50,596 nt of DNA, from positions 1 through 50,596 of the IMG/VR virus record IMGVR_UViG_3300043499_000126; one strand, written 5' to 3'. Source of the stretch: a virus. Under the pieces are notes generated by a model. That model searched no databases. It had not been told where the DNA came from and saw only the letters and a list, made by a program, of their open reading frames with translations. The position numbers and the translations under genes were made by a program. Shown in pieces: positions 1 through 50,596 of this stretch (its first letter is position 1; every line of letters begins with the position of its first letter).

Positions 1-235
1 CACCACCTCCTGCAGTAGGCTGTCCAGCAGTGGGATTGAAGGCATAGGCTTGGTCGAGGAAGTTCTGACCACCGCCTGAAGCAAAGTCTTGATAGAGCTT
101 GTTAGCTCCACCCCATGCCTCGTTGGCACGATTGTAAGCTTCACCAGACCTTTGCTGTTGTTCATTCTCGAACTGGGTCTGGTAGCCCTGATTCTGAGTA
201 AGCTGCTTATTGACTTCCTTTTTGTTACCACCCAT
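1..235 (-). CDS. Internal virion protein, N-terminal part (gene cut by window start)
   Basis: Reading leftward from an ATG at 235 gives MGGNKKEVNKQL and then a Gln/Asn/Gly-rich stretch that runs off the window at base 1. The ATG overlaps the stop of the acetyltransferase-like gene as TGATG. The last codons (Gly-Gly then a single G) join in frame to the Gly-Gly-Ala-Ser-Asp stretch at 50541 downward. The gene at 49480-50568 is therefore its continuation, and the intact product would be 431 residues. Composition (Ala/Gly/Gln-rich, no Cys, no membrane segment) and position before two other large late proteins suggest an internal or ejection-type virion component. No family recognised. Confidence 0.75.
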   Translation of the reverse strand, partial: MGGNKKEVNKQLTQNQGYQTQFENEQQQRSGEAYNRANEAWGGANKLYQDFASGGGQNFLDQAYAFNPTAGQPTAGGG

Positions 236-627
236 CACAGCTCCTTTACGAGCAACTCACCGGGCTTGTCTGCCTGGAAGAAACGAAAATGTTTCTGCAT
301 TATAAGTGCGAAGTCTGGGTCAGTAACAAAGGCATATATCTCTTGTATACCTGCTTGCTCCGTGCCGCGAAACCCCTCAAGGATCAACATCCTAAAGGCG
401 TTAACGCGCGCACGGAGCGGAGCAGACTTGTCGAGAAAGAGCATGGCCTCTGCGAACAACTTGACTTGACCATACCCTATAATCTTGCCGTCATTTTCAA
501 CAACGGCATCGACAATGGACGATCTTCTGTTGGGCAGACCGTAGAGATCTGAGTGATGGTCTTCCCAGATCTTACTGATTGCTGGAACGTCGTCCCAACG
601 AAAAGATCGTAACTCGAGTTTAGACAT
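235..627 (-). CDS. GNAT-like N-acetyltransferase, 130 aa
   Basis: The 130-residue product has the look of a compact GNAT fold. It starts with an LRSFRWDDVPAI strand-helix opening, followed by a central strand pair (VVENDGKIIGYGQV) and an AFVTDPDF segment near the end. Small GNAT-like proteins often sit next to tail genes in podoviruses, where their substrate is unknown. The start overlaps the upstream spike stop (ATGTCTAA), and the stop overlaps the next start (TGATG), so it is translated as part of the late operon. The acetyl-CoA binding loop is not clear by eye, so activity is uncertain. Confidence 0.6.
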   Translation of the reverse strand: MSKLELRSFRWDDVPAISKIWEDHHSDLYGLPNRRSSIVDAVVENDGKIIGYGQVKLFAEAMLFLDKSAPLRARVNAFRMLILEGFRGTEQAGIQEIYAFVTDPDFALIMQKHFRFFQADKPGELLVKEL

Positions 628-2032
628 CGGATCTTAATCTAGCCTTCAGACGCTTTAGCTCTTCAGTCAGCTCACGCTGAACTGCCTGTACAATGTCCTT
701 TCGATCCACTTCTCGCTCTCGTTCAGCACTCATCGCGTCGATGTATATGTTGTCCGGATAGCGAGACTTGAACTGTGAATGTGCGCCACGGATCGTATTG
801 CCAGTGATCACCAGGTCTTTGATGATCCCTGCTGTGTTGTCACCGTGGTTGGCACCGCCGATGCGGATGCCATATGATCCGTAGTTCCACGTGCAATCGA
901 GGATATGCAAGATGTCACAGGAGTCTTTGTCTCCATACTCTAGAAACGACGACCCTTCGTGAGTAATCTCCATCCCTCGAAATACCACTGACTCTGGACC
1001 TTCAGTGATAAGACAGAAACGACCAGGACCACCCATTGCTGTCTTGTTCGTACGATAGTTACCACCACGCATCTCTGCCGTTGTGCGCGGCAGGGACGAT
1101 GCATTGTCTGCGGTGAAGTCGTGGCCGGTGATATTGACGATGGCCCCAACCTCGGACATGGTGCAGTTTTCGACCACCAGATTCCGGAGTGATCCACCGT
1201 TCTTTGGTGTGAACATGAACCCATAACCATCCTGACCACTAGCCCAGGAATTGGTCAAGGTGCATCGACGGATAGTCACGTTATGACCATCCTTCAGCTC
1301 AAGCAAGTTCTTGGTCGGGATGGAGCTGTTACCCTTCCATACAATGGGCTTGGTGAATACAGCGTCCTCGATCGTGATTCCTGTTGGACGGCAGTTCGGG
1401 ATTTTCATCTTGTCCCCGCCGACCATGATGTTCTCGCTAGCAGCCTCGAAATAGCCACCTGAAATGAGAACAGGACCAGGAGCATTCAGGATAGCAATTG
1501 CCTGACTATCCTGTTTGGCACTGGAGTAAACGTCACGAATGTCACAATCCTTGACTGTAACATTGGCTGCGTTGATCTCGATGCCTCGCTTCCCACGATG
1601 AGTCGCGACGCGCACTCCTTCGATCTTCACATCGTCAGGTGCCTGGTCAACAGTTGTTTGATTCGTATCATTTTTACCAACACGAATGACACTGTCGTAG
1701 TTCGATGCACCTTCCAATGCTTCAATCCCGATGTGGTCGATGCCAACAGATACACGTAGCGCGGGATTGCCACTACCAGTGATCTTGTTTCCACCCTGAC
1801 CCCGTAGTTTAGTGTCAGGAGTGTCGAAGCTGTAACTGCCCTCGCAGACAAGATTGGGAGCAAGTGCGACATTACCACCTGCTGTCAATGTTGCCTGCAC
1901 ATCACCACAGTTGTTGATGACGGTCTCATCTTCAGGACCAGGGTCAGGTGGTTCAGAGCCAAGCTCGTCACGAATCTTCTGCGTGAGAACGTCGATCTCA
2001 TCGCAGTAACCAAGAATCGTATCGGGATTCAT
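620..2032 (-). CDS. Tail spike with right-handed beta-helix (pectate-lyase-like), 470 aa
   Basis: I chose the ATG at 2032 because it overlaps the upstream stop as ATGA; the longer open frame to 2305 lies inside the preceding gene. After a ~35-residue N-terminal helix, the body is a series of short strands with turn asparagines and glycines (for example ITGSGNPALRVSVGIDHIGI, VKDCDIRDV, ITIEDAVF, VTIRRCTLTN, LVVENCTMSEV, LVITGNTIRG). This is the pattern of parallel beta-helix tail spikes and pectate lyases. It ends with an Arg/Glu-rich coiled-coil-like helix. Such proteins bind or degrade host surface glycans. Which residues are catalytic cannot be told by eye. Confidence 0.8.
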   Translation of the reverse strand: MNPDTILGYCDEIDVLTQKIRDELGSEPPDPGPEDETVINNCGDVQATLTAGGNVALAPNLVCEGSYSFDTPDTKLRGQGGNKITGSGNPALRVSVGIDHIGIEALEGASNYDSVIRVGKNDTNQTTVDQAPDDVKIEGVRVATHRGKRGIEINAANVTVKDCDIRDVYSSAKQDSQAIAILNAPGPVLISGGYFEAASENIMVGGDKMKIPNCRPTGITIEDAVFTKPIVWKGNSSIPTKNLLELKDGHNVTIRRCTLTNSWASGQDGYGFMFTPKNGGSLRNLVVENCTMSEVGAIVNITGHDFTADNASSLPRTTAEMRGGNYRTNKTAMGGPGRFCLITEGPESVVFRGMEITHEGSSFLEYGDKDSCDILHILDCTWNYGSYGIRIGGANHGDNTAGIIKDLVITGNTIRGAHSQFKSRYPDNIYIDAMSAEREREVDRKDIVQAVQRELTEELKRLKARLRSDV

Positions 2033-2697
2033 TTCTGCCCCTCGGGACGATTGAGTAGCTTCTTGAGCAGCACCAGCGTGGCTGCTTCTGAGGGACCGCC
2101 TCCACCAGTCTGAGGAGGTGCTGTGGCGGTGCCCGGCTTGACCTCGACGTCGATGTCGCCCTTGCAGCGCAGCGAGGTCAAACTGTCCATGACGATCGGC
2201 AGATTGACTGGGCCATGTGCGTGGAGTGGCTGTGCCATCGCGGTTTTGAGCGACTCGATCTCCGTATGGAGAGGCTTTGTCGCCTCGTCGATCATCGCCT
2301 GGCATTCTTCCTTGGTCAGACCCTGAGCAGGAGGCTGAGTTCCACCACCAGATTCTCCGGGTGTGACGATGGGAGGTCCACCGAGATCACGCCATTCCCA
2401 CTCAAGCCGATGTGGGCTTCCTGCTGCCGCATCCTTCAGTGGTGAGAAGGGATGGGTGTAATAGCCCTTGTCGTCAGGAGTCGCCGTCGGGAGAAAGATC
2501 CTTCCTGCGATGCGACCGTCACTGCCGATCTGCTGCGTCATCGCATTGAATGGCATGTCCGCTGTTGGCTTGACATACTCCGCATACCCCGCTGGAATGC
2601 CACTCTCACCAAGGACAGTCTCGTAATCGTCGGCAGGCTGTCCCGGTGACTTCTTAATGGTGTCGAAAAACAACCGTGCGTATTCGTCGCTAGACAT
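2029..2697 (-). CDS. Hypothetical late protein, possible spike accessory, 222 aa
   Basis: The start ATG overlaps the upstream methyltransferase stop (ATGTCTAG) and the stop overlaps the spike start (ATGA). Residues 1-110 contain a mixed strand region (YETVLGESGIPAGYAEYV, GRIFLPTATPDDKGYYTHPF). A Pro/Gly-rich linker and a short helix follow (GLTKEECQAMIDEATKPL), then a second Gly/Pro linker and a final basic helix. I recognise no family. Lying directly before the spike and coupled to it, it could be a spike chaperone or adaptor; this is inference from position only. Confidence 0.6.
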   Translation of the reverse strand: MSSDEYARLFFDTIKKSPGQPADDYETVLGESGIPAGYAEYVKPTADMPFNAMTQQIGSDGRIAGRIFLPTATPDDKGYYTHPFSPLKDAAAGSPHRLEWEWRDLGGPPIVTPGESGGGTQPPAQGLTKEECQAMIDEATKPLHTEIESLKTAMAQPLHAHGPVNLPIVMDSLTSLRCKGDIDVEVKPGTATAPPQTGGGGPSEAATLVLLKKLLNRPEGQK

Positions 2698-4033
2698 GAG
2701 CTTTACCCTTCAAAAGAATCGCTCTGAGATTTGCGACGGGATCACTTCTTGCCGTTATGACCTCGAAGTATGGATCGACAAACTTGGGAACGTCTTCGAA
2801 CCACCCGTCGTAGCTGTAGAGAACTAACATATCTGTATAGTTATGAATTACCTCCATAAGTGCCATCGCCTTGGACTCTGGCACTTCATACAGTCGTTGG
2901 ATTGCAATAAGCGTAAGATCGACTTCTTCCCACGCTCGGTGATCAAAAATGTCCAGTTCTAAATACTTGATGCCCTGTGCGCCACTGTCAATGACAGAAG
3001 GTTCGCAATCAATCCCGTAAAGAAACGTGCTAGGGTGCGCCCTTTGAACTGCTTTGAGAAGCTGCCCTGTGCCACAACCCAGGTCTAGAACCTTGCCCTT
3101 TATCTCAGGCAGGATAGAAACAATGAAGTCGTGTGCATTCTGCATGGACTCAAGTGAGTTAAATCCATTCCAATGTTTATTAAATTTAAGTGGTATAACA
3201 TTGGAGAATGGAAACTGATTGCCACTTGCGCCATATCTAGGATAGTCGTTACTATGTAGATTGAGTATAACTTTGTGTGCAAGTGCATCACTTGCGTAAG
3301 TTGTCTTTAGAACCGGAGTGACCACCATCGCAATGCCATGTAATGACGTCCACTGCATTGGCATGGACAATAAATCTCTCAACCAATTCATCTCCCTATT
3401 TAACTTATTCTTGTCCATTAATTCTAGAATCTCTTGCCCTCGTTTGACACTGGGTCTGCAGTCTACAGAACAAGGAAGGTGGAAAACTCCCCTGATCCCA
3501 ACGTGGCGGAGTAGCACGTTGTTGTAGACTGCATTCTTTTGATCCTTAGACTCAAAGGTTAGGGCTGTGTAGTCTCTCCACCCCGACTCCTTCCAATGCT
3601 TTTGAAAAGCCCTAACACAACAGTCAGGAAAGTCAAGCATGTGACCAATAGTGATATCGTCTTGAGCGCGCCACGCATCTAGAAACCTCTCTGGTTCTAA
3701 ACCAAAGTAAACTCGATAGGTGAATTGCTTACCAGATTCATATGGGATACTAGCATTCCCATAAGCTCCCTGGGCCGCACCATCAACACCTACGATAGCC
3801 ATTTGGACGTTATGTTTAAGTGCCCAGACCTGTAAGTCTGGTAGGTCTAAAGGATTAACACTTTGTAATATTCCAGGTCGCAACCCATCAATTAGTGTAA
3901 GTAACTCAACACCTTTCCATAGATTTGAGAGGGCATGTATCTTTCCTTGCCAGTACTCTCGTGCAGCTTCTGATGTCCAGACAACACGAAGGAAATCTGG
4001 AACTATAAAATCTAGTCTTTCGACTTTGCCCAC
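2690..4033 (-). CDS. SAM-dependent methyltransferase fused to a Cys-Cys domain, 447 aa
   Basis: The C-terminal ~140 residues are a class I methyltransferase: motif I VLDLGCGTG at 315-323, then the acidic residue of the SAM ribose site in YGID near 342 and LELDIFD near 358-364. The N-terminal ~260 residues carry DFPDCCVRAF (CC at 138-139) and later PCSVDC (C188, C192). The FP-x-CC-x3-F motif recalls DUF483-type proteins, and the four Cys could bind metal or an Fe-S cluster. The start is GTG, 22 bases inside the radical SAM gene, so the two are coupled. Probable role: modifying the same target as the radical SAM enzyme, most likely the HxD-repeat protein (inference). Confidence 0.8.
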   Translation of the reverse strand: MGKVERLDFIVPDFLRVVWTSEAAREYWQGKIHALSNLWKGVELLTLIDGLRPGILQSVNPLDLPDLQVWALKHNVQMAIVGVDGAAQGAYGNASIPYESGKQFTYRVYFGLEPERFLDAWRAQDDITIGHMLDFPDCCVRAFQKHWKESGWRDYTALTFESKDQKNAVYNNVLLRHVGIRGVFHLPCSVDCRPSVKRGQEILELMDKNKLNREMNWLRDLLSMPMQWTSLHGIAMVVTPVLKTTYASDALAHKVILNLHSNDYPRYGASGNQFPFSNVIPLKFNKHWNGFNSLESMQNAHDFIVSILPEIKGKVLDLGCGTGQLLKAVQRAHPSTFLYGIDCEPSVIDSGAQGIKYLELDIFDHRAWEEVDLTLIAIQRLYEVPESKAMALMEVIHNYTDMLVLYSYDGWFEDVPKFVDPYFEVITARSDPVANLRAILLKGKAHV

Positions 4034-5187
4034 TGTGGACGCTCCGTTAGAACTGTAGCTGGAATACCATAATCGGTATGATCACCATGATGATCTCCAT
4101 GAGGAATATCACCATGCCCGCTGTTCACTGGGTGAACGGCTGAAAGGAGATTAGCAATCTTTGTCCGCTTAGCACATTCACTTAAGAGCTGAGGTTGATC
4201 CCTCTCTATTGTTTCAAAGAGCGAGTACCAGAGTCTGCAGTTGACTGTTCTGTTTCTCCAATCTCCATCAATAGCAGTTCCGGGGCAATGACCCTTACAG
4301 AAAGCGAAGTATCGGCAATCCTTGCAGCCCCCGACCTCTTGAGGAGTGTGATAAAGAGCAATGTATCTCTCAAGTCCTGATACGTCAGCCTTGACCCAGT
4401 TGACCCCGTCCTTATTAGTTCGACCACAATTAGACATCTGTCCACTGGGTGAAACTCCTTGCACTGCAGCAGTCGTCTGTGGATCGCAATGATTCCATAC
4501 ACACGTTACACTTGGCTCGTACTGTGTGAGAAGTTTCTTGATATCAGCAAACGGGAGAACGCTCAGTTTAGAAGTCTTTGACCATTCATAGAGTTCTAAG
4601 TAGGTTTCGATTTGTCGTTCTTCCGAGAGCGCAAGCCCATCTCGGCCGCAATCGATCTCCATCTCATGGAGATTAAGATGCCTAATCCCAAGAGAGCTAA
4701 GAGTATCAAACCACTTGCAAAGGCGAGGAAGGTCATTGTTACCCCGATGGATCGTACAGATGATCGAAGGGATGATCCCTAAGTTACAGAGCTTCTTGAT
4801 TGCAATCTCTGTTTGGAGTGTCAGCTCGTCTGAGCAGCGCACACTATTCATATCACCTGGACCATCTATCGAGATACCTACGCCTACTTTGTATTTAGCG
4901 AACAACTCAATATGTTCGTCGGTGATAAGTGACCCGTTGGTTTGGATTCCATTACTTCCAAATCTTTCAAGTCCCCAAGCCCACACCTCCTCGAGATGTT
5001 TGATAGGAGCAAGGAGCGGTTCTCCTCCAAAGACAGCAAAGTTTTGACCAAGTCTATCAAGTTGTTTCTGTGCTTTAGACCAATCTCTTGGGACATTGAT
5101 ATTACCTGCTTCCCTCATTGGGTCTTGATAGCAGTATCCACACTTGATGTTACACGCAATTCCGACAGGTAGATATTCTACGCTCAT
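4012..5187 (-). CDS. Radical SAM/SPASM peptide-modifying enzyme, 391 aa
   Basis: The radical SAM cluster motif CNIKCGYC is at residues 12-19 (CX3CX2C), followed by FGGEP (53-57), QTNGSLI and SIDGPG. The C-terminal half is a SPASM domain: C229, C234 and C254, then CX2CX5CX3C at C288, C291, C297 and C301, and a final C317. These are ligands for auxiliary Fe-S clusters. SPASM enzymes typically modify peptides or proteins. Residues 357-372 carry HGD-type repeats like those in the upstream protein, to which it is coupled by an ATGA overlap. It is therefore probably the maturase of that protein. A radical SAM/SPASM gene inside a phage tail operon is unusual. Confidence 0.92.
   Translation of the reverse strand: MSVEYLPVGIACNIKCGYCYQDPMREAGNINVPRDWSKAQKQLDRLGQNFAVFGGEPLLAPIKHLEEVWAWGLERFGSNGIQTNGSLITDEHIELFAKYKVGVGISIDGPGDMNSVRCSDELTLQTEIAIKKLCNLGIIPSIICTIHRGNNDLPRLCKWFDTLSSLGIRHLNLHEMEIDCGRDGLALSEERQIETYLELYEWSKTSKLSVLPFADIKKLLTQYEPSVTCVWNHCDPQTTAAVQGVSPSGQMSNCGRTNKDGVNWVKADVSGLERYIALYHTPQEVGGCKDCRYFAFCKGHCPGTAIDGDWRNRTVNCRLWYSLFETIERDQPQLLSECAKRTKIANLLSAVHPVNSGHGDIPHGDHHGDHTDYGIPATVLTERPQWAKSKD
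4120..4140. promoter_or_regulatory. 21-bp palindrome, copy 1
   Basis: Arms GCTGTTCA and TGAACGGC around CTGGG, inside the radical SAM gene, where it encodes the H-P-V-N-S linker just before the HGD tail. Confidence 0.7.
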
Positions 5188-6005
5188 GGTCCGATCAATA
5201 CTGGATTATCAACATGAGGAAGATCCCCATGTACTGCATCATTATGGTCTACGTGTGGTTGATCACCATGAGGGACATCCCCATGCCCACCTTCTGGAAC
5301 GTCTGTATGTGGTGTATCTGAGTAATGGTCCTGATGTACTGTATCGTGATGCGGTGTATCATTATGGAAATCTTGATGATTAGCATCATCATGGGTATCA
5401 CAATGGAATTGATTACCGTCATAATGGTTATCGGTATGATCGCCATGACCTGTAGGTATAGAATTTGAGTAATAATAGCAATCATCATGAACCTTATTAA
5501 GAGCTGAACCACTATCCCCATGCGAATCACCATGACCTAGATCATCATGTGCGTCGATAAAGCTATCACCATGTGGTGAATCTGAATAGAGATCATTATG
5601 AATCACATCATTATGTGGTCCAGGAGGTGCATCTACGTGAACAGATTGATCTGTATGATCAACATGAGCCGCAACTCCACCTGTATCTGTATGAACTACA
5701 TCTTCATGTGCACGATATGACCACGAACCACCCGCTTGAACCCAGTGTAAAGTTGTAAATTCAGCCCAGAGTGATCCTTGCAAAGCCTGAGCATCACCAT
5801 GCATCAGAGGGCCAACGACTTTGTATTCCCTATCTGCCGTCTGATTGATGTAATGAAGATCAGGCCCCTCAACCCAGAGGGAACCTGCGATAGCTCCTAC
5901 AATGCCACCGACGAGAATACCATTCCAAGCCCGCTCATTTCCGTCTGAGCCGACGTAGCGGAGAGTATCTCCCTCAATCCAGAGTGAGCCTGCGAGCTTT
6001 GGCAT
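5184..6005 (-). CDS. His-x-Asp repeat protein with three GSLW repeats, 273 aa
   Basis: Residues 1-99 hold three imperfect repeats of about 36 residues, each starting GSLW-x-E followed by a Leu-x-(Tyr/Trp)-(Val/Ile) strand (near 6, 41 and 77); this is probably a small beta domain. Residues 100-266 are a ladder of nearly thirty His-x-Asp triplets, most often HGD, HVD, HTD and HND, spaced 3 or 5 residues apart (for example HGDVPHGDQPHVDHNDAVHG). Only two Cys occur. The start overlaps the upstream fibre stop as TAATG. Position says virion appendage. The ladder could bind metals in an oligomer, or be the substrate of the coupled radical SAM enzyme, or both. It resembles in concept the His-Xaa-Ser proteins matured by HxsB/HxsC, but the repeat differs. 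Confidence 0.85.
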   Translation of the reverse strand: MPKLAGSLWIEGDTLRYVGSDGNERAWNGILVGGIVGAIAGSLWVEGPDLHYINQTADREYKVVGPLMHGDAQALQGSLWAEFTTLHWVQAGGSWSYRAHEDVVHTDTGGVAAHVDHTDQSVHVDAPPGPHNDVIHNDLYSDSPHGDSFIDAHDDLGHGDSHGDSGSALNKVHDDCYYYSNSIPTGHGDHTDNHYDGNQFHCDTHDDANHQDFHNDTPHHDTVHQDHYSDTPHTDVPEGGHGDVPHGDQPHVDHNDAVHGDLPHVDNPVLIGP

Positions 6006-6607
6006 TACGGAACTGCCCAGTAATCAACACCAACTGGAATGATGAGACGATTCATGATGTGCAGGGTCATATCACCACGCATGACCATACCACCAATTGT
6101 CGCTGCTCGATTAGAAACATTGATACAAAAATCACCCTTACCCGTTCCAGCTTGGACAAAAAGACCGAAACTCTGATTCGCTGCGGGATTACCTGCGATA
6201 TGAACTCCATAAATTCCAGGCGTAGGATTAGCTGCAATATTGGTCATGTATGCAGTTCCGGTCTGGTTGAATGTCCCGTTTGAAGTTACGTTAAGAAGTG
6301 TCCCTCCTGTAATAGCAACAGCATTGGCATTCTGGACTGCCATTGTGCCAAGACCAAAGTTGATACGCGCGCCTGCTGCATTGGCAGATCCTGACCCACC
6401 GCCATCTACAGATAGGACTTGATCGACAAAGGCCGCACCGTCCCATTCCTGGAATTTCACAGGGGCGCGCACCAGCTTTATTGATCCAGTCGGAGGACCA
6501 GTAAGTGGGATCTTTTGCAGAGTAATTGCGTCAATATCCCGATTCTTTGCCTCGTCGACAAAGAGGACGTAATTACTGGTTATTGTCGGTTTTGACCAAT
6601 CCGCCAT
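6005..6607 (-). CDS. Tail fibre protein, 200 aa
   Basis: The stretch FGLGTMAVQNANAVAITGGT (about residues 83-103) is a motif widely seen in phage tail fibres and appendages, followed by a Gly/Thr/Asn-rich beta region. The N-terminus (SNYVLFVDEAKNRDIDAITL) resembles short attachment domains. The start ATG has a GAGGA Shine-Dalgarno 6 bases upstream and lies within the end of the 61-residue coiled-coil gene. Its stop overlaps the HxD-repeat gene start. The final residues form a strand-rich tip. Receptor binding is likely but the ligand is unknown. Confidence 0.7.
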   Translation of the reverse strand: MADWSKPTITSNYVLFVDEAKNRDIDAITLQKIPLTGPPTGSIKLVRAPVKFQEWDGAAFVDQVLSVDGGGSGSANAAGARINFGLGTMAVQNANAVAITGGTLLNVTSNGTFNQTGTAYMTNIAANPTPGIYGVHIAGNPAANQSFGLFVQAGTGKGDFCINVSNRAATIGGMVMRGDMTLHIMNRLIIPVGVDYWAVP

Positions 6608-6758
6608 CTGGATTCCTCAGGCGCTCAATTTCCTTGGACATCTCATCAGCTTGGATCATAAGAGCTTGAATTTGCTGTGCTTGCTTGCGTCGTACGATCT
6701 CAAGTTCACCAATGACCTGATAGAACTCTTCAATCGTGATCTCTAGTTTTGGCTCCAT
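6573..6758 (-). CDS. Small coiled-coil protein, 61 aa
   Basis: The product is almost entirely one charged heptad-like helix (EEFYQVIGELEIVRRKQAQQ to about residue 48) with a short polar tail. It starts at an ATG overlapping the upstream stop (TAATG) and ends 35 bases inside the fibre gene. A trimerisation or chaperone helix for the fibres is plausible. No family recognised. Confidence 0.6.
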   Translation of the reverse strand: MEPKLEITIEEFYQVIGELEIVRRKQAQQIQALMIQADEMSKEIERLRNPDGGLVKTDNNQ

Positions 6759-7102
6759 TATGGAATATCCGCAGAGTCAACACCTGATAGGACATCCCAG
6801 AAAGTAGAGATCTGTGAGAAGATCGCAGCATCTGAGGCTGACGTTTCAACACCGTTGTCAGTAATCTCAACTGTGCCGAGGAGGTTGGGACCACTAACGA
6901 CAGTGTATGCAGCTTGCTGGACCATCGCCTGTGAGTTGTTGAGAACGCTCGTCGCATAGGACGATCGTTTTGCATGATGAGGAGTAGAAGGTGCCTCCTC
7001 CTTTATGCCCCGAGCGGTCTGGAGCATGAGATAGTTCAGTCGATTTAGGAATGCTGGGTCGCGCGCCAGCTCCATTTGCAACGTGCTTTCTGACATTGGC
7101 AT
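6758..7102 (-). CDS. Hypothetical tail-region protein, 114 aa
   Basis: I chose the ATG at 7102 (MPMSESTLQ) because a GAGG Shine-Dalgarno lies 7 bases upstream. A GTG at 7114 overlapping the upstream stop is the alternative and adds four residues. The protein has an N-terminal helix (RDPAFLNRLNYLMLQTARGI), a Ser/Ala/Thr-rich middle and a strand segment (TVVSGPNLLGTVEITDNG). It lies between two fibre genes and ends as TAATG with the coiled-coil gene. It is probably a structural appendage component. No family recognised. Confidence 0.55.
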   Translation of the reverse strand: MPMSESTLQMELARDPAFLNRLNYLMLQTARGIKEEAPSTPHHAKRSSYATSVLNNSQAMVQQAAYTVVSGPNLLGTVEITDNGVETSASDAAIFSQISTFWDVLSGVDSADIP

Positions 7103-7110
7103 TATAAACC

Positions 7111-8088
7111 TCACGCAATCGGAAAGGCTGATACTCCACCTACAGTGATAGTTCCAGCCGGAAAACTACCACCACCATCAATTCTTCGATATAGATTTAG
7201 CTTAAGTTGGAAAGGTGCGGTCTGAATCATTCCATATGCATCACCAGCTAGCATCGCACTAGCACTGTATCCAGTTGGAGTAAACCCTGCTGGCATGTCG
7301 ATATAGATGATACTGGGTGTTGAGCTAAGAGTAATCGTTATGTAAAAATTTACACAAAAGGTTTTCCCGATTAGAGCGTATCTACAAGAAAGAGTTTGAG
7401 CCAGAGTTGCAGTCCCTAAATTCGCAGATACCACCGGAGCGAAATCAATCCAGTCCCCTAATGCTGTTGTGCGACCTCGCTCAAGGATTGCTCCAGTATT
7501 AGTAAAGGATAAAAGACCAGCAAAGGCACCGCTATTAGCAGGCGCGCGAAAGAATGAGACTGAATCAGTAAAGCTCGATACTCGAAAAAGCCAAGCGGGA
7601 TAGGACGTGTTATGAGGAACCCAAACAGATCCATTCCACCATGCGTTATGAAGATGCTCGAATCCGAACTGAGTATTCTGGATATATGCCTGAGCGCCTC
7701 CATTCAGAGTTACTCCAGCACTTGCTCCCATCACTGTTAACCAACTACCAGTAAGAGTTACATTCCCGTTACGATTCAGTCTAACAGCAGATTGCTCAAC
7801 AGTCTCTGCATCATTTATTGAGCGTAGTGCTAAGAGACCACCGTTATTTATTATATCAAATCTTCTTTGGTCTACGGGTCTACTTGGATCAATTATGAGA
7901 AGCCTTGCAGAGCTAGAAGAACTTATGATTTGAGTCTGATTAAAAGTATTTGGGGCATTCGTATATGCAACATTGGGAATCGTTCCCTCAGTGATGACTG
8001 CTCCGCTAAGAGGTAGCGGCAGCCATGACACTCCGTTGTCAACAGACTTTTCAAAAATGTGGGAAGTCTGGTTGTATCGCTGCCACAT
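7111..8088 (-). CDS. Tail fibre protein, 325 aa
   Basis: The ATG at 8088 was chosen since it overlaps the upstream stop as TAATG; the longer frame to 8112 would need a TTG inside the previous gene. The N-terminus (HIFEKSVDNGVSWLPLPLSG) followed by IPNVAYTNAPNTFNQTQ is typical of phage fibre attachment and collagen-like linker segments. The rest is a Ser/Thr/Gly/Asn-rich beta-structured shaft and tip. The C-terminal part (LIGKTFCVNFYITITLSSTP through MPAGFTPTG) resembles a receptor-binding tip sandwich. Likely host recognition. Confidence 0.7.
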   Translation of the reverse strand: MWQRYNQTSHIFEKSVDNGVSWLPLPLSGAVITEGTIPNVAYTNAPNTFNQTQIISSSSSARLLIIDPSRPVDQRRFDIINNGGLLALRSINDAETVEQSAVRLNRNGNVTLTGSWLTVMGASAGVTLNGGAQAYIQNTQFGFEHLHNAWWNGSVWVPHNTSYPAWLFRVSSFTDSVSFFRAPANSGAFAGLLSFTNTGAILERGRTTALGDWIDFAPVVSANLGTATLAQTLSCRYALIGKTFCVNFYITITLSSTPSIIYIDMPAGFTPTGYSASAMLAGDAYGMIQTAPFQLKLNLYRRIDGGGSFPAGTITVGGVSAFPIA

Positions 8089-9554
8089 TAGACGACACCC
8101 CGAGCCTTCCAAGAAACCAGATATGTAACACGATTGCCAGTGGAATCCAGAGCAAAGACCTTAAAACCGACAGGATTGGGTATATCCACGAAATCGTAAA
8201 TGATAGTAATCGGCTCGATAGAATCGCATGTTGCAGTGATTGAATTAACATCCTTGAACAACTTATTGAATTTTACAGGCGTTCCATTAGTATGGTCTAC
8301 AGGGAGACCATCAACATTATGAATACCACCTGCATAGGCAATAACTTCACCACCATCTACCTCTCGTTTGACGTCAAGAGTAGTGGTCAATACGGTACAC
8401 TCTGCTAGAGCTTTATCACTTGAGCCTGTGAACTCAAGCCTCATCTTCAAGTAACGGAAGATAGGAACGAATTGCGATGGACCAACTGGAAGTGCAGTAT
8501 AAACAACACCATCACTAGAGTAAGATAGCTTTACTAGAACAGTGACCTCTGGAACTATCTGAATCAGTTGATAAGTAACTGTAACGATTGTATTCTGAAT
8601 CTCTATTCCATAGTCGATAACTTCTTCATACCAACCCGTTGTGAGCGTAGGCTGGATGTAGATTGGATAGCCAGCATTGATCTGGTCCTGTGGTGTATTC
8701 CACGATCTATTTACAAAATGCTGCTGCCAAGTTATATTAGTATCAACACACGCAATGAGGCTTGGCGTATTGGAGCGCACAACATTAAATTTCGTGCCAT
8801 TCAATCCGCTAATCTTCGTATCTAGAAGTTGGTAATCTGGTGGGGTATTGACGGTTGTAGTAACCTCCCCTATCTCACTCACATTACCAGCTATGTCGAT
8901 TGCTTCTACTCCATAGGTGTAATCCCCTGCGACTGTTTCAAAGGTTGATACAAACGTAGCGCGAAGCGCACCGTAAAGATTGTCGTTCCGATATATACGA
9001 TAGCGGTCAATCGTGAAGCTAGTTGTAGGAACAGTCCAATTTAGAAGAACGTTGTTATCAATTACTGCAGCTGTCACAACTGGCTTACCGGGAGAGATAA
9101 TTGTAATAGTTAGGCTCGCAAAGTTTGGTGAGTAGTTACCGAACGTATCAATAGTCTTAATCAGAAAGAAGTATGATCCAGATGGAAGAGGATCAAGTAG
9201 TATAGAAAGGGATGGGGTGCGCGTCACGAATGACGCAGAATCCCAAATCAACTCACCTGATCTACGAATCTCGTATAGACGAGCCGAGGCATTCGGAGCT
9301 TCCCATGACAAGTGAATGCCATTGAGCTGAACCTGACCTACAAAGTTCAGAGGCTCAGGAGATAGCCCTGTTCCACCTCCACCAATGATAGGTCTTATTG
9401 CTTGCTCAAGTGGCGCAATGGTCTGATAGATTAGCTGTACGTCCTTGTTGACATCACGAAGGATCTCCTTAAGGATCAGGACAGATCTTTCGTCATTTCC
9501 AAGGGCATCTATCCTTGCATCACGCTGTGGCTTAATGGGATGTTGTATCGCCAT
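8088..9554 (-). CDS. Fibronectin type III tail protein, 488 aa
   Basis: Start at the ATG overlapping the upstream stop (TAATG at 9554); the longer frame to 9596 lies inside that gene. After an N-terminal helix there are two tandem Fn3-like modules, roughly residues 75-160 (IHLSWEAPNASARLYEIRRS) and 160-245 (VLLNWTVPTTSFTIDRYRIY, ending in DIAGNVSE). Both have the Trp and Tyr core positions and the closing D-x-x-GN-x-S motif. The C-terminal ~240 residues are strand-rich and end in YDFVDIPNPVGFKV. Such proteins connect the tail hub to fibres and bind host surfaces. Confidence 0.7.
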   Translation of the reverse strand: MAIQHPIKPQRDARIDALGNDERSVLILKEILRDVNKDVQLIYQTIAPLEQAIRPIIGGGGTGLSPEPLNFVGQVQLNGIHLSWEAPNASARLYEIRRSGELIWDSASFVTRTPSLSILLDPLPSGSYFFLIKTIDTFGNYSPNFASLTITIISPGKPVVTAAVIDNNVLLNWTVPTTSFTIDRYRIYRNDNLYGALRATFVSTFETVAGDYTYGVEAIDIAGNVSEIGEVTTTVNTPPDYQLLDTKISGLNGTKFNVVRSNTPSLIACVDTNITWQQHFVNRSWNTPQDQINAGYPIYIQPTLTTGWYEEVIDYGIEIQNTIVTVTYQLIQIVPEVTVLVKLSYSSDGVVYTALPVGPSQFVPIFRYLKMRLEFTGSSDKALAECTVLTTTLDVKREVDGGEVIAYAGGIHNVDGLPVDHTNGTPVKFNKLFKDVNSITATCDSIEPITIIYDFVDIPNPVGFKVFALDSTGNRVTYLVSWKARGVV

Positions 9555-11416
9555 TACTGAGGCCTTGTTAGCCAGAGTTGACGAACAAATACCCACATCT
9601 TAGTAATAGTCAGATACTCTCCATTGTTCTGTAATACACCTCGGATTGTAATCTTCTCGCTTTGCGCATTGAAAGTCCTCATTGGATATATACCTGGAGC
9701 TATAGTTAGAGGAATGCCAGGCAGGTTATAAACCTGTCCGCCATCCAGACTTGTCACTGTTAGCCTGAGATTTCCTGAACCATAGGCGCGCAGTCTTATA
9801 CCACCGTGGTGAAAGACCTCACCCTTGGAATCGACAGGTAATTCACCAGTTTCCCAACGTGTGACTATTGCAACGTCATAGTCATTATGCTGTGTGATGT
9901 CAAGCTTCCTGATATTACCACCCTGTGTTGCATACCTGAAGATAATGTCCTTTGATACGAGATCATTATCAAGACCCATTGATAATGGGTAATGTGGAAA
10001 TGTCCAGAGAGACCACCTGATGTTCTTGGAGTTCAAGCCCTGTGTATAATCACCAACCAGAATTGCATTGGTGAATGTCGAACCATCTAGTGGTAGAGAA
10101 ATGTAGACGATTTGGTTATCCGAGTCGATTGCAACCTGGATCTTCTGGAAGTAAATCTTGGTAACTCGCTGCCAGATGTCCTTGACTTTCCAGGTTATCT
10201 CCTCCTCGAAGTTACCTGTAAACATCATTAGACCTCGACGCGAGGCTACTAGGTATTTGTCTACTGTATTTGAGTTGCGCTCGAATATCTTTCCTACACC
10301 ATGACACTCAGTTCCAACTGAGCCATCTAGCAGAGGAACTTGCCAGAACAGAGGCTGGTCGTTAGTTCCTTGTGTTACGTAGCATCTGTTGGATTTGAGT
10401 ATATACAGCGAGGATCGGAACTCGACGCAGTTTCTGACGCCCCCTCCGACCGTTGGCTCAACTTGAGCGAATCCTTCAACAGCGTTAAAAGACTCGGGTT
10501 CTCCAGCCTTGGAGATACGAACTGTGGCTGGGTTAGCATCCTCTCCCCAGACAACCATGCTTCCCTGATACGCGGTAATCCCAACCCCGGCAGGGATAGT
10601 GGGTAGCTGCTCAAGGATATAGTCGGCCTGGTCGACGAGATCAGCGTCGAAGTAGGAGATAGATTTAGTCGTTGTAACGTTGTCTGCGATTCTCCCTTGT
10701 GGAACGAAGAACCATTCTGCATTCTGATAGTCCCCGTTGAAATCGTTTGTTGCAGGGTCTGCGATGTTCTTGGTAGTAAAAAGAATGCGAGCGATAGTGC
10801 CAGCCGGACCAATAGGAATATTAGAAACTTCGATTGTCTTGTCGCCTGTATTAGTGATGTTTGCGAAAGCACCGAACTGAGTGATGAAACTTGTAGCTGT
10901 CTCGAAACCTACAGCGATGGCATGGATTCCCATATCGACCTTGCCACCCGCACCTTCTACTAGAGTCACACCGGGTGTAGGAGTAATAGCGACACCTCCT
11001 GCTACCTTGGCCGCACCTGTGCCTGTATAGTAGTAGACGTTCTGACCTGGCATACCTGTTATCCCATTGTGTGGAGTAATGTATGCCCTGTCAAAAAAGG
11101 TCTCCATTGAAAAGTCTGTCATTCCGGGAATCTGTAGGATTGGGCCTTTAGCAAGGTCCGACGAGTCCCACAGATTCCCGTCACCAACTAGGATTAGAAG
11201 TCTTGATACCTGTCCTGTGATTTTGTAGACATGAAACCTGACTACCTCACCACAGGTTATATCTGTGACGGACCCCTCCCGAGTATAGAACCCAGACGGT
11301 TTGTACCGTAGATTCAGAGCGGTCTTAAAGTGATCGATAGGGATGGCTTCATCCGGGCCTCGATCAAAGAGACCGTTAAAATCTGGTATCGGGACGGGAA
11401 CGTGGTTCTCGATCAT
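9554..11416 (-). CDS. Tail nozzle/hub-like protein, 620 aa
   Basis: A large all-beta protein in the position of the tail tube end (T7 gp12-like nozzle or P22 gp10-like hub). It begins with PDFNGLFDRGPDEAIP and ALNLRYKPSGFYTREG. Repeated strand pairs follow, including VVWGEDANPATVRISKAGEP (a blade-like segment), SSLYILKSNRCYVTQG and VASRRGLMMFTG. The C-terminus is a further strand-rich domain. It starts and ends as TAATG overlaps, fixing it in the tail block. Assignment to a specific family by eye is not possible. Confidence 0.6.
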   Translation of the reverse strand: MIENHVPVPIPDFNGLFDRGPDEAIPIDHFKTALNLRYKPSGFYTREGSVTDITCGEVVRFHVYKITGQVSRLLILVGDGNLWDSSDLAKGPILQIPGMTDFSMETFFDRAYITPHNGITGMPGQNVYYYTGTGAAKVAGGVAITPTPGVTLVEGAGGKVDMGIHAIAVGFETATSFITQFGAFANITNTGDKTIEVSNIPIGPAGTIARILFTTKNIADPATNDFNGDYQNAEWFFVPQGRIADNVTTTKSISYFDADLVDQADYILEQLPTIPAGVGITAYQGSMVVWGEDANPATVRISKAGEPESFNAVEGFAQVEPTVGGGVRNCVEFRSSLYILKSNRCYVTQGTNDQPLFWQVPLLDGSVGTECHGVGKIFERNSNTVDKYLVASRRGLMMFTGNFEEEITWKVKDIWQRVTKIYFQKIQVAIDSDNQIVYISLPLDGSTFTNAILVGDYTQGLNSKNIRWSLWTFPHYPLSMGLDNDLVSKDIIFRYATQGGNIRKLDITQHNDYDVAIVTRWETGELPVDSKGEVFHHGGIRLRAYGSGNLRLTVTSLDGGQVYNLPGIPLTIAPGIYPMRTFNAQSEKITIRGVLQNNGEYLTITKMWVFVRQLWLTRPQ

Positions 11417-11730
11417 TATCCGAACTTCGGGAATTCTACTTCCATTGTCACAACGTCGCCTGTCACACCAGCGGGGTATGCGGCTGCCGCGAGCTGTGCG
11501 CCACCTGGAGCGTAGACCAAGAGCTTACCAGTTGCAGCGTCGTACTTGAAATTGTGATCTCCCTTGCTCATAAAGCCGACCATCACTGCGTTCTTGGTCG
11601 TACCGGGCTTTACCAAACCAGTAGGGACTTCACCACCTGTAACGTAGCTCCCTGAGAATGTCAAGGTTCCCAGAATCCGCATCGAACGAAATCCTGGTTC
11701 CTTTGATGTCTGTGCGAATGCGATAGGCAT
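11416..11730 (-). CDS. Small structural protein, 104 aa
   Basis: A strong AGGAGG Shine-Dalgarno lies 5 bases before the ATG at 11730, so this gene has its own efficient start, unlike its coupled neighbours. The protein is a compact beta sandwich by appearance (MRILGTLTFSGSYVTGGEVP, HNFKYDAATGKLLVYAPGG). It may be a capsid decoration or tail-tube accessory. It ends as TAATG with the nozzle gene. No family recognised. Confidence 0.6.
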   Translation of the reverse strand: MPIAFAQTSKEPGFRSMRILGTLTFSGSYVTGGEVPTGLVKPGTTKNAVMVGFMSKGDHNFKYDAATGKLLVYAPGGAQLAAAAYPAGVTGDVVTMEVEFPKFG

Positions 11731-11772
11731 TTGTCCTCCTGTTAGACGGGACTTTCCGATAGGCTGGACTAC

Positions 11773-12414
11773 CTACCGGCGCGCGCGTCTGCTTGCACCA
11801 TACGGTCTCCGACGAAACCTGACTCCTTGCTGATTTCTTATCTCTGCATTGATGAGCATCGCCAGCTCGGTATTTGCCTCGCTATTGAGAATCGATGCTC
11901 TTTCAGCGTTGGACGCTCCAAAGGCTGAGGCGTTGGCCGCGCACTTTGCAGAGAGATATGGCTTTGAAAGTAGAATCGAAATGTTGGTATTCTCGCCAAG
12001 GATTGGTGTCAGACCCTTTCGATACCTTAGTCTGATTTCTCGATCAATCCTTGGAGAATTGATCTTTAATCCTTCCTCTCTCCAGTTCCAATACATAATG
12101 GAATCTGCCTTGAGGCTTTGATCCCAGTCTGATTCTGTAACTGGAAAGAATCCGTCTGTTGATCCTAGAGCACGTTCTTCCATCGAGATGGCTTGAACAA
12201 AATCAGCAGGCAGAGCAATAGTTGGATCAATAGCAGTAACTGGAATGATAGCCGACACTTCCTTCAAGGCGCGCACACCATTGAGGAAGAGATGCAACTC
12301 TAGCGTCCCATATGCACGACGCAGATAGGGAAGCAATTGGGTATAACCCCAAGTGAGCTTGCCTGCGTCGTTCATCAACGCAGCGGCTTCGTCCATGATT
12401 TCACTGGCTAGCAT
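11773..12414 (-). CDS. Head-tail adaptor / tail tubular protein A-like, 213 aa
   Basis: An N-terminal helical pair (ASEIMDEAAALMNDAGKLTW, TQLLPYLRRAYGTLELHL) is followed by a beta segment with LPADFVQAISMEERA and FFPVTESDW, then a C-terminal helix (SEANTELAMLINAEIRNQQG) ending in a very Arg-rich tail. This order and length match podovirus adaptor proteins (P22 gp4, T7 gp11 type) that bind under the portal. It lies between the connector genes and the nozzle gene, as expected. The start overlaps the upstream gene by 14 bases. Confidence 0.65.
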   Translation of the reverse strand: MLASEIMDEAAALMNDAGKLTWGYTQLLPYLRRAYGTLELHLFLNGVRALKEVSAIIPVTAIDPTIALPADFVQAISMEERALGSTDGFFPVTESDWDQSLKADSIMYWNWREEGLKINSPRIDREIRLRYRKGLTPILGENTNISILLSKPYLSAKCAANASAFGASNAERASILNSEANTELAMLINAEIRNQQGVRFRRRPYGASRRARR

Positions 12415-13051
12415 GTCTCACTTCTCCCGTGAACTGGAGAGTCTTGTAGATCTCTGGATTGATAATACAACCGCACTCTCGGCACACTGCAACCTTCTTG
12501 CTAATCGCAGTGCCGCAACCAGGACAATCCGTGATGTTCTCTGGCTTGAACTCAAGCGCCCACTCACGATTGAACTTCAGACGTCTCGCAGCAATACGCT
12601 GAACTTCAGTGATCATCCTGTGCTGATGATGCTTGGACCACTCGTCATCAGCAATGAAGATCAATCGCTTGAACCATTCGAGCTGCAGAGAATGCTCTCT
12701 GAAGATTCGTTCTTTCTGATCCTTATCTCGTTGAATCTCTTCGAGCGTCCATTCCCCTGGGACTGTCCAGAGTGCGGGCCGCGCCTCTTCGCTATAGAGG
12801 TATTGTCCATCGAGGAAGTCCCTGACCACAGAATCTGCCACCGTAATGGCAGGAGTTCTGATGGTCATTGAGCCTCGAAACTCATCAAGATAGACATGGA
12901 AGATACCTTCTCCAACCTTAAGAATCTTGGGCTGAAGCTCCTCTGTAGAAGCTTCAACCTGATAGATACTCGGGATGAGAGGCTTCTTCTCGAACACCGG
13001 AAGTGGAAAGAGACTTACGATTGTTGCCGTCGTCGCGAAATCTTTAGGCAT
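12401..13051 (-). CDS. Late protein with C-terminal zinc ribbon, 216 aa
   Basis: The first ~110 residues are strand-rich (KILKVGEGIFHVYLDEFRGS), and a helical middle follows. Near the C-terminus a zinc ribbon is clear: CPGCG at about residues 175-179 and CRECGC at about 190-195. Between capsid and adaptor genes it could be a head completion protein or a DNA-associated accessory. It overlaps both neighbours (8 and 14 bases). Family not recognised. Confidence 0.6.
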   Translation of the reverse strand: MPKDFATTATIVSLFPLPVFEKKPLIPSIYQVEASTEELQPKILKVGEGIFHVYLDEFRGSMTIRTPAITVADSVVRDFLDGQYLYSEEARPALWTVPGEWTLEEIQRDKDQKERIFREHSLQLEWFKRLIFIADDEWSKHHQHRMITEVQRIAARRLKFNREWALEFKPENITDCPGCGTAISKKVAVCRECGCIINPEIYKTLQFTGEVRHASQ

Positions 13052-13562
13052 CCTTTTTATCCTTTGGCATCTCTGGCACGACGATAGCTTCCTTGTTCTG
13101 AAGCATCGTCGCTATATAGGGTGATTCGTTGTCTAGAATTTCGTAGGCCTCTTCAACTTCCTTATCGAACTTTTGCTTGTCTTCGTCGTAATGGTCCTTG
13201 AGAGTTCTCTTAACTCCATGCTCAAGAGAATTCGCAATGAACATACAGACTTCAATATTGGGATTTTGTTCTGGCTCGAAAGCCCAGATGACCTCCCAAC
13301 CGTTCCAGTCCTTGACCTCTCGAGGCGCGTGACCGTCGAATCGAAAATACTTCTCAAGAACAAAGCAGCCCTTTAGGTAGGAATACTTTGGCAGCCGCGC
13401 TGTCTCTTCGCGCTCACCTGTATAGTTGCCAGAGCCGTCGACCAGTGTAAGAACACGATGACGAGTTTCAAATTCATCATCAGCCCAAGCGAGACGATAT
13501 CTGTTATTCCACTTGAGTTCGAGAGCTCTGTTGATTAGTGCTACTGCTTGCTTATCAATCAT
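13044..13562 (-). CDS. Hypothetical late protein, 172 aa
   Basis: The product has alternating strand and charged-helix segments (RVLTLVDGSGNYTGEREETA, WNGWEVIWAFEPEQNPNIEV) and an acidic C-terminal helix. It follows the capsid gene after a 10-bp-stem hairpin in the intergenic gap. No Shine-Dalgarno is visible just before its ATG, which abuts that hairpin. A head-completion role is suggested only by position. Confidence 0.5.
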   Translation of the reverse strand: MIDKQAVALINRALELKWNNRYRLAWADDEFETRHRVLTLVDGSGNYTGEREETARLPKYSYLKGCFVLEKYFRFDGHAPREVKDWNGWEVIWAFEPEQNPNIEVCMFIANSLEHGVKRTLKDHYDEDKQKFDKEVEEAYEILDNESPYIATMLQNKEAIVVPEMPKDKKDA

Positions 13563-13569
13563 AAACTAA

Positions 13570-13599
13570 CGGGGAGAGACGAACTACCATCTCTCCCCG
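13570..13599 (-). terminator. Hairpin after capsid gene (attenuator-like)
   Basis: A perfect 10-bp inverted repeat (CGGGGAGAGA at 13570-13579 pairing with 13590-13599) with a 10-base loop lies just after the capsid stop in the direction of transcription. The following sequence is TTAGTTTAT, only a weak T-run. It is probably a partial terminator or an mRNA-stabilising 3' end that lets capsid transcripts exceed downstream ones. Confidence 0.55.
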
Positions 13600-13607
13600 A
13601 CCTCCAC

Positions 13608-14894
13608 TCAGTATCCGGCAGGAACGGCGAGGTTATCGACGTACGCGCACACCGCAGGATTCGTTACGTAGAGGTTGAACGAACCAACCACGTAGAAAAT
13701 CTGCGATGTCGCCACACCACCTGAAGTTCCACGAATCTCGAAGATCTTGCGACCATCGACCTCGTAGAAACCAGCAGGATGCATCTCCGCACGACCCCAG
13801 ACGGAACGCACGATGAAATCGATTCGTCGCTTGTCCCAGCTGTAGTGCTTGCGGATGCCGACTCCAGCAATCTGGAAGTTGTCGCCCTCACCGAAGTAGA
13901 GATCGACAGCCTGCTTGCCAGGAGTCTTGTTGATCATCATCACTGACTGGGCCATCTCTTCATAGGCCTGGACCTGACAGGGATGCATCCACGCTTCCGA
14001 CTTCGTGCCATGATCTTGACCGAGCCTGTCACCGATCTTATTCATGGCGAGTCGCGCATAGGGCAGGGCCAAGGCTGTCCCGTTTGCGTTGACCCGATTC
14101 GCACGAATCTCCGGGAACAAGGCTCGATCAAGTCCGAGCCACGATCCGGTTGATGCGTTCGAGATATGGTAAGGAACACCATATAGCGAGACCGGAGGCG
14201 TGGAAGCGAGACCCGAAACGACCAACTTGTCGCCAGGAACTGCCGGAGCAGCGACAGTGCCGTTGAACCTGACCTGCTTGTTCTGCAAGTCGAGCAGATC
14301 GATCGGAGCTTCACCGTTGACGCTACCACCGAGGGTGAAAGCTCTCCTCGTGGTGAGCGTGCTGTTGTACACTGACAGCAACTGCCCGTGACGCATCAGG
14401 CGCACACCGAAGCCATCAACGTCACAAGTGTATGTGTCCTTGTTGGCAGTGGTTGAGACCGCCGAGATAGTTCCCAACACGCCTGTGCCGTCTGAGGATA
14501 CGGCAAGGGCGTCAACTGCCCGACGGAACTCAACCATGCCAGAGGCAAGAAGCTTCTTGACCGACTGGACGACAGCCTTGCGCGCGTCATCAGTCGCCCA
14601 TTCAGTCTTCTTGTGCCATTCGATTGCGTGGCGCAAGTGAACCGTATTGATGACCGCCTTCTCGTAGGTCGGTCCTTCACCGCGTCCGAGGTCGCCGCCT
14701 GCGGGATCGAAATGGCCGAACCGTCCGCCGGGCCGAATCTCCAACGGGATACGCATATCCCGATTCGAGATCTGCTCGACTTCTCCCTTTTCGATCATGG
14801 AATAGAAAGTGTCTTCCTTGTCGAAGAGAACAGGGATCTTGGTTTTGACCTTCTCAAGCTCCGTGGCAGCTACCTGTGTTTCGTCCATTGCCAT
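13608..14894 (-). CDS. Major capsid protein, 428 aa
   Basis: Size, position between scaffold and connector genes and sequence features fit an HK97-fold capsid protein of the podovirus type: an N-terminal arm (QVAATELEKVKTKIPVLFDK), a long spine-helix segment (DDARKAVVQSVKKLLASGM), Gly-rich beta segments, and a C-terminal FEIRGTSGG and VTNPAVCAYVDN region. Codon choice is visibly more GC-ending than in its neighbours, as expected for the most abundant product. The start MAMDET has GGAG about 11 bases upstream. Confidence 0.85.
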   Translation of the reverse strand: MAMDETQVAATELEKVKTKIPVLFDKEDTFYSMIEKGEVEQISNRDMRIPLEIRPGGRFGHFDPAGGDLGRGEGPTYEKAVINTVHLRHAIEWHKKTEWATDDARKAVVQSVKKLLASGMVEFRRAVDALAVSSDGTGVLGTISAVSTTANKDTYTCDVDGFGVRLMRHGQLLSVYNSTLTTRRAFTLGGSVNGEAPIDLLDLQNKQVRFNGTVAAPAVPGDKLVVSGLASTPPVSLYGVPYHISNASTGSWLGLDRALFPEIRANRVNANGTALALPYARLAMNKIGDRLGQDHGTKSEAWMHPCQVQAYEEMAQSVMMINKTPGKQAVDLYFGEGDNFQIAGVGIRKHYSWDKRRIDFIVRSVWGRAEMHPAGFYEVDGRKIFEIRGTSGGVATSQIFYVVGSFNLYVTNPAVCAYVDNLAVPAGY

Positions 14895-14906
14895 GACAGG
14901 TAACTC

Positions 14907-16178
14907 CTACCGAGACTTACTTTTCGGCGTATACTTGCCATTCAAGAAATCAATGTCGCTGGTCTTGTTCCAATTAACGTCCCTTGCCGAAGGGGTTTTA
15001 CCGGCAGAGACAGGACCGCGACCTGACGCTGGAATGTTAGTTCGCTTTGGCTGAGTCTCGATTGCTGGTTTTGCTGAATGTTGACTGACCTGAAGGCCTG
15101 CCTCAGCGCGGAGCTTCTGTCGAACCGATGGAATCAGAGACTTAGCGCCCCGCAAGTAGGCGTTTATGATTTCCTTGCGTGTCTCTTTTGGAAACCCGGT
15201 CGATTCTGCTTTGCGCCACAGAGCATTCATTTGACGAAGATGACGTGCATCTTTAGCTAGAAGTTGATCGACCTCTTGAAATATAGAATCCTTCAGAGTC
15301 TTTTTGAGGAAGGGAGATATCGACTTGTCGTTATCTATCCCTTTCGCGATTTCTTTGATTGTTTCTTCCCGACCTTCGCCGTAGCATTCGTTTGTGAAGT
15401 CTGCGGCTTTTTCTTGCCAGAATGCGTCGCGTTCCGCTTTGACCCGTGCCTCTGCTTCATTGGGAACCTCAGGCTTTCTGTCAAGGTTGGGGATCTCGGG
15501 CTTGCCGTAGAGATATTTTGCGATATGAAGTGCGGCATTCCGCAGATTGACGTTCTCAGTCCCCTCCGCGTCTCGGATAGCGCTCCTGAGAACATCGTTG
15601 ACTGCGGGCAGAGTTACCTCTGCATAAAGCTCCATCGACTTAGCCTTGATGGTAGGCAAGAAGTCTCTGGTTATTTTCTTGAAAGCTTCCTTGTCTCCCT
15701 GCTCAACGTCAGCAAGCAACTCCTTGATAGAACCACCAAGGATGGTACTTTCCAGACGATTGAAGTAGGTTGCCCGTTGAGCGGCATCTCGGGCATCCTC
15801 AGGTGTCGCAAATATCTCAGAATACGCACGGTCATTGCGTATTGTCTCAGCAAGCTTTGGAAAGTCCTTGAAGATAGTCGGAAACTTGGACTTGATGTCC
15901 TTAAAACGTAGTTGTCCTTCTGGAACTTCGGTGTCGTCTGTCTCGGGTTCAGGGGTTTTGGCAGCGACTTTTTCTTCTTCCTCGACAGGTTCTTCATCAA
16001 AGGTGACTTCTCCAGGCTCCTCGGTTGCAGGTTCTTCCTCTGTTACACCTGCTTCGTCAGAGGCCGGGGATTCGTCAGCTTCGTTCAGAATGTCAAGGTC
16101 AGACTTTGAATCAGAAGATCCAGAAGGACCACCAAGCACATCGGAGTCGTCAAACAGTAATTGAAACTTAGGGAACAT
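14907..16178 (-). CDS. Capsid scaffolding protein, 423 aa
   Basis: The first ~90 residues are extremely rich in Glu, Asp, Ser and Pro (TEEEPATEEPGEVTFDEE), followed by mostly helical, highly charged sequence and a basic C-terminal tail (NGKYTPKSKSR). A long acidic/disordered, then helical, then basic C-terminal layout directly between portal and capsid genes is characteristic of scaffolding proteins, where the basic tail contacts the capsid. It overlaps the portal stop by 11 bases. Confidence 0.75.
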   Translation of the reverse strand: MFPKFQLLFDDSDVLGGPSGSSDSKSDLDILNEADESPASDEAGVTEEEPATEEPGEVTFDEEPVEEEEKVAAKTPEPETDDTEVPEGQLRFKDIKSKFPTIFKDFPKLAETIRNDRAYSEIFATPEDARDAAQRATYFNRLESTILGGSIKELLADVEQGDKEAFKKITRDFLPTIKAKSMELYAEVTLPAVNDVLRSAIRDAEGTENVNLRNAALHIAKYLYGKPEIPNLDRKPEVPNEAEARVKAERDAFWQEKAADFTNECYGEGREETIKEIAKGIDNDKSISPFLKKTLKDSIFQEVDQLLAKDARHLRQMNALWRKAESTGFPKETRKEIINAYLRGAKSLIPSVRQKLRAEAGLQVSQHSAKPAIETQPKRTNIPASGRGPVSAGKTPSARDVNWNKTSDIDFLNGKYTPKSKSR

Positions 16179-18663
16179 TTGCTACACCTCTAGGAGCTGG
16201 AATGTTTTCAGTATCTTTCGCTTTCGGTGGCGACCCTTGTTGTGGACCTTGACCTTGCTGTGGCGCACCGCCCTGCATCATCATCTGCTTCATCATCTCT
16301 TGCTGTTCCATTTCGATATGATTATGCAGGTGAGCGACTACGTTCATGTAGCCACCAGGATTGGTCATCTTCTGATCCATCCCGATTTCAGACACGCACC
16401 ATTCCTTGATAACTGCTATGTGAACCGAATGCTCATCAACGTCCATTTCAACAGGTATCGTTGATTCAAGGATTGGTGTGCCGTCCATGGGGTTGATACC
16501 CACAGGCTGCGGCTGACCTTGCAGTAGCTCGTAAATCTCATATAGCTGCTTACTTCTGTCTGCATCACCCGGCACTGTCAGTTCTGTGATACCAACAAGC
16601 TCAGCGACTGTGTGTCGGTTCTCAGGATGGAAAAGAGCCTCATTGAGTGCCTCATTGTTCAGTTCAAGCAGACGCATGATGATGTCACGCTTCTGTGCCC
16701 AAGCAAGAGGAAACTGCTCGCTGAGTTCTGGCTCGACCTGTCCAACCTCACCATTCATCTCTGCTTTGCGAATCCACACATTCACAAAGGAATTCTTGCC
16801 TTGCTGCTTGACAATCTTCTCGTCCGTCTTCATGTTTTTGGCATAGCCCTTTACGGCTTTGCTTTCCAAGTCCGTCCAGAAGAACGAGATCATCTTATAG
16901 ATTATCTGGAGTCTTTGCAAACCCTGAGCACGACTCATGCTGTATTCGGAGGCTGTGTCTGAGCCTCCTTGCATTGATCCTCCATACACGGACGGTACAG
17001 TTCCAAGTACAAACTGACCAGCAGTTTGTAGATCATCGTGGAACTCTTTGTGCTCTCTGGAGAGAAGAGCTGCCTTATTGGTATAAAAAGCCGCTCCAAT
17101 ATTCCCACCGACGGGTGCTTTGACAGGATATAGAGACCCAGGACTAACCTCCATCGATCTGTATTTCTGCAGATCAATGACAGAAGAATCCACGAATGTC
17201 TCTGGTATTCCGTGTCGGATTGTTTCGACAGTAAGCTGGAATACTTCATTGGTCATCTCTTGAATAGGAACGATAGGATTAGCATAAGGCTGTCCATGAA
17301 CGCGATCGAGAATAGGATCAACCGAGACGGTCCAATATTCGTCCATGTCTTCATCATTGACCTCTGCTAAGATGTCATTGATGTAGATTGCTCGTAGTCC
17401 GTTTGGAAACTGCTCTTTGAGAGCCAGAACGCGCTCGTCGTCCATCTTTCCAATCTTATTGAACATCCAGGGGCGGAGCCAAACCTGACGACAGGTGCAA
17501 ACTTCTTCGTCGGAGTCTGAGCCGACATTGCTTGGCGTGCGCGCCCATCGATCGTATCGTTCACTATCAGCAGTAGCAACGATTTTATCTGCAATATGAG
17601 GAAACTTCTCCTGCATTTCAGCAACATCGTGTTCGTCATTCAGAATGAGATAGCCAGACTGTTGGAGCGTCCTAGCCCGTGGCATGATCTGGACGTTGGT
17701 TGCGCCGTAAAGCTCAACGATCTGACGAGACTTCGGAACTGTCTCTTCCCAGTCAAGTTCCTGGGTAGGCTCTTCCTCTGTCTCAATCATCGGAGCTACG
17801 TTCGATCCACAGTTAGGACAAAGCTCTGCATTAGGTGGAGGAGGCTCCATCATTCCAACCAGAGGTTCAACAGGTTCCTCAGGAGGAGGAATCATCGCTT
17901 CGTCTGGGATGCCTTCCAATCCGAAAGCTTCCTCCTCCATCGCGTTCTCTACAGGGAGTGGCGCTGCTGGAGCTTCACTGTGAGGATTGGCATTGTTTTC
18001 GATGGAGGTCTCAGCTCCTTCTGGAACAGGCATCTCTTCGAGAGGCGGTAAGCTGTTCATCGGTTGAACAGCTAGATCCTCTCCACACTCTGGGCACAGT
18101 CTCAGCTCATTCTTAATCACACCTTCACGGAAATGCTGAACTGTCTCTGTACCGTACTTGGAATTCTGGTCGTTGAACGTGTATGCAGCTATGATCCCTT
18201 GGTTATATAAGAGACCAATAGCTTTCATGAAAAGAAAAGGAGCTTTGTTATGCTTCCTTATTAATTCAGCGAGGCGCGTGTAAGCCTGAGCAGTGTAAAT
18301 GTCGCTAGCTTGATCGGCGTCGGAGGGATAAAAACGAGTTGCCGGTATTGCCTGAGAGATTGCAGATATGATAACTTCACCGTGGGCTTTGTAGATGTTG
18401 ACGATTTTGTTTTCGATGTCTGCTTCTTCGGCGTAGTCATAGTCCTCATCATAGTTCTCCGAGATGAATCTCCAGTCATGCGCGACTTCAGAGAAGTAGA
18501 TACCTTGCATCCCTTCCCAGAAGAACTCGTTCCGCTTGTAGACTTTCATCATGCGGTCGCGCGCGAACTGGTCCCTCGAATCTATCTGGAGAATGATAGA
18601 GTCCAGAGCTTGCTTAAGCTCGGCCGAGAGGATTTCGTCTTCCGGGTCGACGTTATTCGTCAT
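16168..18663 (-). CDS. Portal protein with zinc-ribbon insertion, 831 aa
   Basis: The N-terminal region (helices with FFWEGMQGIYFS, IENKIVNIYKAHGEVIISAI) and the middle (VDPILDRVHGQPYANPIVPI, SVIDLQKYRSMEVSPGSLYP) fit large podovirus portals. It lies between the multidomain gene and the scaffold. Unusually, two CxxC pairs (CPECG at 190-194, CPNCG at 282-286) flank a ~90-residue Pro/Glu-rich acidic loop, suggesting a zinc knuckle holding an extruded insertion. The C-terminus is Met/Gln-rich. The start overlaps the previous stop as ATGA. One copy of the 21-bp palindrome lies inside this insertion. Confidence 0.8.
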   Translation of the reverse strand: MTNNVDPEDEILSAELKQALDSIILQIDSRDQFARDRMMKVYKRNEFFWEGMQGIYFSEVAHDWRFISENYDEDYDYAEEADIENKIVNIYKAHGEVIISAISQAIPATRFYPSDADQASDIYTAQAYTRLAELIRKHNKAPFLFMKAIGLLYNQGIIAAYTFNDQNSKYGTETVQHFREGVIKNELRLCPECGEDLAVQPMNSLPPLEEMPVPEGAETSIENNANPHSEAPAAPLPVENAMEEEAFGLEGIPDEAMIPPPEEPVEPLVGMMEPPPPNAELCPNCGSNVAPMIETEEEPTQELDWEETVPKSRQIVELYGATNVQIMPRARTLQQSGYLILNDEHDVAEMQEKFPHIADKIVATADSERYDRWARTPSNVGSDSDEEVCTCRQVWLRPWMFNKIGKMDDERVLALKEQFPNGLRAIYINDILAEVNDEDMDEYWTVSVDPILDRVHGQPYANPIVPIQEMTNEVFQLTVETIRHGIPETFVDSSVIDLQKYRSMEVSPGSLYPVKAPVGGNIGAAFYTNKAALLSREHKEFHDDLQTAGQFVLGTVPSVYGGSMQGGSDTASEYSMSRAQGLQRLQIIYKMISFFWTDLESKAVKGYAKNMKTDEKIVKQQGKNSFVNVWIRKAEMNGEVGQVEPELSEQFPLAWAQKRDIIMRLLELNNEALNEALFHPENRHTVAELVGITELTVPGDADRSKQLYEIYELLQGQPQPVGINPMDGTPILESTIPVEMDVDEHSVHIAVIKEWCVSEIGMDQKMTNPGGYMNVVAHLHNHIEMEQQEMMKQMMMQGGAPQQGQGPQQGSPPKAKDTENIPAPRGVANVP
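18052..18072. promoter_or_regulatory. 21-bp palindrome, copy 2
   Basis: Arms GCTGTTCA and TGAACAGC are perfect inverted repeats around a TCGGT centre. The copy is inside the portal coding sequence, just after the first zinc-ribbon half (Q-P-M-N-S). It is one of seven copies in the window. Confidence 0.7.
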
Positions 18664-21600
18664 TTATTTAACCAGAACTTCATCATGTCTTTTCGAAGAT
18701 TCGCCATGCGAGTATTTGCAAGGGTATCAAGATGCCCCTGCTTGCTACGATCTAGACCTGCATGGATCTCCTGCATGATTGGGATTTGATTTTGATTCAT
18801 CTTAAAAATCGTTTGCTCAAGAGCAGAGCTAATGTCACCTTCAGTTAATTGAGGCAACTTGCCCTTCTTATAGAGCTTGATCATGTCATTGTAGACCTGA
18901 TCGTAGAATCCTGGACCACCTTGTGGATTGTAGTCCTCGTGGAGTTTGTTACCCTGGTAGCTCTTGAATGCACGACCTCTATCAATCTCGACGATACCAT
19001 TTGGGGTTCGGAGGAATTGCGCCCCGTGAGCATCCATGTTTCCTGTGAGCCAATCAACAGGGTGATTTCTGATTATGTCCCGAAGCTCCTCTGAAGTGAG
19101 CGTTGTGAGATCAACCTCCTTGAGCGTCGGCCAATTCATGTTGTTTCCAACAGCGGCCTGCATCGTCCCAGGCTTACCACCCATTTCCATCTTCTCTATC
19201 TTGATAGGATGTAGACCCGAGAGGTTAGCGATCTTGTTTGCAGATACCTCTTGGTCTGCAAAGTAAGGAGGATTAGCTTCTTTGAAAAGATAGTCTTGAC
19301 CACCCTTGGTATAAATTGACTTGCTCTTTGTTCCACCAAGTAGATCTTCAGCATCAGGAACCTTGATCTTGTAAGTATTATCGACAGCAGGAGCCGCGCT
19401 TTTAATATTAGTAGGACCTTGAATCAAATCCTCGATAGGCTTAACTTTAGGACTACCTGATATCCAGCCGCCATTCGGCTGTTGCTTCATGTATTGCGTA
19501 ACGAACGGATATGATGAAGCGTCTGCTTGAAAGAATGCGAGCTGTAACTTAGCAAAATCAGAAGGGTCTAAACCGACCTTTTCAGCCTTCTTCACAAGCT
19601 CATCTGCAACTTGCTGAGGTGTATACTTACTCGATCCCTGAAGAAGCCCACCAATCATGTCGTGATTGAAAAGTTCCGTAGCAAGCTCAATATCTTCCGG
19701 ATCAAATCCTTCCTTCTGTAGAATGTCCCGCATGATAGGAACAGTATGTGAATGCTGCATGGTCTTATCGCCAGCAGCTATAGCTTGAGGTTTCCCGATA
19801 TCATGCAGCGGAAGCGCGACATTCATTAAGGCTTCTACATCTATCCCAGACCGCTGGGAGATATCTTGAAATTCCTGTGGAGTTAGCTGAGTCTTCCACT
19901 GCTTGAGCACATCCTTTGTATGGGATTCGATGCTGCCCATTTCTGTCCCACTGTGCTTACCAAAGTTCTCTGCAACCTCTGGGTAGGTATTCTTTAGATA
20001 ATCTAGACTACCTTCAGCATCGAGAACTCCAATGGATTCTTTGCCCATTGGATTAAGAGGAGAAGGCTCTGGAATAGGCTCAGTACCAAATAGTTTGTCA
20101 AGCTCAGCAATATCTTGATCATACTTGCTCGGTATTGGAGCCTTACCGAGTTTACCCGCTTTCTTTGCATCAAAGGCTGCAATTTTATCTAAAGCTACAG
20201 GAGGTAACTTCATCCCCTGTGCTTGCATTTCACGGAGTTGCTTTACCGACTTTTGTAACCATGCAGCATCACTGCCCGCAGTCTTTGCAAGCTTTTTAGC
20301 ACCTTTACTTGGAGCTTTCCCGCCCATTGATTCAATGGGTGACTGGACAGGTTCAAGTTTACCTATCTGACTCATGTCTTGAGTAGCAGCTTCTATGCCA
20401 CCCTGATCAACAAAGTCATCCCACTCAGGGCCAGACCCGCGTGTAGATAGTATATCTTCTGCAGTAGGTTTCTTGACAAGATTAGGTGTTGCTGTAGGAG
20501 CTGGTCTCGTAGCACCTTTCATCAATGCGTCGAAATTTACTCCAGCGACATCTAGATTTTCACCCTGTACTGCTGACGGAAATTCAGTCTCCCCTGCCAT
20601 GTACATCGGATCATGAGGAGCAGAATCTAGAAATTGTCTCTGTGGATGGCTGTTTATGAAGGCATCTGCTTCAGCCTGCGAGTCGAAAGTCCCAAAGGAC
20701 TTCCCACTTCCAGGATCAAACACATCTACCTTCTCTACAACTGGCTCAACATCATCTATAAAGTTTGTAAGTGCTGGACCGGGAGCAAGTTCAGTCCCAT
20801 CGTCAATAGCTGTCTTCTTCATCTCCCAGAGTTCTTTGATCTCCTCGGCCGCTCCAGGATTACCTGACTGATTCGCCCAATCGACCGCAGCCATATGCAA
20901 GTCATGGGGCGATAGGTCTGGATGGATGGCAGCATTAAAGAATTCGTCTAGATTGTTACCCCACGCTGGTGGAATACCATACTGCTCCCAGATACTCTTT
21001 AAGTCAGTTGCGTGCTGCTGCATCACCCGATGAGTCTGTGGTTGATATAGAGCAGCCTCTGGATTCTTAGGTGCCGAAACAGGCTCATTAGCCTTTACAA
21101 TATTTTGAAAAAGATCATACTCGTTCGTAAAGAAGTCTTGAAAGTCTTCCTTTCCTCCAGGAGACATCTTGTTATATGCTTCTATAATTTCATCATATGT
21201 CCCACCGTTCTTGAGATTGGCAGCAAACGTGCCAGCAGATGGAGGTGTAGTAGCACCAAAGCTAGCCCAATGAGAACTAGCAGGTTGGCCTGCAACCTCG
21301 GGTGCAGAGAATATGATAGGCTTAATCTTCTCGTACAAATCCGGGTAGTTCTGAGAAAATTCTACCTGCTCAGAGCCAAGTAGCATCCCCCAAGAACCTT
21401 GGATATTCTCAGGGTTATCACCTTTTTGAGCTGCATTAAGCATGTCGCCTATGTAGCTATTTGATGGCTCTGGGATAACAGCGGTCGGGGCCTCGACAGG
21501 AAGTCGACCACTCTCGTATTGCTTAATAGCAGCAAGTTTCTTCGTCTGAACTTTATCAAGAGGTCGGCCAGCAGCTTCAAGCTCCTTGAGAGTCCCCTGT

Positions 21601-23399
21601 TCGTATGTCGAAATGGGCTGACCACCATAGGTCGGTCCTTCAGCAGGATAGACCTTAGGCTTCTTCGGTTTGATCTTCGGAGGATTGAGGTTTTCTTCAG
21701 CCCACTTCAGCGCCTGAGCCTCTTGAGAAGTCGGTGGAGGCTGAACTACAGGTAGTCCAGGAGCCTGTCCTGGGAGTGGTGCTGACACCCCACCTGGAGC
21801 GTCTGAAGGTATAATTCCCTTGAAGTATGACGAACCATAATCTCCCTTGGGCGTGCCAGCCGGGGCAAGTCCCATCGTCTGCCAGGGAGTCTTTTTAGGA
21901 TCTAGGGTAGAGCCTACTGGAGCAGTTAGAGTTTGTCTTGGATCAAACGCTATCGACCCTTGTTTACCATAACCATTACCAGCCACATAGTCAGTATAGT
22001 GAATCGCACCATACTCCATTGGCATACTTGGATGATTAAGTGCGGATGTTCCTGTCTTCCCAGGCACACCACCGATACCATGCACTGTGCCTACGTATCC
22101 CACATCACTATGACTAGGATAGCTCAATAGGGAATTGAGATCTTCAATAGCCTTTTTCGCTACCGGGTCTGCCTCCAGAGTCTTATAGTGTGCTGCGAGA
22201 ACTGCGGGTTTGATCTTGCCTGACCTGACATCTGCATGTGGTACTGCCTCAGCATAAGGACGCTGAGCTTCCCATGCATGTTCGATGTCCTGTATGTATT
22301 TCTTATCTTTAACTGGATCAAGCCTAGAAAGAATTACATCGATATCTTCACGAGGCACAGGTGCCATTCGGACATCTAGAACTTTTGTAGTCTCTGGGAA
22401 GTCTAGGGGTAATTGATTACCATAAGAATAGCTCTGATTGGACTGTCCTGTTGGAGCTTTACCTGACGCACGAGCTGCCTTGGCCTGAGCAGGTGTGTAA
22501 TAACCTGCATGACCCATGCGCTCTATCACATCCTCACCAGAATGTGTGCCGAAACCAGTCTTAAGAATTTTCTCAGCATCACTATCGTAATTTAGCTGAT
22601 GTGTGAAACCCTCAACACCACGGACTTTCTTCCAAAGGTTAGGAGGTAACCAACCTCCCATCACACCATGAGCAACGTCAGCACCTGCACCAAGGACAGC
22701 GCCAGCAGGAATTAATCCAAGTGCATCGACAGATCCTAGAGCTAATTGAATCTGGGCATCAAGTATCTTACTTCCTGTCGAGCCCGTGCGTTTGAGAGTT
22801 TCCTGTCCTAGATCGCTGGCGTGGAACGCTCCCTTTTCGTAGCCTGACTTGACGCCCTTGAGACCTTCCCAGGCCACATCGGACATAGGCTTCTTCTCAG
22901 AGCCTGTGTTTCTTGGATCAATAACGTCCAGGTATGCACCACCCGCTCGACCTATACTCTCAGTAGATGCACCAAGGACTCCTGAGGCTTTACCGAGTTT
23001 ATCTCTTGTAGACTGAGGAAGGGATTCGTAACCTGTCTTGATATCTTCACCAAGAACGCTCGCGACATCACCGACATCTTGAGTTCCCCTGAACTCATTA
23101 CGAAGATGTTCGGTGTAGTCACCAACGTTCTTTGCAATCTTTTGACCTGCTGATCTGAGCTTGCCTCCAACTGCCTGTCCAATTTTCTCAGGAGTAGGAA
23201 TAGAGAAAGGCTCCTTAACAGGTGGCGTTACAGGAAGATTAACATCACCACCAGGAGGCTCGAAAGGGTCCATGCCACCACGGAGACGCTCAAATCTAGT
23301 CGGAGGACGAGGCGTATTCCACCAGTCACGCACCCCACCGAGCGCGCGTATGGCACGAGTATATAGACCGCCGTCGTCGTAATCTTCAGAACTAGCCAT
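18660..23399 (-). CDS. Giant multidomain virion-associated protein (HD hydrolase plus kinase-like), 1579 aa
   Basis: Three regions stand out. Near residues 262-350, a HQLNYDSDAEKILKTGFG segment with later GYYTP and VLDVRMAPV strands loosely resembles ADP-ribosyltransferase folds (weak). Near 1160-1300 there is an HD-type phosphohydrolase: ESHT, then LPLHDIGKP at about 1197-1205, FNHDMIGG and QADASSY. From about 1340 to the end is a HipA/PI3-4-kinase-like domain: QDYLFKEA (ATP lysine), TGNMDAHGAQFL near 1450 (catalytic loop) and EIDRG near 1470 (metal-binding Asp). The rest is Pro/Gly-rich linker. The architecture fits phage polyvalent proteins injected with DNA. It starts 8 bases inside the preceding gene and is coupled to the portal by ATGA. 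Confidence 0.75.
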   Translation of the reverse strand: MASSEDYDDGGLYTRAIRALGGVRDWWNTPRPPTRFERLRGGMDPFEPPGGDVNLPVTPPVKEPFSIPTPEKIGQAVGGKLRSAGQKIAKNVGDYTEHLRNEFRGTQDVGDVASVLGEDIKTGYESLPQSTRDKLGKASGVLGASTESIGRAGGAYLDVIDPRNTGSEKKPMSDVAWEGLKGVKSGYEKGAFHASDLGQETLKRTGSTGSKILDAQIQLALGSVDALGLIPAGAVLGAGADVAHGVMGGWLPPNLWKKVRGVEGFTHQLNYDSDAEKILKTGFGTHSGEDVIERMGHAGYYTPAQAKAARASGKAPTGQSNQSYSYGNQLPLDFPETTKVLDVRMAPVPREDIDVILSRLDPVKDKKYIQDIEHAWEAQRPYAEAVPHADVRSGKIKPAVLAAHYKTLEADPVAKKAIEDLNSLLSYPSHSDVGYVGTVHGIGGVPGKTGTSALNHPSMPMEYGAIHYTDYVAGNGYGKQGSIAFDPRQTLTAPVGSTLDPKKTPWQTMGLAPAGTPKGDYGSSYFKGIIPSDAPGGVSAPLPGQAPGLPVVQPPPTSQEAQALKWAEENLNPPKIKPKKPKVYPAEGPTYGGQPISTYEQGTLKELEAAGRPLDKVQTKKLAAIKQYESGRLPVEAPTAVIPEPSNSYIGDMLNAAQKGDNPENIQGSWGMLLGSEQVEFSQNYPDLYEKIKPIIFSAPEVAGQPASSHWASFGATTPPSAGTFAANLKNGGTYDEIIEAYNKMSPGGKEDFQDFFTNEYDLFQNIVKANEPVSAPKNPEAALYQPQTHRVMQQHATDLKSIWEQYGIPPAWGNNLDEFFNAAIHPDLSPHDLHMAAVDWANQSGNPGAAEEIKELWEMKKTAIDDGTELAPGPALTNFIDDVEPVVEKVDVFDPGSGKSFGTFDSQAEADAFINSHPQRQFLDSAPHDPMYMAGETEFPSAVQGENLDVAGVNFDALMKGATRPAPTATPNLVKKPTAEDILSTRGSGPEWDDFVDQGGIEAATQDMSQIGKLEPVQSPIESMGGKAPSKGAKKLAKTAGSDAAWLQKSVKQLREMQAQGMKLPPVALDKIAAFDAKKAGKLGKAPIPSKYDQDIAELDKLFGTEPIPEPSPLNPMGKESIGVLDAEGSLDYLKNTYPEVAENFGKHSGTEMGSIESHTKDVLKQWKTQLTPQEFQDISQRSGIDVEALMNVALPLHDIGKPQAIAAGDKTMQHSHTVPIMRDILQKEGFDPEDIELATELFNHDMIGGLLQGSSKYTPQQVADELVKKAEKVGLDPSDFAKLQLAFFQADASSYPFVTQYMKQQPNGGWISGSPKVKPIEDLIQGPTNIKSAAPAVDNTYKIKVPDAEDLLGGTKSKSIYTKGGQDYLFKEANPPYFADQEVSANKIANLSGLHPIKIEKMEMGGKPGTMQAAVGNNMNWPTLKEVDLTTLTSEELRDIIRNHPVDWLTGNMDAHGAQFLRTPNGIVEIDRGRAFKSYQGNKLHEDYNPQGGPGFYDQVYNDMIKLYKKGKLPQLTEGDISSALEQTIFKMNQNQIPIMQEIHAGLDRSKQGHLDTLANTRMANLRKDMMKFWLNK

Positions 23400-23781
23400 T
23401 TACTTCAACTGTAGGAAGTTTCCCAGCTTTGTCGTAGTCGGCTTGCACGCGTTCCCAATATTCTTTGTTAGCGTTGGGATGTGTTTCGCGTTCCTTCTGC
23501 TCCGCTAGTCTTCTCAGCTGAGATATAGAAAGATTGTTTCTGAGTGGCTTCATGCCACCTTCGGTGGCCTGATCCTCAGTCGAAGCTTGACTTCGGTTCG
23601 TCGCAGGAACGACCATCGCAAGTAGACTTGCATAACTTTCTCTTTCTGACTTGAGAAGGTTCTGCAAGTCCTCGATGTGCATCCTGTGCGCGACACAACC
23701 AGCACAGGACTGTGGAAGAGTATAAGTACGAACGAAAAGACTCTTGAACCACTCAAGCAATTTAGAGTCTCCCACGACCAA
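23392..23781 (-). CDS. Hypothetical protein with CxxC motif, 129 aa
   Basis: Residues 24-40 hold SCAGCVAHRMHIEDLQ, a CxxC followed by a charged helix, and the C-terminal third is a basic/acidic helix (RRLAEQKERETHPNANKEYW). The start is uncertain: TTG at 23781 or GTG at 23775, both overlapping the DUF3309-like gene, with no clear Shine-Dalgarno. It overlaps the multidomain gene by 8 bases. No family recognised. Confidence 0.5.
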   Translation of the reverse strand: MVVGDSKLLEWFKSLFVRTYTLPQSCAGCVAHRMHIEDLQNLLKSERESYASLLAMVVPATNRSQASTEDQATEGGMKPLRNNLSISQLRRLAEQKERETHPNANKEYWERVQADYDKAGKLPTVEVNG

Positions 23782-23905
23782 ACAAAAGATACAGAATGAG
23801 GATTAGTAAGAGAAGCCCCATTGGACTGTATCCCCAACTACGGCTATAGGGATACCACGGTCCGATACCGATTAACAGAATCAAGAGGACGATGATGATC
23901 AGCAT
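23762..23905 (-). CDS. DUF3309-like small membrane protein, 47 aa
   Basis: An ATG at 23905 with AAAGG about 7 bases upstream opens a 47-codon frame. The first ~16 residues (MLIIIVLLILLIGIGPW) and residues 31-43 are hydrophobic, separated by YPYSRSWGYSP, and it ends GRGRL. This two-segment layout with a central Tyr-Ser-Arg-x-Trp-Gly-Tyr motif matches my knowledge of DUF3309, small proteins common in Alphaproteobacteria with unknown role. In a phage, beside terminase, it might act in lysis as a holin-like peptide, but that is only a guess. Confidence 0.75.
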   Translation of the reverse strand: MLIIIVLLILLIGIGPWYPYSRSWGYSPMGLLLLILILYLLFGRGRL

Positions 23906-23914
23906 TTTTGCCTT

Positions 23915-25591
23915 TCAGTGCGCCACGTAGTAAGGAAATCTTGAACGTCTTGGTCTTTTGTGAAATAACTTGACTGGACGATCGTTATGTTTCTTGTCGC
24001 GCTCGAGCTTTTCCATCTTTCTGTAGAATCCGGTCATGTCTCCTGTGTTCTGTAGGAACTCAAGGACCGCATTCAGTCTTTCTCGATCTTCACTTACTGT
24101 AACGCTCTGCTCAACCCAACGATGTATCTCTTTTACGAGATAGCGACACCCATCGTACGGGTCATCGCCATCGAACTCCATGACGTCTTCCATTCGGGTG
24201 TCGTCATAGATGCAGAGCGGAATAACGTCTTCGAGCGCTCCGAGATCCTTATCCACGTACATGCGTGAATTCTTGAAAATCTGGAGCTTCGGGAGGTTCG
24301 TTTCCGGCTTCTCCGGCTCGAACATCGAGGCATACTCTTTATATGCCTTTTCTCCGTAGATTCTGAAGATACGCGCACCGATCTCAATCGAGTAGCCCTC
24401 TTTTGGTATGATACGTTCTGGCTTTGGCTTCCATCTCAAGTATTCATGCATTAGCATTTTACCACTGATGCGATCATTATCTGCTAATTGTATCTTGAAT
24501 CTCTGTTCTAGATTAGGAGGATTAAGGACATCGCTGAACTGCTGCAATATCGACTTCAAATCCCCTTCCCGTCTCTTCGCCGACGGGTCGATAACTACTG
24601 AATCTATGATTTCTTCCTGAGATATGCGAACAAAGTCGCTAGCCCAATCGACAATCTTCCTGTTTTTCTGACCGTACTGACGGTAAATGAAGGCTTGTCC
24701 GTTAGGCGCGACGGCCGCCCAACCTATCCACGTCATTGCTGCATGACCCCAGTCAATTCCTACGATCCTGGGCCAATAAGCTGGAATTGGAAATGGATCT
24801 ATGAGATGGAGCGCGTTCTTTGGCTCACCTGCGAAGTGCTCAAAGCGATATTCGTCGAATACTTGACCAGTGAATGTCCACCAGTCACCTTCGAGCTTGG
24901 CCTTACGTTCCGCAAGTGGTAGAAGTTGGAGTCTATTGATGTAGTTAGGGTCCGCCTGCATCAAGAACTGATTGTCTGTCAGCTTGGCGGGGATGAAGAT
25001 TCTGTAGCTTTTGGCTGCTCTGTCAAAGATCTTGGTGTATCCTGCTCTAGCAGGTTCGACAAAGCGACGACGAACCCAAGCATGGCCGACGTTACCAGGG
25101 TTAGTAGCACCCCTAACGATTGCAGGTAAAGAAGAATCTGAAGTACGACATCTGGACGTGAGGAAGACGTACTGGAATTCTTCAAACGCCGTGAGTTCAT
25201 CGAAACCTATGTAGTTGTATTCGGCGGTGTCGTGGGACCTAGCATCTTCAGCGCGCAGCATATAGCTGAACTGAATCCAGGCTCCCGACGGAAATGTCCA
25301 GCGATGTTTTGTGTCATTGTAGGTTGCTCCGAAAAGTGGGTAGATGTCTCTCGATCTGGGGATAAGCGACTCTTCCAACTCTGGGAAGGTGCGCCTGAAT
25401 ATGATTCCTTTGAAGAAAGCATTCTGATACCACCCTCGAACAATGGGTAACATCAGAAGGATTTCTGACTTACCTCCACCGGCCGCGCCCCCGTACATCG
25501 CCTCAAAGATCGAGTCGGGGATTTTGATGAAGTCCGTTTGCCTTTTGTTAGGCTCCCAGACTTTGTTGCCATCTACTAACTGAAATGGCAT
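23915..25591 (-). CDS. terL: Terminase large subunit, 558 aa
   Basis: This is the DNA-packaging motor. A Walker A motif GGAAGGGKS lies at residues 34-42, followed by a Walker B-type YIGFDEL near 125. The C-terminal RNase H-like nuclease shows VGIDWG near 280, an acidic SVVIDPSA near 345, and GDDPYDGCRYLV near 485. Length is normal for the family. Start ATG overlaps the upstream stop (TAATG). The very C-terminus is Arg/Lys-rich. It acts with portal and small terminase to cut and pump DNA. Confidence 0.93.
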   Translation of the reverse strand: MPFQLVDGNKVWEPNKRQTDFIKIPDSIFEAMYGGAAGGGKSEILLMLPIVRGWYQNAFFKGIIFRRTFPELEESLIPRSRDIYPLFGATYNDTKHRWTFPSGAWIQFSYMLRAEDARSHDTAEYNYIGFDELTAFEEFQYVFLTSRCRTSDSSLPAIVRGATNPGNVGHAWVRRRFVEPARAGYTKIFDRAAKSYRIFIPAKLTDNQFLMQADPNYINRLQLLPLAERKAKLEGDWWTFTGQVFDEYRFEHFAGEPKNALHLIDPFPIPAYWPRIVGIDWGHAAMTWIGWAAVAPNGQAFIYRQYGQKNRKIVDWASDFVRISQEEIIDSVVIDPSAKRREGDLKSILQQFSDVLNPPNLEQRFKIQLADNDRISGKMLMHEYLRWKPKPERIIPKEGYSIEIGARIFRIYGEKAYKEYASMFEPEKPETNLPKLQIFKNSRMYVDKDLGALEDVIPLCIYDDTRMEDVMEFDGDDPYDGCRYLVKEIHRWVEQSVTVSEDRERLNAVLEFLQNTGDMTGFYRKMEKLERDKKHNDRPVKLFHKRPRRSRFPYYVAH

Positions 25592-25809
25592 TAGACCTTA
25601 GCCGTCACCGTAGCTGCGCCAGTCGTGCATCGAATGAATGAGGCTGCGGTGCGCACACCTGCAACAGGTGCAGTCCAGGGACCAGTAATAGTTTGCCCAA
25701 CTTCACACGCTGGCTCAGTAAAGAGCATACACGCGCGCGCAGGTAGAGCATAGATGACATTTTGCAGGAGGATTGTCGGGACTCCAGCGGGAACACTATA
25801 AGTAGGCAT
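25591..25809 (-). CDS. Small structural protein, 72 aa
   Basis: A short strand-rich protein (VPTILLQNVIYALPARACML, TITGPWTAPVAGVRTAASFI). It has TAATG overlaps at both start and end, so it is translated with terminase. Similar small beta proteins occur beside terminase genes in many podoviruses, with unknown function. Possibly a head decoration protein. Confidence 0.55.
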   Translation of the reverse strand: MPTYSVPAGVPTILLQNVIYALPARACMLFTEPACEVGQTITGPWTAPVAGVRTAASFIRCTTGAATVTAKV

Positions 25810-25958
25810 TACTTCTTACTCCAAAGTTTTCTTCGGTTCGTCGGAGTCTTATCGACAAACTCCTTTGCGACAGCAGGGTCGATCTTCTGAGGACCCTTCA
25901 GTCCACCGTGCGCGGCTGCTTGCATGAAACGATATTGCTTAGCAGACTTGGCAGGCAC
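25809..25958 (-). CDS. Small basic protein, 49 aa
   Basis: A GTG at 25958 is preceded by AAGGAG, and the frame reads PAKSAKQYRFMQAAAHGG and ends RRKLWSKK. The PAKSxxQ-RFM opening is a recurring small phage and bacterial protein type near terminase genes, strongly basic. It might bind DNA or RNA. It ends as TAATG with the next gene. Confidence 0.65.
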   Translation of the reverse strand: MPAKSAKQYRFMQAAAHGGLKGPQKIDPAVAKEFVDKTPTNRRKLWSKK

Positions 25959-25997
25959 CTAACTACTCCTTCGGCTGACTACTCCTTCGGTTCGTCG
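25959..25997 (-). repeat. Duplicated ribosome-binding segment and 13-mer repeat
   Basis: Before the 49-residue gene, the segment CCGAAGGAGTAGT(C/T)AG occurs twice in tandem, so two AAGGAG Shine-Dalgarno copies lie upstream of the GTG. The distal copy is part of CGACGAACCGAAG (25985-25997), which directly follows the upstream stop codon. The same 13-mer also lies at 23591, 25831 and 26332 on this strand and at 32422 on the plus strand. Confidence 0.6.
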
Positions 25998-26285
25998 TCA
26001 GTAGAGTGCCGGGGGTCGTCGGCCTCGCACTGCTTCCAGCGCGATTGGATCTACTTGGTTTGGATTCGGACCTTGTATCGGTCCTTGAGGAGGTGCTTGC
26101 ATTGGCATCCGAGGCACACCTCCACCGAGTCCCTGTGGCGCGCCCATCCCAGGCATAGGACCTCGTCCCATCATTCCTGGAGGTCGCATCGGCGGACGAG
26201 GACCAGCTAAAGGTCCCGCTCCGCCCGGACCCGCGCCCATCATTCTTCGACGCTGAGGCATCGCAGCATCACCAGGAGGATACAT
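25998..26285 (-). CDS. Pro/Gly/Met-rich low-complexity protein, 95 aa
   Basis: AAGGAG lies 6 bases before the ATG at 26285. The product is almost all Pro, Gly, Met, Ala and Arg (GPGGAGPLAGPRPPMRPPGM). It is certainly disordered, and the only helix-like end is VDPIALEAVRGR. It may be a flexible virion linker or a real but fast-evolving accessory gene. No family recognised. Confidence 0.55.
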   Translation of the reverse strand: MYPPGDAAMPQRRRMMGAGPGGAGPLAGPRPPMRPPGMMGRGPMPGMGAPQGLGGGVPRMPMQAPPQGPIQGPNPNQVDPIALEAVRGRRPPALY

Positions 26286-26303
26286 GATTGCTCCTTAAGG
26301 AGG

Positions 26304-26332
26304 ATGGGCCTCATTAAAGACCCATCCTTGAC
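26304..26332 (-). terminator. Hairpin between two late genes
   Basis: After the 367-residue gene's stop, GGATGGG (26322-26328) pairs with CCCATCC (about 26303-26309) around a 12-base loop; a second short palindrome (TCCTTAAGGA) overlaps the next Shine-Dalgarno. There is no T-run, so it is more likely an mRNA end or processing structure than a full terminator. Confidence 0.35.
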
Positions 26333-26344
26333 TTCGGTTCGTCG

Positions 26345-27448
26345 TTACCGTCTGGCCTGAGGAACGTTCGGTGATTGAGGAACTGAGCCTCCGCCGCGCA
26401 CGATCGGAGGCGGAGCATCACCTGTCTGCCAGGTCGTTCCATCCCAGTATGCGTGGCTGTTGTCACCGAGAACTACGTGCTGACCCTCAGTCCACGGAGT
26501 CGTCGGGCTGGCTGTACAGGCGCTGAGACCTGCGAGGTCTGCCGCCGGTGTTGCGCCGCTCGGAGTGAAAGAGCCAGGACTTCCCGCTGTCGCGCCTGTC
26601 GCGTCGCCCTGTTCTGGAGGAGGGGCTTCACCACCTGCATCGATAACTTCGATGGGAATGGACTGAGGAACCAGAGTTGCAGTCTCTGAAGGTGTAGCAG
26701 TGGGAGGACCCTCGCCTGAATCGACAGGCTTCCAGACCTGAGCAACCGTTGCTCCACCTTCGCCTTCCTTGCCCTGCATTGAGAAAGCGTCGACGAGCTT
26801 CTGCTTGCGCGCCCGTTCAGTGTCGCGTGCCTCACGAGCGTTCGCCACTTCACGCTCGATGTTCTCGTCGGCTTCGGCTTCCTGCTCTGGAGTCATGGGC
26901 AGACGGTTGCCGTCATCGAGGCGTCGTGCAATAACACCTCGCTTCAGAGTCTCCCTGAGCAGATTGTCCCAGTTACCCGTACTGAAGTCGAAACCTTCCA
27001 GCTCCTCGAAAGCGTCCTGCGAAAAAACCGCGTGATGACCTCCGACGCGCATCACGATGTCACCAGGACCTGCCTGGACTTCACCGTGTTTGGTCTTGAT
27101 GTTCAGCGGCGTCGAGAGGTTGATGAAGATCTCCTGCTTCTTGAGCTTCTGCACGTCCCCCCGCTCCCGAGCGAGGTCGATCACCTGCTTCATCGTGCGG
27201 CCCGCCCCTATCGGTAGGGGTGTCGTTCCCCCGAAGGAGGTCGCTGTATTGACCGAGATTGTTGAAGCCGGGTCCTTGATTCGAGGTTCCGGTTCCGGAG
27301 GAAGATTCTCCACTCCCTCGATCGCTCCGCTGGGGTTCAGAGGAATTGTCGTCGCCGAGCCGCCCGGCTGGTATCCCTCTTTCGCCCTGTCCTCGTTCCC
27401 CGGGGACCTGCTGTCCCTGTCTGAGGTCGTTGGTGTCGGTTCTGCCAT
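26345..27448 (-). CDS. Late protein with disordered ends, 367 aa
   Basis: The ATG at 27448 has AGAGGA 6 bases upstream although it lies inside the cold-shock gene's frame. Residues 1-75 are polar and Pro-rich. About 78-175 is a folded part (MKQVIDLARERGDVQKLKKQ, then strands INLSTPLNIKTKHGEVQAGP and MRVGGHHAVFSQDAFEE). A charged helix follows (PEQEAEADENIEREVANARE). The C-terminus contains TPWTEGQHVVLGDNSHAYWD and WQTGDAPP, a small Trp/Tyr motif seen in phage structural proteins. Probable virion or packaging accessory; family unknown. Confidence 0.65.
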   Translation of the reverse strand: MAEPTPTTSDRDSRSPGNEDRAKEGYQPGGSATTIPLNPSGAIEGVENLPPEPEPRIKDPASTISVNTATSFGGTTPLPIGAGRTMKQVIDLARERGDVQKLKKQEIFINLSTPLNIKTKHGEVQAGPGDIVMRVGGHHAVFSQDAFEELEGFDFSTGNWDNLLRETLKRGVIARRLDDGNRLPMTPEQEAEADENIEREVANAREARDTERARKQKLVDAFSMQGKEGEGGATVAQVWKPVDSGEGPPTATPSETATLVPQSIPIEVIDAGGEAPPPEQGDATGATAGSPGSFTPSGATPAADLAGLSACTASPTTPWTEGQHVVLGDNSHAYWDGTTWQTGDAPPPIVRGGGSVPQSPNVPQARR

Positions 27449-27662
27449 TTTGGTCCTCTCGGATGATTAGCACATTCAGTGCCTTTGGCCCTTGGTCACC
27501 TTCCTCATATGTAAAGGTAACTTTGTCGTTCTCCTTCATATTTCTGAAGGGAACTGAGGATCGAAGGATCTTGGACCAGTGACAGAAGTAGTCCCGCTGA
27601 TCTGAACCTTCGATGAATGCGAAACCTTTATCAAGAAATATCTTTCTTACATATCCAGTCAT
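27081..27662 (-). CDS. Cold-shock-domain protein with overlapping tail, 193 aa
   Basis: Residues 1-67 are a cold-shock domain: a GFAFIEG RNP1-like strand (13-19), DYFCHWS RNP2-like strand (24-30), then ENDKVTFTYEEGDQGPKALN. It should bind single-stranded nucleic acid. The frame then continues for about 120 residues (Gly/Asp/Arg/Gln-rich, no fold visible) over the start of the 367-residue gene in another frame. Either the tail is genuinely overprinted, or its sequence is a by-product of the other gene. It begins 3 bases after the small-terminase-like stop. Confidence 0.7.
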   Translation of the reverse strand: MTGYVRKIFLDKGFAFIEGSDQRDYFCHWSKILRSSVPFRNMKENDKVTFTYEEGDQGPKALNVLIIREDQNGRTDTNDLRQGQQVPGERGQGERGIPAGRLGDDNSSEPQRSDRGSGESSSGTGTSNQGPGFNNLGQYSDLLRGNDTPTDRGGPHDEAGDRPRSGAGGRAEAQEAGDLHQPLDAAEHQDQTR

Positions 27663-27665
27663 TTG

Positions 27666-28325
27666 TCACCCTATCTCGATAGTCTCGTAATGTGTCTCTT
27701 TTTCCTGCTCTGGAGCAAAGACTATCACTTGCGCGTTATTAGCAGGAGGAGTAATAACAGTAGGCTTCGTCGAGGCAAGAATGCCTGAAAGGTTGCGCGC
27801 GATCATCGACAACTCTTTGGCGTCCTTGTTATCCAGCTTTTCTGTAGTGATCAGACCTACAGTTTCGCTTAGAACGTCGAGAACTTGGGATCTTATGAGG
27901 AGAGTGTTATGATCGACTTGTTCGGCAAGACCAGGACTCTCTTTGTCTTGAGAGGTGCGGCCGTGCTTATAGTGATGTGCCATCGTCGGGTTGACTCCCC
28001 ATGCCGCTGCCGCGGCAGAAGATGTTCCAACTCTAGCAGCTGAACCGATGAGAGCACGAAAGATCGGTGGGACGTTACCCTGCTGAGGATATCGTCCTCC
28101 ACGCTGGTCGGAAGTCTTGAGATGCCTTCGTCCCGCCAGAATGGCAAGCCGAACGATGTCATCTTCAGTGGGTTCGGTGGGATTGTCGGCAGCGTCATCG
28201 AGAGCAATGTCTACTTCAGAGATAGGTTCAGGGACAACCTTCGGGATGGGGATCTTTCCCAACCTATGCAGAAGATTGTCAGGTGAATTCCGCCGTCGGT
28301 CTGATTCTTCTTCCGATATAAACAT
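27666..28325 (-). CDS. Terminase small subunit-like DNA-binding protein, 219 aa
   Basis: First gene of the leftward operon, 12 bases after the expected transcription start of the leftward promoter, with no clear Shine-Dalgarno. Residues ~88-118 look like a helix-turn-helix (RALIGSAARVGTSSAAAAAW, NPTMAHHYKHG). A helical segment (LNKDAKELSMIARNLSGI) and an acidic C-terminus follow. Size, HTH and position before terL fit a small terminase that recognises phage DNA, but a late regulator is also possible. Confidence 0.55.
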   Translation of the reverse strand: MFISEEESDRRRNSPDNLLHRLGKIPIPKVVPEPISEVDIALDDAADNPTEPTEDDIVRLAILAGRRHLKTSDQRGGRYPQQGNVPPIFRALIGSAARVGTSSAAAAAWGVNPTMAHHYKHGRTSQDKESPGLAEQVDHNTLLIRSQVLDVLSETVGLITTEKLDNKDAKELSMIARNLSGILASTKPTVITPPANNAQVIVFAPEQEKETHYETIEIG

Positions 28326-28343
28326 TGCAGATGGTACGTGCAG

Positions 28344-28372
28344 ATTCTAACACAAATCAGAAAACATGTCAA
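28344..28372 (-). promoter_or_regulatory. Leftward sigma70-type promoter for late operon
   Basis: On the minus strand, TTGACA (28372-28367) and TAGAAT (28349-28344) are separated by exactly 17 bases. Expected start near 28337, 12 bases before the first gene. It is the only strong leftward promoter I see here. Confidence 0.75.
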
Positions 28373-28387
28373 GCAAATTCGCTAAAC

Positions 28388-28412
28388 CCTTTGTTTGCAA
28401 CGACTTACAGGC
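28388..28412 (+). repeat. 25-bp repeat, copy A
   Basis: CCTTTGTTTGCAACG followed by ACTTACAGGCA matches 30025-30049 at about 22 of 25 positions. It directly precedes the 21-bp palindrome; the other copy precedes a 15-bp GTGTA/TACAC box, so both sit beside regulatory sites. Confidence 0.5.
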
Positions 28413-28413
28413 A

Positions 28414-28434
28414 GCCGTTCACCAAGTGAACAGC
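28414..28434. promoter_or_regulatory. 21-bp palindrome, copy 3
   Basis: Arms GCCGTTCA and TGAACAGC around CCAAG. It is intergenic, 41 bases upstream of the -35 of the leftward promoter, consistent with an operator or activator site. Confidence 0.75.
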
Positions 28435-28496
28435 TAACTACTGTGTGTCATTTTTTATTATCTGGTCAATAGGTACGGACAATATGGGACCCGTTA

Positions 28497-28525
28497 TATA
28501 AAATCGTAAAAACATACGTTTTATA
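28497..28525. repeat. AT-rich inverted repeat
   Basis: ATAAAA-T-CGTA pairs with TACG-TTTTAT around an AAAACA loop: ten base pairs with one bulged T. It lies in an AT-rich stretch between the two operons and could be an unwinding element or regulator site. Confidence 0.45.
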
Positions 28526-28547
28526 AACAAACGTGTGATGACTAGCC

Positions 28548-28647
28548 TTCCCCGTAGGGGGAAATGGGACCCGCGGAGCGGGACATACCTCCCCCGACAG
28601 GGGGAGGAGAGCAAACGACGACCGTGAGCATTGGGCGTCTGCCCAAT
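28548..28647 (+). repeat. Four consecutive hairpins
   Basis: Four short-loop inverted repeats follow each other: TTCCCC/GGGGGAA (loop GTA, one bulge), CCCGC/GCGGG (loop GGA), CCTCCCCC/GGGGGAGG (loop GACA, 8 perfect pairs) and ATTGGGC/GCCCAAT (loop GTCT, 7 perfect pairs). None is followed by a T-run on the plus strand. The first rightward promoter begins 14 bases later. Confidence 0.7.
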
Positions 28648-28660
28648 AAAAATAGGGCAC

Positions 28661-28689
28661 TTGACATAATATATATGTCATGGTATACT
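28661..28689 (+). promoter_or_regulatory. Rightward promoter P1
   Basis: TTGACA (28661-28666), 17-base spacer ending TGG, TATACT (28684-28689). It is the first of six closely similar rightward promoters. Confidence 0.75.
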
Positions 28690-28695
28690 GTCTGT

Positions 28696-28791
28696 ATGGT
28701 CATCACATTGACGCGCAAGCAATACCGCAAGCTCGGCAGGTGGGCAGTGTCCATGCTGCTGTGTGGTGGCGCGCGCCTGAGAGTAGTGTAA
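28696..28791 (+). CDS. Possible 31-residue leader peptide
   Basis: An ATG at the predicted transcription start of P1 opens a 31-codon frame (MVITLTRKQYRKLGRWAVSM), basic then hydrophobic. It ends in the GTGTA box of P2. There is no leader and no Shine-Dalgarno, so translation would be leaderless; it may not be a gene. Confidence 0.25.
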   Translation: MVITLTRKQYRKLGRWAVSMLLCGGARLRVV

Positions 28792-28800
28792 AGACTACAT
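28786..28800. promoter_or_regulatory. 15-bp GTGTA-N5-TACAT box at P2
   Basis: GTGTA AAGAC TACAT ends 2 bases before the P2 -35 hexamer. Same arrangement as the boxes at P3 and P6, suggesting an activator site. Confidence 0.6.
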
Positions 28801-28802
28801 AC

Positions 28803-28831
28803 TTGACAGGGCGCGCGCCATGTGGTATCAT
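28803..28831 (+). promoter_or_regulatory. Rightward promoter P2
   Basis: TTGACA (28803-28808), 17-base spacer that contains GGGCGCGCGCC and ends GTGG, TATCAT (28826-28831). It drives the 40-residue zinc-ribbon gene. Confidence 0.7.
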
Positions 28832-28849
28832 TGTCTGTAGTGAGGTTAT

Positions 28850-28972
28850 ATGAAAGTAACGGATTACGTCATCGTCAACGGCAAGCGTATCTATGCTGGC
28901 ATCTGTCAGCGATGCGGCAGTGTTAAGCCAGTGCAGTCGTCGTGCGACTGCTTTGACAACGGCTGTCAGTAG
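28850..28972 (+). CDS. Small Cys-rich zinc-ribbon protein, 40 aa
   Basis: ATG at 28850 with GAGG 4-5 bases upstream and its own promoter P2. The product has CQRCG at residues 19-23 and then CDC at 32-34 and a last Cys near the end, a likely zinc-binding module on a very short protein. As one of the first early genes it could bind a host protein or nucleic acid. The role is unknown. Confidence 0.6.
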   Translation: MKVTDYVIVNGKRIYAGICQRCGSVKPVQSSCDCFDNGCQ

Positions 28973-28978
28973 TCAACA

Positions 28979-28998
28979 GGGCAGTGTAAAAACTGCCC
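28979..28998 (+). repeat. Hairpin overlapping P3 box
   Basis: GGGCAGT and ACTGCCC pair (7 bp) around GTAAAA directly after the 40-residue gene. It is partly the degenerate GTGTA-N5-TGCCC box (28984-28998), 2 bases before the P3 -35. It may also weakly end P2 transcripts, but no T-run follows. Confidence 0.5.
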
Positions 28999-29000
28999 CC

Positions 29001-29028
29001 TTGACAATTCATTCCAGTGTGCTATAAT
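29001..29028 (+). promoter_or_regulatory. Rightward promoter P3
   Basis: TTGACA (29001-29006), 16-base spacer, TATAAT (29023-29028). It lies upstream of P4, so the 160-residue early gene has two promoters in series. Confidence 0.75.
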
Positions 29029-29034
29029 ACAGGA

Positions 29035-29124
29035 ATGGCAGGCAAGCCCGGATCGAACAGCCCAAAAGAAAAAACGGCTAAGGGGCTTGACAAACCTGCA
29101 AAGTGTGGTATACTTAAAAGGTAG
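29035..29124 (+). CDS. Possible 29-residue basic peptide
   Basis: An ATG at the predicted P3 start opens a 29-codon Lys-rich frame (MAGKPGSNSPKEKTAKGLDK) that spans promoter P4. Like the peptide after P1 it would be leaderless. Weak evidence only. Confidence 0.2.
   Translation: MAGKPGSNSPKEKTAKGLDKPAKCGILKR
29087..29114 (+). promoter_or_regulatory. Rightward promoter P4
   Basis: TTGACA (29087-29092), 16-base spacer ending GTGTGG, TATACT (29109-29114). Start expected near 29121, about 50 bases before the 160-residue gene. Confidence 0.75.
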
Positions 29125-29156
29125 CAAGAAACGGAAACCGGCGGAGACGCCAAACA

Positions 29157-29171
29157 GTGTAGGAGTTACGC
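29157..29171. promoter_or_regulatory. 15-bp GTGTA-N5-TACGC box over a ribosome-binding site
   Basis: GTGTA GGAGT TACGC lies 1 base before the ATG at 29173 and contains its Shine-Dalgarno GTAGGAG. If the box is an operator or RNA element, it would couple binding to translation of the first main early gene. Confidence 0.5.
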
Positions 29172-29172
29172 A

Positions 29173-29655
29173 ATGAAGAAAGTTCGCGCAGAAAAGGCCG
29201 AGGAAGTGGTCACCCTCATGGGGGGTGAGTTGGATCTGAACACCGAGATCTCGAAGGAGAGCGAGGAAGTTCAGCGGCTGATCAAGGCCGGGGAGATTCG
29301 GGCCGACATCACGGTCAGCAAGCGCAAGGTCGACGGCAAGATGTATTCCAAGCAATACCTCCGCCTGAAGCCCACGACCGGTGTCGCCGTGGTCGCGTTG
29401 CAGCCCACCGAGACAACGTGGAAAGAGGAGAAGGATAAGGACGGCAACGATATCTCCGATTTCGACGGGCCGTGCTGGGTCAAGGACTTTTTCTACGGCA
29501 ACGATCTCGGGGTCAAGAACCGTGAATCGCAGCGTCTCGCAGTTCTGGTCGAAGGACCGGATAAGGCGAAGCAGGCCGCGGCGAAATCCCTCGCGAAGGC
29601 GTTCAACATCTCGGAGGACGAAGCGCTCAAGCGTATCAACGCGATGGGCATGTAA
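29173..29655 (+). CDS. Early protein of unknown function, 160 aa
   Basis: Behind P3 and P4, with a good Shine-Dalgarno and followed by a strong terminator, so it is a monocistronic, highly expressed early gene. Its codons are clearly more GC-ending than those of neighbours, like the capsid gene and the 126-residue gene. The N-terminal ~45 residues are a charged helix with VTLMGGELDLN, the middle is strands (RADITVSKRKVDGKMYSKQY, VAVVALQPTETTW), and the end is a helix-turn-helix-like pair (AAKSLAKAFNISEDEALKRI). Possibly nucleic-acid binding; no family recognised. Confidence 0.7.
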   Translation: MKKVRAEKAEEVVTLMGGELDLNTEISKESEEVQRLIKAGEIRADITVSKRKVDGKMYSKQYLRLKPTTGVAVVALQPTETTWKEEKDKDGNDISDFDGPCWVKDFFYGNDLGVKNRESQRLAVLVEGPDKAKQAAAKSLAKAFNISEDEALKRINAMGM

Positions 29656-29671
29656 CACCGACGGGACCACT

Positions 29672-29704
29672 GGCAGAGGGACTGCAAACCTCTGCCCCTT
29701 TTTT
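29672..29704 (+). terminator. Rho-independent terminator after the 160-residue gene
   Basis: GGCAGAGG and CCTCTGCC form a perfect 8-bp stem around a 9-base loop, followed by CC and six T. It is the clearest terminator in the window and isolates the first early gene. Confidence 0.9.
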
Positions 29705-29774
29705 GCCTCGATATGAGGGTTTACGTCATGAACCCTGATATAGCGGCAAACGACGTGAGTTACATTGGCTTCCG

Positions 29775-29807
29775 AACGACTAGTTTGTTTCTAGTAAACG
29801 ACTAGTT
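29775..29807 (+). repeat. Direct repeat, 22-base period
   Basis: AACGACTAGTT occurs at 29775-29785 and 29797-29807, with a related CTAGTAA between. Two-turn spacing is typical of iterons, but only two full copies exist. Confidence 0.45.
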
Positions 29808-29896
29808 CGTTATCAGTGTCGTATTAGTGTGCGGAACGCCCGTAACCCGTTCATTTGCAAGGGTTTACGCCGATCGGGGGATCGGGGCAGTTTGCA

Positions 29897-29950
29897 GGGG
29901 ACTATATGTGTGTCTTTTCTTTTTTTATTTTTTTTTTTATATAGTTCCCC
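29897..29950 (+). repeat. Stem enclosing a 31-base pyrimidine-rich loop
   Basis: GGGGACTATAT (29897-29907) pairs with ATATAGTTCCCC (29939-29950) with one bulge, closing a 31-base loop that is nearly all T and C. On the other strand the loop is A/G-rich. It could be a transcript-end structure for leftward reading, an unwinding element or a homopurine-homopyrimidine structure. Confidence 0.6.
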
Positions 29951-29976
29951 CACACCGATACAATCACCTAGGGTGG

Positions 29977-30005
29977 TTGACAGAATGGCAAGGGTATGGT
30001 ATAAT
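29977..30005 (+). promoter_or_regulatory. Rightward promoter P5
   Basis: TTGACA (29977-29982), 17-base spacer ending TATGG, TATAAT (30000-30005): full consensus. It drives the operon starting with the winged-helix gene. Confidence 0.8.
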
Positions 30006-30024
30006 GCTCTTGAATGGTGCAACT

Positions 30025-30049
30025 CCTTTGTTTTCAACGCTTTACAGCC
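30025..30049 (+). repeat. 25-bp repeat, copy B
   Basis: CCTTTGTTTTCAACG followed by CTTTACAGCCA; about 22 of 25 positions match copy A at 28388. It lies in the P5 leader just before the next box. Confidence 0.5.
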
Positions 30050-30054
30050 AAACA

Positions 30055-30069
30055 GTGTAAAAGCTACAC
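30055..30069. promoter_or_regulatory. 15-bp GTGTA-N5-TACAC box in P5 leader
   Basis: GTGTA AAAGC TACAC is the perfect form of the box, about 43 bases downstream of the expected P5 start and 36 bases before the first gene. Confidence 0.6.
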
Positions 30070-30104
30070 ACTAGTAACGTCGGGTTATTGCACTAGAGGC
30101 AAAC

Positions 30105-30371
30105 GTGAAACAGAATAGAAGCCCGGAAGCCATGTTATCTGATGTCGTTGAGGCACTATATAATGCCTCCGGTCATGAGCTAACACGACAGAAACTCATA
30201 CAGAGATTCTACGGGCGACAGGATGTTTCCACAGCCACGTTAGATCGTGCAATGAATTTACTGGTCAAGAGACGTATTATACAGTGGACGGGTCAAGGCT
30301 ATATGCTTACCCATGAATACACATCAAGTGACGAATACAAAGTGAGAGCCAATGAAGATTATTCCCGGTGA
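30105..30371 (+). CDS. Winged-helix protein, paralogue of the ATPase C-terminus, 88 aa
   Basis: GTG start with AGAGG 5 bases upstream. The protein is a single winged-helix domain: AMLSDVVEALYNASGHELTR, then RFYGRQDVSTATLDRAMNLL, KRRIIQWTGQGYMLT. Residues ~25-70 closely match the C-terminal domain of the DUF3987-like ATPase at 43740-44936 (shared HELTRQK, (F)GxxDV, LVxxxxI). It is therefore a free copy of that domain and probably binds DNA at the same site or regulates the ATPase (inference). Confidence 0.75.
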   Translation: MKQNRSPEAMLSDVVEALYNASGHELTRQKLIQRFYGRQDVSTATLDRAMNLLVKRRIIQWTGQGYMLTHEYTSSDEYKVRANEDYSR

Positions 30372-30807
30372 ATACGACATTGTCAGCAGGCAGACAATGA
30401 ACCCTGCAAGGTTGCGCGCCGCGCATCGCACGTCATGTGATGCTTCGATGGCATACTTGCTGGTCGCTGTAATGCATTCGCACGCATTTCCTAACGGCCA
30501 AGTTCAGATCCCCAAAGTAAGACTCCGACGTCCACGAGTAGGTCTCACAGCCGCTCGCGGCTGGGGCGGTGTCAAGAATGGTAGAGGCTATATGAGCCTC
30601 CCTGAGACACCTATGATCAACCCTGACAAGCCATATGGCAGATTGCGCGCCGGGCTAGTGATTCACGAATACGCGCATGTCGTAGAGTTTCTAAAGTTCG
30701 GCAGGTCAGATCATGGTGCGCGTTTCACGATGATCCTTGACGAGTTATTGTTCCACACAGAGAAGTTCTGGTCAGCGAGCCATAGTATGGCTGCGGAGGC
30801 AAAGTGA
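30352..30807 (+). CDS. SprT-like zinc metalloprotease, 151 aa
   Basis: The zinc site HEYAH is at residues 105-109 (HExxH type), and a third ligand is likely in SDHGARF at 119-125 (His121), the arrangement of SprT/Spartan-like domains. The N-terminal ~95 residues are basic (VRLRRPRVGLTAARGWGGVK). SprT-type proteases act on DNA-bound proteins. A phage version could clear host proteins from DNA, but this is inference. It overlaps the winged-helix gene by 20 bases. Confidence 0.65.
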   Translation: MKIIPGEYDIVSRQTMNPARLRAAHRTSCDASMAYLLVAVMHSHAFPNGQVQIPKVRLRRPRVGLTAARGWGGVKNGRGYMSLPETPMINPDKPYGRLRAGLVIHEYAHVVEFLKFGRSDHGARFTMILDELLFHTEKFWSASHSMAAEAK

Positions 30808-31310
30808 GCGACGAATCGAATGAATCAGCTGTTCACCCGATGAACGGCGACAGCGAAATGATGGACGCTAATCATGGTGTCCAGCCAAGCGATACGCCTA
30901 TTCAGGAACGTCTGAAGAAAGCCTATATCGACAAATACAATTCACTCAAGGTGTCGGATATGACACCTGAGCAAGTGAAGTTCCACATTGCGGATCTTGA
31001 AGACGCAATCAAGATTCTACAGACTCAGCTACAGGCCACGATGGATGTGGATGACGAATGGGCTGAGACTGCTACATCTGAGGAGCGCGAGAAGTTGCGC
31101 GCCGCAGATAAGAAATATCGTGCCAAAGCTCGACCTGCAATGAATGCAGATGGCACAATCAAGACAGCCAAGCCCAGAGAGGCTAAGCCAGTTGTGGTCG
31201 GTGATGCTGGATCGCAGGCATTCGAGAACCTCGTAAACAAGCTGGTCGCGGCAGGTCAGACTCGTGAGATGGCAGTAAAGCTCATTCAAGGGATGAAAGG
31301 GACAAAGTGA
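30804..31310 (+). CDS. Early coiled-coil protein, 168 aa
   Basis: GTG start overlapping the upstream stop (GTGA). After a polar N-terminus, residues 32-110 are helical and charged (PEQVKFHIADLEDAIKILQT). A linker and a C-terminal helix pair follow (FENLVNKLVAAGQTREMAVK) like a UBA-type fold. A 21-bp palindrome lies in codons 9-15. No family recognised. Confidence 0.6.
   Translation: MSDESNESAVHPMNGDSEMMDANHGVQPSDTPIQERLKKAYIDKYNSLKVSDMTPEQVKFHIADLEDAIKILQTQLQATMDVDDEWAETATSEEREKLRAADKKYRAKARPAMNADGTIKTAKPREAKPVVVGDAGSQAFENLVNKLVAAGQTREMAVKLIQGMKGTK
30828..30848. promoter_or_regulatory. 21-bp palindrome, copy 4
   Basis: Arms GCTGTTCA and TGAACGGC around CCCGA, 24 bases after the start codon of the 168-residue gene. 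Confidence 0.7.
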
Positions 31311-31456
31311 GAGACGCATTCGTGACATACTCACATAGGACGGGTGACTACACGGTCACCCTGCGTGAGAATAAGGTAATCAAGGAAACACGGACGACAA
31401 GCAACTATCACGATTTGGGATTGACAATCTCAAATTGGATTCACAACGGATACTAA
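31307..31456 (+). CDS. Small early protein, 49 aa
   Basis: GTG at 31307 overlaps the upstream TGA (GTGA). The frame gives MRDAFVTYSHRTGDYTVTLR and ends NWIHNGY. It is a beta-rich short protein with no recognised family; the coupled start is the main support. Confidence 0.5.
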   Translation: MRDAFVTYSHRTGDYTVTLRENKVIKETRTTSNYHDLGLTISNWIHNGY

Positions 31457-31459
31457 ATC

Positions 31460-31648
31460 ATGATCAAAGGTCGACTCAAGTTCGCATTCAAGTTCATCAT
31501 GCTACAGGCGATCATCGTGTCAGTGGCATTCCTCTGTGGCTCATTCGAGGAAGTTCGCACCGACAGCTCAGGTGATTGGTGCGCGCATTTCAATACGTTC
31601 ATGGTCTGTAACACTCCAGGAGGCACGGATTACGTGCTTGGCGAATGA
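31460..31648 (+). CDS. Small membrane or secreted protein, 62 aa
   Basis: A basic start (MIKGRLKFAFKF) is followed by a hydrophobic segment at about residues 13-27 (IMLQAIIVSVAFLCG), then a polar part with two Cys (WCAHF, MVCN). This is an N-in membrane anchor or signal peptide with a small periplasmic domain that could form a disulphide. Superinfection exclusion or lysis control are possibilities only. Confidence 0.5.
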   Translation: MIKGRLKFAFKFIMLQAIIVSVAFLCGSFEEVRTDSSGDWCAHFNTFMVCNTPGGTDYVLGE

Positions 31649-31833
31649 GAAAAGTTACAGCAGAGATTACCAGACGCGATCACAAAGGTGATCGCGTCAG
31701 GGTCGAGGTCAAGATCGATGAGGTCGAGACTATCGATGAAGCTATCGAAGTGCTTGGTCGGCTCGAAGTGCTCAGATACATTCGATACGCACACAGATTA
31801 CATCAACTCAGCAAACATTATCAACGATCATGA
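31645..31833 (+). CDS. Small basic early protein, 62 aa
   Basis: ATGA overlap with the previous stop. It reads RKVTAEITRRDHKGDRVRVE then a helical end (IRYAHRLHQLSKHYQRS). Charged, no motif. The start of the next gene overlaps its stop (ATGA). Confidence 0.5.
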   Translation: MRKVTAEITRRDHKGDRVRVEVKIDEVETIDEAIEVLGRLEVLRYIRYAHRLHQLSKHYQRS

Positions 31834-31994
31834 CTGATGATGAGAAGCGCACAATAAAGCAGGTATCCTCAGACCTCTACGAGGTGGCGCGCGTGAAACG
31901 AAACGACAGCGATTCGACATTCGTGACTGTTCGCAGACAGTTTCTAGAGGGTCTCGCTGAGTTTCTCATGACACTAGTTAAAGGGACAAAGTGA
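31830..31994 (+). CDS. Small early protein, 54 aa
   Basis: ATG at 31830 overlaps the previous stop and the frame ends at 31994 (GTGA overlap with the next). It reads MTDDEKRTIKQVSSDLYEVA and ends FLMTLVKGTK. Unknown. The tail KGTK, followed by a GTGA junction, repeats the end of the 168-residue gene, suggesting local duplication of that junction. Confidence 0.5.
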   Translation: MTDDEKRTIKQVSSDLYEVARVKRNDSDSTFVTVRRQFLEGLAEFLMTLVKGTK

Positions 31995-32158
31995 AGACAA
32001 CGACAGATCAAGTTCTCGATGCAATCAAGGAAGTTCAGACAAGGGACGCTAACGAACTACACGTTCTGTCGATTCTTGAGAGACTTCTAAAGGGTGAGGA
32101 TGTATATTCTAAACTGCCAGGCATTCGACGCCGAGCGCTCCGCAAGATACAAAAATGA
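31991..32158 (+). CDS. Small early helical protein, 55 aa
   Basis: GTG overlapping the previous TGA. Sequence MKTTTDQVLDAIKEVQTRDA, then a basic tail (GIRRRALRKIQK). Short helices with an Arg/Lys end suggest nucleic-acid contact. It overlaps the next gene by 59 bases in another frame, so one start may be wrong. Confidence 0.45.
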   Translation: MKTTTDQVLDAIKEVQTRDANELHVLSILERLLKGEDVYSKLPGIRRRALRKIQK

Positions 32159-32531
32159 GTGCTGTCAAGGCGACTGTCACGAAACAAAGGCATTCATAAA
32201 TGTCACACCGTATGCAGACGACGCGACTCTCGAGAATCGTAAGATAGATTGGACTCTCGGAATACAGGGTTATGTCTGCTGTGGCAGATACGAGTTTGTT
32301 CGGTCTTTGAGTCGAGAATGGTGGGTGCGCGCCTTAGCAAAGATCGACAACTGGTCAGAGGACAAAGTGAGGCAGTACCTCACGCAAGGGTCATGGCACA
32401 AAGTATATGATGTCAAGACTCGACGAACCGAAGTAGTAGTTGCGACGAAGCGAAGTAAAGCTAACAAGTGTCCACAGTGTGGATCAACATGGAATGAGGT
32501 AGCGTGTGATGACTGCGGTTATTCAAACTAG
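32100..32531 (+). CDS. Early protein with C-terminal zinc ribbon, 143 aa
   Basis: I chose the ATG at 32100 with AAAGGG 8 bases upstream; a GTG at 32094 is the alternative. The N-terminal half has paired Cys (NECCQGDC at about 22-29, VCC near 60). The C-terminus is a zinc ribbon (CPQCG at about 125-129, CDDCG near 138-142). Possibly nucleic-acid binding. Confidence 0.6.
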   Translation: MYILNCQAFDAERSARYKNECCQGDCHETKAFINVTPYADDATLENRKIDWTLGIQGYVCCGRYEFVRSLSREWWVRALAKIDNWSEDKVRQYLTQGSWHKVYDVKTRRTEVVVATKRSKANKCPQCGSTWNEVACDDCGYSN

Positions 32532-32751
32532 AGCACAACGTCGGATGCTGGAATTACAGGCCGCACTAGCGGACTGGCATGAGATGAATACAGATACACA
32601 GTGGGCGCGCGTTTCGTGCGATGAGTATCTGGTCACTCTGTCATACGGTGTAATTCACTCGAACGGATTTGAGGAATGTGCGCTTGGTTCACGCCTCTAC
32701 GTCGCTAAAGAGGGATGGATCGTAGTTGTCCCTTCGACGCACGGAGGTTAG
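32509..32751 (+). CDS. Small early protein, 80 aa
   Basis: ATG at 32509, inside the end of the previous gene. It reads TAVIQTRAQRRMLELQAALA, then a strand region (EYLVTLSYGVIHSNGFEE, RLYVAKEGWIVVVPS). No family recognised. Its stop codon touches the 21-bp palindrome. Confidence 0.55.
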   Translation: MTAVIQTRAQRRMLELQAALADWHEMNTDTQWARVSCDEYLVTLSYGVIHSNGFEECALGSRLYVAKEGWIVVVPSTHGG

Positions 32752-32771
32752 CTGTTCATCGGGTGAACAGG
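32751..32771. promoter_or_regulatory. 21-bp palindrome, copy 5
   Basis: Arms GCTGTTCA and TGAACAGG around TCGGG. Intergenic, 43 bases upstream of the P6 -35, the same distance as copy 3 from the leftward promoter. Confidence 0.75.
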
Positions 32772-32777
32772 TAAACA

Positions 32778-32792
32778 GTGTAATATTTACAT
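32778..32792. promoter_or_regulatory. 15-bp GTGTA-N5-TACAT box, distal at P6
   Basis: GTGTA ATATT TACAT, one of two boxes in tandem 21 bases apart in the P6 region. Confidence 0.55.
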
Positions 32793-32798
32793 ACAGTC

Positions 32799-32813
32799 GT
32801 GTAAATTCTACCT
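32799..32813. promoter_or_regulatory. 15-bp GTGTA-N5-TACCT box, proximal at P6
   Basis: GTGTA AATTC TACCT ends 1 base before the P6 -35, as at P2 and P3. Confidence 0.6.
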
Positions 32814-32814
32814 A

Positions 32815-32843
32815 TTGACAAGCTGAGTGATCCGTGGTATAAT
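32815..32843 (+). promoter_or_regulatory. Rightward promoter P6
   Basis: TTGACA (32815-32820), 17-base spacer ending CGTGG, TATAAT (32838-32843). It is followed by an AGGAAGGA Shine-Dalgarno and the 62-residue gene. Confidence 0.8.
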
Positions 32844-32872
32844 TTGCACTGCACATCGAGGAAGGATTCATT

Positions 32873-33061
32873 ATGGACAGAGACAGAGATCATCAGTACG
32901 CACTTCTCAAGGAACACGGTTATCGGATCGATACCCGTGGAGCAAGGTTCACACTCATTCATGGTGTGACAGCAAGGTCATTCCAGACATTCGATGAGGC
33001 TTTGAATGCAGGCCTCGTTGCAATCGATCCGAAGTTGGTTCGCTACGTCAACGGAGCCTAG
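32873..33061 (+). CDS. Small early protein, 62 aa
   Basis: It has its own promoter P6 and a strong Shine-Dalgarno. The sequence has a DRDHQYALLKEHGYRIDTRG start and a FQTFDEALNAGLVAIDPKLV end, a compact alpha/beta look. Unknown; probably strongly expressed early. Confidence 0.6.
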   Translation: MDRDRDHQYALLKEHGYRIDTRGARFTLIHGVTARSFQTFDEALNAGLVAIDPKLVRYVNGA

Positions 33062-33263
33062 ACTGTGCAACGGGCCTTCTCATAGAGAAGGTCAGTTAGG
33101 CAGCCTAGACACTTGGCCTGCTGATCACAGGCAAAGGGGAACTGGACTTGTGGATCGAGCTAAGTCGCTATGACGTCCCTTGTTACGGTTGGTTACAAAT
33201 CCCCATGACCGACAATGCCTTTACGGTCACTATTCTACCCGGTGCGCGCGTCGCACCTTAAAG
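33062..33263 (+). other. Structured leader with mini reading frames before the helicase
   Basis: A 9-bp stem (GGCCTTCTC / GAGAAGGTC, loop ATA) lies near 33075-33095. Two tiny frames follow: 12 codons at 33170-33208 and 18 codons at 33205-33261, linked by ATGA. The second stops 2 bases before the helicase ATG at 33264. They may be leader peptides that couple translation, or chance. No tRNA fold found. Confidence 0.3.
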
Positions 33264-34928
33264 ATGACGCGGAGAGGACATTTCAAGAGTATGAGTACAG
33301 GTATCGCGGTCCACAAGGGCCAATCACAGCTTCGCTACAAGTGCATTCACTGTGGCAAGGCAGTGACGGAGGTCAAGCGCAATCGGCTCGGCAAGTATTG
33401 GTCGCTGACGTTGGAGTGCGGCCATAACCAGATGGTCGAGGCACTGTCCGAGACCAAGGTCGATGAGATCGTCAAGAAGTGGGAAGAGTTTCAGAGCGTC
33501 GACGGTCGTAAGCTATACAACTTTCAGAAAGCGGGCGCGTCTTTCGCGATTGAGTCTAACGGTCGTTGCCTCATCGCTGATGAGATGGGCCTTGGCAAGA
33601 CAGTTCAGGCACTCGCATTCCTCTGGTATATGGGAGTGCGCGCCCTGCCAGCTCTGGTCGTAACTAAGAGCACACTCAAGTATCAGTGGTCTCACGAGTC
33701 ATATAGGTTCCTTGGTGAGGGTGTCCTGAATCAGGTCATCGAAAACAAGAATCAGAAGCCTCTGACGGAGCACGGGTTCAAGATCGTCATTATCTCCTTC
33801 GATATGCTGAGGCGCTGTGCCTGGGTCGAGGATGAGAAGTTCATGAAAGATCGTTTCAAGACGATCATCATCGACGAGACACAGAACATCAAGAACCCAA
33901 GTGCGGCACGGACGGCCTGCGTGAGGAAGCTCGCACGATACAGCCCATATGTGCTGGGTTTGTCAGGGACGCCAATCAAGAACAACGCTCTGGAATATTT
34001 CACGATCCTGAACATTCTCAAGCCCGAGCGCTTCCCAAGTTTGAGAGGGTTCGAGTCCAACTACATCAACACCTACACAAACGGTGGATATCGTAAAGCA
34101 GGTGGTCTGCAAGACCCCGAATACTTCGCCGAAAAGACGAAGGACTTCATCATCAGAAGGACACAGGACGAGGTTATGCCTGATCTACCGAAGCTGAATC
34201 GAACTTACCGTTACGCTGAGCTTGGCCCTGACGTTGAAGAGGCTTACGCGCGCCTGATGAAGAAGTTCGAGGAAGCCTACAATTCCGAGGGTGGGATGAA
34301 GATGTTCGGGACTGGCGGCATTCTCGAATACATGACTCATATGAAGCACCTGACAGGCTTGGCTAAGGTCGAGCCGGTTGTGGACTTCGTGACGGACTTC
34401 CTCACTGATACGGATCGGAAGATCACGATCTTCGTGCATCACAAGGACGTTCACGGCAAGATCGATGCGCTGCTTTGCACATTGTGTCAGGCACTTGGCC
34501 TCGATATGCCAATCAGCTTGTCCTCAGATCTGACACCTGAGATGCGTCACGAAGTTGTGATGGAGTTCAAGAATAACCCGAAGGCGCGCGTGATGATCGC
34601 CTCGACACTCGCAAGTGGAGAGGGTCTGAACCTTCAGTTCTGTTCAGATTGTATCATGGCAGAGCAACAGTGGAATCCTGCTAACGAGGAGCAGGCTGAG
34701 GCTCGATTCAAAAGAATAGGTAGCGAAGCATCGATCATCAACGCCACCTACCAGATTGCACTCAGCACCATTGACGAGTTCCTCGCAGACCTGAAGGCCA
34801 GCAAGCGGCACATCATTGAGGAAGCTCTGACGGGACAGAAGAACACCGTGCCCTACGTCGAGCAGGAGATGATGAAAGAGCTTGCTGACATCATCATGAC
34901 CAAGGGCTTGAAGCGGTGGAAGCTGTGA
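33264..34928 (+). CDS. SWI2/SNF2-type helicase with zinc finger, 554 aa
   Basis: Start ambiguous: the open frame extends to a TTG at 33180, and ATGs lie at 33264 and 33291; I use 33264. An N-terminal zinc knuckle (CIHCGK, later ECGHN) precedes the motor. Walker A DEMGLGKT is near residue 106, motif II IIDETQNIKNP near 203 and motif III LGLSGTPIKNN near 237. Motif V TLASGEGLNLQ and motif VI EQAEARFKRIG lie near 450-480. These are ATP-driven DNA translocases used in phage replication and recombination. GTGA overlap with the next gene. Confidence 0.9.
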   Translation: MTRRGHFKSMSTGIAVHKGQSQLRYKCIHCGKAVTEVKRNRLGKYWSLTLECGHNQMVEALSETKVDEIVKKWEEFQSVDGRKLYNFQKAGASFAIESNGRCLIADEMGLGKTVQALAFLWYMGVRALPALVVTKSTLKYQWSHESYRFLGEGVLNQVIENKNQKPLTEHGFKIVIISFDMLRRCAWVEDEKFMKDRFKTIIIDETQNIKNPSAARTACVRKLARYSPYVLGLSGTPIKNNALEYFTILNILKPERFPSLRGFESNYINTYTNGGYRKAGGLQDPEYFAEKTKDFIIRRTQDEVMPDLPKLNRTYRYAELGPDVEEAYARLMKKFEEAYNSEGGMKMFGTGGILEYMTHMKHLTGLAKVEPVVDFVTDFLTDTDRKITIFVHHKDVHGKIDALLCTLCQALGLDMPISLSSDLTPEMRHEVVMEFKNNPKARVMIASTLASGEGLNLQFCSDCIMAEQQWNPANEEQAEARFKRIGSEASIINATYQIALSTIDEFLADLKASKRHIIEEALTGQKNTVPYVEQEMMKELADIIMTKGLKRWKL

Positions 34929-35158
34929 AGAAAGAGGTTCGACACTGGACAGACGAGGAGGCTCTCATCCATGTGGAGGAGAGTCTCAACTCGTTTGAGA
35001 GGGAGCGGCTCCTGCTTATTAAGGGTCAGGAAGCAGGGAGTCTCTGGGCACAAAATAGAGGTGGCGACTCAGCAATCGCCAACCTCACTCGATTGATCGA
35101 GAACTACCAGCGGATGACCAGGCTACTCGTTGATAAGATAGTAGGGAGTAAGAGATGA
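34925..35158 (+). CDS. Small helical early protein, 77 aa
   Basis: Start GTG overlapping the helicase stop (GTGA), stop overlapping the next ATG. Nearly all helix: TDEEALIHVEESLNSFERER, ANLTRLIENYQRMTRLLVDK. Could be a helicase partner. Unknown family. Confidence 0.55.
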   Translation: MKKEVRHWTDEEALIHVEESLNSFERERLLLIKGQEAGSLWAQNRGGDSAIANLTRLIENYQRMTRLLVDKIVGSKR

Positions 35159-35466
35159 GACCACTTGGTTTGTTGATTGTCTGGCAGAAGACAGGTCAGC
35201 GTTGGGAGATCATGAAAACTGGTCTCTTTGGTTACTACCAGAACGGCGTTGATTATCTCAACGAATTCGCTCGGGTCAAGGGATGGCAGGAATCAAAGGT
35301 CAATATGACTGGGACTCTTGCCTACGAGACAGGACCATTTCGCATCGAGTTGACTCTGGTCGAGGCAACAGGTGTGGATCTTTCTAAAGAGACTTATCTA
35401 TTTCAGGAGTTGGAAAATGCTGAAGCGCGAGACGATCGAGAAGTGCATCGGGAAGACGTTCGCTGA
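35155..35466 (+). CDS. Early protein, 103 aa
   Basis: ATGA overlap with the previous gene. Strand-rich start (GLLIVWQKTGQRWEIMKTGL) and an acidic helical end. It overlaps the HhH gene by 50 bases. No family recognised. Confidence 0.5.
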   Translation: MRPLGLLIVWQKTGQRWEIMKTGLFGYYQNGVDYLNEFARVKGWQESKVNMTGTLAYETGPFRIELTLVEATGVDLSKETYLFQELENAEARDDREVHREDVR

Positions 35467-35818
35467 CAAGGTTGACGACCTTGTTCTCAATGTGTCGAGT
35501 GAGCTTTCATTCACACGTCGAGAGATGGTCGAGGATCTCGGGTGCGCGAATTTCATTGCCGCTGCTCGACTCGAAAAGATTCTCAAGAAGCTGAAGATCC
35601 ATACGGTCAAACAGCTTTGGGATGCCAATCCAATTGACCTCCTCCGTGCGCGTGGCATTGGTGAAGCGTCAATGTACGTTGCAATGTGCATTCTCGACAC
35701 GCGCAAGTATAGTGTCGAGGAGTGGTGGGGTTGGGGTGGTAATCTCGTCAAGTTCTCCACGTTCAAGCATCACGCGGCTCGGAGAGCGAGCAAGAGAGGC
35801 AAACAGGAAGTAGCATGA
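35417..35818 (+). CDS. Helix-hairpin-helix DNA-binding protein, 133 aa
   Basis: ATG at 35417 with AGGAG 8 bases upstream. Residues ~70-95 form an HhH motif (ANPIDLLRARGIGEASMYVA), with a preceding helix bundle (RLEKILKKLKIHTVKQLWD). A basic tail (HHAARRASKRGKQ) follows. It probably binds DNA non-specifically in replication or repair; no catalytic domain is visible. Confidence 0.65.
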   Translation: MLKRETIEKCIGKTFADKVDDLVLNVSSELSFTRREMVEDLGCANFIAAARLEKILKKLKIHTVKQLWDANPIDLLRARGIGEASMYVAMCILDTRKYSVEEWWGWGGNLVKFSTFKHHAARRASKRGKQEVA

Positions 35819-36096
35819 CAGAAGAACCTGTCGACCACGAAGTGCCACCGAGTCAGTGTCCTCGCTGCTTTGCCTATCTTGACAGGGCAGGTGAGACAGA
35901 CTCTAAGGTGCGCGCTCCGCAACCAGGTGACATCTCGATTTGCCTCCACTGTGGTGCTATCCTGATGTTCGACGACGATATGAAGCTGGTCTATGCACCA
36001 GACGAGAAGATAACAATAGAGGCATATGCCTTGTCGCTTCTATATTACAAGCCAATCGTCCGCGTCTGGGTCGATGGTGATGGGAAGGTTCACTAA
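35815..36096 (+). CDS. Zinc-ribbon protein, 93 aa
   Basis: ATGA overlap at the start, TAATG at the end. CPRCF at about 15-19 and CLHCG at about 43-47 form a zinc ribbon; the rest is strand-rich. Possible nuclease partner or regulator. Confidence 0.6.
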   Translation: MTEEPVDHEVPPSQCPRCFAYLDRAGETDSKVRAPQPGDISICLHCGAILMFDDDMKLVYAPDEKITIEAYALSLLYYKPIVRVWVDGDGKVH

Positions 36097-37019
36097 TGGG
36101 TAGGCGAGTCATCGCTGCCGACAGTCAGATACTGAATACGGTTATGGCGTGCGGCCGTAAAACAAATCTTGAGTTCAAGCTCAATCTACGTCCTCATGTG
36201 AAGGCTGAAGCTCTTGAGAAGGGCGACCTGATGCATCGTATGCTTCATCCCTATTACTATGGTCGCATCAAGAATCCTAAGCCTCATCACTTAACTGTGA
36301 GGTTGGAAGATGGAACTGGTGAAGCTCCTCATCCATACGCACGGTTTATCGGGATGGACCACAAAGAGCTTGTCGATACCTGCACTGAGATCGGGCGCGT
36401 CGCGTCCTTCGACATGGACCTTGAGCCTGAGTACCGCAACGAGTGTCTCAAGCAGTTCAGAGAGTACGCTTTTCATTTCGCAGGTGACGGTTGGTTCGCA
36501 CTCGAAGTTGAGCAATCGTTCACACGCACTTTATATGAGGACGACGATCTCCGCATCGACTACGAAGGGATCGTTGACTTGGTGGCCGATGGTCCGATGG
36601 GAGTCATCGCGGTCGACCACAAAACTGCTTCAAGGCGTGAAGTTCCAAGTGACCTGTCGAATCAGTTCATGGGTTATTGCTGGGCGTTGGACATTCCACG
36701 CCTTATCATAAACCGAATTGGTTTTCAGAAGACGCTGACTCCTAGTGAGAGGTTTCAGCGTATCGTCCTGAGCTATCCACAGGGTCGCATCGATGAGTGG
36801 CAGTATTGGGCTACCTACTGGCTCAAGGTCTACGCATTCTATTTGGAGAATGACGTATGGCCGCCGAACTTCACATCCTGTGACAAATACTCAGGTTGCA
36901 TCTTCCAGCGTATCTGCACCAGAGTCCCAGAGGCTCGTGAGTTCGAGATGCAGACGAAGTTCAGGGTAGTTGAACCTTGGAGTCCTCATACACGAGACAC
37001 CTCTAAACTGTTAGGTTAA
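36096..37019 (+). CDS. PD-(D/E)XK exonuclease, Cas4/AddB-like, 307 aa
   Basis: The nuclease core shows KGDLMHRML near residue 42-50, GIVDLVAD (D161) and AVDHKTA (D174, K176), the RecB-family active site. C19 near the start and C262, C268, C274 near the end match the four-Cys Fe-S cluster of Cas4 and AddB nucleases. It probably resects DNA ends to feed the Sak4-like ATPase downstream. TAATG-coupled to the zinc-ribbon gene. Confidence 0.8.
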   Translation: MGRRVIAADSQILNTVMACGRKTNLEFKLNLRPHVKAEALEKGDLMHRMLHPYYYGRIKNPKPHHLTVRLEDGTGEAPHPYARFIGMDHKELVDTCTEIGRVASFDMDLEPEYRNECLKQFREYAFHFAGDGWFALEVEQSFTRTLYEDDDLRIDYEGIVDLVADGPMGVIAVDHKTASRREVPSDLSNQFMGYCWALDIPRLIINRIGFQKTLTPSERFQRIVLSYPQGRIDEWQYWATYWLKVYAFYLENDVWPPNFTSCDKYSGCIFQRICTRVPEAREFEMQTKFRVVEPWSPHTRDTSKLLG

Positions 37020-37023
37020 GATC

Positions 37024-37308
37024 ATGCCAAGCATCAAACACGTCCACAAATACTTCCGTCGAAAGATGGGGAAGGGCTATATCGTCTACGCCTGTGCGCT
37101 TCCTGACTGCACGCACTACATCCGAGAGGAACTGGTCGTCGGCAAGAAGACGATCTGTTGGGTGTGTGGCAGACAGACACTGGTTTATCGAGACAGCAAT
37201 GGCATTCTCGCAAGGCCGCACTGTAAGACCTGCACCAAAAAGAAGACAGAGGAAAAGGGAATGTTCGATCTTCCTCCTCTGGACATCCCTAACATTCTAC
37301 CAGGATAG
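37024..37308 (+). CDS. Zinc-finger protein, 94 aa
   Basis: Cys pairs at about CALPDC (24-29), CWVC (45-48) and CKTC (67-70) suggest one or two zinc modules. The start is basic (HKYFRRKMGKGY). It lies in the recombination block. No family recognised. Confidence 0.55.
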   Translation: MPSIKHVHKYFRRKMGKGYIVYACALPDCTHYIREELVVGKKTICWVCGRQTLVYRDSNGILARPHCKTCTKKKTEEKGMFDLPPLDIPNILPG

Positions 37309-37311
37309 ATC

Positions 37312-37491
37312 ATGAAAGTAAAGAGTATTCGTATAGAGCTTGATCCAGAGGAGACTGAGAAGAATCACGCTACACTCATCGAGTTTAATAATGGTATGTG
37401 GACTGCAGATGGTCCTATGTATCCTCGAATCATTGGCGCGCTACAGGCAATTCACGACATGCTTCGGGGTCGAAAGGAACCTAAATACTAA
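37312..37491 (+). CDS. Small early protein, 59 aa
   Basis: ATG at 37312 with AGGA upstream and a TAATG overlap with the ATPase gene. It reads KVKSIRIELDPEETEKNHAT and LQAIHDMLRGRKEP. Unknown; the coupling suggests it acts with the ATPase. Confidence 0.55.
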   Translation: MKVKSIRIELDPEETEKNHATLIEFNNGMWTADGPMYPRIIGALQAIHDMLRGRKEPKY

Positions 37492-38366
37492 TGCCACAGA
37501 GTCTCGATAGTATGACTATGGGTGACAAACTCATCTGTCTGTTCAAGGGTGATCCGGGAACTGGTAAGACCATCGCGGCTGCTAGTTTCTCGAACGGTGA
37601 GGACGACATCTATTTCTTCGACCTCGACCAGAGGATGCGGCCGTTGTTGTTGCACTACGGACATCCTGAGCTAGCTAAGTTCAAGAATCACATCAAGTTC
37701 GACACCTACTCTGGAGCGACGGCGTGGGCGGACCTGTGCACAAAGCTAGACTCACTCATCTCCTACAATCCCTACGCCGCACTGTGTATGGACTCACTTA
37801 CTGCCTTGTCACGTATGCTCATCTCCTTGATGCTTACCGCAAGAGGAGAAGCTGGGAAGCAGAAGCTAAAGAAAGGCGGCGTCGCGCTCACGCAGATCGA
37901 AGACTACTCAGGCGAGGCAAACGGCATTAACCAAGTCATCGATGCCTTGCGCGTGATCAGTGGTGCAGACCAAGGTGCGGCTAAATGTCACATCATCATG
38001 ACGGCACACGTCATTCAAATCTCCGAGAAGTCTCGTGAAGGTAAGGTATCGCTTAGTCGATTCCTTGTCAACAGTGGCGCAAAGAAAACGGTCGCTGAGA
38101 TTCCTGCCTATTTCGACGAAGCACATCACTTCGATGTCGCTATCGGTTCTACTGGTAAGCCCCAGTACAGATCATTCACTCACAACATCGGGACGGACTG
38201 GGCGAAGACTGCATTGCCCCTTCCTGATGAGATTGACTTCACTGCCTATCCTAAGGTGGACGGTGAGGTGAATCCCAGCTTCCATCACAGGTATGGTCTG
38301 TACTATCCGATCATTCAGGAACACCTGGGTATCTACAAACAACAAACATTGGAGGATTTTGGATGA
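37491..38366 (+). CDS. RecA-like ATPase of the Sak4 type, 291 aa
   Basis: Walker A GDPGTGKT at residues 20-27, DLD near 44-46, Walker B ALCMDSLTAL near 97 and a CHIIMTAHV sensor-like strand near 165 fit a RecA-fold phage ATPase such as Sak4 single-strand annealing proteins. Such ATPases work with a single-stranded DNA-binding protein, and one follows 59 bases downstream. Likely recombination and replication. Confidence 0.75.
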   Translation: MPQSLDSMTMGDKLICLFKGDPGTGKTIAAASFSNGEDDIYFFDLDQRMRPLLLHYGHPELAKFKNHIKFDTYSGATAWADLCTKLDSLISYNPYAALCMDSLTALSRMLISLMLTARGEAGKQKLKKGGVALTQIEDYSGEANGINQVIDALRVISGADQGAAKCHIIMTAHVIQISEKSREGKVSLSRFLVNSGAKKTVAEIPAYFDEAHHFDVAIGSTGKPQYRSFTHNIGTDWAKTALPLPDEIDFTAYPKVDGEVNPSFHHRYGLYYPIIQEHLGIYKQQTLEDFG

Positions 38367-38425
38367 CCTGAAACTAACCATCGTCCTGACCTGACCTGTA
38401 ACTGACAATCGAAAGGAACCTGACA

Positions 38426-38806
38426 ATGAAGATGAGATTTACGGCAGACGACCTCCGCGGTGGCATGGTGCTCGACCCCAACTGGTATCCAGCAGTCGTG
38501 AAGTCGCTGGAGGTCAAGCCTGCCAAGACCGACGCCTCGACGAACTGGAACTACAAGTTCGAGATTCTGTCGGGCAAGGGCAAGGATGGCAAGGACTACG
38601 CAGGCACGAACGTCTATCGCCTGTTCAACGAGAAGGCGATGGGCTTTGCGCGTCCCTTCGTCGAGGCCTGTGGCATCCAGTTGAAGGAGAACGACGAGTT
38701 CGAACCCAACAGCGCCATCGGGAAGAAGATGCTCGTGTACGTCAAGAACCGCGAGTACGAGGGTCGTCTGCAGAACGAGGTCGCTGACTTTCGTCCCATC
38801 GGGTAG
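38426..38806 (+). CDS. Putative ssDNA-binding protein, 126 aa
   Basis: ATG with AAAGGAA upstream. A beta-rich core (WYPAVVKSLEVKPAKTDAST, NYKFEILSG) and the end YEGRLQNEVADFRP resemble DUF669-type phage proteins thought to bind ssDNA. It follows the Sak4-like ATPase as is common. Codon use is GC-ending, like the capsid gene, so expression is probably high. Confidence 0.6.
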   Translation: MKMRFTADDLRGGMVLDPNWYPAVVKSLEVKPAKTDASTNWNYKFEILSGKGKDGKDYAGTNVYRLFNEKAMGFARPFVEACGIQLKENDEFEPNSAIGKKMLVYVKNREYEGRLQNEVADFRPIG

Positions 38807-38812
38807 TTTCAA

Positions 38813-45295: not shown

Positions 45296-48239
45296 GTCGT
45301 GGTGGGTGGGGGAGAGTAGATCGACTACTTCCTCCACCTACTCTTGCTGCTATACCAGAGCCTACAAATGGTATGGATCGAGCAAATTGTTTCTTTAGAG
45401 GATCATATGGTCCTGAACCACCAGGCTTATCTGCCGCAGCATGATAGGCTCCATACATTAGCTGCCCAGCATCACTAGCTACAGGACCACCCATAAGCTC
45501 TGCCAGACCTGAAGCCTTTCCACCTGCACTAATCACGTCAGTCAGAATCCCAAGTGCCCAAGCCTGACCAAGATTCGCAAAGACCCTTTCTAGTCCCTCT
45601 CCTCTATCTGCTATGGCTTGTCCTGGTCCTACTCCTGAGACAGCGCCTTTCACGCCCGCCTTAATATCCCCAATACCCTCGCCCATTGTAGCATATAGTG
45701 CAAGGGCTAGAGGGATATTCCTCCCAGGGTTCTCCATCACTGCATCCCGAATAATGCGCGTCTGAGTGAAGGCATACTTCTTAAATAGGAGAGGTATCTC
45801 TGCGATAGGATGACCTGACCACAACCTAGGCAAGTCGATACCTTGCGCGCGGCCCTGAGTAATCTCCGACATTCTACCACCTGCGATACCCTGCTGCTCA
45901 GGAGTAAGAGATTCCTGTTTCAGAACATTGTCGACAGGTTCTAATACAAGATTCTGCAAGCGTGCTCTTGCTCTCTTATTAGTCGGATCTTTCTTTAGCT
46001 GCGTGAATAGTTGATTAGCTGTGCTCTTACCTGCTACAGCTGAGACAGTTCTATTCAAGGTCTCTGACTTCTTCATCAGAAACAACTTGGACATTGCACC
46101 TTCTCCACCCACTTCCCTGAGAAGGTCCTGGTTAATTGTCTGGAGCGCGCCAGTAGCTTCAGCCTCACCTACAGCTTTCTTATAATCTGTAGCAACCTTT
46201 CCGATTGCTTCAGCATATGCACTGAGGTTAGCTCGTAGTGGTGTAGTTGCCATCTGTGAGAAATTTGATACGGCGTAGTGCGAAAGGTGTGCCGCACTCA
46301 TTACTTTTCTTATACCTTTATTGACAGTAGTCCAAGCTGGATTTCCTGTGCTTGCCACGTCACGACCTAGATGTGCACTGAGGATTTCCCTAACTCTCTT
46401 TGGATCATCCGTCCCCTTAATTAGTTTCTCGATCGGGCTGTTAGGATCTGCAATGTCGCGCGCCCCAAACTCGCGCGCCTCTGCGATCCTCTTTCCCATA
46501 TCATTCAAGTGCATAAGGTCTGCATCAAGGTCCATCCTATAACCTGGGGCATTACCCTGACGCTCATGCTGCGCAGATATAAGACGCTCGCCATGTTGAG
46601 CTGCGTTATCTACAGCCTTTGCAGCATCGTCGACAGTCCAACCTTCTTTTTCAAGCTGGGCTATAAATGCATCCCTATTCTTAACAAGATTTTTCCTATC
46701 GTATATGTGAGGCCAATGATTAACTCTCTCACGAAATGGAATGATCTTCCCCTCAGCAGTTCTTATGCCTGCACCTGAGTCCTTCATAGCCTGGACTACT
46801 TCTTTGTCTATAACGGCTCTTGCTTCTAATGCTTTTTGGACAGCGGGATCGTTAGGAACTATACCCTTATCTCTAGATTCGACATAGACCTTTATCTGTT
46901 CAGGTAGCAGATTTTTAACTGCCTCCTTAGCGCGCTTGCCCCACTCACCACCTAGATAATCACCAAGATGTCTAGTCTTAGAGACGAGTTCTGCAAGCTC
47001 AGGACCAGTCTTACCTGCGTCCTTAAGGACTGAGATATCACCCTTGCCTATCTCAGCAAAAGCCTGAGCACCTGGCATCTTCCAAGCTTTTTCCCTTGCC
47101 CATTGATAGAGACCAGTTTTCTTTGCAGCGTCCTGTAGTTCAGGCACACCAGACGCAGCAGCCTTTCCGACAGGTCCCTCTGTAGCCTCGCCCATTACCT
47201 TGTTTGCAACAGGTCGAGCAGATGCTTTAGGTCCAAATGTTCCAACAGGAGGTCCCATCTTTGGTCTGGGGTCTGACACGAACTCATTGCCAGGGATGAC
47301 CTCTCCCTCTGGACCAATCGTTCCAGAGACCTTAGGCTTTCCACCTGGGAATGTTCCAGCTTCAGACCCAATATCCCAAGGCATTGTAGGTTGCGCGTCG
47401 AACCCTAGTTTCTGCCTACCGATAACAGGCTGTAGTATAGGTTGAGTGGTAGGGTCATGCACTCCGTAAGGACCAATCTCTGGTCCTTCTATGATTGTAG
47501 ATACAGGTTCCTTGTGTCGAAATGGTAGACCAGGCTGGTCAAAACCATAATCCATGGGCATCTGTGTAGGCTCAGGTCTGACAGGAGGAACGTCAGGCAA
47601 AGCTTCTGCAACGGGCGCGGTTTTCTTCCCACCTCTAGCTCCAGCTAAAGTAAGTGCGGCAGGAATAAGACCTGACCCAATAGCATGACCATATCTGCCT
47701 TCTCCGACGTCGCGCGCCATGCCAGTAACAGGTATACCTGTCAAGGCTTCGACAGGAGCAGCTAGAGACCTGCCAAGAGCTTTGAAGTTTTCACCTCTCT
47801 GCTCATACCCATAAGCCTCTCTACCACCTTGCATGAAGGGCTCAGTGACCCCACCGACAAGTTCCTTCGCAGCACGCGCACGATCTTGCAGACCTGCTTC
47901 TGAGAAGTCCAGGTTAGATGGTGTTAGCTTGCCGACGTTACTGGCGAAGTGTCCAATCCCCTTTAGGGTCTCGCCAATACCCCCAAGGAAACCTGTATCC
48001 CGAGGCTTCTGAGTTGGAGCTGTAGGTAGCTGCAAAGACCTATATTCTTCTGGTAGCTCATCAAGGTCTGTGCTAGGATAGTTCGGACTTGCTGGACCAG
48101 GAGGTGGCGCACTTGGCGTTATGCTCCGACGTTTCTGCATCCAGTCTCTAACATCTGACTGCGTTGGAGGTGTCGGCTTATCCCAATCCATGTCCAGGAT
48201 TTCGCCGTCGTAGTCTATCTGAATCCTTCTACCAGGCAT
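45267..48239 (-). CDS. Large internal virion protein, 990 aa
   Basis: GAGGTG lies 4-5 bases before the ATG. The N-terminus (IQIDYDGEILDMDWDKPTPP, SDVRDWMQKRRS) resembles the start of podovirus internal virion proteins. A Pro/Gly/Ala-rich region of ~300 residues follows, then a helical body with RVNHWPHIYDRKNLV near 520-535, a motif seen in large polyvalent-type phage proteins. Weakly hydrophobic segments lie near 190 and 880-920 and could enter membranes. Probably ejected with DNA. It is the last gene of the leftward unit. Confidence 0.65.
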   Translation of the reverse strand: MPGRRIQIDYDGEILDMDWDKPTPPTQSDVRDWMQKRRSITPSAPPPGPASPNYPSTDLDELPEEYRSLQLPTAPTQKPRDTGFLGGIGETLKGIGHFASNVGKLTPSNLDFSEAGLQDRARAAKELVGGVTEPFMQGGREAYGYEQRGENFKALGRSLAAPVEALTGIPVTGMARDVGEGRYGHAIGSGLIPAALTLAGARGGKKTAPVAEALPDVPPVRPEPTQMPMDYGFDQPGLPFRHKEPVSTIIEGPEIGPYGVHDPTTQPILQPVIGRQKLGFDAQPTMPWDIGSEAGTFPGGKPKVSGTIGPEGEVIPGNEFVSDPRPKMGPPVGTFGPKASARPVANKVMGEATEGPVGKAAASGVPELQDAAKKTGLYQWAREKAWKMPGAQAFAEIGKGDISVLKDAGKTGPELAELVSKTRHLGDYLGGEWGKRAKEAVKNLLPEQIKVYVESRDKGIVPNDPAVQKALEARAVIDKEVVQAMKDSGAGIRTAEGKIIPFRERVNHWPHIYDRKNLVKNRDAFIAQLEKEGWTVDDAAKAVDNAAQHGERLISAQHERQGNAPGYRMDLDADLMHLNDMGKRIAEAREFGARDIADPNSPIEKLIKGTDDPKRVREILSAHLGRDVASTGNPAWTTVNKGIRKVMSAAHLSHYAVSNFSQMATTPLRANLSAYAEAIGKVATDYKKAVGEAEATGALQTINQDLLREVGGEGAMSKLFLMKKSETLNRTVSAVAGKSTANQLFTQLKKDPTNKRARARLQNLVLEPVDNVLKQESLTPEQQGIAGGRMSEITQGRAQGIDLPRLWSGHPIAEIPLLFKKYAFTQTRIIRDAVMENPGRNIPLALALYATMGEGIGDIKAGVKGAVSGVGPGQAIADRGEGLERVFANLGQAWALGILTDVISAGGKASGLAELMGGPVASDAGQLMYGAYHAAADKPGGSGPYDPLKKQFARSIPFVGSGIAARVGGGSSRSTLPHPPRPSLPRVPRP

Positions 48240-48247
48240 GGTTCACC

Positions 48248-49480
48248 TCAGAACTTAAGACCACCACCGCCAGTAGGTAGGTCACTGAATTTGATTGGTC
48301 CCTGACCCATCCCAGCAGGTGCTCTCGGGGGCGCTCCAACACCAGGTCGACGAGTCCGTAGAACACCTTGCTTAGCAGTCTCGACAGCTCGCAAGAATTC
48401 CTGAGCCTCAGGACTGGCAGGATCTACAGGGTTAGTTCCCCAGAGCGTGCCAGGTCTGGCTGGCATTCCATTAGCGTCGATGGTCCAGTCCTTGAACTTC
48501 GGATTTGTGCGCGCCACCTCTTGAGCAGCCATCGCATTGGCAGTAAAGACCTCACCAGCATTGACGAATCCAGCCGAACCTGCGTTCATGCCAGACTGGT
48601 CAGCATTCTGTTGTGAGATATTGAGTTGTCTATCGCGAGCCGCATTAGCGATCTCGTCCTGTGCTTGACGCTGACCAAACTCTACTCCACGCTGGTTCAG
48701 ATTACCAATGCCAGTGTTAGCATTGATACGACCTGTCTCTGCACCGTATGCAGAGATATTCGTGGCGCGCTCTTGGTTGGCAACCTTACGACCCTCGATA
48801 GAAGGTCCCATATTCTGTTGTCTTCCATCAGGATGATACAGAATAACGTTGCCCTCAGGGTCTGTCATTTCACGGAAGCCCTCAGTCTTCATCTTACCAA
48901 TCTGGGCTTCTCGATACATTCGATTCGTGGCGGCCTGCTCTTCGTCGATGTCTACCTTACGCCGAGCGAGCGCCTGAGTCTCTGCATCGACTTGTTGTTG
49001 CCTGACAGCCTTAACGTAGTTGAGCTGACTCGTGGCGTCGTCCTTCTCGATGTCAGCTTGTTCCTTCAGGCCCGCACCTTTCGTCTGCCAAGACTCCATT
49101 GCGTTCCTGTATGGTGCATTGATGATTTGCTCACCAACGTAAGCACCCATCTTTGGATCATTGAATCCTGCTGCTGCGGCAGCGAGCGCGCCACCTATTC
49201 GACGTGTCTGTGATGGAGCATATTCTTCTCGTGTCGGTAGCTTGGTAATGTGCTCTCGATAGGCATTGCTAGCCTGTCCGCCTTGCAAGCGTTTCATGGC
49301 TATCGACACGGGATCGTTGTCAGCCTCCTCAGACACAGGCCCTGAAGGGGCGCGTCCTGGTGTTGTCGAACCTCGATTAAAATCGATCTTCCGATAAGCA
49401 CCCATCAGTGGGTCATCCTGCTGGGGAGCGAAGATGTTGGCGAAGCGACGCATGTTGAAAGCGTTATCTTCTCTCGCCAT
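48248..49480 (-). CDS. Internal virion protein, 410 aa
   Basis: TAATG overlap at the start, 8-base gap before the 990-residue gene. Composition is Ala/Gln/Asn/Arg-rich with long helices (QLNYVKAVRQQQVDAETQAL, ARRKVDIDEEQAATNRMY) and no Cys. It resembles ejection or core proteins of podoviruses by size, composition and order. The end is Gly/Pro-rich (MGQGPIKFSDLPTGGGG). No enzyme motif seen. Confidence 0.6.
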   Translation of the reverse strand: MAREDNAFNMRRFANIFAPQQDDPLMGAYRKIDFNRGSTTPGRAPSGPVSEEADNDPVSIAMKRLQGGQASNAYREHITKLPTREEYAPSQTRRIGGALAAAAAGFNDPKMGAYVGEQIINAPYRNAMESWQTKGAGLKEQADIEKDDATSQLNYVKAVRQQQVDAETQALARRKVDIDEEQAATNRMYREAQIGKMKTEGFREMTDPEGNVILYHPDGRQQNMGPSIEGRKVANQERATNISAYGAETGRINANTGIGNLNQRGVEFGQRQAQDEIANAARDRQLNISQQNADQSGMNAGSAGFVNAGEVFTANAMAAQEVARTNPKFKDWTIDANGMPARPGTLWGTNPVDPASPEAQEFLRAVETAKQGVLRTRRPGVGAPPRAPAGMGQGPIKFSDLPTGGGGLKF

Positions 49481-50568
49481 TAGCCTACTCCCATGCCATA
49501 CATATCCATACCAGCTTTCTTGGGAGTTCTTATTCCTCCACCACCACCGAAGTAGGCACCTGCTCCAGTCGCAGCAGCGTTGAGGAGGTCACGACCCCAG
49601 CCCTGATCTCTGGGCATGGCACTCATACCCTCGTTCCAGACTCCTCTAGACTGGAGTCTGTTCTGGTCGTAGAGTGCAACCTCACCCGGTGTGTCACTCC
49701 TCAGACCACGCAGACCACCTGCACCAGCTAGTGCGTTATCCGCGAGGAATGAGGCGCGCCACCGAGCATCAGCAGACGCATTGGCGGCAGACATCACTCC
49801 TCTGTTAGCCGCGCCTTCCGCGAGGTCCGCAAGACCTCTTGTTCCAGCAAGCTCATTACCAGTCTTGAGTCCTTGCCAAGCAGTCTCATTCCCTGCACCT
49901 GCATTGGCCGCACCGGATCTGTTCTGAGCAATCGAGTTCGCCATTCCTGACGTAGCATCGACCACTCCACCCATACCAGCGAGCTTGTTCTGCGATAGCA
50001 GACCTTGAAGACTCTGCTCCGCACTGGTCAGGCCGGAAGTTCCCCACTGTCTACCCTTGTTGACAGCGTCCTTGATACCGAGTTCGGTCTCTAGTGCCGC
50101 TCCCGATACACCTCTCGCCTCATCTCGCGCAAGCCTTGACATGAGAGCGGCTTGACCCGGACCACCACCCCCTTGGACGCGCCCGAGACGGTTGCCTTCT
50201 TCTCGAACCCTATCGTAAAACGCTGGAATGCCTGAGGTTCCTCGGAGTCTTGCGTTGGAGACATCCTTGTCGGAGTAGCCTCCAGTGCGCGCAAACTCGT
50301 CAAAGACCCCCATTCCTCGCATCCTGTTGATAGCCTCGGCATCAAGGCCCCCAGTATCTGCGAAGTTCTGATAACCAGCAATCGACTTGTTGACGTTAGC
50401 AATCTGCTCAGGGGACCAGCCACCCGACTTTGCAAGCTCAGTGAGTGTGCCCTGAAACTCATTAAATTTTGTAGGGTCAAGTCCACCCCCATTCATGAAC
50501 TTTCGATAAGAGGCTTCATAGTCTCCTGATGCATCTGATGCACCACCACCCCCCCCCCCCCCCCCCAC
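49480..50568 (-). CDS. Internal virion protein, C-terminal part (gene continues at window start)
   Basis: The trusted part runs from about 50541 to 49480; the apparent first codons beyond it come from the C-tract and are not real. It begins ASDASGDYEASYRKFM and contains repeated Gly-rich helical units (FNEFQGTLTELAKSGGWSPE, INRMRGMGVFDEFARTGGYS). It ends in FGGGGGIRTPKKAGMDMYG. Joined to 235-1 it gives a single 431-residue protein. Probably an ejection protein like its two downstream neighbours. Stop overlaps the next start as TAATG. Confidence 0.7.
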   Translation of the reverse strand: MGGGGGGGGASDASGDYEASYRKFMNGGGLDPTKFNEFQGTLTELAKSGGWSPEQIANVNKSIAGYQNFADTGGLDAEAINRMRGMGVFDEFARTGGYSDKDVSNARLRGTSGIPAFYDRVREEGNRLGRVQGGGGPGQAALMSRLARDEARGVSGAALETELGIKDAVNKGRQWGTSGLTSAEQSLQGLLSQNKLAGMGGVVDATSGMANSIAQNRSGAANAGAGNETAWQGLKTGNELAGTRGLADLAEGAANRGVMSAANASADARWRASFLADNALAGAGGLRGLRSDTPGEVALYDQNRLQSRGVWNEGMSAMPRDQGWGRDLLNAAATGAGAYFGGGGGIRTPKKAGMDMYGMGVG

Positions 50569-50596
50569 CCCACCCTCCAGAAGCGGGGCCCGCGGG
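50541..50596. other. Probable assembly or sequencing artefact at window end
   Basis: Bases 50541-50547 repeat bases 1-7 (CACCACC). After them come 18 C in a row and a GC-rich tail unlike anything else in the window. Dropping bases 50541-50596 and joining 50540 to 1 keeps one reading frame of 432 codons. The tail is most easily explained as poly-G read noise or a library artefact at the break point of a circular assembly. Confidence 0.75.

Follow-up and report, generated by a model that had tools for sequence, protein, structure and literature searches.

We report a viral gene cassette that we judge, on balance, to be a protein maturation system, in which a radical SAM/SPASM enzyme together with a DUF483 protein would build a stiff poly-cyclophane rod by placing numerous i/i+2 cross-links along the C-terminal domain of a tail fibre or adhesin. 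The broader view, that this is a widespread viral class in which a SPASM enzyme and DUF483 build a rod of 10–100 His/aromatic-to-Asp/Asn cross-links on the tail-fibre C-terminus, with counterparts on bacterial cell surfaces, has in our opinion an even chance of being right. Judged against the open-access literature, we provisionally regard the system as a real and widespread variant of maturation by SPASM radical SAM enzymes, one that has been transferred to phage fibre proteins and not been described before; in that literature we found no description of such protein finishing for viruses. If this reading is true, radical SAM maturation is not limited to small peptides but extends to viruses and to long structural fibres, and its product here is no small RiPP but a structural biopolymer made by radical chemistry. 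It would also give DUF483 its first functional setting, explain an orphan module of cultured Thermus phages, and provide a genetically encoded route to stiff, protease-resistant protein rods.

The cassette belongs to a single minus-strand run of genes with overlapping ends in the window, i.e., the whole 50.6-kb viral contig that was analyzed. An earlier note on this DNA had described three adjacent ORFs with overlapping starts, and these were located as it had described, all on the minus strand: the gene for the repeat protein rich in His-x-Asp triplets (HxD; 273 aa, 5184..6005), which is the predicted radical SAM substrate and ends a tail-fibre run; the gene for the predicted radical SAM/SPASM maturase (391 aa, 4012..5187); and a DUF483-methyltransferase fusion gene, assigned by Pfam matches (2690..4033). 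A tail-fibre-like protein is encoded directly upstream of the HxD gene (6005..6607, minus strand; PHROG tail fiber, E 2e-5), and another gene of the same run follows the fusion gene (2029-2697, minus strand). Successive overlaps along these five genes are 1, 4, 22 and 8 nt. Further upstream in the run lies a gene for a J-like host-specificity/tail protein (8088..9596, minus strand; phrog_1727, E 5e-16; phrog_31, E 5e-9), and because the upstream genes match tail-fibre and host-specificity tail proteins, the HxD gene can be said to sit among tail genes. A right-handed beta-helix protein is encoded downstream in the run (620..2036, minus strand; PF13229, E 7e-6); its long ORF, extending up to 2305, overlaps the preceding gene, and a start at about 2034 is likelier. 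The terminase is located at 23915-25591.

The earlier note had counted nearly thirty His-x-Asp triplets and three GSLW repeats in the first protein, and we found 29 HxD and GSLW at residues 6, 41 and 77. The C-terminal 169 aa hold 27 HxD, against 5.6 ± 2.0 and a maximum of 14 in 10,000 composition-preserving shuffles. The HxD core (residues 100–266; 5208..5708, minus strand), with 27–28 HxD, is the predicted site of repeated i/i+2 cross-links, on the basis of the constraint and the [HYFW]-x-[DN] rule described below. The N-terminal domain with the triple GSLW-type repeat (5721..6005, minus strand) is presumed to be the attachment part from GSxW counts across precursors, at least two such motifs occurring within the first 130 aa in 30 of the 54 dereplicated precursors. 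In other phages this domain is swapped for LamG-bearing or other tail-protein N-termini; HxD domains were seen fused to a protein matching a PHROG tail fibre and to LamG-bearing proteins, Laminin_G_3 being found in the HxD proteins of two loci (L030 and L032). Two bacterial versions, from Planctomycetota and Chloroflexota, carry Tat-like signal sequences, which predict export. Such an exchangeable N-terminus is as expected if varied surface appendages carry the HxD module as their functional end, and gene position and fusions make it probable that the HxD product is located on the virion. The HxD protein had no NCBIfam match; in the annotated phage collection the GSLW domain of the window had no relatives, and the Thermus version of this domain gave only phiMa and Cumys. 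No mass-spectrometry or proteomics study of these virions was found in the literature.

The residues favoured in the repeats were examined with 54 dereplicated repeat domains containing 1615 HxD; HxD was masked, and the remaining i,i+2 pairs were compared with within-protein shuffles. With D at i+2, only YxD (84 versus 15.8 expected), FxD (41 versus 6.1) and WxD (9 versus 2.4) were enriched, and N was the sole residue enriched at i+2 after H at i (111 versus 17.1). FxN was also enriched (47 versus 11.7), mostly in one phage group; the bulk of the HxN and FxN counts comes from a few phage groups. In the same 54 domains, none of RxD, QxD, NxD, LxD, PxD, HxG, HxE, HxA, HxV and HxY significantly exceeded expectation, some being at or below it, and HxS was depleted (7 versus 15 expected). 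Only [HYFW]-x-[DN] is thus enriched, with an aromatic residue at i and the second residue at i+2 as in the substrate motif of triceptides. Mutational decay of HxD (CAY/GAY codons) as the source of YxD and HxN was rejected, because other single-nucleotide neighbours are not enriched whereas FxD and WxD, at least two changes away from HxD, are. In an alignment of 14 homologues, identity was 89% at H and 74% at D/N, against 21% at x and 25% at other positions. The H-to-H spacing is at least 3 in all but 5 of about 1,500 intervals, as expected for non-overlapping rings. One phage (L049) has almost wholly HxN, yet it keeps the enzyme, DUF483 and the GSxW N-terminus.

The second protein matches the radical SAM family PF04055 (E 7e-13; 49.6 bits, cut-off 29.5). 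The two cysteine motifs for which the earlier note had called it a radical SAM/SPASM enzyme are invariant in 53 relatives: the CX3CX2C motif of the [4Fe-4S]-SAM cluster (C12-x3-C16-x2-C19; 5131..5154, minus strand) and the SPASM set (C234-x14-G249-x4-C254, C288-x2-C291-x5-C297-x3-C301 and C317; 4237..4488, minus strand), which follows the canonical seven-Cys pattern CX9-15GX4C - CX2CX5CX3C - C and for which two auxiliary clusters are expected. A feature overlooked by that note is a C-terminal HGD/HTD tail with four HxD triplets (residues 358–372; 4072..4116, minus strand), i.e., a built-in copy of the substrate motif. This tail is present in 46 of 64 enzyme clusters, nearly all from phages, and is missing from nearly all cellular members. 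For structure modelling, we used sequences from the window and the contig scan, leaving out rows from annotated phage records. The AlphaFold model of the enzyme (pLDDT 87.9) has ChlB (9gm3) and anSME (4k39) as the nearest solved folds; the tail is predicted to be disordered (pLDDT <50 at 354–377), and the model gives no sign that it docks in the enzyme's own active site. The nearest NCBIfam models are AmcB, TIGR04083, DynA, YhhB and anSME, all far under cut-off, and the scores for the named cyclophane-forming families (bits/cut-off) stay at 69.9/425 for AmcB, 56.5/445 for YhhB, 40/310 for GrrM and 35/450 for XyeB. Because every named maturase scores far below cut-off and the anSME fold is equally close, homology leaves the type of reaction unsettled.

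In the third protein, the Cys-Cys domain pointed out by the earlier note corresponds to DUF483 (PF04467, E 9e-8; 32.5 bits, gathering score 25; 3176..4033, minus strand). Among its four cysteines, C138, C139 and C192 are invariant and C188 is nearly so, a pattern that suggests a metal or Fe-S site. The methyltransferase motif noticed at the same time is the class I motif VLDLGCGTG at residues 314–322, within a SAM methyltransferase domain fused to DUF483 (2690..3166, minus strand; Methyltransf_25, E 6e-6), and a Foldseek search with the fusion protein returned only methyltransferases, giving no fold assignment for DUF483. This domain is present in 39 of 61 DUF483 partners and absent from 22, the Thermus phages among the latter; it is therefore an optional accessory, and methylation as a core step, as first proposed, has lost weight. 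The contrast between an optional methyltransferase and an obligate DUF483 had escaped that first reading.

The cultured Thermus phages phiLo, phiMa and Cumys carry the enzyme at 47–49% identity (tblastn); phiMa and Cumys can be grown on a laboratory strain of Thermus thermophilus. Profile-guided scans added members of the same family from 59 viral loci and from some 18 genomes of bacteria; the contig scan gave no relatives when a single enzyme sequence was the query and found them when the alignment was used. In phiMa and Cumys, the gene right before the enzyme encodes 53–54 HxD, and phiLo has three HxD-rich ORFs on the opposite strand about 4 kb off, of which two are complete and encode 72 and 101 HxD. 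Counting as dense an ORF with at least 4 Hx[DN] in 60 aa, we found an HxD/HxN-dense ORF in 54 of 64 non-redundant enzyme clusters, usually on the same strand and directly upstream. Five of the 10 clusters lacking such an ORF lie on short contigs or abut the end of a contig (L035, L039, L050, L063, L085). Three bacterial loci have short C-terminal HxD motifs (L082 ...PFVDIIPHIDYVDLGGY, L083 ...AAAIIHIDL, L086 ...AAVVHIDF), and in two cellular loci (L072 and L089) no recognisable HxD substrate was found. DUF483 occurs in 79 of 83 family loci, the four misses being at contig ends or on short contigs, and in 0 of 63 more distant SPASM control loci from the same search; four of these 63 have a marginal HxD cluster (4–5 in 60 aa).

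The reverse direction was covered by a blind DNA scan for HxDxxHxDxxHxDxxHxD. Among the matches listed, there were at least 40 compositionally diverse HxD ORFs, with the enzyme on the same stretch for 32 of 40 and in the same record for 35 of 40. The remaining five comprise three fragments homologous to an enzyme-bearing phage, one 10-kb fragment and one unrelated low-diversity repeat. The enzyme was never present with the six low-complexity repeats among the matches listed. RiPP-like accessories occur in some cellular loci, namely a TIGR04267 HExxH beta-hydroxylase, and small peptides ending in HID together with a second radical SAM enzyme; wider genome searches around two cellular members returned only the starting genomes and one member already known. 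The note had held that enzyme homologues occurring without any HxD-type protein would speak against its proposal, an HxD repeat appendage modified by a phage-encoded SPASM radical enzyme. Such homologues proved rare, and the near-universal linkage in both directions supports a system of this kind. From these sequence relationships, the HxD protein is very probably what the enzyme acts on.

Comparison with characterised systems bears on the kind of product. anSME, which forms formylglycine at a single site, is with ChlB the closest solved fold and also acts on a full-size protein; both differ from the HxD system, anSME by its single site, and in having no HxD repeats. Triceptide SPASM enzymes link an aromatic residue at i, His and Tyr included, to the beta-carbon of the residue at i+2, Asp and Asn included (PMC11002830). 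In that group YxdB joins Tyr C3 to Asp Cbeta, HaaB and YhhB join His C2 to Ala or Arg Cbeta, and OscB joins Trp to Asn or Asp Cbeta (PMC11002830). The triceptide systems (XncB, OscB/GrrM, YxdB, HaaB, YhhB) thus resemble the phage system in the SPASM enzyme and the aromatic-x-X motif, with precedents for Tyr-x-Asp, His-x-X and Trp-x-Asp/Asn. Their precursors, however, are peptides with one or few rings, whereas the phage HxD protein is large and fibre-like with about 10–100 motifs, DUF483 is obligate, and the score of the enzyme falls far short of every named family. Because [HYFW]-x-[DN] is the rule that triceptide-type enzymes would impose, repeated cross-linking of His/aromatic to Asp/Asn is favoured over other products, cross-linked His/Asp having been among those first suggested; by analogy with known enzymes, it is rather likely that the enzyme cross-links the HxD protein. 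The HxsABCD system of Haft and Basu (mentioned in PMC9062424), to which the earlier note had drawn a parallel, likewise has SPASM radical SAM enzymes alongside a protein of His-x-X repeats, but it has His-Xaa-Ser repeats with HxsB, HxsC and HxsD, while the phage cassette has HxD/HxN, a single enzyme and DUF483. Kinship with HxsB was not borne out (24 bits against a 370-bit cut-off), and membership of HxsABCD was rejected on this score and on the lack of an HxsA-type repeat, as judged from the NCBIfam search and the depletion of HxS. TvgAB makes poly-cyclopropylglycine from TVGG repeats (PMC9062424); there too a radical SAM enzyme works on tandem-repeat units with -2 Da per unit, but the motif and the bond are different and the substrate is a RiPP precursor, not a fibre protein.

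We propose that the system would work as follows. The HxD protein would be a tail-fibre-like appendage whose C-terminal 170 residues consist of about 30 three-residue cassettes, His-x-Asp here and [His/Tyr/Phe/Trp]-x-[Asp/Asn] elsewhere, with short linkers, small or polar, between them. During infection, the SPASM radical SAM enzyme would generate a 5'-deoxyadenosyl radical, which would remove a hydrogen from Cbeta of the Asp/Asn in position i+2. This carbon would then bond to the ring of residue i, imidazole or aryl, and the electron would pass to the auxiliary clusters. Repeated action would produce a train of small macrocycles, each at -2 Da. DUF483 with its four cysteines would be the obligate partner of the enzyme, probably for substrate holding or for redox or metal supply, and the fused methyltransferase, where present, would add a further mark that is optional. 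The resulting rod at the tip of the fibre would be stiff, highly acidic and resistant to proteases and heat, serving reach or adsorption; gene position and fusions hint weakly at stiffness or adsorption as the benefit.

Four other explanations deserve consideration. It is unlikely, though the strongest of the four, that the enzyme alters just one residue, Asp/Asn or His, for example by beta-oxidation, epimerisation or C-methylation, the aromatic residue at i being needed only for recognition. Any [aromatic]-x-[DN] specificity would agree with the linkage and motif data, anSME, an enzyme that oxidises one residue only, is no more distant than the cyclophane formers, and some cellular loci have the HExxH peptide beta-hydroxylase. 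Two constrained positions exactly two apart, with every aromatic residue admitted at i, are nevertheless the signature of i/i+2 aryl-to-Cbeta cross-links made by characterised enzymes. The metal-binding tip raised by the earlier note, in which a His/Asp domain mainly binds metal and the radical SAM enzyme tunes or assembles the metal site, we now consider improbable. H and D together make up 37% of the HxD domain, and DUF364/DUF4213, a putative heavy-metal chelation domain, is fused to DUF483 in one locus (L087) and lies nearby in another (L083); but DUF364 was seen in these two loci only, and there is no enrichment of Glu, Cys or other ligands. Phe, Trp and Tyr stand in for His, and because Phe and Trp are not predicted by a metal-ligand model, this explanation is disfavoured against cross-linking.

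Kolesnik et al. (2024; PMC11437467) noted the linkage of a three-gene 'rSAM module' in Cumys and phiMa as well as in prophages; these are the same three genes as the phage HxD cassette. In their text the third protein is called unknown, the repeats are unmentioned and modification of phage DNA is proposed for the module; radical SAM and DUF483 homologues are reported near deazapurine DNA-modification genes in some cyanobacteria (PMC11437467). The window also encodes a ParB-DNA methylase fusion, though it is unrelated to the cassette. We hold DNA modification to be very improbable, since the third gene, nearly always present, encodes a repeat protein constrained at H and D/N only and the module is placed among tail genes. 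Among 21 module-bearing records, genes for preQ0 synthesis and transglycosylase were represented by QueC in 1 and TGT in 0, neither was found in the window, and deazapurine DNA modification was accordingly rejected. There is finally only a slight chance, a little above that of DNA modification, that the HxD protein and the enzyme merely co-travel and that the enzyme's substrate is another protein. The two cellular loci without HxD would fit such co-travel, as would the circumstance that the enzyme–substrate relation is read from sequence. Against it, repeat proteins with unrelated N-termini all pair with one enzyme family, the pairing is retained by the HxN variants, and the tail of the enzyme itself bears the HxD motif.

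The HxD (His-x-Asp) module may be used at the bacterial cell surface as well, as is suggested by two bacterial HxD proteins (L079:6078-7004 and L087:10382-10864; L-numbers denote loci of relatives of the window radical SAM/SPASM enzyme) that carry Tat-like signal sequences (RRELLLAG and RRTFLSG), one of the two having a likely C-terminal membrane anchor. In Thermus phage phiLo, HxD-rich proteins are encoded side by side (L001:14807-18601), and their genes and that of the enzyme lie on opposite strands; neighbouring proteins contain 72 and 101 HxD triplets, and a third HxD-rich one is incomplete, the phiLo stretch ending inside it. Small peptides with H-I-D at their C-terminal end (L083:5672-5905 and L086:9733-9969) are accompanied by a second radical SAM gene, which is YydG-epimerase-like in L083, and are possibly new RiPP precursors for the enzyme family.

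The ParB-N domain and N6/N4 DNA methylase fusion gene of the window (39152-40420) has no relation to the HxD cassette. Two genes adjoin the His-x-Asn version of the module in phage locus L049 (8157-8846 and 12561-13751); their products gave no matches in Pfam or NCBIfam, and both show an HxD...H pattern that recalls Fe/2-oxoglutarate dioxygenases. Beside DUF483, the four-Cys partner domain, lie mutually homologous genes in three Bacteroidota loci (L074:9002-10450, L075:6206-7654 and L077:8982-10439), and the L074 copy matches TIGR04267, a model of HExxH-type peptide beta-hydroxylases. DUF364/DUF4213 "heavy-metal chelation" domains are joined to DUF483 or directly adjoin it (L087:8381-10333 and L083:8956-9837).
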